Assembly (NCBI GenBank): GCA_038746285.1
Contig: JBCDKT010000029.1
Coordinates: 1 to 50,704 of the forward strand
Length of the DNA: 50,704 nucleotides
Direction of reading: 5' to 3'
Source: Bacteroidota bacterium
Lineage (GTDB): Bacteria > Bacteroidota > Rhodothermia > Rhodothermales > JANQRZ01
The position numbers and the translations under genes were made by a program. The notes beneath the pieces are model-generated. The model had not been told where the DNA came from. It made no database searches and saw only the letters and a program-made list of their open reading frames with translations. Shown piece after piece: positions 1-50,704 of the stretch (within the stretch, counting starts at the first letter, position 1; each line of letters opens with the position of its first letter).

Positions 1-114
1 CTCGGCGAGGACCTTGGTGATGGCGGCGGTGAGGGTGGTCTTGCCGTGGTCGACGTGGCCGATGGTGCCGACGTTGACGTGGGGCTTGGTGCGCTGGAAG
101 GTCTCTTTGGCCAT
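1..114 (-). CDS. tuf: Elongation factor Tu, N-terminal fragment (runs off the window)
   Basis: The 38 visible residues begin [16 protein letters not shown] and contain the P-loop GHVDHGKTT, the start of the GTP-binding domain of EF-Tu, which delivers aminoacyl-tRNA to the ribosome. The start ATG is at 114 on the minus strand, and the remainder lies beyond base 1. It is the last visible gene of a tRNA-tuf transcription unit: four tRNA genes precede it on the same strand, with 73 bases between tRNA-Thr(GGT) and this start. The tRNA-flanked setting corresponds to tufB of other bacteria. No separate promoter is evident in the short leader, so cotranscription with the tRNAs is inferred. Confidence 0.97.
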
Positions 115-187
115 GAGAGGGTACCTCTGCTGGAGTGTCTACTGCTGAAATGTGTGCTGCTCGGTGCTGCAGGCCGTCGCCGGCCCG

Positions 188-262
<75 letters not shown>

Positions 263-271
263 GTTGTCAAG

Positions 272-334
272 TGACGAGGTACGAACGACGAGTTTCGAAC
301 AGCTACCCGTTCGTCGCTCGGCGTTCGTACTTCG
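272..334. repeat. Heptanucleotide-periodic intergenic inverted repeat
   Basis: In the spacer between two tRNA genes, 279-292 (GTACGAACGACGAG) is the reverse complement of 317-330 at 13 of 14 positions. Cut into sevens from 271 the left arm reads GTGACGA, GGTACGA, ACGACGA, GTTTCGA, and the right side CCCGTTC, GTCGCTC, GGCGTTC, GTACTTC. It can fold into an extended hairpin but has no T-tract. It could be a processing or termination element; the function is unknown. Confidence 0.6.
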
Positions 335-345
335 CCGCTGTGCTG

Positions 346-418
346 AGCGGGAGACGAGACTCGAACTCGCGACCCTCAGCTTGGAAGGCTGATGCTCTAC
401 CAACTGAGCTACTCCCGC
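346..418 (-). tRNA. tRNA-Gly (anticodon TCC)
   Basis: A 73-nt minus-strand cloverleaf has acceptor stem GCGGGAG/CTCCCGC, a D-arm with GCTCAGTTGGTAGAGC, anticodon stem TCAGC/GCTGA around CTTCCAA (anticodon TCC) and T-loop GTTCGAGTC. The CCA end is not encoded; the bases that follow read CAG. It reads GGA/GGG codons. Confidence 0.96.
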
Positions 419-424
419 TTTTTC

Positions 425-495
425 GATGACGAGCGCCGAACGGCGAGTGACGAACGGGTGCCGAGCAGATCGCTCGTCGTTCGCCACTCGAAACG
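425..495. repeat. Heptanucleotide-periodic intergenic inverted repeat
   Basis: Between tRNA-Tyr and tRNA-Gly, the left arm (about 427-456, words GACGAGC, GCCGAAC, GGCGAGT, GACGAAC in sevens) pairs with the right arm (471-495, CGCTCGT, CGTTCGC, CACTCGA). About 15 of 20 core positions are complementary. It shares its vocabulary (GACGAAC, GACGAG, GAGTGAC) with the elements at 272-334 and 37640-37720, so these three look like one family. Confidence 0.6.
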
Positions 496-508
496 CGTCG
501 CTCGGCCG

Positions 509-591
<83 letters not shown>

Positions 592-639
592 GGTGTACTG
601 CGCCCGGCGTCGCCGCCGGTCTGTCGGTCCTGCCGTGTG

Positions 640-712
640 AGCTGGCGGAGGGACTCGAACCCCCGACCTGCTGATTACAAATCAGCTGCTCTACCAACTG
701 AGCTACGCCAGC
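640..712 (-). tRNA. tRNA-Thr (anticodon TGT)
   Basis: A 73-nt minus-strand cloverleaf has acceptor stem GCTGGCG/CGCCAGC, anticodon stem around TTTGTAA (anticodon TGT, reading ACA/ACG) and T-loop GTTCGAGTC. The CCA end is not encoded. It is the first gene of the tRNA-tuf unit, 37 bases downstream of the predicted transcription start. Confidence 0.96.
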
Positions 713-755
713 CTGTCCAGCAGAGCGTGCCAACGCGGCGGAACGTGACAGACTC

Positions 756-787
756 GAAAGGTAGCGAGCCTGCCAGGCCCCTGTCAA
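756..787 (-). promoter_or_regulatory. Promoter of the tRNA-tuf operon
   Basis: On the minus strand TTGACA (787-782) is followed by TACCTTTC (763-756), with 21 bases between TTG and TA. This fits the Bacteroidota consensus TTG-N19-21-TAnnTTTG at nearly every position. Transcription would start near 749, just ahead of tRNA-Thr(TGT). It is the clearest promoter in the window. Confidence 0.7.
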
Positions 788-801
788 CTCCCGAAGCGGC
801 C

Positions 802-1446
802 TCAGATTCCGGTTTCGGGGTCTTCGCCGTTTCTTTGTGCGCTCCGCCGCCAGCGCTTCGCGCCGAGGTAGGCCCCGAGTCCGAGCACGAGCAGCACGGT
901 GACGACCTGCCCGTAGCGTGCCAGCCATGTGCCGATCACCTCCCACTGCGCGCCGACGACGAAGCCGAGGTACACGATCAGCGCGCACCACGCGGCGGCG
1001 CTCACCGTCGCCCACAACGCAACCGGCCCGGGCCGCATCCGGGCGGCACCAACCATCAGGGCGATCACCGCCCGCGCCCCGCTCAGAAACCGGTTCGCTG
1101 CTACCACTCCGAGGCCATAGCGCTCCAGCCACCTTTTGACTTTGCGCGCGCCTTCCTTCGGGATCCATCGCAAGCGGTCCGGGTCGAGCACGGCGTCGCC
1201 GATCCGCCGCCCGACGAGGTAGACTGTGAGGAAGCCCAGCGTCTCGGCGACGGTGGCGAGCGCGATGACCGGCACCAGCCCGACCTTGCCCAGCCCGACG
1301 AGCGTGCCGCCGAAGGCGACGACCATGTCGCCGGGGATCGGCGGGATGACGTTTTCGAGGTAGGCCACGGTGAAGACCGTCGCGTAGATCCACACCGGCG
1401 GCAGGTCCTCCATCCACGCGACGATGTCGCCGAGCAGCTCAGCCAT
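802..1446 (-). CDS. DedA-family membrane protein
   Basis: This 214-residue integral membrane protein of the DedA/SNARE-associated family is related to small-lipid flippases and scramblases that recycle undecaprenyl phosphate or phosphatidylethanolamine. Diagnostic stretches are the acidic re-entrant loop [10 protein letters not shown] (residues about 31-40), a second amphipathic region with LVGRRIGD, and [10 protein letters not shown] near residue 118, which carries the family's GxR-type motif. Four or five hydrophobic helices follow the usual pattern, and the C-terminus is basic ([10 protein letters not shown]). Its start overlaps the ispF stop by 8 bases, so it is translationally coupled to the isoprenoid genes. 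That context agrees with undecaprenyl-phosphate handling, but the substrate is an inference. Confidence 0.9.
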
Positions 1447-1927
1447 CGGCGCGACCGGCCTCGACCAGCAGGCAGACGGCGTGCGCGGCGGCTCCCTCCT
1501 CGCGCCCGGCGAAGCCGATCTGCTCCCCCGTCGTCGCCTTCACCGACACCTGCCCGATCTCGATGCCGAGCACCTCGGCCATATTCGCACGCATCGCGTC
1601 GATGTGCGGGCGGAGCTTCGGGCGCTGGAGGACGACGACCGCGTCCACGTTCCCGACCCGGTACCCGGCCTCGCCGACGACGGCGCGGACGTGCGCGAGG
1701 AGTCTTAGGCTATCGGCTCCTTTCCACTCGGCGTCGGTATCGGGAAAGTGATGCCCGATGTCGCCGAGGGCCGCCGCACCCAGGAGGGCGTCGATGACGG
1801 CGTGGACGAGCACGTCGGCGTCGGAGTGCCCGTCGAGGCCGAGCGCGCTCTCGATGCGGACGCCGCCGAGGATGAGAGGTCTGCCTTCGGTGAGGCGATG
1901 GACATCGTAGCCTATTCCTGTACGCAT
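1439..1927 (-). CDS. ispF: 2-C-methyl-D-erythritol 2,4-cyclodiphosphate synthase
   Basis: IspF cyclises CDP-ME 2-phosphate to MEcPP in the non-mevalonate isoprenoid pathway. The 162-residue length is standard. Residues 1-12 ([12 protein letters not shown]) hold the metal-binding Asp-Val-His, [19 protein letters not shown] (about 34-52) is the family signature with the third metal ligand, and [13 protein letters not shown] is the flexible loop. The C-terminal third contains [17 protein letters not shown], the CDP-binding segment. It lies 64 bases downstream of ispD and overlaps dedA by 8 bases. The ispD-ispF pairing is common and supports a working MEP pathway, whose products feed the polyprenyl synthase at 31502-32509. 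Confidence 0.98.
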
Positions 1928-1950
1928 TGCTTCGGGCCAAGACTGCGTGG

Positions 1951-2010
1951 AGAAGATGGAAGATAGAGGACGGAGGATGGTGACCCCAGCTTCAGTCCTC
2001 CATCTTCAAC
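1951..2010. repeat. Heptanucleotide-periodic inverted repeat at the ispD 3' end
   Basis: GAAGATAGAGGAC (1959-1971) is complementary to 1995-2007 (GTCCTCCATCTTC) at 12 of 13 positions. In sevens the left side reads AGAAGAT, GGAAGAT, AGAGGAC, GGAGGAT, GGTGACC. The right arm lies inside the last codons of ispD (encoding the KMED tail), so the element has been taken into the coding sequence. It separates ispD from ispF and might attenuate transcription between them. Confidence 0.6.
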
Positions 2011-2714
2011 CCTCCAGACCACACCGGCCAGAGCGCTTCGGCAAGGCTCCAGTCGGCGGGAGTGGTGATTTTGAAGGTGAGCGCCCTGCCCTCGACGAGG
2101 CGAACGGCGTGACCGAAGCGCTGCACGAGTTCGACCTCGTCGGTGCCAGTCACGCCATCAGCGCGAGCGGCAGCGTGGGCGTCGCGGAGCCAGCCGGTGC
2201 GGAACGCCTGCGGAGTCTGCATCCGCCAGAGTCCATCGCGCGGCACGGTCTCGCCGAAGACGGACGCGCCGGCCTCGGTCTCGCTGCGCCGGACGGTATC
2301 GGCTACGGGGACGGCAAGGGCGGCGGCTCCGTGCGTGCGGGCGACGTCGATGACGGCGCTCAGCCGGTCGGCCGGGAGAAAGGGCCGGACAGCGTCGTGA
2401 ACGAGAACGAGATCCGTTTCCTCTGGAAGTACGAACAGGCCCCGCTCTACCGATTCTTGCCGCGTCGTCCCGCCCTCGGCGACGGCGTGCAGCTTCGTGA
2501 GACCGTAACCCTGCAGGTCAGCCTGCAGCGCTTTCGCCTCCCCCGGTGGCCCGACAACGACGAGCGCATCCACGGCGGGGTGGTGCTCGAAGATCTCCAG
2601 CGTGCGGACGAGGACCGGCGCACCGCCGAGCGTGCGGAACTGCTTGCGCCGCCCGCCCATCCGGGTCCCACTCCCGGCAGCAGGAACGACGATGGCAACG
2701 TTGCTCTCATTCAT
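1992..2714 (-). CDS. ispD: 2-C-methyl-D-erythritol 4-phosphate cytidylyltransferase
   Basis: IspD joins MEP and CTP to form CDP-ME. The nucleotidyltransferase signature [18 protein letters not shown] stands near residues 8-25, followed by [22 protein letters not shown] and LVHDAVRPF, all standard IspD motifs, with [13 protein letters not shown] and [12 protein letters not shown] in the C-terminal part. The start is taken as ATG at 2714, giving 240 residues. An upstream in-frame TTG at 2744 falls inside a strong GC hairpin (2733-2754) and would add ten residues with no family similarity. The four C-terminal residues derive from an intergenic repeat arm. It lies 67 bases after queA and upstream of ispF. 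Confidence 0.97.
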
Positions 2715-2732
2715 AACGCTCTGAAACGAGTA

Positions 2733-2754
2733 GGGGCGCGGCAAGCCGCGCCCC
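2733..2754. terminator. Perfect GC-rich hairpin between queA and ispD
   Basis: GGGGCGCGGC (2733-2742) and GCCGCGCCCC (2745-2754) form a perfect 10-bp palindrome around AA. It sits 27 bases after the queA stop and 18 bases ahead of the ispD ATG on the same strand. No T-run follows, so it may partly terminate, protect the upstream mRNA 3' end, or be a dispersed palindromic repeat. Confidence 0.5.
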
Positions 2755-2781
2755 GACGGTGGTCTCGATGGTCGGTGCGCT

Positions 2782-3876
2782 CTACACGATGATCATCGCG
2801 TCGCCGAAGGAGAAGAGGCGGTACTCATGCTTGATGGCCTCGCGGTAGGCATGCATGATCAGCTCCCGGTCGGCGAAGGCCGAGACCAGCATCAGGAGCG
2901 TCGACTTCGGCATGTGGAAGTTCGTGATCAGGCGCTCGGTGATGCGGAACTCGTAGGGCGGGTAGATGAACTTGTCGGTCCAGCCCTCGCCGGTCTTGAG
3001 ACCACCCGTCGCCGAGATGCTCGACTCGAGCGCGCGCACGCACGTCGTCCCGACGACGGTCACGGTGTTGGTCTGCGACTCCAGAGCACGGTTGACGGCG
3101 GAGCACGGGTCGCCGGAGATGTGGAAGTTCTCCGAGTCCATCCGGTGCTTCGTCAGGTCCTCGACCTCGACCGGGCGGAACGTGCCGAGCCCGATGTGGA
3201 GCGTCACCGGGCAGACCGAGACGCCCTTCGCCTCGAGCGCCGCGATGATCTCGGGCGTGAAGTGGAGCCCGGCCGTCGGCGCGGCGACGGCCCCGCGCTT
3301 GGCGGCGAACATCGTCTGGTAGCGCTCCTTGTCGATCGCCTCGACCTCGCGCCGGAGGTAGGGCGGGATCGGCGTCGTCCCGATCTCGTCGATCTTGGCG
3401 TAGAGCTCGTCGCTCGTGCCGTCGAACTGGAAGCGGATGGTCCGACCCCGGCTCGTGGTGTTGTCGACGACCTCGGCGACGAGGCCGTTGTCGAAGTAGA
3501 GCTTGTTGCCGACCCGGATCTTGCGCGCCGGGTTGACGATCACGTCCCAGAGTTGGCTCTCAGCGTTGAGCTCGCGCAGCAGGAAGACCTCGATGCGCGC
3601 CCCGGTCTTCTCCTTGTTGCCGAAGAGCCGCGCCGGGAAGACCTTCGTGTCGTTGACAACGAGCGCGTCGCCGGCACCGAAAAAGTCGACGATCTCGCGG
3701 AAGCTGTGGTGCTCGACCGTCCGCCGCTCTCGGTCTACGACCATCAGCCGCGCACTGTCGCGCGGCTCCGCAGGATACTTCGCGATGAGTTCCTTCGGGT
3801 AGTCGTACTGGAAGTCAGAGAGTTTCAGGGAGAGCGTGGGGCGGAAGATGCGGGGTGCTGTAGCAACACTAGCCAT
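2782..3876 (-). CDS. queA: S-adenosylmethionine:tRNA ribosyltransferase-isomerase
   Basis: QueA transfers and isomerises the ribosyl moiety of SAM onto 7-aminomethyl-7-deazaguanine in tRNA to make epoxyqueuosine. The 364-residue protein shows DFQYDYPKELIAKYPAEPRD (about 21-40), DALVVNDTKVFPARLFG, GAVAAPTAGLHFT, LHIGLGTFRPV, TTCVRALES and NFHMPKSTLLMLVSAF, which together cover the whole family. The first about 17 residues (MASVATAPRIFRPTLSL) precede the usual family start and could be partly untranslated leader, but no nearer ATG exists. It lies 180 bases from the fumarylacetoacetase stop. The gap contains a short hairpin CGCTA/TAGCG around an AT-rich loop (3976-3991). Confidence 0.98.
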   Translation of the reverse strand: MASVATAPRIFRPTLSLKLSDFQYDYPKELIAKYPAEPRDSARLMVVDRERRTVEHHSFREIVDFFGAGDALVVNDTKVFPARLFGNKEKTGARIEVFLLRELNAESQLWDVIVNPARKIRVGNKLYFDNGLVAEVVDNTTSRGRTIRFQFDGTSDELYAKIDEIGTTPIPPYLRREVEAIDKERYQTMFAAKRGAVAAPTAGLHFTPEIIAALEAKGVSVCPVTLHIGLGTFRPVEVEDLTKHRMDSENFHISGDPCSAVNRALESQTNTVTVVGTTCVRALESSISATGGLKTGEGWTDKFIYPPYEFRITERLITNFHMPKSTLLMLVSAFADRELIMHAYREAIKHEYRLFSFGDAMIIV

Positions 3877-4042
3877 GCGACACGGGGAGCCGGTGGATCA
3901 GAAGCGCGTGGGTGGCGGGGAGAGCTTCGGTGATCATGATGGAAGCGTGGAAGCGGAGCCCCTCCTACGAATCGGGCGCTAATATAATAGCGTTCGCAGG
4001 CCACGCCAACTCTGTGTGAGGGTCCTTCCAATGTTCCGCGCG

Positions 4043-4078
4043 CCTGCCGGGCAGCGCTATGCCTGGCGCGCTGGCAGG
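4043..4078. terminator. Hairpin overlapping the fumarylacetoacetase stop codon
   Basis: CCTGCC (4043-4048) pairs with GGCAGG (4073-4078), with AGCGC/GCGCGCT complementarity inside. The stem spans the stop codon at 4057-4059. There is no T-tract, so termination is only a guess; it may stabilise the transcript end. Confidence 0.35.
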
Positions 4079-5358
4079 ACCCGTCCACGCACCTCGCCGA
4101 AGCCGACGCGGTACCCGTCGCCCTGCGCCCAGCCGCGCATCGTGACGAGGTCGCCGTCCTGTAGGAATCTGCGCTCGGCCCCGCCCTGGAGCTTCACCGG
4201 GTCGGTGCCACGCCAGCTCAGCTCCAGCATGCTGCCGTACGATCCCTTCTCCTCGCCGCTGATCGTGCCGCTCGCCAGGAGGTCGCCGGGGCGGACGTTG
4301 CAGCCGTTCGCGGTGTGGTGGGCGAGCTGCTGCTCGGGGCTCCAGTAGAGGTACTTCGCGTTCGACTCGGCGATCGTCGTCGGGCTGCCGGCGTCCTCGG
4401 GCCAGAGGCCGACTTCGAGGTGGAGGTCGAGCGCGCGCTTGCCGGGCTGCCGGAGGTAGTCGAGGATCGCGGGGTTGCCGGCCTCCGGCGTCTGCGGCTC
4501 GCCCTCGACGCGGAACGGCTCGAGCGCCTCGGCGGTGACGACCCACGGGCTGACGCTCGTGGCGAAGCTCTTGCCGAGGAACGGCCCGAGCGGGACGTAC
4601 TCCCACTTCTGGATGTCGCGCGCCGACCAGTCGTTGACGAGGACGAACCCGAAGATGTGCTCGGCGGCCTGGTCGATTGGGACCGACGCGCCCAGTTCCG
4701 TACCAGGGCCGACGAAGAAGCCCATCTCCAGCTCGAAGTCGAGCAGCCGCGACGGGCCGAAGACCGGCGGCTCGTCGTCGCTCGGCTTGAGCTGGCCCTG
4801 GGGCCGGACCACGTCGGTGCCCGACACCACGACCGACGACGCCCGCCCGTGGTAGCCGACCGGGAGGTGCAGCCAGTTTGGAAGCAGTGCGTTGTTCGGG
4901 TCGCGGAACATCGACCCGACGTTCGTCGCGTGCTGGCGCGACGAGTAGAAGTCGGTGTAGTCCCCGACGCGCGCCGGGAGCAGCATCTCGACATCGCCGC
5001 GCGGGACGAGGGCGCGGGCGCGCAGGCCGTCATCATCGCGTAGCGTGGGCGTGCTGCCCAGCAGGAGGTGCTGGACCGTGCGCCGCGCCTCACTCCACGC
5101 CGGGCGGCCGAGCCCCATAAACCCGTTCAATGAGGACTGCGAGAAGGGGTGCTGCCCCGCGAGTACTTCACCGTCGAAGAGCCCTTCGTCCTCCAGCACC
5201 GCGAGGTCGAGCACCTGCTCGCCGATGGCGACGCCGACGCGGGGGCCCCCACCGGCCTTCCGCCGGAAGACGCCGAACGGCAGGTTCTGAATCGGAAACG
5301 GCGAGTCCGGGTGTACGTCGACGAACGAGCGAAGGGCGGGGTCGTGGGTGGGGTTCAT
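4057..5358 (-). CDS. fahA: Fumarylacetoacetase
   Basis: Fumarylacetoacetase hydrolyses 4-fumarylacetoacetate to fumarate and acetoacetate, the last step of tyrosine/homogentisate breakdown. The 433-residue protein has the N-terminal SH3-like domain ([15 protein letters not shown] near 18-32) and the FAH fold, with [17 protein letters not shown], the signature [19 protein letters not shown] (about residue 163-181), [29 protein letters not shown] and [11 protein letters not shown]. The metal and catalytic residues of the mouse/human enzyme (the Asp-Glu-Glu set and the His of YHGRAS) appear preserved. The start is ATG at 5358; the open frame extends further upstream only through repeat DNA. No other homogentisate gene is visible, but the next gene upstream (5474-6466) may be a partner. 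Confidence 0.97.
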
Positions 5359-5362
5359 GTTC

Positions 5363-5470
5363 TGAGGTGTGGAAGAGCGGAAGCAGGGAAGTGCGAAAGC
5401 GGGAGCGTGCGAAAGATAGCACGGCGGTAGATCGCGGGGTCTTCCGCTCTCCCTCTCCTCCGCTCTTCCG
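5363..5470. repeat. Octanucleotide-periodic inverted repeat upstream of fahA
   Basis: GGAAGAGCGG (5371-5380) is a perfect reverse complement of 5460-5469. The left side runs in eights (GGTGTGGA, AGAGCGGA, AGCAGGGA, AGTGCGAA, AGCGGGAG, CGTGCGAA); the right side is CT-rich (CTTCCGCTCT, CTCCGCTCTTCC). A related GCGGAAGA series occurs at 15893-15935 inside another gene's end. This is the only element here with an 8-base period. Confidence 0.6.
5411..5418 (-). promoter_or_regulatory. Possible -7 element for fahA
   Basis: On the minus strand TATCTTTC lies 53 bases before the fahA ATG and matches TAnnTTTG except at the last base. No TTG stands 19-21 bases upstream, so the call rests on one half of a promoter. 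The motif lies within the repeat at 5363-5470. Confidence 0.35.
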
Positions 5471-5473
5471 AGC

Positions 5474-6466
5474 TCACAACAGTCCGGCGGCGCGCAGGTC
5501 TTCGCGGGGCTCGTCGAAGGAACAGCTTCCGTAGGACATCGCAAATACCTCGCGGGCGCGGGCCACCTGCCGGGTGCTGATCGAGAGGTCCTGGAAGGCA
5601 AAGCCGGTTTCGTCGAACGCGAACGCCTTGATCGACTCGCCGCGCAGGAGCTGGCGCAGCGAGGCCTCGGTGAGGTCGAGCGCGTGAGCGAGGACGCCGG
5701 CCCCGAAGACGTTGAGGAAGCCGTGCATCATAGCCCCGACGGTGCGGTCGAGGTGGCGGACGGGGTGGTGCAGCCCGGCCGTCGCCTTGAACGGCACCCC
5801 GGCATCGCGGCACGCGGCCAGTACGAAGGCGACCTGCTCGGGCGTTGGGAACGCGTCCGGGGTGACGCCGCCGCAGCGCACCTTGAACCCGACCGGCGGC
5901 CCGCCGCCCGCGTTGTGCCGGGCGAGCGCCGTGACGGCCCCGCCGATGGTTTCGCGCCACTCCCCGGTGAAGCCGGCCTCGAAGTGCATCCGCTCGAAGG
6001 CCACGCCGGCCTCGGCAGCGGCCTCGCTCGCGCGGAGCAGCACGCCGGCCACGGCATCGCTGCCGGCTTCGGTCACGGCCTCCGGCAGCCGGGTCTCCAG
6101 GAGGTCGGACCGGACGCTGTCTCCATGCCGGTCCTCGAACGCCTTCACCGCCTGCATGTCGTCCCGGAATGCCCGGCGGAACGATTCGGCGTCAGCCCCG
6201 CCGCTGCCGAGTACCGAGACAGGAAACGGCGCTTCGGGGGTGAAGTGCTCCGCGTACGCGCTCAGGTCGCCCAGCCGCGAGGCCGGGCAGATGAACCGAC
6301 CCAGCATCCAGGCGTCTTCGCTCTGCCGGTACGCAGCGAAGTTGGGGACGGCCACCTCCAGCGGCAGGCGAGCGGGCGGGAACAGGCCGGCGTAGTCGAT
6401 CAGGCCGGCCAGGAACGCGCGGAGCCCCGCCGGGACTATCGTCTTCGACGTAGAATGAGAAGTCAT
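5474..6466 (-). CDS. Conserved protein of unknown function beside fumarylacetoacetase
   Basis: I do not recognise a named family for this 330-residue soluble protein. It begins [20 protein letters not shown] (ATG at 6466), has no signal peptide, and contains striking motifs: [15 protein letters not shown] (about 21-35), [31 protein letters not shown] (about 190-209) and [15 protein letters not shown] (about 225-239). The paired FKxRxGG and FKATAGLHH lysines, spaced like consecutive beta strands, suggest a TIM-barrel-like enzyme; this is inference. It lies 115 bases upstream of fahA on the same strand, and a dedicated role in aromatic amino-acid catabolism is plausible. A 270-bp divergent gap separates it from the TPR lipoprotein. 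Confidence 0.7.
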
Positions 6467-6598
6467 CGCTAGAACGTGGGTGAGCGCTAACGTAGGTACT
6501 GCCGGACGGGGGACACGCAGGAGGAGAAGGCGCGTTCCGGCGTTTGCAAGAGATTCTAGCACTGCCGGCGCTGCCCGGTGCATGCGGAACAGGCGCGG

Positions 6599-6629
6599 TT
6601 GTCCGTTCATACAGAAAGTGGTAGTTTCG
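6599..6629 (+). promoter_or_regulatory. Promoter of the TPR lipoprotein gene
   Basis: TTG (6599-6601), a 20-base spacer and TAGTTTCG (6622-6629) match the TTG-N19-21-TAnnTTTG consensus at seven of eight -7 positions. The predicted start near 6636 gives a leader of about 100 bases before the ATG at 6737. Confidence 0.6.
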
Positions 6630-6736
6630 AGCCGTGCCGAGCGTGCGTTCTAACCGATCTGTTCGCCGCTGGCACCTCTCACCCCCGGGCCTGCCCGCGC
6701 TGCCCCTGTCCATCCGCCATCTGCCCCTCCACCGTC

Positions 6737-7933
6737 ATGACCTCCTCTCGCCTGCTCCCACGCCTCGCGCCACTGCGCACGCCCGTTGCGCTCAGCCTTT
6801 TCGCGCTCGCCTTCCTCATCGCCGGAGCCGACGGCTGCACGGACCCGAACGTCCAGGGGGCGCGCAACGAGATGAACAACCAGGACTACGAGCGCGTCCT
6901 TGAACTGACCTCGATGGCCATCGAGTCTGACCCCGCGAACGGCGAGGCGCACTTTCTGCGCGGCGAGGCCTTCCGCATGAAGGCCGAGGGCATGCCCAAC
7001 GACGCCGCGGGACGCGGTGCTTTCATCGAGGACATGACGCTGGCCTACGCGAGCGCCCGCACCAACGGCTACGAGCCGTCCGACATCGACAACCGGCTCC
7101 AGGTGGCATGGGCCTTCGAGATGACCCGAGGCCAGAGTTCGTACCGCCGCGCTGCCGAGGACCCGTCGGCCTACGGCGACGCCGCGACGGCCTACCAGAA
7201 CGCCATCACGCTTCAGCCCGACTCCTCCGCTGGCTATCTCAACCAGAGCCTCGCCCTCATCGCCGCCGACCGCTCCACCGAGGCCGCCGAGCCGCTCCAG
7301 ATGGCCATCGACAAGGGGGCCAACAGCGTCGACGCCTACATTTACCTCGGGCGCATCTACCTCGCCGAAGGCCAGGCCAGCGACGCCCTCGCCGTGCTGG
7401 AGGAGGGCCAGGCGATGTTCCCCGAGAACGAGGACATCCAGACCGAACTGCTCAACGCTTACGGGCGCACCGGCAACGCCGAGCAGGCCATCGAGCGCTA
7501 CGCCGAAGCCGTGGAGCGCGAGCCCGACGACCCGGTGCTCCGCTACAACTACGGCTCGTTCCTCCTCCAAGACGGACGCTACGACGAGGCCGCCGAGCAG
7601 CTCATGCGGGCGACGGAACTGGACAGCCAGAACGCGAACGCCTACTACAACCTCGGGGCCGCCTACCAGAACAAGGCCGCCAGCTTCAACGACCAGATCT
7701 CGGAACTCGAAGACGCCGACGCCCCGCGCGCCGACGTCGAGGCCGTCGTTGCCCAGCGCTCCGACCTCCTCGCGCAGGCCATGCCGAACCTGGAGCGCGC
7801 CCGCGAACTGACCGAGGCCGGCGGCGACGACACCGCCGACATCTGCCGCGCGCTCTTCCAGGTCTACGCCTCGCTCCGGCAGAACGACAAGGCCGAGGAA
7901 GCCGCCGAGTGCGCCGGCCTAGACCTCAACTGA
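6737..7933 (+). CDS. Tetratricopeptide-repeat lipoprotein
   Basis: This 398-residue protein has an N-terminal export signal (basic MTSSRLLPR, hydrophobic 17-31) ending at IAGADGC, with Cys34 as the likely lipidated residue. The lipobox is imperfect because Asp stands at -2. The remainder is TPR units: repeats with the A/G-Y-A pattern are visible as YERVLELTSMAIESDP, ATAYQNAITLQPDSSAGYLN, AYIYLGRIYLAEGQASDA, AIERYAEAVEREPDDPVLR and AEQLMRATELDSQNANAYYN. It is probably a periplasmic or outer-membrane scaffold; the partner is unknown. It has its own promoter (6599-6629) and a strong terminator directly downstream, so it is monocistronic. The start was chosen because it begins the signal peptide and follows the promoter. 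Confidence 0.88.
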   Translation: MTSSRLLPRLAPLRTPVALSLFALAFLIAGADGCTDPNVQGARNEMNNQDYERVLELTSMAIESDPANGEAHFLRGEAFRMKAEGMPNDAAGRGAFIEDMTLAYASARTNGYEPSDIDNRLQVAWAFEMTRGQSSYRRAAEDPSAYGDAATAYQNAITLQPDSSAGYLNQSLALIAADRSTEAAEPLQMAIDKGANSVDAYIYLGRIYLAEGQASDALAVLEEGQAMFPENEDIQTELLNAYGRTGNAEQAIERYAEAVEREPDDPVLRYNYGSFLLQDGRYDEAAEQLMRATELDSQNANAYYNLGAAYQNKAASFNDQISELEDADAPRADVEAVVAQRSDLLAQAMPNLERARELTEAGGDDTADICRALFQVYASLRQNDKAEEAAECAGLDLN

Positions 7934-7955
7934 CCTACTCCTGCCCGTAACCTCG

Positions 7956-7991
7956 ACGGGGGCGCGGCCAGCCTGCGCCCCCGTTTTGTTT
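7956..7991 (+). terminator. Intrinsic terminator after the TPR lipoprotein gene
   Basis: ACGGGGGCGC (7956-7965) pairs perfectly with GCGCCCCCGT (7975-7984) and is followed by TTTTGTTT (7984-7991). It lies 23 bases after the stop codon. It is the best-formed Rho-independent terminator in the window. Confidence 0.88.
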
Positions 7992-8067
7992 GGAGGATGC
8001 AGATGGAAGGTGGAGGATGAGGTGCTTTCTCCGCTGTTCTCCATCCTCTGTCATTCTTTCGACCTCT

Positions 8068-9273
8068 ATGTCTTCTACTGCCGACGCTGAAACGAGAACC
8101 AACGGCCAAGACCACGCCACCGCTGAACTCGGATTCGGCACCCGCGCCGTGCACGCCGGGCAGGAGCCGGACCCGTCTACCGGGGCCATCATGACGCCGG
8201 TCTACCTGACCTCGACCTACGTCCAGGCTGCGCCGGGCGACCACCAGGGCCACGAGTATGCCCGCGTCTCAAATCCGACCCGGACGGCGCTCGAAGCTAA
8301 CCTCGCCGCACTCGAAGGGGCAGTCGAGGGCATCTGCTTCGCCTCCGGCATTGCCGGCGTGGACGCCATCCTCCGCCGCCTCCGCCCCGGCGATCACGTC
8401 GTCGCCGGCGACGACCTCTACGGCGGCACCTACCGCCTCATGCGCCAGGTGTGGGAGCCGTTCGGGCTCACCTTCTCGTTCGTCGACATGACCGACCTCG
8501 GCGCGGTCGAGGCGGCGTTCACGGAGGCGACTAAGATGGTCTGGGCCGAGACGCCGACGAACCCGCTGCTCCAGGTCGTCGACATCGCGGCGCTGGCCGA
8601 GCGGGCGAAGGCGCAGGGTGCGAGCCTCGTCGTGGACAACACGTTCTCCTCGCCCTACCTTCAGCAGCCGCTCGCCTTCGGCGCCGACCTCGTCCTCCAC
8701 TCGACGACGAAGTACCTCGGCGGGCACTCCGACGTGGTCGGCGGCGCGGTGATGACGAGCGACCCGGACTGGACCGAGCACCTTCGCTTCCAGATCAAAG
8801 CCGTCGGGGCCGCGCCCGGTCCGATGGACTGCTTCCTCGTGCTCCGCGCGACGAAGACGCTCCACCTCCGCATGGAGCGCCACTGCCAGAACGCCCGCCG
8901 GGTGGCCGACTTCCTCGACGCCCACCCGGCGGTCGGGCACGTCCGCTATCCCGGCCTCGCCTCGCACCCCGGCCACGAGATCGCCGCCCGGCAGATGCGC
9001 GACTTCGGCGGCATGGTCTCGTTCGAACTCGCCGACGACTCGGTCGAGCGCGCGGTGGAGGTGATGACGGCGACACGAGTCTTCGCGCTCGCCGAGAGCC
9101 TGGGCGGGGTCGAGAGCCTCGTCAACCACCCAGCCACGATGACGCACGCCTCGGTGCCACGCGAGCAGCGCCTCGCGGCGGGCCTCACCGACTCGCTCAT
9201 CCGCCTCTCGGTCGGCGTCGAAGACCTCGACGACCTGAAAACGGACCTCGACCGGGCACTTCGCGCGGTCTGA
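8068..9273 (+). CDS. Trans-sulfuration enzyme (cystathionine gamma-synthase or gamma-lyase)
   Basis: This 401-residue PLP enzyme of the Cys/Met metabolism family makes or cleaves cystathionine. It has the N-terminal TRAVHAGQEPDPSTGAIMTP, the ligand loop YARVSNPTRTALE, FASGIAGVDA, DDLYGGTYRL, ETPTNPLLQVVDI, VVDNTFSSPYLQ, and the PLP lysine Lys215 in LHSTTKYLGGHSD, then GGVESLVNHPATMTH and IRLSVGVED. The Tyr-x-Arg and Asp-Asn residues that clamp PLP are intact. Synthase and lyase cannot be separated by eye; the EH(L/I)-type loops are not diagnostic. The start ATG at 8068 follows a CT-rich leader containing a weak heptad repeat (7993-8060). There is no obvious operon partner: the next gene is 232 bases away. 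Confidence 0.93.
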   Translation: MSSTADAETRTNGQDHATAELGFGTRAVHAGQEPDPSTGAIMTPVYLTSTYVQAAPGDHQGHEYARVSNPTRTALEANLAALEGAVEGICFASGIAGVDAILRRLRPGDHVVAGDDLYGGTYRLMRQVWEPFGLTFSFVDMTDLGAVEAAFTEATKMVWAETPTNPLLQVVDIAALAERAKAQGASLVVDNTFSSPYLQQPLAFGADLVLHSTTKYLGGHSDVVGGAVMTSDPDWTEHLRFQIKAVGAAPGPMDCFLVLRATKTLHLRMERHCQNARRVADFLDAHPAVGHVRYPGLASHPGHEIAARQMRDFGGMVSFELADDSVERAVEVMTATRVFALAESLGGVESLVNHPATMTHASVPREQRLAAGLTDSLIRLSVGVEDLDDLKTDLDRALRAV

Positions 9274-9505
9274 GGGGTAGGACGCAGGCACAACGTGAGG
9301 AGCCATGTCGGAGACGGCGGGCCAGGAGGATCCGCTGAGATCGGGAGGATAGAGGAGAGATCATCGAGGATTGCGGGCTTGCTTGCTAGGCTCTGCTATC
9401 TTCCATCATCCATTCTCAATCCCTCACGCCTCTCCGCCGCCCGAGACGGCTGGCTCCAACCCCCCTCGGGGCTCCGTCGTGTCCAGTTCCTCTCGCCCAC
9501 GTCCT

Positions 9506-10258
9506 ATGGAAAAGGCGCAAGCCAAGAAGCGCGTCAACAAGATCGCCCTCGCCCGCTTCGAGCAGTGGGCGCTCCCCCGCATGGCCGCGCGCCTCCCGAT
9601 GTGGATGACGCCGGACAAGCTCACGATCGTCGGTCTTATCTCTGCCGTCGTGATCGGCGGCTCGTACGTCCTCACGCAGTACAGTCTGGGGTGGCTGTGG
9701 GTCGCCTCAGTAGGGTTTGTCGTCCACTGGTGGGGGGATTCGCTCGACGGCACGCTCGCCCGCGTCCGCAACATCCGCCGCGAGCGCTACGGGTTCTACG
9801 TGGACCACCAGAGCGACGCGGTCTCAACGTTCCTGATCTTCGTCGGCCTCGGCCTGTCGCCGCTGATGGACCTCTCGGTGGCGCTGTTCCTGATCGTGGC
9901 TTACTTCCTGATGATGATCCACGTCAACCTCGTGACGATCACGCAGGACGTATTCAAAATCTCCTTCGCCGGGGCCGGGCCGACCGAGTTGCGCCTGTTC
10001 ATGATCACGGCCAATACGGTCGTATTCTTCCTCGGCAACCCGGTGGTGACCGTGCTGGGGTACGAGCTTCGGCTCTTCAGCGTGATCGGGATCGTCGCCA
10101 CCGCGGTGCTGCTTGCGATCTACGTCATCTACGGCCTGATCGAGCGCGCCAAGCTCGCCGTGCTGGACCCGACGCCGACGCACGCGCCGCCGGTCAACGG
10201 CGAAGGCCCGCTGCCGCCAGAGGCGGTCACTGAGGAGGAGACCGTCGGGAGTCGGTAG
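9506..10258 (+). CDS. CDP-alcohol phosphatidyltransferase family protein
   Basis: This 250-residue membrane enzyme of phospholipid or polar-lipid synthesis displaces CMP from a CDP-activated donor with an alcohol. The invariant motif spans Asp81-Asp104: D81-G82, A85-R86, G96, D100 and D104 (DGTLAR ... GFYVDHQSD). Hydrophobic segments occur at about 39-57, 62-76, 106-145, 165-185 and 195-220, and the C-terminal 30 residues are acidic and polar. The aspartate set binds the divalent metals and the CDP group. The acceptor alcohol (inositol phosphate, glycerol phosphate or other) cannot be told from the sequence. The start ATG at 9506 was preferred because upstream codons are Pro/Ser-rich repeat DNA. 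It is convergent with the carbamoyltransferase gene. Confidence 0.9.
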   Translation: MEKAQAKKRVNKIALARFEQWALPRMAARLPMWMTPDKLTIVGLISAVVIGGSYVLTQYSLGWLWVASVGFVVHWWGDSLDGTLARVRNIRRERYGFYVDHQSDAVSTFLIFVGLGLSPLMDLSVALFLIVAYFLMMIHVNLVTITQDVFKISFAGAGPTELRLFMITANTVVFFLGNPVVTVLGYELRLFSVIGIVATAVLLAIYVIYGLIERAKLAVLDPTPTHAPPVNGEGPLPPEAVTEEETVGSR

Positions 10259-10289
10259 GCCAGCGGGCAGAGGACAGTGAGCCGGAGGA

Positions 10290-10318
10290 CAGAAAAAGGC
10301 TGCCGCGTTGCGGGGCAG
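10290..10318 (-). terminator. Intrinsic terminator of the carbamoyltransferase operon
   Basis: On the minus strand the hairpin CTGCCCCGC/GCGGCAG (10318-10300, loop AAC, one bulged base) is followed by CCTTTTTCTG (10299-10290). It lies 25 bases beyond the carbamoyltransferase stop, in the gap between convergent genes. Confidence 0.65.
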
Positions 10319-10342
10319 TCTCTCTAAACTCATTCTCCTCCC

Positions 10343-12148
10343 TCAATCCAGCCCGTACTCGGCGGCGATCTCTTCGGGCGAGAACGCGGCGCGCTCGGCC
10401 TCGGGCAGCATCGCCTTCGTGACGACGTAGGGGCCGAGCACGAGCGCGTCGAGGTGCGTCCGGCGGAACACGCGGAGGGCGTCTTCGGGCGTGCAGACGA
10501 TGGGCTCGCCCCGCACGTTGAACGACGTATTGACGAGCACGGGGCAGCCGGTCTCGGCCTCGAAGGCGCGGAGGAGCCGGTAGAAGTGTGGGCTCCGCGC
10601 CGCCGTTACCGTCTGCACCCGCGCCGAGCCGTCGACGTGCGTCACAGCCGGAATCGGCGACGCGACGTGGTGCCGCCGGTCCAGCCCCTCGCCGCTGGTC
10701 GCGGCGTCGCGCACCGGGGCTACGAGCAGCATGTAGGGGCTCTCGGCCCCGAGGTCGAACACCTCGGCGGCGCGCTCGGCGAGGACGGCCGGGGCGAAGG
10801 GCCGGAAGCTCTCGCGGAACTTGATCTTCAAGTTGACCGTCCGCTGGACGTCCCGGCCTCGGGGGTCGGCGAGGATCGAGCGGTGGCCGAGGGCGCGCGG
10901 CCCAAACTCCATCCGGCCCTGGAACCACCCGACGGTGTGGCCTTCGGCGAGGAGCTGCGCTGTCCGCTCGGCGAGGGCGTCTTCGTCGTGCAGCGCCTCG
11001 TGCGGTACGCCCTCGGCTTCCAGCACCGCCGCGATCTCGTCCGGCGAGAACGCAGGCCCGAGGTAGCTGCCCTGCATCGCGTCCTTCGGCTCCGGCGCGC
11101 GAGGCCTGTCCGCCCACTCGTGCCACACCGCGAGCGCCGCGCCGAGCGCCCCGCCTGCATCACCCGCCGCCGGCTGGACCCAGAGCCGCTCGAACGGCCC
11201 CTCGCGCAGCAGCCGCCCGTTCGCCACGCAGTTGAGCGCAACGCCGCCTGCGAGGCAGAGGTTGGCCTCCCCCGTCTCGCGGTGCACATGCTGGGCGAGC
11301 GCGAGCACAGCTTCCTCCGTCACCACCTGCACGCTCCGGGCGAGGTCCAGCTCGCGCTGCGTGATCTCCCCCTCCGGCTCGCGGCGCGGCCCGCCGAAGA
11401 GGCCCGCGAAGCGCCGCCCCGTCATCCGCAGCCCGACGGGGTAGGTGAAGTAGTCCAGGTTCAGCCGGAACGACCCGTCAGGCTTCAGGTCGATCAGTTC
11501 GCGCCGGATAGTGTCGGCGAAGCGTGGCTCGCCGTAGGGCGCGAGGCCCATCAGCTTGTACTCGCCCGAGTTGACGCGGAAGCCGCAGAAGTAGGTAAAC
11601 GCCGAGTAGAGCAGCCCGAGCGAGTGCGGGAAGTGTTGCTCAGCGAGGAGCCGGACGCGGTGGCCTTCGCCGACACCGTAACTCGTCGTCGCCCACTCCC
11701 CTACCCCGTCGGCGGTGAGGACGGCGGCGCGCTCGAAGGGCGAGGGGAAGAACGCGCTCGCGGCGTGGCTCTCGTGGTGCTCGGTGAAGAGGACCGGCCC
11801 CTCGAAGTCCAGCTCGCGGGCGAGCACGTCCGGGGTCCAGAGCTTCTTCTTCAGCCACACCGGCATCGCCTTGATAAACGACGCGAGACCGCGCGGCGCG
11901 AAGGCGAGGTAGGTCTCCAGGAGCCGCTCGAAGGTCAGAAACGGCTTGTCGTAGAACGCGACCGCGTCGAGGTCCGCCTGCGTGAGGCCGCCTGCGTGGA
12001 GGCAGTAGGCCACGGCGTGCGCCGGGAACGAGGCATCATGCTTGAGGCGCGTGAAACGTTCCTCCTGCGCCGCCGCGACGATCCGGCCGTCCTGGACGAG
12101 GCAGGCCGCGGCGTCGTGGTAGAAGCAGGAGAGGCCGAGGATGTTCAC
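10343..12148 (-). CDS. Carbamoyltransferase (NodU/CmcH/TobZ family)
   Basis: This 601-residue enzyme transfers a carbamoyl group from carbamoyl phosphate, via carbamoyl-AMP, to a hydroxyl of a sugar or natural product. The N-terminal ASKHA/Kae1-like domain opens MNILGLSCFYHDAAACLVQ and carries EERFTRLKHDASFP, FTEHHESHAASAFFPSPF and TADGVGEWATTSYG, then LAGGVALNCVANGRL. The C-terminal YrdC-like region holds FQGRMEFGPRALGHRSILA, NLKIKFRESFRPFAP, TVTAARSPHFYRLL and PVLVNTSFNVRGEPIVCTP. All nucleotide-binding histidines are present. The acceptor is unknown; polysaccharide or glycolipid decoration is likely because no antibiotic cluster is visible. It starts 13 bases after the universal stress protein stop, so the two are cotranscribed. 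Confidence 0.95.
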   Translation of the reverse strand: MNILGLSCFYHDAAACLVQDGRIVAAAQEERFTRLKHDASFPAHAVAYCLHAGGLTQADLDAVAFYDKPFLTFERLLETYLAFAPRGLASFIKAMPVWLKKKLWTPDVLARELDFEGPVLFTEHHESHAASAFFPSPFERAAVLTADGVGEWATTSYGVGEGHRVRLLAEQHFPHSLGLLYSAFTYFCGFRVNSGEYKLMGLAPYGEPRFADTIRRELIDLKPDGSFRLNLDYFTYPVGLRMTGRRFAGLFGGPRREPEGEITQRELDLARSVQVVTEEAVLALAQHVHRETGEANLCLAGGVALNCVANGRLLREGPFERLWVQPAAGDAGGALGAALAVWHEWADRPRAPEPKDAMQGSYLGPAFSPDEIAAVLEAEGVPHEALHDEDALAERTAQLLAEGHTVGWFQGRMEFGPRALGHRSILADPRGRDVQRTVNLKIKFRESFRPFAPAVLAERAAEVFDLGAESPYMLLVAPVRDAATSGEGLDRRHHVASPIPAVTHVDGSARVQTVTAARSPHFYRLLRAFEAETGCPVLVNTSFNVRGEPIVCTPEDALRVFRRTHLDALVLGPYVVTKAMLPEAERAAFSPEEIAAEYGLD

Positions 12149-12161
12149 GGAAGCGGGCGGG

Positions 12162-12668
12162 CTACGCCGAGGCCGGAGGCTGTTCCGTCTGCCCGTCGCC
12201 GCTCGCCTCCTTCATCTGGTCCCGCCCCGGGTCGAACGCCTTGACGACCAGCACCGGGCACGGGGCCATCTGCACCACCTTCTGCGCCACCGCACCCATC
12301 GCCACATGCTGCAACCCGCTCAAGCCGTGCGATGTGATCACCACGAGGTCGACCTCGCGGGTGCTCGCGAACCGGATAATCTCCTGGCCTGATGCGCCCT
12401 TGACTACGTGAAACTCCAGGTCCTGCCGCTCAGCTGGCGTGCCGAAGCGTTTCTCCAGAGCCGTCCACGCCACCTTCTCCTGGTCCGGCACCATGCCGTA
12501 GATCCGCATCGCCCCGAGCTTGAAGAAGGACGGGAAGGCCGGCTCTTCCACGATGTGGAGGATGTCGAGCTGTGCACCGTGCGCGTCGGCTAGCTGCTCG
12601 GCGAGCCGGACGCCCTCTTCGGCGAGCGCGGAAAAGTCGAACGGGACGAGGATACGCTGGAAGGGCAC
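12162..12668 (-). CDS. Universal stress protein, UspA family
   Basis: This 168-residue single Usp domain starts MPFQRILVPFDFSALAEEG, with the Asp of the VPFDFS strand placed as in ATP-binding Usps. The ATP loop appears near residue 115 as SHGLSGLQHVAMGAVAQKVV, a G2xG9G(S/T)-like motif in which the final GS is GAV, so nucleotide binding is likely but not certain. It ends with APCPVLVVK and an acidic/Gln-rich tail. It lies 13 bases upstream of the carbamoyltransferase and 111 bases downstream of the FHA gene on the same strand. A possible -7 box (12692-12699) sits 24 bases before the ATG. Confidence 0.92.
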   Translation of the reverse strand: MPFQRILVPFDFSALAEEGVRLAEQLADAHGAQLDILHIVEEPAFPSFFKLGAMRIYGMVPDQEKVAWTALEKRFGTPAERQDLEFHVVKGASGQEIIRFASTREVDLVVITSHGLSGLQHVAMGAVAQKVVQMAPCPVLVVKAFDPGRDQMKEASGDGQTEQPPASA

Positions 12669-12691
12669 GCAGAGGTCTCAGAGGTGTAGCT

Positions 12692-12699
12692 TCAAGATA
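12692..12699 (-). promoter_or_regulatory. Possible -7 element of usp-carbamoyltransferase
   Basis: On the minus strand TATCTTGA stands 24 bases upstream of the usp ATG, with TGG instead of TTG 20 bases further up. It resembles the other TATCTT boxes ahead of genes here; as a single weak match it is tentative. Confidence 0.35.
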
Positions 12700-12779
12700 G
12701 GGGCTGCCTTCCGCTTTAGCCAGTCCCTTTCTGCCGAAGAAGCGACTTCATCTTCCCTACCCAAACCGGAGCCTGAGAC

Positions 12780-13424
12780 TCACACCACCGCGAGCAGGAT
12801 CGCGAGCAGGAGCAGCGCCAGCACGCCCGCCAGTATCAGCGTCCCGCGAGGCGATCTCACCCGGCGTTGCTGGCTTGGCGTTCTCCTCGGCATCGCCTCT
12901 GCGCCCCTTGCCGAGGCAGCCCGGACGAGATCGGTCGCGTCGTGCCCCGTGGTCGGCTCCTCGGCGCGAAGCGGGCGGTACGGCTGCGACTGCCGCTGGG
13001 TGTCCTCCTGCGCCCGGCGGCGGCGCGACACCGGGACCCCCATCTCTCCCGCCTCCACGGACCACTCACCCATTTCCCTGCGTTCGGCCACCGCAAGGTA
13101 CACGAAGGGGCCTTCCCGCCCCAACCGCACGGCGGTCTCGCCGCCGGCTAGCGGCACGCGCTCCACGCGCTGCTCGTTGTAGTAGGTCCCGTTCGTGCTG
13201 CCGGCGTCGCGCAGCACCCAGCCCCCGTCTTCGTAGACGACCTCGGCGTGGAGGCGGCTGACGCGGCCGGAGTCGACGTGGAGCGTAGCCTGGATGCCTC
13301 GGCCAATCGTGAAAGGTTCGGTGTAGGCCCGCTCCATGCCGGGCACGGAACTGCCTTCGACGCGGGCACGGACGGCTGGACGCGCAGCGGTGGGGGACGG
13401 CGAACCGGGTGGGGAAGAAAGCAA
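12780..13424 (-). CDS. FHA-domain protein with C-terminal membrane anchor
   Basis: A forkhead-associated domain recognises phosphothreonine peptides. Here it occupies about residues 30-120 with the signature FTIGRGIQATLHVDSGRVSR (GR and SR), LHAEVVYEDGGW and DAGSTNGTYYNEQRV, so the Arg, Ser, His and Asn contacts are present. A basic, disordered linker (SRRRRAQEDTQRQSQ and similar) leads to one hydrophobic helix at about 193-213 (TLILAGVLALLLLAILLAVV), placing FHA in the cytoplasm if the helix is an insertion tail. The only in-frame start is TTG at 13424, next to palindrome GTAAGCGCTTAC (13429-13440); no good ribosome-binding site is visible and the first 15 residues are uncertain. No Ser/Thr kinase lies nearby. 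Confidence 0.85.
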   Translation of the reverse strand: MLSSPPGSPSPTAARPAVRARVEGSSVPGMERAYTEPFTIGRGIQATLHVDSGRVSRLHAEVVYEDGGWVLRDAGSTNGTYYNEQRVERVPLAGGETAVRLGREGPFVYLAVAERREMGEWSVEAGEMGVPVSRRRRAQEDTQRQSQPYRPLRAEEPTTGHDATDLVRAASARGAEAMPRRTPSQQRRVRSPRGTLILAGVLALLLLAILLAVV

Positions 13425-13644
13425 GGAAGTAAGCGCTTACAGTAAGCAAGACGAGCGCGCGGCTGTCCTCAAGAGCCTAAACGCGATGCGCAACCGGCAG
13501 GGGCCACGCCCGGCACGCACGCCGCACAAGGCTGCTTCGCGGCGAAGTAGTCTCGACAATACCGTAGATGATACCGTACATGCGGTCGCTACCGCAAACG
13601 GTGCCCGCCGGACTATGGGTGCTGGAGGCTGGGCAGAAGTTGTA

Positions 13645-13679
13645 TGACAGGGAGCTGTCACTGTGGAAAAGTATTTTGG
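13645..13679 (+). promoter_or_regulatory. Candidate ssb promoter with operator palindrome
   Basis: The inverted repeat TGACAG-GGAG-CTGTCA (13645-13660) lies 11 bases upstream of TATTTTGG (13672-13679), where it would cover the -33 region. Its position suggests a repressor site, possibly a damage-response (LexA-like) operator, but I know no consensus for this lineage to compare. Transcription would start near 13686. Confidence 0.4.
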
Positions 13680-13690
13680 CGGCGGAGGTT

Positions 13691-13792
13691 ATGTCCCTAG
13701 CGCCTCCCTGTCTATACTGGCAGCCCGGCCGCGAGGCCGGACCCGTTAAGGCCGAGCGCGCCTCCCCGAGACGCACCGGCGGAATCATGTAA
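13691..13792 (+). CDS. Possible 33-residue leader peptide before ssb
   Basis: The frame starts ATG at 13691 behind GGAGG (13684-13688, only two bases away) and ends TAA at 13790-13792, 25 bases before the ssb ATG. The peptide ([17 protein letters not shown] onwards) resembles nothing I know. It covers the GNRA-type hairpin 13725-13740, so translation would open that hairpin. The tight SD spacing and lack of family support keep confidence low. Confidence 0.2.
13725..13740 (+). promoter_or_regulatory. GNRA-tetraloop hairpin in the ssb leader
   Basis: CCGGCC-GCGA-GGCCGG is a perfect 6-bp stem with a GCGA tetraloop about 78 bases before the ssb ATG. A second possible pairing, GGAGG (13684-13688) with CCTCC downstream, could compete. 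It may be a stability or attenuation element in the transcript. Confidence 0.35.
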
Positions 13793-13817
13793 CCCTATCC
13801 AAATAGGAGGCCATCTT

Positions 13818-14321
13818 ATGGCACGCGCAATCAACAAAGTCATCCTCATCGGCAACCTCGGGCAGGACCCGGAGCTTCGCTACACCGGCAGCGGCACCGC
13901 CGTCTGCAACCTGCGGCTCGCCACGAATGAGAGCTACAAGGACTCCAACGGCGACCTCGTCGAGAAGACCGAGTGGCACTCCGTCGTCGCGTGGGCCCGC
14001 CTCGCGGAGATCTGCGGCGAGTACCTCAAGAAGGGCTCGCAGGTCTACTTCGAGGGCTCGCTCCAGACCCGCCAGTGGGAAGACAAGGACGGCAACACCC
14101 GCTACACCACCGAAGTCAAGGCGCGCGAGATGATGATGCTCGACAGCCGGGGCGGCGGCGGTGGCGGCTACGACTCGTCCGGCGGCTTCGACCAGTCGCG
14201 CGGCTCGAACGGCGGCGGCTACTCGCAGGAGCGGCGCCAGCCGCAGCGGCAGGCCCAGCCCGCCGGCGGACCCGCAGGGTCGAACGATCCGTTCGGGCCG
14301 GATGACGACCTGCCCTTCTAG
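13818..14321 (+). CDS. ssb: Single-stranded DNA-binding protein
   Basis: SSB coats single-stranded DNA in replication, repair and recombination. The 167-residue protein has an OB fold at 1-108: [67 protein letters not shown] and [12 protein letters not shown] Gly/Ser/Gln-rich linker (about 112-155) follows, then the acidic tip DDDLPF that recruits partner proteins. A strong ribosome-binding site (AGGAGG) precedes the ATG. The leader is unusually long and structured (see 13425-13817). In many Bacteroidota ssb is followed by gldE, as here, where the GldE/CorC-like gene begins about 211 bases downstream. Confidence 0.97.
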
Positions 14322-14367
14322 AGGCCACGCCCTTAGGGCGAACCTCTGAAGCGCACTGCGCATCGCG

Positions 14368-14395
14368 GGGGTGGCGGCCTTTGGGCTGTCACCCC
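14368..14395 (+). terminator. Possible terminator hairpin after ssb
   Basis: GGGGTG (14368-14373) pairs with CACCCC (14390-14395), and TCACTTATT follows. The T-run is weak and the loop is 16 bases, so it may only slow transcription between ssb and the next gene. Confidence 0.4.
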
Positions 14396-14457
14396 TCACT
14401 TATTAAGAATATGCGGCCCGCCGAAACTGCCAGGGCCGCACGGAGCACTCGCTCGTA

Positions 14458-14465
14458 TATTTTTG
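14458..14465 (+). promoter_or_regulatory. -7 element before the GldE/CorC-like gene
   Basis: TATTTTTG is an exact TAnnTTTG match 68-75 bases upstream of the presumed start. No TTG occurs 19-21 bases earlier, so the upstream half is missing or non-canonical. Confidence 0.45.
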
Positions 14466-14532
14466 CCCATGACCCCGGTGCACGCTGCCGGATCGCCGCT
14501 CGTAGAACCAGCCGAGGGCCTCCTCCCCCGCT

Positions 14533-15942
14533 TTGGACGCCGACTCTAGCAGCCCCCTCGTGGGGCTCCTCCTGACACTCTGGCCCGTCGCCGCCGGAAC
14601 CGCGACCGTCGCCACCGAAGCGACGCTGTTCGTGCTGCTCTTGGTCCTCTCCGCCTTCTTCTCGGGCTCGGAGGTCGCCCTCTTCTCGCTCAGCGCGAGC
14701 GACCGCGAAGCCCTGAGCGAGGACGACAGTAAGGGTGCCCGCCGGGTGCTCGCGCTCCTGGAACGTCCCCGCCGGCTGCTGATCGGCATCCTCATCATGA
14801 ACAACCTCGTCAACGTCGCCGCGGCGATCCTGGCGACGGTGCTCACGGTGCAGGCCGCCGAAGCCTACGAGATCAGCAAGACGACCCTACTCGTCTTCCA
14901 GGTCGTCGTCCTGACGTTCCTACTCCTCGTCCTGAGCGAGATCACCCCGAAGCTCGTCGCCACCCAACAGAACCGGCGGTGGGCGACGCTCTTCTCCGGC
15001 CCGCTCTACCTCGTCTTCCGCGTGCTCTACCCGGCGTCCAACCTCCTCGCGCACGGGATGGACCTCGTCCAGCGGCGCTTCCGCACCCAGGCGGCCGTCG
15101 TCTCCAACGAAGACCTCAAGACCCTCGCCGACCTCGGCGAAGCGGACGGTACGCTCGAAGAGGAAGAGCGTGCGCTGATCCACTCGATCGTCGAGTTCGG
15201 CGAGACCACGGTGCGCGCGGTCATGGTCAGCCGGGTCGATGTCCACGCGCTGCCCGACACGGCCACGCTCGACGAAGCGCTGACCCTGATCCGCGAGACC
15301 GGGCACTCGCGCTTTCCGCTCTACCGCGAGCACCTCGACGATGTGCTCGGCATTCTCTACGCCAAAGACCTCATCCCGCTCCTGGACCAGGAAGAGGCCC
15401 GCGCCCTCGGCAGCCAACCGGCCGACTGGGAGCGCATCGCCCGCCCGGCGAAGTTCGTTCCGCTCGGCTGCCCGCTCGACGCGATGCTCGCGGACTTCCA
15501 GACCTCGAATACCCACATCGCGGTCGTCGTCGACGAGTACGGCGGCACGGCGGGCGTCGTCACGCTCGAGGACATCTTGGAGGAGATCGTGGGCGAGATA
15601 CGCGACGAGCACGACCTCCCCGAGGCGCTCCCCTACGAACGCGTCGGCCCGCAGACGTTCCGCGTCGATGCCGGGATCGACCTCGACGACCTCTTGGAGA
15701 GCTTCGAGGTGGAGGTGGAGACCGAGGCGTTCGACTTCGAAACGCTCGGCGGCCTCATCTTCCACCTGACCGGCGAGATTCCCGAGCCGGGCACCGTCAC
15801 CGAGTACGGCCCGCTGACGCTACGGGTCGAGGAGCTAGACAACAACCGGATCAAGCAGGTGCTCGTCGAGATCAGTCCGCGCCCGCTGGAGGAGGCGGAA
15901 GAGCGCAAGAGCGGAAGAGCGGAAGAGAAGGCGGAGCGCTAG
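14533..15942 (+). CDS. GldE/CorC-type hemolysin-like CBS membrane protein
   Basis: This 469-residue protein has the order DUF21 membrane domain (helices at about 30-52, 80-105, 118-140; motif FFSGSEVALFSLS), a paired CBS module (about 210-340; VMVSRVDVHALPDTATL, SRFPLYREHLDDVLGILYAKDL, VVVDEYGGTAGVVTLEDILEEIVGEI split across CBS2) and a C-terminal CorC_HlyC domain (FRVDAGIDLDDLLE, FETLGGLIFHLTGEIPEPG). Such proteins are linked to Mg/Co efflux or, as GldE beside ssb in Bacteroidota, to gliding/secretion machinery. The ssb neighbour favours GldE. The start is TTG at 14533 or GTG at 14560; no ATG fits. The C-terminal tail EERKSGRAEEKAER is written by an octameric GCGGAAGA repeat (15893-15935) and is probably not functional protein. 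Confidence 0.9.
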   Translation: MDADSSSPLVGLLLTLWPVAAGTATVATEATLFVLLLVLSAFFSGSEVALFSLSASDREALSEDDSKGARRVLALLERPRRLLIGILIMNNLVNVAAAILATVLTVQAAEAYEISKTTLLVFQVVVLTFLLLVLSEITPKLVATQQNRRWATLFSGPLYLVFRVLYPASNLLAHGMDLVQRRFRTQAAVVSNEDLKTLADLGEADGTLEEEERALIHSIVEFGETTVRAVMVSRVDVHALPDTATLDEALTLIRETGHSRFPLYREHLDDVLGILYAKDLIPLLDQEEARALGSQPADWERIARPAKFVPLGCPLDAMLADFQTSNTHIAVVVDEYGGTAGVVTLEDILEEIVGEIRDEHDLPEALPYERVGPQTFRVDAGIDLDDLLESFEVEVETEAFDFETLGGLIFHLTGEIPEPGTVTEYGPLTLRVEELDNNRIKQVLVEISPRPLEEAEERKSGRAEEKAER

Positions 15943-15957
15943 AGACGGGAGCGTATT

Positions 15958-16404
15958 GTGACTCAGGCAGAGATCACCGTCCGAACAGCCTTCGAGAGCG
16001 ACCTCGTCTTCGTCTCCCAGGACGGCCATCTTCCTAGCCCCGCCGTGAGACGGAAGGTGGGCGACGGCGACGTGTACATCGCACGCCGGGGCGACAAGCC
16101 AGTCGGGTACCTTCGGCTGGAGTGGCTGTGGTCGAAGCTCCCGTACATCGAACTCATCCTCGTCCTGCAGCCCCACCGCCGCGTCGGGGTCGGGCGTGCG
16201 CTCCTCGCGCACGTCGAGGCCGAGGCCTCCAGTCGGGGGCACACCGTACTCTACAGTTCGTCGCAAGCGGACGAGCCGGAGCCGCAGGCTTGGCACCGGC
16301 GCATGGGGTTCGAGGAGTGCGGTTTGCTGGCTGGGGTGAACGATGGTGGCATCGGGGAGGTGTTTTTCCGCAAGTCTCTTGACACCATCCGCAGGGTAGT
16401 ATAG
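15958..16404 (+). CDS. GNAT-family N-acetyltransferase
   Basis: The 148-residue GNAT fold has ITVRTAFESDLVFVSQD at the start, DKPVGYLRLEW, the beta4 strand YIELILVLQPHRR, and the acetyl-CoA-binding motif A HRRVGVGRALLAHVEAEA (about 77-94, Q/R-x-x-G-x-G/A). AWHRRMGFEECGLLAG follows as motif B. It probably acetylates a small molecule; the substrate is unknown. Translation starts at GTG (15958), 15 bases after the preceding gene, with GAGACGGGAG as ribosome-binding site, so the two are cotranscribed. It is convergent with sixA. Confidence 0.88.
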   Translation: MTQAEITVRTAFESDLVFVSQDGHLPSPAVRRKVGDGDVYIARRGDKPVGYLRLEWLWSKLPYIELILVLQPHRRVGVGRALLAHVEAEASSRGHTVLYSSSQADEPEPQAWHRRMGFEECGLLAGVNDGGIGEVFFRKSLDTIRRVV

Positions 16405-16419
16405 CTACCGACCGTAGTC

Positions 16420-16911
16420 CTACCCCAGCGCTTTCGGCGGGACGAGCCAGATCAGTTCGCCCTGGCCGAAGCCCACGTCGCGCCAGCGTGTGACGCCGAC
16501 ATCGACGCGGGCGAGCGCGGCTGTCGGGAAGCGGACGGCGCTGCCGCCGGTGAGGCGGCTGACAGTCTCGCCCCAGCCGGGCTGGTGACCGACGAGCAGC
16601 AGCACCTCCGCCTCGTCGTCTTGGGCACGGATGGTCCGCAGCAGTTCGCGGGGCCCCGCCCCGTAGAGGTCGCGCGCCTCGTGCACCGGAGCCTCTAGCT
16701 CCCCGGCCCCGCGCACGATGTCGAGCGTGGTGCGCGCCCGCACGGCCGTCGAGGTGACAATCCGGTCCGGGAGCACGCCGCTCACGAGCAGGAACCGCCC
16801 CATCGTCTCGGCGGCCTTCCGGCCTCGCTTGCCCAGCGGGCGCTCGTGGTCGTGGTCGAACTCGGCGTTCCAGTCGGACTTGCCGTGGCGGAGGAGGAGG
16901 ATCGTTTTCAT
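16420..16911 (-). CDS. sixA: Phosphohistidine phosphatase SixA
   Basis: This 163-residue histidine-phosphatase fold enzyme dephosphorylates phosphohistidine (or small phosphates). The catalytic RHG motif is LLLRHGKSDWN (about 5-15), with TSTAVRARTTLDIV and LLLVGHQPGWGETVSRL giving the second catalytic His. The start ATG at 16911 gives the canonical MKTILLLRHGKSDW beginning. It lies downstream of the AI-2E/histidine kinase cluster on the same strand, 72 bases away and separated by a strong inverted repeat. A phosphohistidine phosphatase beside a histidine kinase is suggestive but not proof of a shared pathway. Confidence 0.95.
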   Translation of the reverse strand: MKTILLLRHGKSDWNAEFDHDHERPLGKRGRKAAETMGRFLLVSGVLPDRIVTSTAVRARTTLDIVRGAGELEAPVHEARDLYGAGPRELLRTIRAQDDEAEVLLLVGHQPGWGETVSRLTGGSAVRFPTAALARVDVGVTRWRDVGFGQGELIWLVPPKALG

Positions 16912-16921
16912 GGGGTGTGGT

Positions 16922-16987
16922 GCGTGAGACGTGATGCGTACCCGTCGCCTCACCGAGTGCTACCTGGTCTCACGAGGTACGCATCAC
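16922..16987. repeat. Inverted repeat with 12-bp perfect arms, period 7
   Basis: GTGATGCGTACC (16931-16942) is the exact reverse complement of 16976-16987. Around it stand GTGAGAC (16924-16930) and GTCTCAC (16968-16974), also complementary but in permuted order. This is what a 7-mer word list copied in inverse orientation would produce (GCGTGAG, ACGTGAT, GCGTACC / TGGTCTC, ACGAGGT, ACGCATC). The right arm overlaps the stop codon of the AI-2E gene. It may terminate or insulate the signalling operon ahead of sixA. Confidence 0.75.
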
Positions 16988-18009
16988 GAAAAGCGGTAGC
17001 TGCGGAAGGTGGTGACGAACTCGTGGACGAGCACCTTGAGCACGGCGGCCGTCGGCACGGCGAGCAGGAGGCCCAGGATGCCGAACGCCTCGCCGGCGAC
17101 GAGGAGCACAACCAGGATCGCAAGCGGGTGGAGTTCGACGTTCTGCGCCAGTAGGAGGGGCTGCGAGATGAAGTTGTCGATCATCTGGATCGCCGAGAAC
17201 GACAGGAAGATCGGGACGACGAAGGAGAAGGAGCCGGTCGTGACGGTCGAGACCGTGACGGCGACCGCACCGCCGATGAACGGGCCGAGGAACGGGATCA
17301 TGTTCGCCACGCCGGCCACCAGGCCGATGAGGAAGTAGTACTCGACCCCGATCAGCCAGAGCGCGAGCGTCGCCAGCAGCCCGACGATCGTCGCCGCGAG
17401 GAGCTGGCCGCGGAGGTAGCCGCCGAGCTGGGCGTCGGCCCGGCGGAGGGCACTGAGGGTGAACTCGAAATAGCGGTTCGGGACGAGGCCGATGAAGCCC
17501 CTGCGGAAGCGCCGCCCGTCGCGCAGCAGGAAGAACGCGATCACCGGCACCACCACGACCTGCACCGCCAGCCCGAGCACGCCCGGTACCATCGCCACGA
17601 TGTTGCCGAAGTGCTGCCCGGTAGCGTCGGCCAGCCAGGTGCGCAGGTCCGGCGCGTCCAGCCCCAGCGGCTCGGCCCAACCCCCGACCCAGAGGTCGAT
17701 CTCGGCCACCATCTCGCTCGCTGCCGTCATGTCGATGCCTTCGCGCAGTGCCCGGACCTGGGCGGCGAGGGCCGGAAACAGCAGCGTAAGCGGGAGGCCG
17801 AGGCCGAGAAGAGCGCTGAAAAATACCGTCGCCGCGGCCCCGGTCCGCCCCATCCCGCGCGCTTCGAGCCGCCCTACGAGGGGGTCCAGGAGATAGGCCA
17901 GCAGCGCCCCGAGCACGACCATCTGGACGACGCTGCCGACCGGGCGCAGCAGCCACACGGCAGTGGCAAGTCCCGCTGCTACGAGCAGCCCCTTAGCCCA
18001 CCGTGACAT
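16984..18009 (-). CDS. AI-2E family permease-like protein
   Basis: This 341-residue polytopic membrane protein of the AI-2E/PerM (UPF0118) family has about eight hydrophobic segments and the family motifs LLAYLLDPLVGRLEARG (about 37-53), PVIAFFLLRDGRRFRR (about 155-170), QLGGYLRGQLLAATIVG, VANMIPFLGPFIGGAVA and QMIDNFISQPLLLAQNVELHP. Members export small molecules or ions or act as Na/H antiporters; AI-2 transport is established for only a few. It overlaps the cyclic-nucleotide-binding gene by 17 bases as the last gene of the signalling cluster, so its activity may be tied to the second messenger (inference). Confidence 0.93.
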   Translation of the reverse strand: MSRWAKGLLVAAGLATAVWLLRPVGSVVQMVVLGALLAYLLDPLVGRLEARGMGRTGAAATVFFSALLGLGLPLTLLFPALAAQVRALREGIDMTAASEMVAEIDLWVGGWAEPLGLDAPDLRTWLADATGQHFGNIVAMVPGVLGLAVQVVVVPVIAFFLLRDGRRFRRGFIGLVPNRYFEFTLSALRRADAQLGGYLRGQLLAATIVGLLATLALWLIGVEYYFLIGLVAGVANMIPFLGPFIGGAVAVTVSTVTTGSFSFVVPIFLSFSAIQMIDNFISQPLLLAQNVELHPLAILVVLLVAGEAFGILGLLLAVPTAAVLKVLVHEFVTTFRSYRFS

Positions 18010-18535
18010 CGCGGGCTCCGTTGGATTGGACGCTCTCCTCGGCGGCAGCAGCCTGTGCGTGCAAGCGTTCGAGCTGCTCGTCGGCGTGGACGAGGCGCGC
18101 GCCGAGGGTGCGGGCCAGAGGCAGGAGCAGCTTCACGCCCAGCCGGGGGGCGCGCTTGACGAGGTCGTAGAGCTCAGGCTGGAAGAGGCCGTACAGGGTG
18201 GTCGCAGTCGTCGCCACGGCGCGAGCCGAGCGCGGCGTCTCGTTCAAGAGGGCAATCTCGCCGAAGACGTCGCCGACGCCGAGGTCGGCCAGGACGCGGT
18301 TCGTCGGCTCGTGCACGATGTCGACCGTTCCCTCTTCGATGACGTACATCCCGACGCCCGGGTCGTCTTGGCGGAAGATGACCTCACCGGCTCGGTATTC
18401 CCGGCGGTAGAGGATCTTGCGCACCTCGGCGATCTCGCGCCGGTCGAGGTCGGCGAACATCGGCACCTGGCGCAGCAGCGCCGCGGGCCCCGTCTCGTCT
18501 CGGGAGCGGAAGATGTTGTCCCAGAGGCTATCCAT
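17993..18535 (-). CDS. Cyclic-nucleotide-binding domain protein
   Basis: This 180-residue protein is a single cNMP-binding (CAP_ED) domain at about 22-140 (ALLRQVPMFADLDRREIAEV, FRQDDPGVGMYVIEEGTVDI). The phosphate-binding cassette appears as VGDVFGEIALLNETPRSARA, with Glu and Arg in the positions that contact the ribose and phosphate (G-E-x-A-L-L-x(3)-P-R-S-A). There is no DNA-binding domain; instead a C-terminal helical region, probably coiled coil (LGARLVHADEQLERLHAQAA), follows. It overlaps the histidine kinase stop by 8 bases and the AI-2E start by 17, so it is strictly coupled. It is the likely reader of the nucleotide made by the cyclase at 19754-21229; ligand identity is unknown. Confidence 0.92.
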   Translation of the reverse strand: MDSLWDNIFRSRDETGPAALLRQVPMFADLDRREIAEVRKILYRREYRAGEVIFRQDDPGVGMYVIEEGTVDIVHEPTNRVLADLGVGDVFGEIALLNETPRSARAVATTATTLYGLFQPELYDLVKRAPRLGVKLLLPLARTLGARLVHADEQLERLHAQAAAAEESVQSNGARDVTVG

Positions 18536-19433
18536 CGGCGGCGGGCAGGCGCTGGTCTGTCTGGGGCAAGGTAATGACGAAGGTCGTCCCCTCGCCCTCC
18601 TCCGTCTCGACCGCCATCGTCCCGCCGTGCCCGACGGTGACGATCTCGTAGGAGAGCGACAGCCCCAGCCCGGTCCCTGTCCCGACAGGCTTGGTCGTGA
18701 AGAACGGCTCGAAGATGCGCGCCCGCACGGACTCCGGGATGCCGGTCCCGTTGTCGCCGATGCGGACCTCGACCTCGTCGCCGCGCAGGCTCGTCCGCAC
18801 CGAGACCACGGGGCGGAACGACTCGCCGGCGGCGTCCTTCTGCTCCGCCTTCGAGCGCGTAGCCGAGAACGCGTTGTTGGCGAGGTTGATGAACACGCGC
18901 CCGATCTCCTGCGGGATGATCTCCAGGTGCTCCACCTCAGGGTCGAGGTCGAACTCGATGGTGGTGTTGAAGTGCGGGTCGGAGGCGCGCATGCCGTGAT
19001 AGGCGAGGTTGACGTACTGCTTGACGAGCGCGTTGAGGTCGACCGCCTGGCGCTGGTCGTCGTTGCTGCGGGAGTGCATGAGCATGCTGCGGACCGTCGC
19101 GTCGGCGCGCTCGCCGTGCTCGCGGATTTTCTCCGCGTTGTGGGTCATGTCGTCGAGGATGTCCCCGACCTCGTCCAGCACCTCGCCGGCCGGGCGGTCG
19201 CGCTGCTCGCCGAGTTCCTCGCGCAGCTCGCGGGCGAGGTCCACGAGGAGCTGGGCGAAGTTGTTGACGAAGTTGAGCGGGTTCTTGATCTCGTGCGCGA
19301 TCCCGGCGGTGAGCTGCCCGAGCGAGGCCATCTTGCGGGCCTGGAGGAGCTGGTCCTGCGCGATGCGGAGGCTCTCCCTAGCTCTCTCCGCCTCGGCCTG
19401 CGCCGCTTCTAGCTCGGTCTGTGTGTCAGCCAT
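18528..19433 (-). CDS. Soluble sensor histidine kinase
   Basis: This 301-residue kinase has an N-terminal coiled coil (1-35, rich in A/E/R/Q), H-box ASLGQLTAGIAHEIKNPLNF with the phospho-acceptor His47, N-box EIGRVFINLANNAFSAT, G1 box DNGTGIPESV, F box FEPFFTTKP and G2 box GTGTGLGLSLSYEIV. It is complete, but has no sensor or membrane domain. Its ATG abuts the TAG of a 51-residue membrane protein without a gap, so that protein may supply the membrane anchor. It overlaps the cNMP-binding gene by 8 bases. The probable target is Asp78 of the REC-cyclase encoded upstream in the same cluster (inference from neighbourhood). Confidence 0.95.
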   Translation of the reverse strand: MADTQTELEAAQAEAERARESLRIAQDQLLQARKMASLGQLTAGIAHEIKNPLNFVNNFAQLLVDLARELREELGEQRDRPAGEVLDEVGDILDDMTHNAEKIREHGERADATVRSMLMHSRSNDDQRQAVDLNALVKQYVNLAYHGMRASDPHFNTTIEFDLDPEVEHLEIIPQEIGRVFINLANNAFSATRSKAEQKDAAGESFRPVVSVRTSLRGDEVEVRIGDNGTGIPESVRARIFEPFFTTKPVGTGTGLGLSLSYEIVTVGHGGTMAVETEEGEGTTFVITLPQTDQRLPAADG

Positions 19434-19589
19434 CTATCGTGCCCCTTTGGTTCGCGCTCGTTCGTCCCGCAGCCGGTCCAGCTCGTCCCGCAGCCGCGCG
19501 TTCTCCTTCGCCTGCTGCCGTCCCCACCACCAGAGCCACGCCGCGAGCGCGACGACGGCAACGCGGAAGACGAGCAGCAGCGGGTCCAT
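19434..19589 (-). CDS. 51-residue membrane/coiled-coil protein coupled to the histidine kinase
   Basis: The peptide begins MDPLLLVFRVAVVALAAWLW (one transmembrane helix, about 3-21) and continues with a charged heptad segment (KENARLRDELDRLRDE). Its stop TAG immediately precedes the kinase ATG (19433). The helix-plus-coiled-coil layout mirrors the coiled coil that opens the kinase, suggesting a two-protein membrane sensor. The start ATG at 19589 lies at the end of a tandem-repeat spacer. I know no family for it; reality rests on composition, coupling and position. Confidence 0.6.
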   Translation of the reverse strand: MDPLLLVFRVAVVALAAWLWWWGRQQAKENARLRDELDRLRDERARTKGAR

Positions 19590-19611
19590 TGGGCGGAGGA
19601 CAGAAGACAGA

Positions 19612-19686
19612 GGACGGAGGACGGTGGGACGGAGGACGGTGGGACGGAGGACGGTGGGACGGAGGACGGTGGGACGGAGGACGGTG
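19612..19686. repeat. Five perfect tandem copies of a 15-bp unit
   Basis: GGACGGAGGACGGTG is repeated five times without change (19612-19626, 19627-19641, 19642-19656, 19657-19671, 19672-19686), preceded by degenerate copies (GGCGGAGGACAGAAGACAGA from 19592). Each unit is a 7-mer plus an 8-mer. It fills the spacer between the cyclase gene and the small membrane gene. Identical copies imply recent slippage and likely length variation between strains, so it could tune expression of the downstream kinase genes. Confidence 0.9.
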
Positions 19687-19753
19687 AGCGCGTTGCGCGG
19701 CGGTCTCGTCAACTTGATTGGCCTTATTTGACTCTCCCACTCTCCCACTTCGC

Positions 19754-21229
19754 TCAGCCGACGCGGCCGGCGGCTTCGTCGAGGTAGCCGCGCAGCGAAA
19801 GCGCGACGGCTTCGGGGACGGAGGTGAAGTGGATCGTCCAGCCGTCGTCCCCGCGTTCGAGCACTTTGGCGTAGGCGTTCCCGACCGGTTCGTCGGTGGC
19901 GTCGCGGATCGGGACGTGCAGCTTGAGGTCGGTGAATGGGTCGAGGGGGTAGTCCGTGCGGAGGCGGCCGGCGGCCGGGGACAGCGCGGTCAGGTCAGCG
20001 TCGACGGCCTCGTCGCCGAGTTGCTTGCCGTCGAGGATGTGGAAGCGGACCGGGAGCGGGCGCGGGAGCGGCTGGAGCGCGCGCGTCTCGGTGGGCAGTT
20101 GGAGGTCGACGTGGCCGCCGACGCCGGCCACGTCGAAGAGCGGGATCGGGGCGGAGAAGCCTTTTGCGGCCAGTTCCATCGTCCGTCGGATGCGGACATC
20201 TGCGCCGGCCTCGGCCTTCGTCGCGGCCGAGACCAGGACCTGGCCGCCGACCGTCGCCGACTCGATCCGGCCCGCCACGTTGACCGGGCTGCCGACGACG
20301 CCGTACTTCATCCGCTTCTCAGAGCCGATGTTGCCGACGACCACGTCGCCGGTGTTGATCCCGATGCCCATCTGAAGCGGCCGGTGCCCCATCGCCCGGA
20401 CCTGCTCGTTGACGTCGGTCATCGCCTGCTGCATCGCCACGGCGCAGGCCACGGCGCGGCGGGCGTGGTCCTCACGCTCGACCGGCGCGCCGAAGAGGAC
20501 GAGGAGGCCGTCGCCGAGGTACTCGTCTATCGTCCCGCCGTAGGTCCCGATCACGTCGGCCATCGCGCCGAGGTGGATGTTGAGCACGTCGAGGACCTGC
20601 TCCGGTGCGAGGCGCTCGGCCATCGTCGAGAAGCCGCGCAGGTCGGCCATCATAATCGAGACGCGGCGGCGTTCGCCGCCAAGCTGGGTCGCCTCCGGTC
20701 CGGCCAGAAGCGTCTCGGCGATCTCGTCGGAGAGGTAGCGCCCGACAGTCTCGCGGGCGTGCGCCGCCTGCTTCTCGTCGCGCACCCGGTCGAGCGCCTT
20801 GTCGATCGTCACCTCGAGGTCGTCGAGGTCGATGGGCTTGGTGAGGAAGTCGAACGCCCCCTGGTTCATCGCCGTGCGGATGTTCATCATATCGCCGTAC
20901 GCGGTGACCACAACCGCGCCGAGCACATCGTCCTCGCGCTTGAGGCGGGTCAGCTCGGCCAGGAGCGTCAGCCCGTCCATCCGCGGCATGTTGATGTCGG
21001 TCAGGACGAGGTCGATGTCGGGGTGCTCGCGGAGGTGCTCCAGGGCCTCTTCGCCGTCGGCGGCGAAGAGGAAGTCGAGCTCGCCCTTGCGGATGCGGCG
21101 GCGGAACTTCTGCTTGATCAGCGCGGCGAGGTCCGGCTCGTCGTCGGCCACGAGGATGTGCGCGCATCCGCTCGCCGCCTCGGGCTCGGCGGGGGCCGTC
21201 TCGTCGTGGCGGTCGGTGGGGCTGCTCAT
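19754..21229 (-). CDS. Response regulator fused to class III nucleotide cyclase
   Basis: This 491-residue two-domain enzyme has a REC domain at about 24-145 with phospho-acceptor Asp78 ([13 protein letters not shown]), acidic pair ADDEPD, VTAYGD and [12 protein letters not shown] linker helix leads to a class III catalytic domain at about 187-360: metal aspartates Asp196 (MADLRGFST) and Asp240 (LGDG), [14 protein letters not shown], and the transition-state pair Asn317 and Arg321 (VNVAGR). The base-specifying positions are unusual: Glu236 stands where adenylate cyclases have Lys, and Gly310 where they have Asp or Thr. So cAMP is not assured; cGMP or a pyrimidine product is possible. The C-terminal about 120 residues are unassigned (PilZ-like hydrophobics). 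It overlaps the MBL gene by 4 bases. The frame extends upstream, but ATG 21229 gives the REC start. Confidence 0.95.
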
Positions 21230-22098
21230 AGCGTCTGTGCTTTCGTGGCCACGCTGCCGGGGTCGGGCGGCAGCGGATCGGCCTCGCCGAGGTGGAACGT
21301 GAGCCCCTCGTAGGCGACGGTGCAGGCGATGCCGTGTGGGCCGAGCGCTGCCCGCGCCCGCGCCTGGACGCGGTCGAGGTCGTCGTCGGTGCGGTCGGGG
21401 TCGTGGTGCGTCAGCACGAGGTGGCCGACGCCCGCCTCGACGGCGAGCTCGACGGCTTCGCTGACGCTGCTGTGCCCCCACCCGCGCCGCTCCTCGATCT
21501 CGTCTTCGAGGTACTGCGCGTCGTGGCAGAGCACGTCCGCGCCCTGGCAGAACGCGACGATCGTCTCGCGGGGCACAAGGCTCTCGTCGCCGAGTTCGTT
21601 GTCGGGCATGAACACGAAGCGCTGCCCCTCGTGCCCGACCCGGTAGCCGTAGGCTCCACCGGGGTGGTTGACGGCCTGGCGCGTCACCGGAAGCCCGTGC
21701 GCGCGCAGAAACGCCATCGGCTGTTCCCGCGTCCGCTGCACCGAGCACGGCAGGTCGCCCGGCCGGAGCGGGTAGTGGACGCCGTCGAAGAGCGCGAGCG
21801 GCGACCACGACGCCTCCTCGTAGTCGATCAGGTGGATCGTCCGGCCTTCCTCGTAGAGCGGGGCGAAGAATGGGAAGCCCGTGACGTGGTCGGCGTGGAG
21901 ATGGGTCAGGAGGACGAACAGGTCGTCGCCTCGGCCAAGCAGGGCGCGCCCGAGCGGCCGGATGCCGGTGCCGGCGTCGAGGACGAGCACGCGGTCGCCG
22001 AGCGCGACGGCGGCGCAGGTCGTGTGTCCACCGTAGCGGGCGAAGGCGGTGCCCGGCGCGGGCGTGGACCCCCGGACGCCGTAGAAAGTGACGGTCAT
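21226..22098 (-). CDS. MBL-fold metallo-hydrolase (PhnP-like group)
   Basis: This 290-residue metallo-beta-lactamase fold has the typical opening [13 protein letters not shown] and RYGGHTTC, then the metal motif THLHADH (His66, His68, Asp70, His71), [11 protein letters not shown] (His), MPDNELGD (Asp), [20 protein letters not shown] and [12 protein letters not shown] (His). The family includes phosphodiesterases acting on cyclic phosphates such as PhnP, and the phage anti-Pycsar nuclease Apyc1 shares the fold. It is encoded between PycTM (1-base overlap) and the cyclase (4-base overlap). A cyclic-nucleotide phosphodiesterase role is therefore an attractive inference, but fold and location are the only support. 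Confidence 0.92.
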
Positions 22099-22940
22099 CA
22101 GGGGAGAGGAATCAGGGGCGCGGCGTTCGGGGCCGCGTCCGGGACCATCACAGTCGTCTCGGCGGGCTCCTGGCCGATCACGTCGGTCGCGATGAGAAAG
22201 TAGGTCCCGATGAAGAGGAGCACGCCAATGACGATGCTGAACATGAACACGGTGTAGGACGTGCGGAGAAGCCTGAACTTCGTCGTCAGCACGCTGCCCA
22301 GCCCGTAGAGGTCGCGGATCATGTTGCGGTAGAGCCGGTCGTTGTCCTGCATCAGTTCGGTCATCCCTTGCTCGAAGTCATCGCGCGTCATGTTCGCGTA
22401 GTGGCCGAAGAAGAGGATGTTGACACTCTCGTTTCGCACCTGGTCGAGCGTGACGACGTTGCTGTTGACGCGCGGTCGCGCCGAGCGGATGGCGAAGACC
22501 ATCGAGATCAGACACCCGATCATCAGCACCGAGGTCGGGACGAGCAGCCAGGGGTTGGAGTCGATCTTGGGCGAGATCGCGCCGAGCAGGATCGGGAGGA
22601 TCAGGCCGTTGATCGAGATCATGATGTTGGCCTTGGTGTCGGCCAGCGACGAGAGGTCCATGTGGACGCGGTACGAGGTCCGAAACATGGTCTCGACCCC
22701 TCGGCTCGTGCCGAGCGTGTCCTTCTTGTCGGCCTGCTTCGCCTCGGCCTTTTTCTTTTTGGCCTTTTTCTTGGCCTTGCGCTCGGCGCGTGCCTCCTCG
22801 ACTGCCTCGGCGGCGGCCTCGGCGACGGCCTCTACGTCGGCCGGCTCCAGTACGTCCGGCTCGGGATCGGCCTGGCCGTCGCCCGTCGCAGAGGCGTCTT
22901 CGGCCGGGGCACCCGGTGCGCGTTGCTCGTCAGCAGTCAT
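22098..22940 (-). CDS. PycTM (DUF5706) family membrane protein, Pycsar effector-like
   Basis: The 280-residue protein has a disordered acidic start, a Lys-rich stretch (54-73, [19 protein letters not shown]), then the PycTM core: [17 protein letters not shown] (96-112) entering helix 1, helix 2 at about 131-151, [20 protein letters not shown] (174-193), [20 protein letters not shown] (207-226) and helix 3 at about 232-252. These blocks correspond closely to the family, whose Bacteroidota members carry LSxIADxKAN, NLLFFGxF and KDIYxLGxVL. In Pycsar, such proteins disrupt the membrane on binding cCMP or cUMP. It is the first gene of the cluster and overlaps the MBL gene by one base. It lacks the HD domain that many Bacteroidota homologues carry. 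Confidence 0.9.
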
Positions 22941-23000
22941 GTGAGACTAGGTTGAACGGAAAGGGCGCGTCGTCTGGACAGCCCGACGCCTTCAGGCCAG

Positions 23001-23098
23001 GACGGCAGACGGCAGACCGCCGACGGGCGGATGGCACAGAGCACGACCGGCTGCGGTCTGCCGTCCGTGGTCTGCGGTCTGTCATCTCGTATCTCGTG
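23001..23098. repeat. Heptanucleotide-periodic inverted repeat upstream of the PycTM operon
   Basis: GACGGCAGACCGC (23008-23020) is the exact reverse complement of 23053-23065. The sequence divides into sevens almost without break: GACGGCA, GACGGCA, GACCGCC, GACGGGC, GGATGGC on the left, and TCTGCCG, TCCGTGG, TCTGCGG, TCTGTCA, TCTCGTA, TCTCGTG on the right. It stands between the barrel protein gene and PycTM, both on the minus strand, and can separate the two transcripts or lie in the PycTM leader. Confidence 0.75.
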
Positions 23099-23117
23099 CG
23101 GATTAGGCACCTCATCT

Positions 23118-23139
23118 GGCACAATATCGGCACAATATC
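23118..23139. repeat. Two tandem 11-mers just after the barrel gene stop
   Basis: GGCACAATATC occurs twice head to tail (23118-23128 and 23129-23139). An 11-base spacing places both copies on the same face of the DNA, as in operator half-sites. It lies four bases from the end of the 1243-residue gene and about 180 bases ahead of the PycTM start, and is AT-rich for this genome. Confidence 0.6.
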
Positions 23140-23142
23140 CGA

Positions 23143-26100
23143 TTAGTAAAGGAACCCGACCCCGACGTTGAAGATCGTGGCCTCTTCGGAGACACCGACG
23201 GTCCCGTTGACGAGGATCATGTCGAACAGGTTCATCCACAGGCCCCCGCCGTAGCCCTGGTGCCATACCGAGGAGCGTTCGCCGTCGGCCCAGACGCGCC
23301 CGTTGTCGACGAACCCGACGAGGCCGAACGAGCCCGCCGCGGCGTAGGTCGTGAACCGGGCCAGCCCAACGCGGAGTTCGGCGTTCTGGTAGAACGCGCT
23401 GCGGCCCGAGAAGCGCGTGCTCCGGTAGCCGCGCAGGTTGGTCGTCCCGCCGAGCGTGGCGGCGCGGTAGAACGGGAAGTCGCCCACGATGTGCTCGGCC
23501 CCGACGCGGAGCGCGAGCGTGACCTGGGGCTGGAGCGAGGGTGAGAGGTAGGCCGTCAGCATCGACTCCAGCGTACCGAAGGTGTCGCTGGTGTTGAGGA
23601 TGCCGCTGCGTACCCCGGCACGGTTCTCCCAGCGGAAGCCCTGGCGCGGGTTCACCATCCGGTCGGCGTGCTCGAAGATGAGCCGCGCGTCGCCTCCGGC
23701 GAAGGCTTCCTCCTCGAACACGTCCTCGGTGACGCCGTTCAGTTCGAGCAGGTCGGGGTCGCGGTCCACGATCGTGAGGTCGGCGGCGGGCAGGAGGCCG
23801 AGGCGGAGGCCGCGCACGAGGTTCAGTTCGAGTCCGGCTGCCGCCGAGGCGCGCGCGAGGCGCACCCGGTAGAAGTCGAAGTCGCGGTCCTCGACCGTCT
23901 CGTTGCCGAGGCCGTAGAAGTTGAGCACGTTGCGCGGCGTCGCTCCGTCGGCGTCGAGGACAGCGTCGAACGGCCCGACCCGCTCCGTCCACCGGCTCTG
24001 GTAGTCCGCGCTGACAGCCCCCCGGAACGTGGCGACGCTCACCGCGAGCTGGTGGCGGTGTCCGAACGGCCTGCGCCGGAACTCAGAGGTCGTCACCGCC
24101 GCGTCGAAGCCGACGACGGGGCCGTCGGTGGGGTTGAAGCCGAAGCGGGGGAAGACCTCCAGGCTGGAGTAGCCGAACTCTTTGGGGTCGTAGCGGTTGA
24201 CGCCGGGGTCGTCTGACAGGGTGAGGCGTGCGTCACCGCGCTCGATCTCGTTGCCGTCGGGCGTGTCGTAGTAGTGGACCTGGTTGCCGACGCGGGCGCG
24301 GTCGGCGAACACGTCCTCGCCCGGCCCACCGATGACGCGGATGTAGAGGTCGCCCTCGCCGCTGATCTCGAACCGGTCGCGCCCGCCGAGGCCGTAGAGC
24401 CGCACCTCGCGCGTCTCGTCGTCGTGGAAGACGCGGCGGTAGATCACCTTGCGGTTCTCGCCCTTCTTGCTGGTCTTGTAGACCGTCACCTCGGTCTCCT
24501 CGCCCCGGCGCTCGACGACGAACCGCTCGTGCTTGTCGCTCCCGACGACATCGACGAAGCGGGTCAACTGGCCGTACCAATCGCCCGCAAACTCGGCGAG
24601 CGCAGCGCGCCGCGTCTGGAGGCTCCGGTAGATTCGCTCGCCGTGGAGGGCGTTGACTTCGGTCGGCCAGTCCTGGAGCGCCTCGGCGAACGCCTCGTCC
24701 GTCATGCGCGCCTGGAGGTCACGGGCGACGGCCTCCCAGTCCTCGCGCGAGAGTTCGTTGAGCAGGCGGCGGTCGAGTTCGCGCCCGTTCTCGGTCAGGC
24801 CGCCGACGTTGCCGTAGCCGGGGTCGAAGTCCTGGAGGCCGGGGACGTAGTACTGCGCGATGCGCGGGAAGAGGCCCGTGAGGCGGAAGAAGACCTGGTC
24901 CCGGTCGCGTGGGATCGGGCGGTAGACCTTGCCCTGCTTCCGGTCGTCGCCGGTCAGGGTCGGGTCGAGCTCGAAGGGCTCGAACTGCGCCCAGCGCCAC
25001 TGGTCCTCGTGCCGGTCCCAGTCGCCGATGAGCGCGTCGAAGAGGCGGCTGCGGAGGAAGAACCGGGCGTCGACGCGGGTGTCGTTGTCCTCGCGCAGTT
25101 CGCGGAGCAGCTTCACCGACGAGTCCACGTCCTTCGCCCCGCCGAAGTGGGGCTGGTCGGAGACATCGTCGGCCGGGCGCTCCTCGAAGAGGGCGAGCGT
25201 CCCCGCGAAGTCCTCGCGGTAGACCCCGAGGCGCGGGTCGTCGGGAACGACGACGAACTCGGGGTTGGTGTGGTAGATACCAGCGGCTTCGGCGAGGCGC
25301 GGGACGACGAGCGCCGCATAGGGGTTTGCCGACGACGTCTGGTCAGACAGGATGTCGGCAGCGGCCCCGACCTGCAGGGCGGAGGGCAGGAGCAGGTCGG
25401 GGCGCTTCTGGACCTGGCGGAGCACGAACTCGCGGCCCTCGGGGTTCTTGACGCGGAGCGAGACCGTCTGGTAGCCGCCGCCGCGCTTGACCGGGGTCAG
25501 CCCGCCCTTGTCGCGCCCGAGGTCGAGCACGCGCACCGACACCGGGGCCGTCCACACGTCGCGGTAGTTGTCGCCGAGGAAAAACTCCTGGAACGCCCCG
25601 GCTCCGAGGTCCGGGTCGGCCACGACGACGCGGGTGCTGTCGGTATAGTCCGGCATCTCGGCCGGGTCCAGGTCCGGCATCTGGGGATCGATGTCTTCGC
25701 GGAGCGCTTCTTCGAGCTGGGTGCGGAAGGCGAGGCGGCCCTGCGGGTTGCCAGCCTCCGGCTCCCAGAACTCGAGCCACATCGTCCCGTCCTGGTAAAA
25801 CTGGACCGAGGCGAAGCCCTGCGAGGCGTGCGCGAAGCCCGCGCCGAAGCCGCCAGCGAACGAGCCGCGCGTGCTCCCGCCGCCGCTCGTGATGTGGTGC
25901 TGGAGTTCGAGCGCGTCGGTGCGGAAGGGGGTGTACTGGAGGCCATACTCGTGCGCGGCGGCGTAGATCACGCCGTCGTGCTCCTCGATGGCCGCCGGGA
26001 GTGCCTCGCGGAACGTGCGGTAGTCGGAACCGGAAAAGTCTTGGCGCCCGCCGAAGTAGCCGCGCAGGAGCGGGTAGACCGAGCCGACGACCGGCAGCGG

Positions 26101-26874
26101 GATGTAGAGCGGCTCCCACACGTCAGTCAGCGGGAAAAGGTGCTGGCGCAGGCTGTAGTGCCCGCCGCGCTCGCCGTTCGAGAAGACGGGGTGGTGGCCG
26201 ACGACGATGATCCGGTCGTCGTCGTACTTGGCAAGGAGTTCGGTGAGGGCGATCAGCACGTCGAGCTCGGACTCGATGTCCTCGTCGTCCACCTCGCCGG
26301 TCGGGCGGTCGTCGGCGTCCTGAAGCCACCACTCGGTGTCGAGCGCGAGGAGCCGGATGCCGTCGTCGAGCTTGACGTGGGTGGGGCCGGGCAGGCCCTC
26401 CTCGGGGACGACCACGTTCTCGCCGAGCCGGTCCCGCAGGAAGTCGGCCGCGTCTTCGGGCGTACCGTCGCGCCACTCGCCGTCGCCGGGGACGACGACG
26501 ACGCGGCCTTCGTACCCCTCGACAGCCTCCACGACGCTGAGGAGCGGTGCTTCGGCCTCGGCCCGGTTCGACGCGAGCGAGTCCGGCAGCGGGCGCTTGA
26601 GCTGGTCGCCGAGGAAGACGACCGTGCTGTTCTCCCCGGCCTCGGCCAGTTGCGCTTCGAGCACACCGAGTCCCGCCCGGTCCTCCGACGCCGCGATGTC
26701 GCCGATCAGGAAGACGCGGTGCGCGAGGTCAGACCGCTCCGGCGGTACCTCAGCCTGCCACTCATCGAAGGCTCGGTCTACGAACGAGCGTGACGAGGTG
26801 CACGCCGCAAGCGTGAGCGCGCACACGAGGGCGAGAACACCGGGAACAGCCGGGTGGGGTAGCGAACGGATCAT
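23143..26874 (-). CDS. Giant lipoprotein: metallophosphoesterase, kinase-like middle and BamA-type barrel
   Basis: 1243 residues start with a lipoprotein signal (LVCALTLAACTSS, Cys25). Domain 1 (about 50-380) is a calcineurin-like phosphoesterase: VFLIGDIA, VFLGDQLKR, VVVPGDGEW, VVGHHPVFS, AAAHEYGLQY. Domain 2 (about 430-830) has no clear family, but holds ALIGDWDRHEDQWRW near residue 615 and YRPIPRDRDQVFF, which recall the DRHxxN and metal-Asp motifs of atypical secreted kinases (FAM20/CotH type); the resemblance is by eye. Domain 3 (about 870-1243) is a surface-antigen/Omp85 barrel with LGGTTNLRGYRSTRF (LRGY-type motif) and terminal aromatic Phe/Tyr strands (GVGFLY). It overlaps the next gene by 4 bases. 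The likely site is the outer membrane facing the periplasm; substrate unknown. Confidence 0.88.
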   Translation of the reverse strand: MIRSLPHPAVPGVLALVCALTLAACTSSRSFVDRAFDEWQAEVPPERSDLAHRVFLIGDIAASEDRAGLGVLEAQLAEAGENSTVVFLGDQLKRPLPDSLASNRAEAEAPLLSVVEAVEGYEGRVVVVPGDGEWRDGTPEDAADFLRDRLGENVVVPEEGLPGPTHVKLDDGIRLLALDTEWWLQDADDRPTGEVDDEDIESELDVLIALTELLAKYDDDRIIVVGHHPVFSNGERGGHYSLRQHLFPLTDVWEPLYIPLPVVGSVYPLLRGYFGGRQDFSGSDYRTFREALPAAIEEHDGVIYAAAHEYGLQYTPFRTDALELQHHITSGGGSTRGSFAGGFGAGFAHASQGFASVQFYQDGTMWLEFWEPEAGNPQGRLAFRTQLEEALREDIDPQMPDLDPAEMPDYTDSTRVVVADPDLGAGAFQEFFLGDNYRDVWTAPVSVRVLDLGRDKGGLTPVKRGGGYQTVSLRVKNPEGREFVLRQVQKRPDLLLPSALQVGAAADILSDQTSSANPYAALVVPRLAEAAGIYHTNPEFVVVPDDPRLGVYREDFAGTLALFEERPADDVSDQPHFGGAKDVDSSVKLLRELREDNDTRVDARFFLRSRLFDALIGDWDRHEDQWRWAQFEPFELDPTLTGDDRKQGKVYRPIPRDRDQVFFRLTGLFPRIAQYYVPGLQDFDPGYGNVGGLTENGRELDRRLLNELSREDWEAVARDLQARMTDEAFAEALQDWPTEVNALHGERIYRSLQTRRAALAEFAGDWYGQLTRFVDVVGSDKHERFVVERRGEETEVTVYKTSKKGENRKVIYRRVFHDDETREVRLYGLGGRDRFEISGEGDLYIRVIGGPGEDVFADRARVGNQVHYYDTPDGNEIERGDARLTLSDDPGVNRYDPKEFGYSSLEVFPRFGFNPTDGPVVGFDAAVTTSEFRRRPFGHRHQLAVSVATFRGAVSADYQSRWTERVGPFDAVLDADGATPRNVLNFYGLGNETVEDRDFDFYRVRLARASAAAGLELNLVRGLRLGLLPAADLTIVDRDPDLLELNGVTEDVFEEEAFAGGDARLIFEHADRMVNPRQGFRWENRAGVRSGILNTSDTFGTLESMLTAYLSPSLQPQVTLALRVGAEHIVGDFPFYRAATLGGTTNLRGYRSTRFSGRSAFYQNAELRVGLARFTTYAAAGSFGLVGFVDNGRVWADGERSSVWHQGYGGGLWMNLFDMILVNGTVGVSEEATIFNVGVGFLY

Positions 26875-27776
26875 GGGACCGGATGGTAGGCGAACCGAAG
26901 GAGCGTGGCGTCACCGCCGGCTGCTTCGCTAGCGATGAAGAGGGTGCCGTCGGGCAGAAAGGCGAGGCCCTCCGGCTGGGGCAGAAGGCGCGAGGGGAGC
27001 GGCCAGGCGGCAGCGATCGTGCCGCCGCGGGCGAGGACGAGGACGCGCTTCGCGACCGACGAGAGCACATAGACCTCACCCGTGAGTGGATGGATCCCGA
27101 CCGCCGAGGGCTTGAAGGCGTTAATGTCGCTCAGCGGACGCACAGCCGAGCGCACCGCCTCGTCGAGCGAGCGCTCCATGCCGGCGAGCGAGTCGGCCCA
27201 GACGACGAATGCCGGCTCCGGGACGAGAGCCTGCCGGTTGAGGTCGAAGGCGTAGAGCGCCCGGGCACCCCGGAGCCCGCGCCCCGCGCGCTCCTTGCAT
27301 GCGACGAGCAGGCGCTCGCCCTCGGTGTCAAAGGCGAGCCCCTCGGCGTCGCACGAGCCGTGGAGGCCGGTGTCGAGGGTCGCGGCGCGGGTCTTCTCCG
27401 TCTGCCAGTCGAGGATGACGAACAGCCGCCCGTCGCTGCGGAGCACGACGACCCGGTCGCCGACGAGCCCGACGCCTTCGTAGTCGCCGCCGCCGCCGAA
27501 GTCGTGCTCGTGGACCACCTCGCCGGTGGCGGCGTCGAGGACGTAGAGGTTGCCCTTCTCGTCCTGCACCGCGCCGAGCCGCCCACCGCCGAGGTCGGTC
27601 AGGCCGGAGATTTCGTCGAGCCGGCCGGGCAGGTCGAACCGCGCGTCCGGCGCGTCGAAGCGGTACGGCGCGTCGGCCTGGGTCCTGGCCAGTGACTGGG
27701 GTGCCGGCCGCGGCTCAGCGTTCCCGCACCCGCTGAGGGCGAGGCTGAGGATCAGGCCAGAGACGAGACGAAGCAC
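26871..27776 (-). CDS. SdiA-regulated-type beta-propeller lipoprotein
   Basis: This 301-residue protein has a lipobox (LSLALSGC, Cys17). It contains propeller-like blades typical of the SdiA-regulated/YjiK group: LDEISGLTDLGGGRLGAVQD, GNLYVLDAATGEVVHEHDFG, GDYEGVGLVGDRVVVLRSDG, CDAEGLAFDTEGERLLVACK, KPSAVGIHPLTGEVYVLSS and QPEGLAFLPDGTLFIASE, where E-G and D-G positions bind metals in related phytases. It is probably a cell-surface or periplasmic binding protein or esterase. It overlaps the giant lipoprotein gene by 4 bases, so the two are made together, and a phosphoester-processing pair is conceivable. A -7 box is present at 27804-27811. Confidence 0.87.
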   Translation of the reverse strand: MLRLVSGLILSLALSGCGNAEPRPAPQSLARTQADAPYRFDAPDARFDLPGRLDEISGLTDLGGGRLGAVQDEKGNLYVLDAATGEVVHEHDFGGGGDYEGVGLVGDRVVVLRSDGRLFVILDWQTEKTRAATLDTGLHGSCDAEGLAFDTEGERLLVACKERAGRGLRGARALYAFDLNRQALVPEPAFVVWADSLAGMERSLDEAVRSAVRPLSDINAFKPSAVGIHPLTGEVYVLSSVAKRVLVLARGGTIAAAWPLPSRLLPQPEGLAFLPDGTLFIASEAAGGDATLLRFAYHPVP

Positions 27777-27803
27777 AGGCGGCGTGGTGGCGTGAAGGCA
27801 GCG

Positions 27804-27811
27804 CCAAACTA
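27804..27811 (-). promoter_or_regulatory. Possible -7 element for the SdiA-type/giant lipoprotein pair
   Basis: TAGTTTGG on the minus strand stands 28 bases ahead of the ATG at 27776 and fits TAnnTTTG with one mismatch near the end. No TTG lies at the matching upstream distance. Confidence 0.35.
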
Positions 27812-27845
27812 CGCCACGACCACCGCCCTTGTCCTCACACCCGCA

Positions 27846-28898
27846 TCACGCCTCGGCCAGCGTGCGCTTGAGGTGGTCGATGGTCTCAATCGGGGTTGGG
27901 TCAACCCCCATCAGCATGGCGAGGTAGAACGACATGAAGTCGCCGAGCTGGATCGTCGAGAGGAGCCGGGCGAGCTTGCCCTCGCCCTGCGGCGTAAACT
28001 CGGTCCAGCCTGCGGCCTTCGGCGCGAGGAGGCCCTTCGTGACCTCCATCCGCTTCTGGATTTTGTGGTGGTCCGCCGGGTCCTGGAGCACGACGACGTG
28101 GAGTAGCTGCCGCACGTCCGGGAGCGCGTGCTCCCAGGCCAGCACCTCGTTGTGGTTCATCTCGGCGAAGATGTTGCCGAAGGCGAGCTGTTTGGCGTTC
28201 TCCTGGATCTGCGTCATCCAGCGCACGCCGACGGCCTCCATCAGCCCAGGCCCAGTGTAGACGAGCGGGACCTTCTCGGCCAGCACGCGGGCCAGCTCGA
28301 GCGCTTCGTTGCCGTCGAGGTTGGCGAGGGCCGAGGCGCGGGCGTCGGTGACCTGCTTCGCCTCGGCCTGCTCGGCTTCCGAGATCTCGCACAGGCCAAG
28401 CTGGTGAGCGAGCCTAAGCATCGCCCCGAGCGAGTAGCCGAGGGCGGCGCGCGGCTGCATGCCGCCGGGGATGATGAAGTGCGGCGTGCCGTCGCGCTTG
28501 GCGCGCTCCTGCAGGGCTCCGCCAGAGGTGACGGCGTAGACGGTCGCGCCGCGCCGCTTCGCCTCGTCGTAGGCCGCGAGCGTCTCCTCGGTCCCGCCCG
28601 AGTAGCTGGAGGCGATCACGAGCGCGCCCTCCCCGACCGACGCCGGGAGCGCGTAGTCGCGCACGACCGAGACCGGCACGGGCGACGTTTCGCGGCAGAA
28701 GGTGCGGACGAAGTCGCCCCCAATCGCGGAGCCGCCCATCCCGACGACGACGCTCTGCGTCCAGTCGGAGGCGCTGCGGTCGGGGGCGAAGTCGCCGGGG
28801 ATGGCGAAGCCGTCGCGGAAGTTCTCGGCGAAGCCGCGCACGGCGTCGAACATGTTGTCGGGGTCGTGCCGGGCGATGGCGTCTCGGATGTCAGACAT
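27846..28898 (-). CDS. Bifunctional phosphoglucose/phosphomannose isomerase
   Basis: This 350-residue SIS-domain isomerase of the archaeal-type PGI/PMI family interconverts glucose-6-P or mannose-6-P with fructose-6-P. SIS 1 has VVVGMGGSAIGGDFVRTF (about 50-67) and VIASSYSGGTEETLAAYDEA (the Ser and Thr phosphate-binding loop). The family's signature runs MNHNEVLAWEH with the catalytic Glu and His, preceded by IQENAKQLAFGNIFAE. Length matches the family. ATG 28898 is preferred over the adjacent TTG 28901. It lies 60 bases downstream of ptsI on the same strand, linking PTS proteins with hexose phosphate metabolism. Mannose-6-P for glycan synthesis is another possible use. Confidence 0.95.
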   Translation of the reverse strand: MSDIRDAIARHDPDNMFDAVRGFAENFRDGFAIPGDFAPDRSASDWTQSVVVGMGGSAIGGDFVRTFCRETSPVPVSVVRDYALPASVGEGALVIASSYSGGTEETLAAYDEAKRRGATVYAVTSGGALQERAKRDGTPHFIIPGGMQPRAALGYSLGAMLRLAHQLGLCEISEAEQAEAKQVTDARASALANLDGNEALELARVLAEKVPLVYTGPGLMEAVGVRWMTQIQENAKQLAFGNIFAEMNHNEVLAWEHALPDVRQLLHVVVLQDPADHHKIQKRMEVTKGLLAPKAAGWTEFTPQGEGKLARLLSTIQLGDFMSFYLAMLMGVDPTPIETIDHLKRTLAEA

Positions 28899-28958
28899 CA
28901 AACTGGGGTGAGGGCTGGAGGTGAGGAGAGAAAGCGATCATTCGCCGCTGGTCGTTTG

Positions 28959-30752
28959 TCAAGCGCTCCCGTCGAAGAAGACGGCGAGTTCGGGTACGTG
29001 CTCGCGCAGCCATGTGTTCATCAGCGTGACGACCGACTGCGCGTCGGGCTGCTCGAGCGCTTGCGCGGCGAGGGCCGCCATCTTCTCTTTCGAGCACGAG
29101 CGGACGGCGCGCTTGACGTCGAGCAGGAACGCAGGCGAGGCGCTGAGTTCGCTCAGCCCGAGGCCGACCAGGAGCGGCGCGGCGCGCGGGTTGCTCGCCA
29201 TCTCGCCGCACAGGCTGACGGGGAGCCCGTGGCGCTCGGCAATCTCCGCCGTCTGCGCGATCAGCCGGAGCACGGCCGGGTGCAGTTCGTGGTAGCGGTC
29301 CGCGATGAGGTCGTTGCCGCGGTCCACGGCGAGCGTGAACTGCGTCAGGTCGTTCGAGCCAATCGAGAGGAAATCTACCTCCGGCGCAAACCGCTCCAGG
29401 AGCAGCACGACGGACGGGACCTCGACCATGATGCCGACGTCCAGGTCCGCCTCGTGCTCCAGGCCCTCGGCCTGCAGCGAGGCGGCCGCCTCGTCGATGT
29501 GCGCGCGGGTGCGGCGGACCTCGCCGACGGTCGAGACCATCGGAAGCAGGATGCGCGCCGGGCCACCGGTCGCGGCGCGGAGGATCGCCCGGAGCTGGGG
29601 CCGGAGGAGGTCGGGCTTGTCGAGGAGGATGCGGATACCGCGCCAGCCCAGCGACGGGTTGTGCTCGCGGTGCGCCATCGGGAGGAGCTTGTCGCCGCCG
29701 AGGTCGAGGAGCCGGAACGTGGTCGGGTGCGGGCGGGCGGCGCGGACGGCCTCGCGGTAGATCGCCGTCTGCTCCTCCTCGTCGATGGGATGGCCCTGGG
29801 CGAGAAGCAGCATCTCGGTGCGGAACAGTCCGATGCCCTCGGCCCCGTACTTCTTCAGAAGCGGAAATTCCTGTTCCAGCTCGACGTTGGCCCGGAGCGC
29901 GATGCGGTGCCCGTCTTTGGTCTCGGCCGGGAGCGGGACCAGTTCCTGCCGGGCGTCGAGGCCGCGCTCGTAGCGCGCTTGCCGCTCGCGGTAGGCCGCC
30001 AGCGTCTCGTCCGACGGGTTGAGCACGACGCGCCCCGAGAATCCGTCGAGGACGACGGTCTCGCCGCCTGCGACCTGGCCGGCGAACCCATGCAGGCTGA
30101 CGACGGCCGGGATGCCGAGCGCCCGGGCCATGATCGAGACGTGGCTCGTCGCCCCGCCGAAGTCGATGGCGCAGCCCAGCACATCGCGGCGGCTAAAGAG
30201 GAGCAGGTCGGCCGCGGTCAGGTTCTCCGCGACGACGACGCGGCCGGTCTCGATCTTCGAGAAGCCCTTCGCCTGCTGGAGCGTGCGAAGGAGCCGGTTC
30301 TGCACGTCCACCCAGTCGCCTGCGCGGTCGCGGAGGTACTCACTCGGGCTGGCCTCCATCCGCTTGCGGGCACGCCCGAGGACGGTCTGCACGGCGAAGG
30401 CGGCGCTGTACGCCTCGCCGCAGATCAGCGCCTCGACGTCGGCGTGGAAGGCCGTGTCGCTCAGGATCATCGTCTGGGCGTGGAAGATGTCAGCGCTCGA
30501 CTCGCCGAGCTTGTCGCGGGCGAAGCCGGCGATCTTACCGAGTTCCGCCTCCGCCCGCGCCACAGCTTTCTTGAACCGGCGCAACTCCGCGGCGGTCTCG
30601 TCACCCTCGACGCGCTCCTCGCTCGCCCGGAACGTCTCGCCGACAAACGCCAGCGCCGGCCCGACCACGATCCCCGGTGCCACGCCGATGCCTTCGACCA
30701 CGCGCTCGGCGGCGGCGACTTCGGTCGATGCGTCGGGGAGGTTACGGGGCAT
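28959..30752 (-). CDS. ptsI: Phosphoenolpyruvate-protein phosphotransferase (PTS Enzyme I)
   Basis: Enzyme I takes phosphate from PEP and passes it to HPr. The 597-residue protein shows GIGVAPGIVVGPAL at the start, the HPr-binding helices (about 40-160), the phospho-histidine His204 in GGATSHVSIMARALGIP, and the PEP-binding TIM barrel: GIGLFRTEMLLL (about 304), LDLGGDKLLPM, RILLPMVSTVGEV, MVEVPSVVL, SIGSNDLTQFTLAVDRGND and SLCGEMASNP with the catalytic Cys. All active residues are in place. The small gene 30942-31214 and ptsH stand upstream. The 189-bp gap before it holds a mobile-type palindromic repeat. No EII sugar permease is visible here, so a regulatory PTS is possible. Confidence 0.97.
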   Translation of the reverse strand: MPRNLPDASTEVAAAERVVEGIGVAPGIVVGPALAFVGETFRASEERVEGDETAAELRRFKKAVARAEAELGKIAGFARDKLGESSADIFHAQTMILSDTAFHADVEALICGEAYSAAFAVQTVLGRARKRMEASPSEYLRDRAGDWVDVQNRLLRTLQQAKGFSKIETGRVVVAENLTAADLLLFSRRDVLGCAIDFGGATSHVSIMARALGIPAVVSLHGFAGQVAGGETVVLDGFSGRVVLNPSDETLAAYRERQARYERGLDARQELVPLPAETKDGHRIALRANVELEQEFPLLKKYGAEGIGLFRTEMLLLAQGHPIDEEEQTAIYREAVRAARPHPTTFRLLDLGGDKLLPMAHREHNPSLGWRGIRILLDKPDLLRPQLRAILRAATGGPARILLPMVSTVGEVRRTRAHIDEAAASLQAEGLEHEADLDVGIMVEVPSVVLLLERFAPEVDFLSIGSNDLTQFTLAVDRGNDLIADRYHELHPAVLRLIAQTAEIAERHGLPVSLCGEMASNPRAAPLLVGLGLSELSASPAFLLDVKRAVRSCSKEKMAALAAQALEQPDAQSVVTLMNTWLREHVPELAVFFDGSA

Positions 30753-30787
30753 GAGACTATTTCAGAGCTTCTGACAAAACAAAATCA

Positions 30788-30855
30788 GTCGTCCCCGCGC
30801 AGGCGGGGACCCACCGGGCTGCTAGCTCTCTGGATTCCCGCCTGCGCGGGAATGA
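30788..30855. repeat. Paired palindromic repeats of the dRS3 type (ATTCCC-N8-GGGAAT)
   Basis: GTCCCCGCGCAGGCGGGGAC (30791-30810) and ATTCCCGCCTGCGCGGGAAT (30834-30853) are each near-perfect palindromes with the same core. Together with flanking TCAGTC/AATGAC and ACCCAC/TGGATT they form an inverted pair. The second copy equals the Neisseria dRS3 form ATTCCC-N8-GGGAAT, and the same core is seen in many unrelated genomes. It lies between ptsI and the small gene upstream, inside the PTS operon; an AT-rich stretch (AACAAAATC) flanks it. Confidence 0.85.
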
Positions 30856-30941
30856 CCAAAAGGAGTTTTCAATGGGTAAACGAAAGGGGAGCGTCTCGCC
30901 TCGTGGGTAGTCGTGCTAGACAGGTCTCAGGTTGACTCGAA

Positions 30942-31214
30942 TCAGTGATGACTGTAGCGCCCTCGAAGCAAATCGAACACTGCTTTCCACCACGGCTTCA
31001 GTATCTCGTTTGCCGTCCACTGTGCATCGGCCCCATGAACTTCGACTTGCTCCAGCAATGCAACGATTCGCAACCGGTCACGCCTTTTGCGCGCTTGGTC
31101 AAACTCGCTGCGCAACCCTGTTACATAAAGCCGCTCGTTCAGTGTCATGCCGTTCAGATCGGCCTGTCCACGAAGCGTTGGTTTATACTGCTGCGAAGTT
31201 GACATAGCTCCCAT
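30942..31214 (-). CDS. Small soluble protein of unknown function between HPr and EI
   Basis: This 90-residue basic protein has LNERLYVTGLRSEFDQARKR (about 24-43) and RIVALLEQVEV (about 49-59), patterns like a group of small conserved hypothetical proteins of the form MTxNERLYxSGLxxEFDxA. It has no signal or membrane helix. ATG 31214 is preceded by GGAG at a good distance (31221-31224 region), and the ptsH stop is at 31218, so coupling is close. Third-position GC is lower than in neighbours (frequent A/T endings), which hints at a different origin or relaxed selection. Placement between HPr and EI could imply a PTS-related role, but nothing in the sequence shows it. Confidence 0.7.
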   Translation of the reverse strand: MGAMSTSQQYKPTLRGQADLNGMTLNERLYVTGLRSEFDQARKRRDRLRIVALLEQVEVHGADAQWTANEILKPWWKAVFDLLRGRYSHH

Positions 31215-31217
31215 GAG

Positions 31218-31490
31218 TCACTCCACCGGTTCGCCGAAGCCGGACTCGAAGAGTTCGGTCATCGCCTCGGCGGCGGCGGCTTCGTCGCTGCCCTCGAACA
31301 GCAGCGTCAGCGTCGCGCCCTGCTCGGCGGCCAGCGTCATCACCCCGATGATGCTCTTGCCGTTGATCTCGTAGCCGTCGGTGCGGATGTAGAACTCGGC
31401 GTCGAACTTGGCGGCGGTCCGCACGATCATCGACGCCGGGCGGGTGTGGATGCCGGCTTTGTTGCGGACGGTGGCGTGGCGCTCGGTCAT
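31218..31490 (-). CDS. ptsH: Phosphocarrier protein HPr
   Basis: This 90-residue HPr has the active histidine at position 15 (NKAGIHTRPAS) and the regulatory Ser46 in NGKSIIGVMTLAAEQG, both at canonical numbering. The Ser46 motif is what HPr kinase modifies in other bacteria, suggesting regulation as well as phosphotransfer. It is encoded immediately downstream of the polyprenyl synthase gene (11-base gap) and upstream of the small protein and EI. The C-terminal ELFESGFGEPVE is normal for the family. Confidence 0.96.
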   Translation of the reverse strand: MTERHATVRNKAGIHTRPASMIVRTAAKFDAEFYIRTDGYEINGKSIIGVMTLAAEQGATLTLLFEGSDEAAAAEAMTELFESGFGEPVE

Positions 31491-31501
31491 GGCAGCGATG
31501 G

Positions 31502-32509
31502 CTAGCGCACGCGGCGGGCCATGCGGCCTGCGATCCAGCGCAGCCCCTCGCGCCCCGGCCCAGCGGGGAGCGCGCCGAGGGCCTGCTCACCCTCCTCGTA
31601 GTGCCGCAGCACCGTCGCCCGCGCCTCGTCGAGGACCCCGAGAGCGTGCATCCGGCGGCGTGCCTCGTCGATCTCGCCGGCCGGCAGGCCACCGTTGGTG
31701 ACGATGCGCTGGAACCAGGCGTGCTCGTCGCCTTCGGCGCGCTCCAGGGCCCGGAGCAGGAGGAACGTCTTCTTGCCTTCGAGGAGGTCGCCGCCCACGG
31801 TTTTGCCCCACCGGGCGTCGGCGGCGGTGAGGTCGAGGAGGTCGTCCTGAATCTGGAAGGCCCGGCCCCAGCTTCGCCCGACCTCGGCTAGGGCAACGAG
31901 TGCGGCGTCCTCAGCCTCGCCGACGAGGCCCCCGAGCACGAGCGACAGTTCGACGAGCGCACCCGTCTTGCCGTCGATCATGCCGAGGTAGCGCTCGACC
32001 GTCACCGCGTCGTCGGTCTCGAACTGCTCGTCGAGCGCCTGCCCCTCGCAGAGCCGCATCACCATCCGGTGGAACCGCCGGACGATGGCCCCGAGCCGGC
32101 CAGTCTCGGTCTGCGCGAGGAGGTCGTAGCTCATCCCCATCAGGAGGTCGCCCGCGAGGATGGCCGTGCTCTCGTCCCAGACGACGTGGACCGACGGCCG
32201 GCCGCGCCGCTCGTCAGCGTGGTCCATAATGTCGTCGTGGACGAGCGTGAAGTTGTGGAACACCTCGACCGCGAGCGCCGCAGGGAGGGCCCGCTCGGTC
32301 GGCGCGCCGAAGGTCTCGGCGGCGAGGAGGACGAGGGCCGGGCGGAGCCGCTTGCCGCCGCCGCCGAGCACGTAGCGCACCGGCTCGTAGAGCACCGCCG
32401 GCTCCTGCGGCAGCGGAAGCGTGGCGAGGGCCTGGTTGACGGTCTCCGTCAAGCGGCGCAGGTGCGCCTCGGCATCGGACGTATCGGGGTAGAGTACGGG
32501 CGGATTCAC
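31502..32509 (-). CDS. Polyprenyl (geranylgeranyl/octaprenyl-type) diphosphate synthase
   Basis: This 335-residue trans-isoprenyl diphosphate synthase elongates DMAPP with IPP. The first aspartate-rich motif is FTLVHDDIMDHADERRGRP (DDxxD) and the second FQIQDDLLDLTAADARWGK (DDxxD), with GGGKRLRPALVLLAAE, KTGALVELSLVLG and GGDLLEGKKTFLLLRAL. The residue before DDxxD is consistent with long-chain (C20 or longer) products, but chain length cannot be assigned. Start GTG 32509 is preferred; TTG 32521 overlaps the adk stop and is an alternative. It lies 11 bases after adk and 11 bases before ptsH, so it belongs to the adk-ptsI operon. It draws on IPP from the MEP enzymes at 1439-2714. Confidence 0.94.
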   Translation of the reverse strand: MNPPVLYPDTSDAEAHLRRLTETVNQALATLPLPQEPAVLYEPVRYVLGGGGKRLRPALVLLAAETFGAPTERALPAALAVEVFHNFTLVHDDIMDHADERRGRPSVHVVWDESTAILAGDLLMGMSYDLLAQTETGRLGAIVRRFHRMVMRLCEGQALDEQFETDDAVTVERYLGMIDGKTGALVELSLVLGGLVGEAEDAALVALAEVGRSWGRAFQIQDDLLDLTAADARWGKTVGGDLLEGKKTFLLLRALERAEGDEHAWFQRIVTNGGLPAGEIDEARRRMHALGVLDEARATVLRHYEEGEQALGALPAGPGREGLRWIAGRMARRVR

Positions 32510-32520
32510 GCAGGCGGCGG

Positions 32521-33183
32521 TCAAGAGGTGGCAGCCCCGACGCCGCGCGCGCCGAGGGCGCGGAGCGCGTCCATGATCCGGCCCTGGACCTCGCCGATCT
32601 CCCCGACGCCGTCGATCTCGGCGAACGGGACCGAGTCGCGGAAGACGGCGGCGACGGGCAGGGTCTCGTCCTCGTAGACGCTGAGGCGGGTACGGATCGC
32701 GTCCGGCTTGTCGTCGGAGCGGTGGACGAGGCGGTCGGCCGGCAGGTCGGCCGGCGGCGGGTTGAAGTCGAGGTGGTAGATCGCGCCGGTCTCGCGGTCG
32801 GTGCGGCGGCCCGCCAGCCGCTTGATGATCGGCTCGGCGGCCACCTTCAGGCTGACGACGGCGTCGAGCGGGGTGTCGTGCGCGCCGAGGTAGCCGAGGA
32901 GCCAGCGCGCCTGCTCCGTTGTGCGCGGGAAGCCGTCGAGGATGAACCCGTCGAGCCCGAGCGCGTCGAGCGCGCCCTCGACCGTTTTGTTCACGACCGA
33001 GTCCGGGACGAGCTCGCCCCGGTCGAGGTAGCTTTCTGCTTCGAGACCGACCGGTGTTTTGTCGCGGCGAGCGGCGCGGAGGAGATCGCCGGTGGAGATC
33101 TGCTTCAGCGCGAAGCGCTCGACGAGGTGGCGGGCCTGGGTGCCCTTGCCCGCTCCCGGCGGGCCGAAGAGAATGAGACGCAT
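32521..33183 (-). CDS. adk: Adenylate kinase
   Basis: Adenylate kinase balances AMP, ADP and ATP. The 220-residue protein begins MRLILFGPPGAGKGTQARHL (P-loop 7-15), with QISTGDLLRAA, DGFILDGFPRTTEQARWLL (AMP site), RRTDRETGAIYHLDFNPP (LID domain, not the Cys4 zinc type) and RLSVYEDETLPV. It is a long-type kinase with a typical LID. It is the first gene of the unit adk, polyprenyl synthase, ptsH, small gene, ptsI, isomerase. A -7 box (33229-33236) lies 46 bases upstream. Confidence 0.97.
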   Translation of the reverse strand: MRLILFGPPGAGKGTQARHLVERFALKQISTGDLLRAARRDKTPVGLEAESYLDRGELVPDSVVNKTVEGALDALGLDGFILDGFPRTTEQARWLLGYLGAHDTPLDAVVSLKVAAEPIIKRLAGRRTDRETGAIYHLDFNPPPADLPADRLVHRSDDKPDAIRTRLSVYEDETLPVAAVFRDSVPFAEIDGVGEIGEVQGRIMDALRALGARGVGAATS

Positions 33184-33228
33184 GCGTATCGGGAACGTAG
33201 ATGAACCGCCGCACTACGCTGGCGGGCC

Positions 33229-33236
33229 GGAAGATA
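33229..33236 (-). promoter_or_regulatory. Possible -7 element for the adk operon
   Basis: TATCTTCC on the minus strand, with TTG 23 bases upstream (33262-33260), stands 46 bases before the adk ATG. The spacing is two bases longer than usual. The same TATCTTCC box occurs ahead of two other genes in the window. Confidence 0.4.
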
Positions 33237-33301
33237 CGGAGCGCCTGTGATGCTATCTACAAGAAGTACTCTGAATCACAACCTCGGGTATAGCTCGGTA
33301 G

Positions 33302-33652
33302 CTAGAGCACATGCAGGTCATCGATCCGCACATCGTACAAAGGCTTTTCAGTATCGAAGATCGTCAAGCTAAGCGTGAGATCTGATAAACCTCCCTCTAC
33401 TGCATAGAGATCTACGTCCGTCCACCACCCACTGCCATCATCGAGAGGCTCAGGTTTGCTTGCGTCGAATGGCTCTGCCACGACCTTGGAGCCGTAGCTC
33501 TTTATTGCATGACGGAGTTCGTCGGCGGAGAGGCCATCTCCTACCGAAAACAGCGCAAGCGCGTCGTAGTCGCTGGAAGCGAGAAAGCTCACGATGTAGC
33601 GTACCGTAGCCTCAGCTTTCTCGCGGTCGAGCATGATGGCAAGCTCAGACAC
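33302..33652 (-). CDS. Small acidic protein, immunity-like (DUF7668-type, unverified)
   Basis: This 116-residue acidic protein starts at GTG 33652 (VSELAIMLDREKAEATVRY) and overlaps the preceding membrane gene by 8 bases. It has ADELRHAIKSYGSKVVAEP, a central WWTDVDLYAVEGGLSDLTLS and the end IDDLHVL. From memory, this Trp/Ser-Asp-Leu-Thr plus IDDLHVL pattern recalls a small bacterial family annotated as DUF7668; I could not check it. Codon use is more AT-rich than its neighbours', pointing to recent acquisition. The role is unknown. It lies last in a four-gene unit, 118 bases from adk. Confidence 0.65.
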   Translation of the reverse strand: MSELAIMLDREKAEATVRYIVSFLASSDYDALALFSVGDGLSADELRHAIKSYGSKVVAEPFDASKPEPLDDGSGWWTDVDLYAVEGGLSDLTLSLTIFDTEKPLYDVRIDDLHVL

Positions 33653-34085
33653 GCACCGGGCGTCCGGCGGCGGGGTCGATGCTGCGGCTGCCGGGGCCGC
33701 TGTCGAGGTGGAAGATGTGCTCCATGAAGAAGCCCTCGTCCAGCGGGTAGGGCACGGCGTAGAGTCCAAGCCACAGCCCGGCCCACAGCACGAGGGCCAG
33801 CGCGAAGAACGACGCCGCCCCGGCGAAGCGCCGCCGGGCGAGGGCGACGAAGCGGATCAGGCTCAGGACCGTCACCGGGATAAACACGAGCGCCAGCAGG
33901 ACCGTCCCTCCCATCGAGCGGATCAGCAAAGCGCTTCCGGCGACGGTCGCAAGGAAGAAAAGCACGGCCCGCCACGCCTCCTGTTGGTGTGACGCCGCCG
34001 TAAACCGCCCTGTCCTCGCCTCCCACATCAGCACGATACCCGCGATAAACAGAATGGCCAGGAAGGCGACGACGGCGACGGGCAT
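33645..34085 (-). CDS. Four-helix membrane protein of unknown function
   Basis: This 146-residue hydrophobic protein has helices at about 2-20, 40-58, 62-80 and 88-110, and a polar C-terminus (FHLDSGPGSRSIDP). The opening MPVAVVAFLAILFIAGIVLM reads as a first helix without cleavage site. No motif assigns it to a known transporter or enzyme. It lies 23 bases after the YqjD-like gene and overlaps the next gene by 8 bases, so it belongs to the same unit as the two membrane-envelope proteins upstream. Confidence 0.7.
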   Translation of the reverse strand: MPVAVVAFLAILFIAGIVLMWEARTGRFTAASHQQEAWRAVLFFLATVAGSALLIRSMGGTVLLALVFIPVTVLSLIRFVALARRRFAGAASFFALALVLWAGLWLGLYAVPYPLDEGFFMEHIFHLDSGPGSRSIDPAAGRPVRV

Positions 34086-34108
34086 GAGTGTGAGGGCGTG
34101 GCGTTGGT

Positions 34109-34663
34109 CTAGGTGGTGGGCGGCGCGTCCGGCATGTCCTGCAGGGCATTCACGATGCCGTCGTCGCCGGTCAACTGCCGCGCCATCTGGTCCAGCACAA
34201 ATTTAGCGCCGAAGCCGAGCGCCGTGTTCATGAGGACGTTCAGCGACGACGCCGTCTTGGTCCTGACCGGCGTGGGCTCCGGCTCCACCACGACCACGGG
34301 GGCGCGCCGCCGGAGCGCCTTGCCGAGCGCTGCGTTTGCGGCCTCGCCCTCGGCGACCCGCATGCCTGCGTCGTCCACGAGGTCGCGGAGGTAGGCCCCC
34401 ATCCAGAGGTCGTGCTCGCTCGGCCCCTCCGGCGCGGACCGGGCGAGGAGGCCGCCGATCAGCCCGGCCGCGAGCCCGACCCCGGCCGCCACACCGACGG
34501 CAAGCAGCGGCTGCTCGCGGACATAGTCGGTCAGCGGACGCCCACCCACCATAACATCGTTGAACGTCAGCTCGCTCTCCAGACCGGCGATGTGGTGCTT
34601 GATGGAAGCCTCCTTCGCCTCCAGCACCGCCCGCAATTCTTGTGTGCTGCGCGTCTCAGCCAT
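34109..34663 (-). CDS. YqjD/ElaB-like (DUF883-type) membrane-anchored protein
   Basis: The 184-residue protein has an N-terminal helical region (STQELRAVLEAKEASIKHHI), then YVREQPLLAVGVAAGVGLAA GLIGGLLAR (about 47-75), where the E/QP-LLAV-GVA-G pattern is the hallmark of the DUF883 membrane tail that anchors ribosome-associated YqjD in the inner membrane. The C-terminal half has basic KALRRRAPVVVVEPEPT and a hydrophobic FGAKFVLDQM segment not seen in short DUF883 proteins. It follows a YqjE-like gene by 6 bases, as yqjD and yqjE pair elsewhere (opposite order in enterics). Link to ribosomes is inference. Confidence 0.7.
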   Translation of the reverse strand: MAETRSTQELRAVLEAKEASIKHHIAGLESELTFNDVMVGGRPLTDYVREQPLLAVGVAAGVGLAAGLIGGLLARSAPEGPSEHDLWMGAYLRDLVDDAGMRVAEGEAANAALGKALRRRAPVVVVEPEPTPVRTKTASSLNVLMNTALGFGAKFVLDQMARQLTGDDGIVNALQDMPDAPPTT

Positions 34664-34669
34664 GGACCT

Positions 34670-35125
34670 TTATGTGTTGAACGGTGATTTTTTGTACGCC
34701 ACGAAGGCGACGAGGAGAAGCAGCAGCGCAACAACGAGGAAGCCCAGGAGGAGCGCGACGAGTTGGTTCTCGATCCAGATGCCAACCACGGCACTCGCTC
34801 CAAAGCCAAGCGCGATAAGCAGGAAAAGCCCGCCCAGCGCCGCAAAAACGGCAATGATACCGCCGTACGTTCCCTTCTCCTCCAGCTTGTCCTTGACCTC
34901 CTGCTGGACGAGCGCGATCCGTAGTTCGGCCCACTCCTTTATGTCGTCGGCCAGCCCGCGCGCGTGGTCCGCCATGCGCCCGGCCTTGCCTCGGTGCGCC
35001 GGAAGCTGACGCGCTTCGCCAGCGGGTGGCGGTAGCACCGCCGGCAGGGCATCTGGCGGCGGAGCTGGAGCGAGTGGAGGAGACGAGGAACGAGGAGGCG
35101 CGGAGACCGGACGGGGATCGGACAC
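34670..35125 (-). CDS. YqjE/Holin-X (DUF1469) family membrane protein
   Basis: This 151-residue protein has a Pro-rich N-terminus (1-45), an amphipathic helix ADDIKEWAELRIALVQQEVK (about 59-78), and two membrane helices at about 90-113 and 120-143, the layout of the Actinobacterial holin-X/YqjE group. It is unlikely to be a lytic holin. Start GTG 35125 is given; ATG 34975 (residue 51) would remove the Pro-rich part and is also possible. A -7 box (35177-35184) lies 52 bases upstream of the GTG. It is the first gene of the four-gene unit. Confidence 0.82.
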   Translation of the reverse strand: MSDPRPVSAPPRSSSPPLAPAPPPDALPAVLPPPAGEARQLPAHRGKAGRMADHARGLADDIKEWAELRIALVQQEVKDKLEEKGTYGGIIAVFAALGGLFLLIALGFGASAVVGIWIENQLVALLLGFLVVALLLLLVAFVAYKKSPFNT

Positions 35126-35236
35126 GAGCGGCGGGAGGGCGAGAAGAAGAGGTGGAGCAGAAGGTACTCAGCACCGGGAAGATATGTTTGATGCCCCTCG
35201 CCGGGGTAGTTTTCGCGCTCACCCACTACCTGCCCG
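35126..35236. promoter_or_regulatory. 111-bp divergent promoter region
   Basis: Between the divergent YqjE-like and NifU-N genes are TATCTTCC on the minus strand (35184-35177) and TAGTTTTC on the plus strand (35207-35214). Both resemble TAnnTTTG boxes directed at their respective genes. The upstream TTG half is at a poor distance in both cases, so exact starts are uncertain. Confidence 0.4.
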
Positions 35237-35509
35237 ATGCCTCCGTTCACAGTCCAGCCGACGCCCAACCCCAACAGCCTCAAGTTCACCGCTTCCGACC
35301 GCGCCTTCATCGAGGAGGGCATGGGAGCCTTCGCCAGTGCCGCCGAGGCGGAGGGCGACGCGCTCGGTGCCCCCCTTTTCGCTTTGGACGGCGTCCACAA
35401 TGTGCTCGTCCTCCCAGGCTTTGTCACCGTCACCAAGACGACGGAGACCGACTGGGACGCTCTGCTCCCGCGCATCGAGGCGATCCTGACGGAGCACCTC
35501 GCGGCCTGA
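35237..35509 (+). CDS. Nfu/NifU N-terminal domain protein, stand-alone
   Basis: This 90-residue protein begins MPPFTVQPTPNPNSLKFT, the Nfu_N hallmark TPNPNSLKF, with VLVLPGFVTVTKT near residue 60. The domain is normally fused to a C-terminal NifU domain with CxxC that carries a [4Fe-4S] cluster; that half is absent and the frame ends cleanly. As a free domain it may be an adaptor for an Fe-S scaffold encoded elsewhere, or a chaperone. The gene is divergent from the YqjE-like gene and convergent with the LuxC-like gene, only 3 bases away. Confidence 0.9.
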   Translation: MPPFTVQPTPNPNSLKFTASDRAFIEEGMGAFASAAEAEGDALGAPLFALDGVHNVLVLPGFVTVTKTTETDWDALLPRIEAILTEHLAA

Positions 35510-35512
35510 TTC

Positions 35513-36457
35513 TCACAGCCCCACGAGAAACTCGATCAGGTCAGGGTTGCGTTGGCCGAGGGCCGGCCGGTGCACGTCGCCGGGTGCGGCCACCGGCAGG
35601 TCGGTGGCTAGTCGCTCTGCCACGTCCGGCGCTGCTACGAGGAATGAGAGGTGCGGCTGGGATCGCAGCCAGACGGTCACGTCGCCGAGGTGCTTGTATT
35701 CGGTCCACCGGACGTGCGCGGCACCTTGCGGCTCCGGCGCGCCCTTGCTGACGAGGAAGCCCGGTCCGGCAGCGTGCGACCGCTTCGCGGAGGCAAGAAA
35801 AGCGGCCGGGAGCGCCAGCGTGCCGTCGGTGTCGGGGTGCGGCGGGAAGAAATCGCGGAAGCCGGCGAGGGCGTTCAGCAGCGCGTCGGGCTCCAGCCCT
35901 GCCGGGGCCCACACGACCGAGGGCGTGCCCGGCGCGGCGCCTTCGTGCAGGAGCAGGTCTTCGGCCAGCCCGCTCAGCGCCTCGCTGTCTTCCTGACCGC
36001 CGATCACGGCCACGGTTGCCTCGTTTTTTCCTTCTGCAATAACAGCTTCCTGGTCTGAAGTGTCAGTGCCGACGCGCACCCTGTCCGCTGCCCCCTGTAC
36101 CTCCGACCAGAACGCAGGCAGCAGCGCAGGCGACGCTCCCGGCGGCGCGACCAATACGGCATGCCCAAGTAGAAACGCGCCGAGCACGGCCTCCCACCCC
36201 GCAAGCGGACCGCTTTCCTCACAAACCACGCCGACCTTCACCGTCCGCTCGGCCGCCCGGTCCCCGGTCCACGTCCGCAATGCCTGCTCCGTCGCCTGGT
36301 GCGCCCGGTGGTTGAGCGCGAAGGCCAGGCTCTCCTCGGTGAACCGGTTCGGCGCAGCGAGGGTCGCCTCAGCGGCCGATGTGCGTGCCGGGTGCTCGGG
36401 GTCGCGCCAGCGTGCGGCGCTGGCCGCGACGGCCTGGATTCGGTCGCCCAGCGTCAC
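35513..36457 (-). CDS. Degenerate acyl-CoA reductase (LuxC-like) family protein
   Basis: This 314-residue protein is collinear with Bacteroidota acyl-CoA reductases. TLGDRIQAVA, NRFTEESLAFALNHRAHQ, RTVKVGVVCEESGPLAGWEA, LGAFLLGHAVLVAPP, EAVIAEG and the C-terminal ALGQRNPDLIEFLVGL align block by block from memory. A stretch of about 20 residues after EAVIAEG is missing, and the place of the nucleophile motif (GLGCR-S/N-VS) reads GAAPGTPS, so the catalytic cysteine is gone; none stands nearby. It is therefore probably not a reductase and may have a structural or binding role. It starts at GTG 36457, overlapping the RNase D stop by 4 bases, so the two are translated together. Confidence 0.7.
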   Translation of the reverse strand: MTLGDRIQAVAASAARWRDPEHPARTSAAEATLAAPNRFTEESLAFALNHRAHQATEQALRTWTGDRAAERTVKVGVVCEESGPLAGWEAVLGAFLLGHAVLVAPPGASPALLPAFWSEVQGAADRVRVGTDTSDQEAVIAEGKNEATVAVIGGQEDSEALSGLAEDLLLHEGAAPGTPSVVWAPAGLEPDALLNALAGFRDFFPPHPDTDGTLALPAAFLASAKRSHAAGPGFLVSKGAPEPQGAAHVRWTEYKHLGDVTVWLRSQPHLSFLVAAPDVAERLATDLPVAAPGDVHRPALGQRNPDLIEFLVGL

Positions 36458-37635
36458 CGGCCCGGCAGCACGCGGGGCAGCGCCGTCTCCGGGTTGACCC
36501 CGACCGCGCTCTCGCCGCGCAGCAGGTCCAGGAGTGCCTCGCCGGCGAGCGTGCGCCGCCAGCCCTGCAGGAGCGCGTGCTCGTCGGGCTTGGCCTCGGC
36601 TCCAGCAGCGACGAGCCGCTCCACGCTCGCGCGGTTGGCGACGAGCGCGGGGTCCACGTCGTGCCCGAGGCTCTGCCCCTTGACGAGCGCGAGCGCGAGG
36701 TCGAGCCGGGCCTGCTCGGCGTCGTCCGAGCGGCGGCCTTGCGGGGGGCGCGGCCGGTCGCCTTTCGGCACGGCGAGGCCTCGCTCGACGGTCTCGACGA
36801 GGGCGTCGCCGTAGCTCCGGCGCGCGTTGTCGCTCAGGCCGCGCACGCTGCGCAGCGCCCCGGGGTCGGTCGGCTTGCGCTGCGCGAGCGTGACCAGCAC
36901 CTCGTCCGGGACGATGTGGCGGCGCGGTCGGTCGCGGTACCGGGCTTCCTGCTCGCGCCACGCCCCGAGTTCGCGCAGCACGGCGTAGTCGCGCCCGGAG
37001 AAGCCCCGCTTGCCGCGCCCCTTGATCCGGTGGTAGTGCGCCCAGGGATCCTCCTCGGCGTAGAGTGCTGGGTCGTCGTAAAGTTGCATCTCCTCCTCGA
37101 CCCAGGCCGTGCGGTCGCGCTCGCGGATGTGATCCCACAGCGCGTCGTAGGCGTCCGGGAGGTAGCGCACGTCGTCGCGGGCGTACTCCATCTGCGCGCT
37201 GCTCAGCGGCCGCCGGAGCCAGTCGGACCGGGACTCCCCTTTCGGCAGGTGCACGCCGACGGTCTCTTCGATGAGGGCCTGGAGCGAGGTCGTCGCCGTC
37301 AGCCCGACGAAGCCGGCGGCGACGCGGCTGTCGAAGACGTTCTTCGGGGCGAAGCCGTCGTCGCTGCCCGCGGCTCGGTGCAGGATCGTGAGGTCCTGCT
37401 GTGCGTCGTGGAGAATCTTGACGACGGAGGCGTCGGCCAGCAGCGCACCGATCGGGCGGAGGTCGAGCGCGGCGGCGTCGATCAGGAACGTCTCGTCGCG
37501 GCTGAGGCCGAGTTGGACGAGGCCAAGGCGCGGGTAGTAGGTCCGCTCCCAGACGAACTCCGTGTCGAGCGCCACGCGGTCGGCGGCGCGGGCCCGGGCG
37601 ATGAGGTCGGCAAGCTGCTGCGGGGTATCAATCAT
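36454..37635 (-). CDS. rnd: Ribonuclease D
   Basis: This 393-residue 3'-5' exoribonuclease trims tRNA and other RNAs. It belongs to the DEDDy group: exo I ALDTEFVWE (Asp24, Glu26), exo II LHDAQQDL, exo III YARDDVRYLPDAY (Tyr and Asp). HRDC domains follow, with LRELGAWREQEARYRDRPRR and IVPDEVLVTLAQRKPT, and a second at about 300-390. It begins ATG 37635 next to the inverted repeat 37640-37720. It overlaps the LuxC-like gene by 4 bases, an unusual partner. Confidence 0.95.
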   Translation of the reverse strand: MIDTPQQLADLIARARAADRVALDTEFVWERTYYPRLGLVQLGLSRDETFLIDAAALDLRPIGALLADASVVKILHDAQQDLTILHRAAGSDDGFAPKNVFDSRVAAGFVGLTATTSLQALIEETVGVHLPKGESRSDWLRRPLSSAQMEYARDDVRYLPDAYDALWDHIRERDRTAWVEEEMQLYDDPALYAEEDPWAHYHRIKGRGKRGFSGRDYAVLRELGAWREQEARYRDRPRRHIVPDEVLVTLAQRKPTDPGALRSVRGLSDNARRSYGDALVETVERGLAVPKGDRPRPPQGRRSDDAEQARLDLALALVKGQSLGHDVDPALVANRASVERLVAAGAEAKPDEHALLQGWRRTLAGEALLDLLRGESAVGVNPETALPRVLPGR

Positions 37636-37639
37636 GTCG

Positions 37640-37720
37640 GACGACGAATGCCGAGTGACGAACGTCGGATGGGGGCTGCGAGCGGCCCTTCGACGCTCGT
37701 CGTTCGCACCTCGTCATTCC
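37640..37720. repeat. Heptanucleotide-periodic inverted repeat upstream of rnd
   Basis: GAATGCCGAGTGACGAACG (37646-37664) matches the reverse complement of 37701-37719 at 15 of 19 positions. In sevens: ACGACGA, ATGCCGA, GTGACGA, ACGTCGG on the left, and CGACGCT, CGTCGTT, CGCACCT, CGTCATT on the right. Its words match the elements at 272-334 and 425-495, 37 kb away. It fills the whole gap between the glycosylphosphotransferase stop and the rnd start. Confidence 0.65.
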
Positions 37721-39226
37721 CTAGTGGCCTTGCTGGGTGAGCGTCGTGCGGACGGTCTGGAGGAGGATCTGGAAGTCCATCCGCAGGCTCATGTTCTCGA
37801 TGTAGAACAGGTCGTACTTGAGCTTCTGGCGCACGTCGTCGAGGTCCTGGTCGTAGCGCCACTTAACCTGGGCGAGCCCGGTGACGCCGGGCTGGATGCG
37901 GTGGCGGCGGCTGTAGAGCGGGATTTCGCGCGCCAGCTTCTCGACGAAGTAGGGCCGCTCGGGACGCGGGCCGACGAGGCTCATCTCCCCTTTGAGCACG
38001 TTCCAGAACTGCGGCACCTCGTCGAGCCGGAGCGCGCGGAGCCGCTCGCCGATAGACGTGTAGCGGGGGTCGCCCTTCTGCGCCCAGACGGGGCCGGTGT
38101 GGCGCTCGGCATTGTCCTCCATCGTGCGGAACTTGTACATCGTGAAGGGGCGCCCGTGGCGTCCCGTGCGTGTCTGCCGGTAGATGGCAGGGCCAGGCGA
38201 GGTGAGCTTGACGAGCGCCGCGACGGCCAGCCACAGCGGCAGCCCGGCCAGCAGCACCGCTGCGCTCACCCCGACGTCGAGGATGCGCTTGGTGCTCTTC
38301 TCCCACGCCGGGATCGGCTCCGGCAGGACTTCGATCAGCGGGAGGCCGTACATGTGCTCGGTCCGGGCCATTCCCCCGATGACGGTGTAGAAGTCTGGCA
38401 CCAGCTTGAGCGCTACCGAGCGCCCGTCGCAGACGCGGAGCACCTCGTCGAGGTAGACGTGGTCGTCCGGCCCGAGGGCGATCAGCACGTCCTGCACCCC
38501 GAGGCGGTCGATGAGGTCGGGGAGCGCCGAGATCGAGTGGACGGCCGTCGAGAGGCCGTTGCTGTTGAAGGCCGGGGCCGAGTCGCCCTGGCCGGCCGAC
38601 ACAGACGCGCCGTCGCCGGAGGCACCGACCGGTCCGTCGCCGCCGTGGAGGTACGCGTCGGCTGCGCCCGCGAGCGCGAGCTCGGCCACCGGGTCCGGCT
38701 GGAGCCGGACGGCCCCCACGATCTCGAGCCCGGCCGCCGGGTAGCGGGCCACCTCTTCGTAGAGCTGCTCCACCTGCTCGCTCCAGCCGACGATGACGGC
38801 CTTGTGGAGCCCGTGCCCGCGCAGGATGCGTGCCTTCTGCACGCTGCGCACCACGAACCGCCCGAGTCCGGCAAAGCCCAGCACGCACGCCCAGTAGGTC
38901 GCCGTTTCCGCCCGCGCCGCGCCGTCGAGGCGCTCGATGAAGAGGAGGAAGAACAGCAGGAGGGTGCCGACGGTGACCACCTTGAGGAGCGTCACGAACT
39001 CGTCGAAGCGGCTGGCGGCGCGGCGCTCGCGGTAGAGGCCCGCGAAGAGGAACAGCACCAGCCAGAAGGCGCACAGCAGCCCTGCCGAGGGCAGTTCGAG
39101 GACGGCGGGATCGGCCGAGGCACCGAGCCAGCCCGAGGCGCGGGCGGCCTGAAACGACAGGTAGGCAAGCAGGAGAGCGGCGGCGTCGCTGAGGAGCAGC
39201 GCGGCCAGTTCGGCTTTACGAGCCAC
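37721..39226 (-). CDS. Polyprenyl glycosylphosphotransferase (WcaJ/WbaP-type)
   Basis: This 501-residue initiating enzyme of exopolysaccharide or capsule synthesis moves a sugar-1-phosphate to undecaprenyl phosphate. Four N-terminal helices (about 5-25, 45-65, 82-98, 112-130) precede a nucleotide-binding-like domain (KAVIVGWSEQVEQLYEE). After it comes a Gly/Ser-rich insertion (about 189-220, GGDGPVGASGDGASVSAGQG). The catalytic sugar transferase domain (about 305-501) has KRILDVGVSAAVLLAGLP, SPGPAIYRQTRTGRHGRPF, MYKFRTM and RLDEVPQFWNVLKGEMSLVG. The divergent neighbour is a Wzi-type capsule barrel, supporting a surface glycan. Start ATG 39226. Confidence 0.95.
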   Translation of the reverse strand: MARKAELAALLLSDAAALLLAYLSFQAARASGWLGASADPAVLELPSAGLLCAFWLVLFLFAGLYRERRAASRFDEFVTLLKVVTVGTLLLFFLLFIERLDGAARAETATYWACVLGFAGLGRFVVRSVQKARILRGHGLHKAVIVGWSEQVEQLYEEVARYPAAGLEIVGAVRLQPDPVAELALAGAADAYLHGGDGPVGASGDGASVSAGQGDSAPAFNSNGLSTAVHSISALPDLIDRLGVQDVLIALGPDDHVYLDEVLRVCDGRSVALKLVPDFYTVIGGMARTEHMYGLPLIEVLPEPIPAWEKSTKRILDVGVSAAVLLAGLPLWLAVAALVKLTSPGPAIYRQTRTGRHGRPFTMYKFRTMEDNAERHTGPVWAQKGDPRYTSIGERLRALRLDEVPQFWNVLKGEMSLVGPRPERPYFVEKLAREIPLYSRRHRIQPGVTGLAQVKWRYDQDLDDVRQKLKYDLFYIENMSLRMDFQILLQTVRTTLTQQGH

Positions 39227-39431
39227 AGGCGTGGAAGAGGTCGGTTACGCGTGTAGCAAGCTAGCGAATAGGGCTTACCGGGCTGGTGAAATATCACAGC
39301 GGAATAACAAGAAGGTAATCGACTGCGCACCAATCATGCAAGGGGGGCACGCTACGATGCCCTGGGTTTGGCACACGGATGTCACCGCTGCTGCGTTGCA
39401 AACGATCAGGCCCAGGTCGCGCAGCATGCCA

Positions 39432-39462
39432 TTGCGCCCACGCCGGACAGAGCCTAGCTTTA
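39432..39462 (+). promoter_or_regulatory. Promoter of the Wzi-type gene
   Basis: TTG (39432-39434), a 20-base spacer and TAGCTTTA (39455-39462) fit TTG-N19-21-TAnnTTTG with one mismatch. Transcription starting near 39469 means the gene must begin at TTG 39496 rather than at the upstream ATG 39379. Confidence 0.55.
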
Positions 39463-39495
39463 GAAACCTTGCCTCGTCCCTCACCGCCCGTACCG

Positions 39496-41178
39496 TTGCG
39501 CTCTGTTCTCCGCCCCCTGCCCCGCCTGCTCGCCGCGCTTGGGGCTGCTCTGCTGCTGTCCGCCTCGGCGCAGGCGCAGCCGGAAATCGTGCCCGCCGAG
39601 CACGCGATCTACGACTTCCTGCACCAGCAGCGGGTGCGCGGCCTCCTGCCGGAGTACCGCCACGAGGCGCGGCCCCTCGGTCGCGGGCATCTCGGCCGCC
39701 TACTCGACAGCCTCAGCACGCGCACCGGCGACGGGACCCGGCTCGACGGCGCGTCGGCGGACTGGCTCGCTCGCTACCACCGCGAGCTCTTCGAGCCCTC
39801 CGAGGCCGTCTCCACCGTCTTCGGTGGGGGCGGCGTCCGCATCCCGCTCGAGGCCGAGACGGAGAAGTTCCTCTACTACTACCGCAGCGACGACTGGCGG
39901 CTCGCCCTCGACGCCATCGGGCGGTTCCAGGCGCGCGCCTCCGACGAAGCCGAAGCCTACCAGGGCGTCTCCCTCGTCCCGGAGGGCGTGCTCCAGGGCA
40001 ACTACCGCGGCATCGTCGGGTTCTACGTCGGCACCTTCAACGGGGCACAGGTCACGGGCGACACCCGCGTGCTCCAGGCCGACCCGGGGCTGGCCCCGCT
40101 CTACTACATCGGGCGCGCCGACGTCCCGCCCGGCAACTTCGACCAGGCGACGACCTCGCTGCGCGCCGCGAGCCGCACGTTCTCGGCCGAGATCGCCCAC
40201 GCCCGCCTGCTCCTGGGCTCCTCGTTCGGCGACGGGCTGCTGATGACCGAGAACGCGGACTACTTCTCCTTCGTCCGTCTCGGCCTCGACACGCGGGTCG
40301 TGCAGTACCAGTTTGTCCACGGCGCGCTCGGCGACCAGTCGTTTGTCGTTCCGGGTGACGAGGGCAGCGGCGTCCTCCTCGGGCCGGAGCGCTACCTCGC
40401 CCTCCACCGCCTCACGCTCAACCCGTGGCGGCGGCTCCAGCTTGCGTTCACCGAAATGGTGGTCTACGGCCAGCGCGGGCCGGAGCTGGCCTACCTCAAC
40501 CCGATCAACCCGATCAAGCCTGCCGAGCACGCGCTCTGGGACCGCGACAACTCCCTCTTCGCGCTCGAAGCCGTCTTCCGGCCCCTCGACGGCGTCGAGG
40601 TCTACGGCACTTTCCTCGCCGACGACCTCGACTTCGGACTGCTGGGCCAGAACTCGTTCAACAACAAGTGGGCGGTGCAGGCGGGGCTCGGCGGCACGCT
40701 CGGGCCGGCGCTCGGGTGGGTCGAGTACACCCGCGTCGAGCCGTTCGTCTACACCCACCGCTTCCTGCTCGACGGGTCGTTCTACAATGCCTACCAGCAC
40801 AACGGCTTCGGCCTCGGGCACCCGCTCGGCCCGAACGCGGACCAGGTCGAGGTCGGGCTGCGGGCGTGGGGACCCTACCGGACGCGCGGCGAGGTCCGGG
40901 CGCGCTACGCCCGGCGCGGCGAGAACATCGTGGACCCCGAGACCGGCGAGGTCACCCGCAACGTCGGGGGCGACATCGCCGACGGGCGCCAGCCACCGTT
41001 CGACGACTTCTCCAAAATCTTCCTCGCGGGCGACCGCTTCGCAGGCCCCGGCCTGACGGTCGGCCTGACGTGGGAGCCGGTCCGCGACATCGCGCTCAAC
41101 GTCTTCGCCGACCTCCAGCAGTGGGACCGCGACACCAACCGCCTCTTCGTCCGCACCGAGTTTGCCGTGGACCTGTAG
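39496..41178 (+). CDS. Wzi-type capsule assembly/outer-membrane barrel protein
   Basis: The 560-residue protein starts at TTG 39496: MRSVLRPLPRLLAALGAALL is a signal peptide ending at SASAQA, with mature QPEIVPAEHA. An N-terminal helical part (HAIYDFLHQQRVRGLLPEYR) precedes a beta-barrel of alternating polar/aromatic strands: RLALDAIGRFQARA, GIVGFYVGTFNGAQV, HGALGDQSF, LNPWRRLQLAFTEMVVYGQR, ELAYLNPINPIKPAEHALWD, NNKWAVQAGLGGTLG and the final FVRTEFAVDL. The central NPINPI(K)PxEH pattern is typical of Bacteroidota capsule-assembly Wzi proteins. It probably anchors surface polysaccharide in the outer membrane, with the divergent glycosylphosphotransferase as partner. A perfect hairpin follows the stop. 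Confidence 0.85.
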   Translation: MRSVLRPLPRLLAALGAALLLSASAQAQPEIVPAEHAIYDFLHQQRVRGLLPEYRHEARPLGRGHLGRLLDSLSTRTGDGTRLDGASADWLARYHRELFEPSEAVSTVFGGGGVRIPLEAETEKFLYYYRSDDWRLALDAIGRFQARASDEAEAYQGVSLVPEGVLQGNYRGIVGFYVGTFNGAQVTGDTRVLQADPGLAPLYYIGRADVPPGNFDQATTSLRAASRTFSAEIAHARLLLGSSFGDGLLMTENADYFSFVRLGLDTRVVQYQFVHGALGDQSFVVPGDEGSGVLLGPERYLALHRLTLNPWRRLQLAFTEMVVYGQRGPELAYLNPINPIKPAEHALWDRDNSLFALEAVFRPLDGVEVYGTFLADDLDFGLLGQNSFNNKWAVQAGLGGTLGPALGWVEYTRVEPFVYTHRFLLDGSFYNAYQHNGFGLGHPLGPNADQVEVGLRAWGPYRTRGEVRARYARRGENIVDPETGEVTRNVGGDIADGRQPPFDDFSKIFLAGDRFAGPGLTVGLTWEPVRDIALNVFADLQQWDRDTNRLFVRTEFAVDL

Positions 41179-41180
41179 CA

Positions 41181-41210
41181 TGCGAGGGCGACCGACCGGC
41201 CGCCCTCGCA
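41181..41210. terminator. Perfect hairpin between convergent Wzi-type and DJ-1 genes
   Basis: TGCGAGGGCG (41181-41190) and CGCCCTCGCA (41201-41210) form a perfect 10-bp stem with a 10-base loop two bases after the Wzi-type stop. No T-tract is present on either strand. It probably serves as a bidirectional end signal. Confidence 0.6.
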
Positions 41211-41229
41211 GGGTACACGTTGATGCGTG

Positions 41230-41829
41230 TCAGGCCATCGCCGGTTCGGCGTGCTCGATGCGGGTGCCGAGCACGTCGAGGAAGGCGGCGAGCCACTTCG
41301 GGTGGGCAGGCCAGGCCGGGGCGGTGACGAGGTTGCCGTCGACCTCGGCCTCGGTCACGTCGATGTCGGCGTAGCGGCCGCCGGCGCGGGTGACTTCGGG
41401 GCCGCACGCGGGGTAGGCCGAGCAGCTTCGCCCGTCGAGGATGCCGGCGGCGGCGAGGATCTGCGCGCCGTGGCAAACGGCGGCGATGGGCTTGTTCTCG
41501 CGGTCGAAGTGGCGGACGATGTCGAGCACGCGGTCGTTGAGGCGGAGGTACTCGGGGGCGCGCCCGCCGGGGATCACGAGCGCGTCGTAGTCGGCCTCGT
41601 CGACCGCGTCGAAGGTGGCGTTGAGCGCGAAGTTGTGCCCGGGCTTCTCGGTGTAGGTCTGGTCGCCCTCGAAGTCGTGGATGGCCGTCTTGACGCTGCC
41701 GCCGTCTTCCTTGTCGGGGCAGACGGCGTGGACGGCGTGCCCGACCATCTGGAGCGCTTGGAACGGCACCATCACCTCGTAGTCCTCGACGAAGTCGCCG
41801 ACGAGCATGAGAATCTTTTTGCCAGCCAT
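41230..41829 (-). CDS. DJ-1/PfpI family protein
   Basis: This 199-residue protein of the DJ-1/PfpI superfamily (glyoxalase, chaperone or protease-like stress proteins) has [17 protein letters not shown], with the conserved Glu in [21 protein letters not shown] (about 84-98), and the nucleophile elbow [15 protein letters not shown] with the reactive Cys followed by His. GVxPA-type [10 protein letters not shown] and [12 protein letters not shown] follow. Length and order match PfpI members. It is convergent with the Wzi-type gene. The specific activity is unknown. Confidence 0.95.
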
Positions 41830-41948
41830 GAGGTCCTCCTGGAAGTGGTGAGTAGAAAGGGGTTCCCCCTACACGGCCACTCGGTGCGAAAGGTCCCTGG
41901 GGCAGGCCGGGTCCGTCCGAGCTCAAGGTGAGATCTCTTGGAAACTGA

Positions 41949-41963
41949 TGCCATTTAATGACA
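41949..41963 (+). promoter_or_regulatory. Candidate ParD operator
   Basis: TGCCATTTAATGACA has the symmetry TGnCATT-T-AATGnCA and lies 35 bases upstream of the parD ATG in an AT-rich leader. ParD ribbon-helix-helix dimers usually repress their own operon through such palindromes. No binding evidence is available. Confidence 0.4.
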
Positions 41964-41997
41964 CTGAACGCTATCGTAGTCCATTCGTCCTAAGCCT

Positions 41998-42258
41998 ATG
42001 CAGAGCCTGAACGTCACCGTCACCGACGAGCAGAAGAAACTCGTCAGCCAGGTCGTTGCGGAAGGGCGCTACGCTTCCGCCAGCGAGGTTGTGCGCGACA
42101 GCCTGCGCCTCTTCAGCGAGCGCGAGATGCTCCGGGAGGCGAAGCTGCAGGAGTTGCGGCGGCTCATTGAAGAAGGACGCACAAGCGGCGTCTCTACACC
42201 CTGGGACCTCGACGTGTTTTTGGCCGAGGCACGCGCGAGGCGCGAGGGGGAGTCCTGA
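41998..42258 (+). CDS. parD: Antitoxin ParD
   Basis: This 86-residue antitoxin of the type II ParDE module has a ribbon-helix-helix N-terminus MQSLNVTVTDEQKKLVSQVV with YASASEVVRDSLRLFSERE (about 25-44), the canonical ParD helix pair that binds DNA. A charged C-terminal helix (REAKLQELRRLIEEG) follows, which normally embraces the toxin. The stop TGA overlaps the parE ATG (TGATG), the usual coupling. The operon stands alone between convergent-direction chromosomal genes, with a leader of lower GC, consistent with recent acquisition. Confidence 0.93.
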   Translation: MQSLNVTVTDEQKKLVSQVVAEGRYASASEVVRDSLRLFSEREMLREAKLQELRRLIEEGRTSGVSTPWDLDVFLAEARARREGES

Positions 42259-42565
42259 TGCCTCGCATCGAGCAGACTCCAGAAGCACGCCTCGATCTCT
42301 AAACCTGTGGGACTACATCGCTGCCCGAAGCGTAGCCGGTGCCGACAAGCGAATTCGGGAGATCGACAAGGCGTTCGAGTTACTCGCCGAGAACCCCGGC
42401 CTCGGGCGGGCGCGACCCGAACTGGCAACCGGGCTCAGGAGCTTTCCCGTAGGTCGCCATGTCGTCTTCTATCAACCGCTCGACGACGGAATCGACGTGC
42501 AGCGCGTGCTCCACGAAGCGCAGGACGTAGACCGTGCGTTCAACCCTGGAGATGAGGACGCATAA
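42258..42565 (+). pseudogene. parE: Toxin ParE, disrupted by a frameshift
   Basis: From ATG 42258 translation gives MPRIEQTPEARLDL and stops at TAA 42300-42302. Shifting by one base (reading CTA at 42299) restores LNLWDYIAARSVAGADKRI, AFELLAENPGLGRARPEL, GLRSFPVGRHVVFYQPLDDG and VQRVLHEAQDVDRAF to 42565. Joined, the protein is about 102 residues, the normal ParE length with a normal RelE/ParE-type end. A single missing base near 42297-42301 (context GATCTCTAAACC) explains the break. It could be a true inactivating mutation, leaving ParD as an orphan, or an assembly error. Confidence 0.85.
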
Positions 42566-42588
42566 AACTGAGGGGCCCGCTTCCAGCG

Positions 42589-43317
42589 TCAGTCCAGGCT
42601 GAAGAAGAAGGTGATCGTGCCCTCCTGGTTCTCCTGCGGCGCGGCGGGCGGGAGCGGGTTGAACGTCCAGCCGCGGACGGCGTCCTGCACGGCGCGGTCG
42701 AGCGCCGGCCCGGCCCGGCGCAGGATGAGCACCTGGGCTACCCCGCCGTTCGGCGCGACGGTCACGCGGACGGTCACCGTCCCGACGCCGCCGGGGTTCT
42801 GCGGCAGCGGCGCGCGGCGCGGCGTCCGGTTGAGGCCGTCAATCGAGTACGGCGCGCGGCGCGTGGTGCCCGTCCCCTCGTCGCCTTCTTCGGACGTGGA
42901 GCCGACCGTACCCGCCGGGTTGCCGCCGGTCTGGTCGATGGGCGCGGGGTCGGCGACAGGCTGCTCGGGGAGGGTCTCGCGCTCCGGCTCGGGCGTGGTC
43001 TCCTCCGGCGTCGGCGGAGGGACCGTTTCTTTTTCCTGCGCGGGCGGCGGGTCGGGGAGCTTGACCGGCTTCGTCTGCTGGGAGGTCGGCTCCGGGCGCG
43101 GCGGCGTGGGCTGCGGGTTGGGGCGCGGGGTCGTCGGCGCGGGCCGCTGCGTCTCGGCGCGCGTCGCGGGCTGCGCCATTTCGAACGGGCCGAACTCGAC
43201 CTCGACGAGGCCGAGCGGCTCGGGCGGCGCGGCCCCGGAGACGACGGCGAAGCCAAGCAGGACGAGTGCGTGTAGCGCCAGGCTCACGCCGAGGCCGGTC
43301 CAGTCGTCTCTGTTCAT
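42589..43317 (-). CDS. TonB-family energy-transducing protein
   Basis: This 242-residue protein has a TonB architecture: short cytoplasmic start, membrane helix at about 8-27 (GLGVSLALHALVLLGFAVVS), then a Pro/Glu/Lys-rich periplasmic spacer (about 50-135; PPRPEPTSQQTKPVKLPDPP) and a TonB C-terminal domain (VGTVTVRVTVAPNGGVAQVL, LDRAVQDAVRGWTFNPLPP). It probably couples ExbB/ExbD to outer-membrane receptors, none of which lie here. ATG 43317 lies 35 bases after the M1 peptidase stop, and TATCTTGC (43341-43348) sits between them as a possible own -7 box. The final FFFSLD is characteristic of the family's last strand. Confidence 0.93.
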   Translation of the reverse strand: MNRDDWTGLGVSLALHALVLLGFAVVSGAAPPEPLGLVEVEFGPFEMAQPATRAETQRPAPTTPRPNPQPTPPRPEPTSQQTKPVKLPDPPPAQEKETVPPPTPEETTPEPERETLPEQPVADPAPIDQTGGNPAGTVGSTSEEGDEGTGTTRRAPYSIDGLNRTPRRAPLPQNPGGVGTVTVRVTVAPNGGVAQVLILRRAGPALDRAVQDAVRGWTFNPLPPAAPQENQEGTITFFFSLD

Positions 43318-43352
43318 CGCATCGCGGGTCGGGTGCGTCGGCAAGATAGGCG

Positions 43353-45965
43353 CTACTCGCCGCTGCCCACCTGCGTGGAGCCTTTCTTGCGCTGCTCGAT
43401 AGCCCCGCGCAGGGCCGCCTGCACGTCCGCGTCGCGCTCCACCTCGGCCTGGGCTTCGAGCGCTTCGAGCGCCGCCGCGTCGCCGATCTCGCCGAGGGCC
43501 TCGGCTACGGCCTCGCGCACGGCCGGGCGCAGGTCGCCGACGCGCGCCGCGAGCGCCCCGGCCGCAAACATGCGGATGTCCTCGTCCCGCCGACCGAGAA
43601 CCAGAAGGCCCTCGATGGCGCTCAGGCGGACAGGATCCGGGCGCAGCACGTCGGTCTGCGCCGCGAGGTACTCGGCCCCGGCCACCCCGCCGAGCCGGTA
43701 CTCGGTGATGACCTCGACGAGTGCCTGCTCCACGCGGCCCCGCCACGAGAGCGGCGCGTCGAGGAGGGGCTGCACGGCGTCGAAGGCATCGTCGCGGAAG
43801 CGCTTGGCGTAGAGCCGGACCGCCTGGGCCTGGGTGAGATACGACGCATCGTCCAGGGCCGCGCGCAGGGCAGGCCGAACGAGGGCTGCCGAGTCGGCCT
43901 CGGCGAGGCTGCGGAGCGCAGCGCGGCGCACGGCTGGCGTCTCGTCCGCCTGCCCGAGCTGCGCGAGCGTCTCGGTGACTTCGGGGATGCCGGCGTAGGG
44001 TTCGAGGGCTCCGGCGGCGCGCTCGCGGACGAGCGGGTGCGCGTCCTCCGTGGCGGCGCGAAGCAGGACCTCGCGCACCTGCAGGTTGAGGTCGCGCCCG
44101 GCGAGGGCCACGACGGCGTCGTAGCGCCCCGCCATCTCGTCGTCCTCGACGGCCTGCACGAGCGTCTCGGCCAGCGGCTGCCGGAGCAGGATGTCAGCGA
44201 AGGTCCAGTTGCCCTCGTCGAAGCGGACGAAGCTCGGGGCCTCGGGGACTGAGAACCGGAGCGTCGTGTCGGCGCGTGCGATGCGGACGCGGCGCACCTC
44301 GCGCGGCTGGTTCGGGTAGTTGAGTTCGATGTTCGTCTCGAAGGCGAACGTCGGCGCATTCGCCAGGTCCTGGCGCTGGACGACCTGCACGGTGTAGACG
44401 CTCGACCCGGCGAAGTAGGCCTGCTCGACTTCGAGCACCGGGTGGCCGGGCCGGTGCCACCACTGGTCGAAGAAGCGTCGCAGGCTGCGGCCCGAGGTCT
44501 CCTCCATCGCGATGCGGAAGTCGGCCATCTCGACGCTGCCGTACCGGTGCTTGGTGAGGTAGTGCTGCATCCCGCGCCAGAACGCGTCGTCGCCGAGTTC
44601 GAACCGGAGTTGGTTGAGCACCTGCCCGCCCTTCTGGTAGGTGTGCCGGTCGAACATGCCGTCGGGGGCGCTGTAGCCGTACCACACGATCGGGCGGCGG
44701 TGCCGCTCGGCCTCGGCGAAGTACCCGTCGCGGTCGGCGATGCCGTGGGCCTGGGCCTCGGCGCGGCCGAAGGCTTCTTCGAGGTAGACCTCCTCGAAGT
44801 ACGACGCGAAGCTCTCGTTGAGCGCGAGGTTGGCCCAGTCTTTCGTCGTCACGAGGTTGCCGAACCACTGGTGGGCGAGCTCGTGGGCGATGAGGTCGCG
44901 CCCGGTGTAGTCGAGGTAGGCGCGCTCGTCGGTCTGGATGTGCTCGAAGAGGAGGGTGATCGTCGTGTTCTCCATCCCGCCAGCGGTGAAGTCGCGGACG
45001 GCCATCTGCTTGTAGTCGGGCCAGGGGTAGGGCACGCCGAACTTTTCCTCGAAAACCTCCATCATGCGCGGCGTCTCGCCGAAGATGCGCGGCACCGCCT
45101 CCTCGAACTCCGGCTCGACGAAGTAGGCGAGCGGGATCGCCGTGCTGTCCACGCTCATCACCGAGTCGCGGACGACCGCGAACGGCCCGGCGGCGACGGC
45201 GGCGAGGTAGGCGACCTGGTCGCCCTCGAGCACGTAGCGGTCGCGCCGCATCCCGCTCCCGAGGTCGGTCTGCTCGACGAGCGCGCCGTTCGCAGCGGTG
45301 ACGAGCGAGTCCGGGACGGTCATTGAAATCTCAAAGCCCATCCGGTCGTTGGGGTAGTCCCAGGTCGGGAACCAGCGGCGGTTGCTCTCGGCCTGGCCCT
45401 GGGTCCAGAGCTGCGTCGGGCGGCCCGGGTCGGTGCCGGACGGGTCGATGAAGTAGAGGCCCGAGCCGCCGTCGCCGAGCGCCCCCTGCCCGGCCAGCGT
45501 CGGGCGGGCGAGGTAGTCGATCTCGAACGTGTAGACCGAGTCTATGGCGAGCGGCGTGGCGGGCGTGACCGTCAGGCGGTCGCCCTCGTAGCCGTGCCCC
45601 ACCCCGCGCTCGCCGATCTGCCGGACGTTCTCGATCTCCATGTCGGCCGCGTGGAGATAGAACGACTCTACACCGCTACGGAGCGGCGTGAGCGTGTGCC
45701 GCGCCGTCCCCTGCACCGTTTCGTCCTCGAAGCCGAAGGCGAGGTCGAGCGCCGTCGAGAGGATGTCCACGCTGCGGTCCGGGGCCACGTCCGGCGTGAC
45801 GGCGGCGGGCAGGACGTAGGTCACCCCGGCCGGGTCCTCGACGACGAGTGTGTCGCGCTCGAACTCGGGCGGGCGGTCCACCTCGGTGACTTCGTAGACC
45901 TGCTGCGTGGACGAGCAGGCGGCGAGGGTGAGGCAGAGGGCAGCGGCGAAGAGCGAGACGCGCAT
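43353..45965 (-). CDS. M1-family aminopeptidase lipoprotein with HEAT-like repeats
   Basis: The 870-residue protein starts at ATG 45965 with a lipoprotein signal (LFAAALCLTLAACSS, Cys17). The M1 core shows WFPTWDYPNDRMGFE, the exopeptidase motif GGMENT (GxMEN), zinc site HELAHQWFGN followed 18 residues later by NESFASYFEE (HExxH-x18-E), and a Tyr in TYQKGGQVLNQLR. After about residue 640 the chain becomes alpha-helical HEAT-type repeats (REVLLRAATEDAHPLVRERA, PAVRRAALRSLAEADSAALV, RPAVREAVAEALGEIGD). It probably trims peptides in the periplasm or on the cell surface. It lies between the barrel gene (80-base gap) and the TonB gene; a hairpin in the first gap may divide the transcript. Confidence 0.95.
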   Translation of the reverse strand: MRVSLFAAALCLTLAACSSTQQVYEVTEVDRPPEFERDTLVVEDPAGVTYVLPAAVTPDVAPDRSVDILSTALDLAFGFEDETVQGTARHTLTPLRSGVESFYLHAADMEIENVRQIGERGVGHGYEGDRLTVTPATPLAIDSVYTFEIDYLARPTLAGQGALGDGGSGLYFIDPSGTDPGRPTQLWTQGQAESNRRWFPTWDYPNDRMGFEISMTVPDSLVTAANGALVEQTDLGSGMRRDRYVLEGDQVAYLAAVAAGPFAVVRDSVMSVDSTAIPLAYFVEPEFEEAVPRIFGETPRMMEVFEEKFGVPYPWPDYKQMAVRDFTAGGMENTTITLLFEHIQTDERAYLDYTGRDLIAHELAHQWFGNLVTTKDWANLALNESFASYFEEVYLEEAFGRAEAQAHGIADRDGYFAEAERHRRPIVWYGYSAPDGMFDRHTYQKGGQVLNQLRFELGDDAFWRGMQHYLTKHRYGSVEMADFRIAMEETSGRSLRRFFDQWWHRPGHPVLEVEQAYFAGSSVYTVQVVQRQDLANAPTFAFETNIELNYPNQPREVRRVRIARADTTLRFSVPEAPSFVRFDEGNWTFADILLRQPLAETLVQAVEDDEMAGRYDAVVALAGRDLNLQVREVLLRAATEDAHPLVRERAAGALEPYAGIPEVTETLAQLGQADETPAVRRAALRSLAEADSAALVRPALRAALDDASYLTQAQAVRLYAKRFRDDAFDAVQPLLDAPLSWRGRVEQALVEVITEYRLGGVAGAEYLAAQTDVLRPDPVRLSAIEGLLVLGRRDEDIRMFAAGALAARVGDLRPAVREAVAEALGEIGDAAALEALEAQAEVERDADVQAALRGAIEQRKKGSTQVGSGE

Positions 45966-46033
45966 GAGCAGGGGACCGGGATGAGGGAGCGATTCAGATA
46001 GACAGACGCTGCGAGAGCGAGGCCTAGTACGTG

Positions 46034-46062
46034 GGGACTTCAAACTACCCCCCTGAAGTCCC
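46034..46062. terminator. Hairpin around the barrel gene's stop codon
   Basis: GGGACTTCA (46034-46042) and TGAAGTCCC (46054-46062) form a perfect 9-bp stem; the loop contains the TAG stop (46045-46047). A ribosome terminating here would cover the stem, so it could couple translation and transcript end. No T-tract follows on the minus strand. Confidence 0.5.
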
Positions 46063-46695
46063 ATCCCCCTGGAGGGCAATACTCAAGCCGACGGTACCGA
46101 CGAGGAGCAGGTCCGTCTCCTGATTGTTGAGGGTGATAGCGGCTGAGGGCTGCAACGTCAGAAAAGTGCCAGGGCTGACCTGCAGCCCCACACCTAGTCC
46201 AGCGCTCAGGGTCTGCGCAGCGGCAGCCGCGGCCTCCGAGAGCGCCAGCACGAGCCCCAGTTCGAGCTTAGGGACGAAGAGAATACCTGCTTCGGGCGGC
46301 CCAAATGCTCTAGCCAGGACGGCGCCGACGTTGAGCGCCAGGGCCTCCGCCTCCATCAACCTTCCAATGCCAATTCCCAGGCCGACGGTCACCGGTCCAT
46401 CGAGGCCCTGCCGTCCCGGATACACCCGCAGTCCGACACTGAACGCACGCGCTTCGACCTCGCTGGGCCCGCCGAAGTCCTCGGTGACCTCGGCCGTCGT
46501 ACTGGAGTAAGTCAGTGAAGCACCAAGCCGGGGAGTCGCAAGGGCTTCCAGCCCGACCCCGAACCCACTTTGCCCGTCTCCGGTCAGCAGCGCCAGACCG
46601 AACCCTGCACTGGGTCGCCCATCCAGGATGTATTCGGTTTGAGCCCGGGCAGCAGTGGAGGAGGCTAGGAGTAGGAGCAGGAACGCAAAGCGCAT
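46045..46695 (-). CDS. Outer-membrane beta-barrel protein of unknown function
   Basis: The 216-residue exported protein has signal MRFAFLLLLLASSTAARAQ (cleavage after ARA) and then Gly-rich alternating strands: SAGFGLALLTGDGQSGFGVG, LGASLTYSSTTAEV, AFSVGLRVYPGRQG, VTVGLGIGIGRLM, AGILFVPKLELGLVLAL, LSAGLGVGLQVSPGTFLTLQ and VGTVGLSIALQGDG. This is an eight-strand-type barrel similar to small OmpA/porin-like proteins; no specific family is recognised. It lies 25 bases after the aminotransferase on the same strand. Confidence 0.78.
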   Translation of the reverse strand: MRFAFLLLLLASSTAARAQTEYILDGRPSAGFGLALLTGDGQSGFGVGLEALATPRLGASLTYSSTTAEVTEDFGGPSEVEARAFSVGLRVYPGRQGLDGPVTVGLGIGIGRLMEAEALALNVGAVLARAFGPPEAGILFVPKLELGLVLALSEAAAAAAQTLSAGLGVGLQVSPGTFLTLQPSAAITLNNQETDLLLVGTVGLSIALQGDGTSGG

Positions 46696-46720
46696 CAGGA
46701 GGAGCGGAGGGGTGGAAGGA

Positions 46721-47926
46721 TTACTCGGCGCGGGCGCGCTCGGCGAAGGCGCCGATGCGGCGGACGGCCTCGGTGACGTTCTCCAGGCTCGTCGCGTACG
46801 AGCAGCGGAGGTAGCCCGTCCCGCTCGGGCCGAAGGCGTCGCCGGGGACGCAGGCGACGTGCTCCTCCTGCAAGAGCCGCTGCGCGAAGTCCTCCGACGA
46901 GAGGCCGGTCGAGGTGATGTCGGGGAAGGCGTAGAACGCGCCCTCCGGCTCGAACGTCGGCAGGCCGGCGGCGCGGAGGCCGTCCACGATCACGCGGCGG
47001 CGGGCGTCGTAAGCCTGGCGCATCTCTTCGACGTGCGGTTGACACTCTCGGATCGCGGCGACGGCTCCGATCTGCCCCATCGTCGGCGCGCTCATGACGA
47101 CGTACTGGTGGCACTTGTAGATCGCCTTCAGGATGTCCGGCGGCGCGCAGCAATAGCCGATCCGCCAGCCCGTCATCGCGTAGCCCTTCGAGAACCCGCC
47201 GAGCAGAACCGTCCGGTCCCGCAGCGACGGAATCGACGGCAGGCAGGTGTGGCCCTCGCTGTAGGCCTCGCCGTAGACGAGCCGGTCGTAGATCTCGTCC
47301 GAGAGCACGAGGAGGTCGTGCCGGACGACGACCTCGGCGATCGCTTCCAGCGTCTCGCGGCGCAGCACGGCCCCGGTCGGGTTGTTGGGGTAGCCGAGGA
47401 AGAGCAGCTTCGTGCGCGGCGTGATGCGGCTCTCGATGTCCTCGGCGGTGACCTGGAAGTCGTGCTCGGCGCGCGTCGGGACGTAGACCACCTCGGCCCC
47501 GGCGAACTTGGCCGTCGGGCCGTAGCTCACGAAGCAGGGCTCGGGGATCAGGACCTCGTCGCCCGGTCCGAGCAGGGCCAGCATCGCAAGCTGCATCGCC
47601 TCGCTCACCCCGACCGAGACAAGGATCTCGCTGCCGGGGTCGTAGCTCACCCCGTAGAGCCGGTCGATCTCCTCGCTGATCGCATCGCGCAGTTCGGGCA
47701 GTCCGGCGTTCGCCGTGTAGCCCGTCCGGCCCGCGTCGAGCGACGCCTTCGCCGCGTCGATCACCGGCTGCGGGGAGACGAAGTCGGGCTCGCCGATGCC
47801 GAGCGAGACGAGGGGCGGGTCCACGTCTCCCATCGTCCCCGCGATCTCGAAGAAGCGGCGGATGCCGGAGGGTGGGACGGAGCGCACGCGCTCCGAGAGG
47901 CGGGCTTCGAGGTCGAGGACTTGCAT
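46721..47926 (-). CDS. Pyridoxal-phosphate aminotransferase (class I/II)
   Basis: This 401-residue fold type I aminotransferase uses PLP to transfer amino groups. GIRRFFEIA (about 21-29), LGIGEPDFVSPQPVIDAA, YTANAGLPELRDAI, VGVSEAMQLAMLALLGPGDEV, YPNNPTGAVL, LSDEIYDRLVYG, the PLP lysine Lys247 in GGFSKGYAMTGWRIGY, and the substrate-binding Arg in RCSYATS. It resembles the aspartate/alanine-type or PatA-like group; precise substrate unknown. It has a divergent neighbour, the aldehyde dehydrogenase, and a 200-bp promoter region containing an inverted repeat. The barrel gene follows closely. Confidence 0.95.
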   Translation of the reverse strand: MQVLDLEARLSERVRSVPPSGIRRFFEIAGTMGDVDPPLVSLGIGEPDFVSPQPVIDAAKASLDAGRTGYTANAGLPELRDAISEEIDRLYGVSYDPGSEILVSVGVSEAMQLAMLALLGPGDEVLIPEPCFVSYGPTAKFAGAEVVYVPTRAEHDFQVTAEDIESRITPRTKLLFLGYPNNPTGAVLRRETLEAIAEVVVRHDLLVLSDEIYDRLVYGEAYSEGHTCLPSIPSLRDRTVLLGGFSKGYAMTGWRIGYCCAPPDILKAIYKCHQYVVMSAPTMGQIGAVAAIRECQPHVEEMRQAYDARRRVIVDGLRAAGLPTFEPEGAFYAFPDITSTGLSSEDFAQRLLQEEHVACVPGDAFGPSGTGYLRCSYATSLENVTEAVRRIGAFAERARAE

Positions 47927-47940
47927 GGGGCTAAAGGTTT

Positions 47941-48021
47941 GAGAGTGTGAGTGCGCGAGGGTTCAGCATGAGGGTCGAGAGCACCGTACTCCCCCATCCT
48001 CCCATACCCCCACACTCGCAC
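47941..48021. repeat. Heptanucleotide-periodic inverted repeat in a divergent gap
   Basis: GTGTGAGTGCGCG (47945-47957) is complementary to 48009-48021 at 10 of 13 positions. Sevens on the left are GAGAGTG, TGAGTGC, GCGAGGG, TTCAGCA, TGAGGGT, CGAGAGC. Because it sits between genes that point away from each other, it cannot be a terminator for either. A role in the 5' leader or as a neutral repeat is more likely. Confidence 0.55.
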
Positions 48022-48126
48022 GCTGGAATCCACGGAAAGCGGACGGACCCGGCGGGCGAGGTACCGGTAAGTTACCCACTCGCCCAACGCGGCGCACTCC
48101 CTTTCCCCCGCATCACGTTTGAGATC

Positions 48127-49653
48127 ATGGCAGAAACCCTCGCGACCAACGGTACCGATACGGCCGTCCAAACCTTCCAGAACTACATCGGCGGCCGGTG
48201 GCGCGACGCCTCCTCCGGCGAGACCTTCGAGGACCGCAACCCCGCCCGGCAGTCCGACCTCATCGGCCACTTCCCGAAGTCGACCGCCGAGGACGTGGAC
48301 GCGGCGGTGAAGGCGGCGCGCGCGGCGTACGACGGCTGGCGGCTGATGCCCGCCCCGCAGCGCGGCGACATCCTCCGCCGCCTCGGCGACATCCTGACCG
48401 AGCGCAAGTCGGACCTGGCCCACGCGATGACGCGCGAGATGGGCAAGCCGTTCTTTGAGACAAAGGGCGACGTGCAGGAGGCCATCGACACCGCCTACTA
48501 CGCCGCGACGGAAGGCCGTCGCCTCTTCGGCTACACCGTCCCGAGCGAACTGTCGAACAAGTTCAACATGTCGGTCCGTCTCCCGATTGGCGTAGTCGGC
48601 GTGATCACGGCGTGGAACTTCCCGGTCGCGGTCCCGACGTGGAAGATGTTTCCCGCCCTGCTCGCGGGCAATACAGTCGTCTTCAAGCCGAGCGAGGACG
48701 CCCCGAACAGCGGCCGCCTGCTCGTCCAGGCGATGATCGACGCGGGCTTCCCGGACGGCGTGGTGAACCTCGTCCAGGGCGCGGGCGACGTCGGTCAGGC
48801 GATGGTCGAGCACGAGGGCACGAACGTCATCACCTTCACCGGCTCGACCGAGACCGGCTCGCACATCGGTGCCGTCTGCGGGCGGATGCACAAGCGCTTC
48901 AGCTTCGAGATGGGCGGCAAGAATCCGATGATCGTGATGGAGGACGCCGACCTCGATCTCGCCGTCGAGGGCCTCCTCTGGGGTGCCTTCGGCACGACGG
49001 GCCAGCGCTGCACCGCCACCTCGCGCCTGATCGTCCACGAGGACGTGCACGACCGACTCGTCGACATGCTGAAGGCGCGCGCCTCGGCCCTCACGCTCGG
49101 CTACGGCAACGACGACGACACCGAGATGGGGCCGATGATCAACGGCAAGGCGATTGAGAAAGTCGAGCGCTACGTCGAGATCGCCCAAGAGGAAGGCGCA
49201 ACCCTCACCCTCGGCGGCGAGCGCGCGACGGGCGACGGGCTGAGTGACGGCCACTTCTTCCAGCCGACCATCTTCACCGGCGTAACGCCCGAGATGCGGG
49301 TAGCGAAGGAGGAGGTCTTCGGCCCGTTCCTCTCCGTCATCAAGATCCAGAACTTCGACGAGGCCATCGAGGTGGCGAACAACGTCCCCTACGGCCTCTC
49401 GTCGGCGGTCTACACCCGAGACGTGGCCCGCGCCTTCCGCGCGATGCGCGACATCGAGGCCGGGATCACCTACATCAACGGCCCGACGATCGGGGCCGAG
49501 GCGCACATGCCGTTCGGCGGCGTCAAGGGCACCGGCAACGGTCACCGCGAAGGCGGCTGGGAGGTCTTCGACTTCTACACCGAGACCAAGACGGTCTACG
49601 TCGACTACTCCGGCACCCTCCAGAAAGCCCAGATCGACAACGTCGAGGACTGA
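48127..49653 (+). CDS. Aldehyde dehydrogenase (ALDH7-like semialdehyde dehydrogenase)
   Basis: This 508-residue NAD(P)-dependent aldehyde dehydrogenase has ITAWNFPVAVPTWKMFPALL (NAD site), GNTVVFKPSEDAPNSG, FTGSTETGSHIG, the general base in FEMGGKNPMIVME (Glu of EMGGKN), and the catalytic Cys in TTGQRCTATSRL, then EEVFGPFLSVIK and NNVPYGLSSAVYTRDVARA. The closing GGVKGTGNGHREGG loop resembles the ALDH7/aminoadipate semialdehyde group. With the divergent aminotransferase, a lysine or amino-acid degradation route is conceivable (inference). ATG 48127 was chosen as the upstream frame is a repeat. Confidence 0.95.
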   Translation: MAETLATNGTDTAVQTFQNYIGGRWRDASSGETFEDRNPARQSDLIGHFPKSTAEDVDAAVKAARAAYDGWRLMPAPQRGDILRRLGDILTERKSDLAHAMTREMGKPFFETKGDVQEAIDTAYYAATEGRRLFGYTVPSELSNKFNMSVRLPIGVVGVITAWNFPVAVPTWKMFPALLAGNTVVFKPSEDAPNSGRLLVQAMIDAGFPDGVVNLVQGAGDVGQAMVEHEGTNVITFTGSTETGSHIGAVCGRMHKRFSFEMGGKNPMIVMEDADLDLAVEGLLWGAFGTTGQRCTATSRLIVHEDVHDRLVDMLKARASALTLGYGNDDDTEMGPMINGKAIEKVERYVEIAQEEGATLTLGGERATGDGLSDGHFFQPTIFTGVTPEMRVAKEEVFGPFLSVIKIQNFDEAIEVANNVPYGLSSAVYTRDVARAFRAMRDIEAGITYINGPTIGAEAHMPFGGVKGTGNGHREGGWEVFDFYTETKTVYVDYSGTLQKAQIDNVED

Positions 49654-49687
49654 CTAGAAAGACCAGCCTTTCTCCCCTCTCGCCCTC

Positions 49688-49804
49688 ATGGAAAAACGCC
49701 GCATCACCCAAATCACCGCCGCCTCGATGGCCGTCTTGGCTGTCGTCCTCATGGTCATCGCCGTATTCGTGGTCGGCGTGGACGTGTTGAGCTTCTTCGG
49801 CTAA
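49688..49804 (+). CDS. 38-residue single-helix membrane protein
   Basis: The frame MEKRRITQITAASMAVLAVV and further hydrophobic residues ends in VVGVDVLSFFG with TAA at 49802-49804. Positive N-terminal residues and one helix (about 10-31) predict an inner-membrane peptide with the N-terminus inside. It lies 34 bases after the aldehyde dehydrogenase and converges with the transporter gene, 15 bases away. No family is known to me; support is the composition, position and clean start, with a CT-rich leader and no strong ribosome-binding site. Confidence 0.5.
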   Translation: MEKRRITQITAASMAVLAVVLMVIAVFVVGVDVLSFFG

Positions 49805-49819
49805 GTCCGGCAGCACGGG

Positions 49820-50704
49820 CTACACCGCTCCCCACCCTATCGACACAGCGACGGCGAGGACCGCGAGGCCGAGGGCGAAGAGGGCGAGCTGGAGCGGGAG
49901 CATCCACCGCGCCCACGTCTGCCACGGCACGTCGGCGAGGGTGAGCGCACCCATCAGGACGGCGCTCGTCGGGATGATCATGTTCGTGAAGCCGTCGCCC
50001 ATCTGGAAGGCGAGGACGGCGGTCTGCCGGGTGACGCCGACGAGGTCGGAGAGCGGGGCCATGAGCGGCATCGTGAGCGCGGCCTGCCCGCTCCCACTCG
50101 GGACGAAGAAGTTGATGACGGTCTGCGACGCGAACATCGCCATCGCCGCCACTGCCGAGCCGGTGCCCTCCAGCCCCGAGGCGAGGGCGTGGAGGATCGT
50201 GTCGATCACCTGCCCGTCCTGCATCACGACCAGGATGCCGCGCGCGAGGCCGATGATGACGGCCGTCGCGACGAGGTCTTTGGCACCGACCATGAACGCC
50301 CGCGCCGTGCCATTCGCCCCAAGACCACCAATGGCCCCCATCAAAATTCCCAGCGCGACGAAGAGAGCAGCGATTTCATTGATATACCACTGGGGCCCTC
50401 CGACATAGTAAGACAACCCGTGGATGGTGATGGTGTAGCCGAATGGGACGTCAAATGCCTGTGACTTGGGCAATACACCCCAAACAAGAATTACTATCCC
50501 GAGGAAGAAAACCGCGAGCACCGTTTTCTGTCGACCCGTCAGTTCAGTACCTCCCTCCATGTTGAGGTGGAGACCGTCGCGGCGCTTCCGCTGGTCGATC
50601 TCGAACGTCGGGCTGCGGGTCGGGTCGCGGCGGACGCGCGCGGCGTGCCACATCACGAAGGCGATCACCACGACGGTCACCACCACCCACAAGACGACGC
50701 GAAA
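49820..50704 (-). CDS. YfcC-family transporter, C-terminal part (runs off the window)
   Basis: 295 codons are open to the window edge, so the start is missing; YfcC/DcuC-type proteins are about 470-500 residues. Visible helices include VLAVFFLGIVILVWGVLP, EIAALFVALGILMGAIGGLG, VATAVIIGLARGILVVM and FASQTVINFFVPSGSGQAAL, with GSGQAALTMPLMAPLSDLVG and AFQMGDGFTNMIIPTSAVLMG. These two motifs are the re-entrant substrate loops of ion-transporter superfamily carriers, including YfcC and arginine/ornithine-type exchangers. The region near 50310-50560 is lower in GC than its surroundings. Substrate is unknown, probably an organic anion or basic amino acid. Confidence 0.85.
   Translation of the reverse strand, partial: FRVVLWVVVTVVVIAFVMWHAARVRRDPTRSPTFEIDQRKRRDGLHLNMEGGTELTGRQKTVLAVFFLGIVILVWGVLPKSQAFDVPFGYTITIHGLSYYVGGPQWYINEIAALFVALGILMGAIGGLGANGTARAFMVGAKDLVATAVIIGLARGILVVMQDGQVIDTILHALASGLEGTGSAVAAMAMFASQTVINFFVPSGSGQAALTMPLMAPLSDLVGVTRQTAVLAFQMGDGFTNMIIPTSAVLMGALTLADVPWQTWARWMLPLQLALFALGLAVLAVAVSIGWGAV

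Follow-up and report, generated by a model that had tools for sequence, protein, structure and literature searches.

LuxC makes fatty aldehydes for bioluminescence and acts with a partner: LuxE loads the acyl group that LuxC then reduces with NAD(P)H. To our knowledge, no role has been described for the LuxC–LuxE pair of Bacteroidota. In a sample of 148 genomes of this phylum, LuxC was detected in 70 and LuxE in 63, and outside the order Rhodothermales the two occurred in an identical set of 60 genomes (60/60 co-occurrence). Inside the order, the same sample contained three LuxC carriers with LuxE, all of them with an intact LuxC, and seven without LuxE, all of them degenerate.

An enzyme fold that was kept after losing its catalytic residues is found in human ALDH16A1, a pseudoenzyme of the aldehyde dehydrogenase superfamily which is thought to act via protein interactions (PMC10650815). 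The protein described here resembles ALDH16A1 in having a related fold, in the loss of catalytic residues and in the retention of the protein. It differs in belonging to another family, and its loss goes together with a missing dedicated partner, an eroded cofactor half and a distribution across a bacterial clade. Among the literature matches listed, whose scope mostly did not extend to subscription papers, nothing concerned LuxC or LuxE in Rhodothermales or a LuxC pseudoenzyme.

We analysed a contig of 50,704 nucleotides from a Rhodothermales genome (JBCDKT010000029.1; hereafter the window), which encodes a degenerate LuxC-like protein that we call pseudo-LuxC or the window protein. Our favoured explanation, which we consider probable, is that it represents a clade-wide pseudoenzyme which, having lost both its reductase chemistry and its partner LuxE, persists as a binding module.

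Pseudo-LuxC is an ortholog of LuxC-like reductases

The open reading frame is real and runs from a GTG start at 36457 to a stop at 35513 (Table 1). The first-pass annotation had related its product to LuxC and had proposed a search with the LuxC profile PF05893. That search was negative: the window protein matched zero families in Pfam and NCBIfam at E values up to 10, and PF05893 had no match in its own genome. At an E value of 0.01, this curated profile matched 24 of the 38 proteins in our LuxC-like alignment (A5); many of the LuxC-like proteins of the order, to which the window protein is orthologous, match PF05893. The relation to LuxC itself held, as fold, synteny and tree agree on it. 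A search of 60 related genomes with the window protein as query gave matches in 49 of them, and its blocks could be aligned with those of 47 other orthologs, in line with the earlier claim that the block order of the Bacteroidota acyl-CoA reductase family is kept.

A profile built from 18 intact relatives (A2) matched 99 of the 114 genomes of the order, at one place in each except for G084, which has a short and weak extra match, and G055, in which the gene is split over two contigs. In the window's own genome it matched at one place, as two pieces of the pseudo-LuxC gene, and a search for a second, intact LuxC copy there with A2 and PF05893, as had been recommended, found none. In other genomes, PF05893 also matched frames of ~480–590 residues at a distance from this locus, which to judge by their length are probably ordinary aldehyde dehydrogenases; they have no A2 match and occur in genomes with intact and with degenerate orthologs alike.

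Structure prediction was the other proposed check. AlphaFold returned a confident model of the window protein (pLDDT 94.9, pTM 0.90; the alignments used for folding excluded L149, L169 and L172) with a LuxC fold. Its best solved match was LuxC of 7xc6 (chain A, Photobacterium phosphoreum; Foldseek E value 3.3e-13), with the same fold over the whole length and the same block order (Z 29.4, rmsd 2.5, 312 of 314 residues aligned; runner-up Z 24.0). The predicted model of the intact Roseithermus ortholog (pLDDT 95.9, pTM 0.92) likewise had LuxC of 7xc6 as its best solved match. A profile of the intact relatives aligned with 7xc6 LuxC at an E value of 0.005 with the conserved Asn and Cys in register, GNxP falling on AGNVPL.

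The gene neighbourhood tells the same story. In 25 of 40 loci, the LuxC ortholog and an Nfu-like gene are arranged tail to tail, and a shared downstream block contains adenylate-kinase-like and polyprenyl-synthase-like clusters in 34 and 35 of the 40, respectively; these three names are our assumption from family knowledge. The shared block and the common neighbours show that the window gene and the genes for LuxC-like reductases in related genomes are the same gene. Taken with the tree and the predicted fold, pseudo-LuxC is an ortholog of these enzymes and not a paralog, and synteny and tree establish its descent from them. Transfer of the locus by plasmid was considered and dropped, as there was no plasmid match.

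Table 1 Pseudo-LuxC, its altered regions and its neighbours in the window
Feature	Position	Strand	Basis or remark
Pseudo-LuxC (degenerate LuxC-like protein), 314 aa	35513..36457	-	GTG start; single copy found in genome
Residues 73-151, shortened and eroded remains of NAD(P)H-binding Rossmann half	36005..36241	-	Identity, with matched and sister-pair controls
Ser82 codon, column of the conserved GN[IV]P Asn	36212..36214	-	Alignment
Cys79 codon, sole cysteine of the window protein; in 3/3 members of the window's family	36221..36223	-	
Main deletion site, at the junction of residues 147 and 148; ~25 residues fewer than in the Roseithermus ortholog	36014..36019	-	Alignment
Pro176 codon, column of the catalytic Cys (GxGCR)	35930..35932	-	Alignment
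Residues 152-255, former catalytic (acyl-accepting) domain, strongly conserved	35693..36004	-	Conservation; boundary set by hand
RNase D, upstream, GTGA overlap	36454..37635	-	TIGR01388, 301 bits
Nfu-like protein, tail to tail with pseudo-LuxC	35237..35509	+	Neighbour in 25/40 loci
Adenylate-kinase-like gene, in conserved downstream block	32521..33183	-	Cluster 3, 34/40 loci

Active-site residues are lost in 39 orthologs of the order

Unlike LuxC, the window protein has neither of the two conserved active-site residues and has a shortened Rossmann half. The catalytic Cys column of GxGCR is occupied by Pro176, and the Asn column of GN[IV]P by Ser82, within ESGP. The first-pass annotation had recognized the missing nucleophile and had ascribed it to a deletion. 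The Cys is indeed gone, but by replacement, as the main gap lies ~28 residues upstream of its column. The deletion is also real, although somewhat larger than the ~20 residues first estimated: the window protein lacks 36 of 343 consensus columns, ~25 of them in one gap relative to the Roseithermus row. In the predicted models, two helices and one strand of the Rossmann half present in the Roseithermus protein are absent from the window protein, and this loss of segments from the NAD(P)H half is strongest in the window's genus.

Across the order we extracted 98 orthologs, which do not include the split gene of G055, and counted 97, leaving out the G074 fragment. Degenerate orthologs made up 39 of the 97; all 39 lack the Asn, whose loss the first-pass annotation had not noted, and 37 lack the Cys, whose position is taken by P, R, H, A, S, D, N, E, V or T. 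The remaining 58 are intact, with GN[IV] and GxGCR, the Asn being replaced by His in three of them. Beyond the order, all 21 rows that we examined kept both residues. The two degenerate proteins with a Cys belong to the Rhodothermus lineage (G037 and G051); they carry Arg at the Asn position, and LuxE was not found in their genomes. Judged from sequence, their inactivity would rest on the Asn loss alone. For the other degenerate proteins, too, inactivity as a reductase is the most likely consequence of these changes.

The three intact proteins with His (L037, L112 and L113, from G038, G094 and G095) are related to one another and keep the Cys, and LuxE is present in their genomes. Either the enzyme does not strictly need the GN[IV]P Asn, or a variant chemistry is at work in these proteins.

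Among named records, Roseithermus sacchariphilus has an intact ortholog and two Rhodothermus MAGs are degenerate by the Asn, one still with its Cys. The named record nearest to the window is the Rhodothermales MAG IP29b_bin.81.

Degenerate orthologs occur without LuxE

A LuxE-family gene adjoins six intact LuxC copies and lies ~2.5 kb from a seventh. The Pfam LuxE profile proved insensitive as a detector (12 of 60 genomes) and was replaced by a profile of 13 members from the order (A1), all 13 of which match PF04443; A1 also matches LuxE of 7xc6 at 8e-17. With A1, LuxE was detected in 57 of the 114 genomes of the order. It accompanied 54 of the 58 intact orthologs and none of the 39 degenerate ones, an association that the first-pass annotation had not mentioned; the other three matches were in G007, G055 and G074. 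Fisher's test gives a P value of 6e-23 for this association, a figure that ignores kinship and does not reflect 97 independent events.

A1 found no LuxE for four intact orthologs, in genomes of varying completeness (G010, 97%; G017, 85%; G098, 62%; G100, 91%). Nor did it find LuxE in the genomes with degenerate orthologs, among them the one-contig assemblies G004 and G012, or in the window's own genome, which is 96.6% complete, with a missing stretch possible. Pseudo-LuxC shares its ancestry with the LuxC–LuxE pair of Bacteroidota, of which the degenerate clade retains the LuxC half only, in altered form.

In two families of the order, the whole pair seems to have been lost: the LuxC ortholog was not found with A2 in 3/3 genomes of one (f4) and 8/9 of the other (f12), and A1 had no LuxE match in either.

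History of the loss

In a LuxC tree rooted on other families and computed without the trait columns, 38 degenerate rows formed one clade (SH-aLRT 87) nested among intact rows, with G031 as a second case; one lineage of the clade is presumably Salinibacter. The active site was lost only about twice, in the main clade and in G031. On the best tree, the Cys was lost eight times (once in G031) if it cannot be regained, whereas three changes suffice if it can. With so few losses, a kinship-aware test on independent pairs of degeneracy against LuxE absence (P = 1) had no power.

The branch that bears the Rhodothermus lineage is long, which makes the placement of this lineage less sure. A first tree of two neighbour genes (75 rows) rejected a single degenerate clade (p-AU 0.014); in it, two Rhodothermus-lineage rows had no adenylate-kinase hit, and their other gene scored only ~180 bits. 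Ten named genomes were then set aside and both genes required of every row, a choice that followed sight of the first result, and the resulting tree of 65 rows, in which the Rhodothermus lineage stands outside the test, did not reject a single clade (P = 0.56).

The Rhodothermus-lineage genomes G037 and G051 also bear on the order of events: without LuxE, they lost the Asn and not the Cys, suggesting that the partner went first, which we regard as the most likely sequence.

G074 carries a Cys-bearing LuxC fragment (L094, at the end of contig C162) that groups with Roseithermus, and a LuxE fragment on another contig (start of C46). The adenylate-kinase-like gene on the contig of the LuxC fragment groups with family f13, as does the genome's family label. 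The intact pair was either acquired by transfer or retained, the latter implying more than one loss in the clade. G074 fits the rule that intact LuxC goes with LuxE; it lowers our confidence in the overall account slightly.

Constraint has moved off the cofactor half

Loss of the active site was not followed by decay of the reading frame: all 39 degenerate orthologs, taken as A2 matches, are free of internal stops. By the Nei–Gojobori method (NG86), dN/dS was 0.08–0.38 among degenerate pairs (computable for 13 of 14), with 0.23 between the window gene and its genus mate, and 0.09–0.22 among intact pairs (computable for 9 of 12). Saturated dS left the other degenerate pair and the other three intact pairs without a value, one further degenerate pair had a dS of 2.9, and some rows serve in two pairs. 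With catalytic residues lost and the gene under purifying selection, pseudo-LuxC answers the description of a pseudoenzyme in these two respects.

We then compared conservation by domain, with limits set by hand from predicted secondary structure (N-terminal arm, 1–65; cofactor half, 73–151; catalytic domain, 152–255; C-terminal part, 256–314); the label catalytic (acyl-accepting) domain is our assumption, by analogy with aldehyde dehydrogenases. Mean pairwise identity in degenerate versus intact rows was 0.42 versus 0.43 in the arm, 0.59 versus 0.56 in the catalytic domain and 0.33 versus 0.36 in the C-terminal part, whereas in the cofactor half it was 0.29 (0.286) versus 0.46 (0.459). In all five bins matched for arm identity, degenerate pairs showed lower conservation of the cofactor half than intact pairs and approximately equal conservation of the catalytic domain; at an arm identity of 0.4–0.5, for example, the values were 0.29 versus 0.45 and 0.58 versus 0.55. 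In sister pairs that we chose, each row being used once, the ratio of cofactor-half to catalytic-domain differences had a median of 3.0 for the 14 degenerate pairs, against 1.2 for the 16 intact ones (one-sided P = 2e-5).

The acyl-accepting domain is thus guarded as strictly as in the enzymes, which favours a binding module over a relic or a rescued reductase. We propose, tentatively and at slightly less than an even chance for the account in full, that in one clade of Rhodothermales, including the Rhodothermus lineage, the LuxC half was turned into a conserved non-redox protein with a new role. The protein would descend, by vertical inheritance, from one half of a two-protein fatty-acid reductase. 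LuxE would have been lost in the ancestor of the clade, after which the LuxC-like protein may have lost the GN[IV]P Asn and then, several times, the catalytic Cys. The NAD(P)H half, freed from its old constraint, would have eroded and lost segments, while an enzyme-like constraint would have persisted in the N-terminal arm and in what was the catalytic domain. Through the old acyl-accepting domain, the protein would most likely bind, without redox chemistry, an acyl thioester, the carrier of such a thioester or a partner protein. An earlier suggestion of a pseudoenzyme with a new function stands in so far as selection has kept the gene; the new function is only indirectly indicated, by that selection and by the domain-wise shift of constraint.

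The same conserved domain could instead house a new, non-redox enzyme, in which D167, R201, H207, H248, R250 and W251 catalyse, for example, hydrolysis or transfer of an acyl thioester. Asp167, Arg201, His248, Arg250 and Trp251 are invariant in the degenerate rows, and His207 is among the conserved residues of the domain that are invariant or nearly so. Some other positions are even more conserved than in the intact enzymes (for instance Pro205, from 0.84 to 1.00, and Tyr254, from 0.88 to 1.00), and at the position of window residue 296, Gln has become His in 89% of degenerate rows. However, most such residues are invariant in the intact enzymes too and may be structural, and the ten residue types at the old Cys position include no common new nucleophile. 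We consider a new enzyme unlikely.

Slightly less likely still is a relic, a gene made useless by the loss of LuxE and in slow decay. The shrinking cofactor half would be expected of such a gene, as would the lineages that seem to have lost it, such as the three f4 genomes with neither LuxC ortholog nor LuxE. Against slow decay speak the uninterrupted frames, dN/dS values well below 1, a catalytic domain conserved at the level of the enzymes and a confidently predicted fold.

A functional Cys elsewhere in the pocket had been named as an observation that would overturn the loss of the nucleophile, and the window protein does have a single Cys, Cys79. It is found in 3/3 proteins of the window's family, in the loop that formerly held the Asn, and could in principle serve an acyl reductase that is loaded without LuxE. 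This is very improbable, given that 35 of the 39 degenerate rows have no Cys at that position, four have no Cys at all and erosion has affected the NAD(P)H half.

The clade-wide pseudoenzyme reading, with its retained binding domain, makes the order a natural series from enzyme to pseudoenzyme: intact pairs, then two Rhodothermus-lineage genomes in which the partner is missing and the Cys is present, then proteins in which the Cys is variously replaced, with constraint moving off the cofactor half along the way. It opens two questions in cultured bacteria, namely the role of pseudo-LuxC and that of the LuxC–LuxE pair in Bacteroidota.

The RNase D neighbour

The first-pass annotation had also pointed to the overlap with RNase D, and the stop of RNase D and the start of pseudo-LuxC do overlap, as GTGA. 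The overlap suggests translational coupling of the two genes, and RNase D is the neighbour in 3/3 members of the window's family. A functional unit of the two is nevertheless the least credible explanation: RNase D was found next to the LuxC ortholog only in this family (3 of 40 loci) and at none of the remaining 37, whether degenerate or intact (some loci are short). We therefore set RNase D aside as a meaningful partner, its clade-local position being probably incidental; the Nfu-like gene is by far the more frequent neighbour. The RNase D assignment itself scores just above its threshold (301.2 bits against a TIGR01388 cut-off of 298.95).
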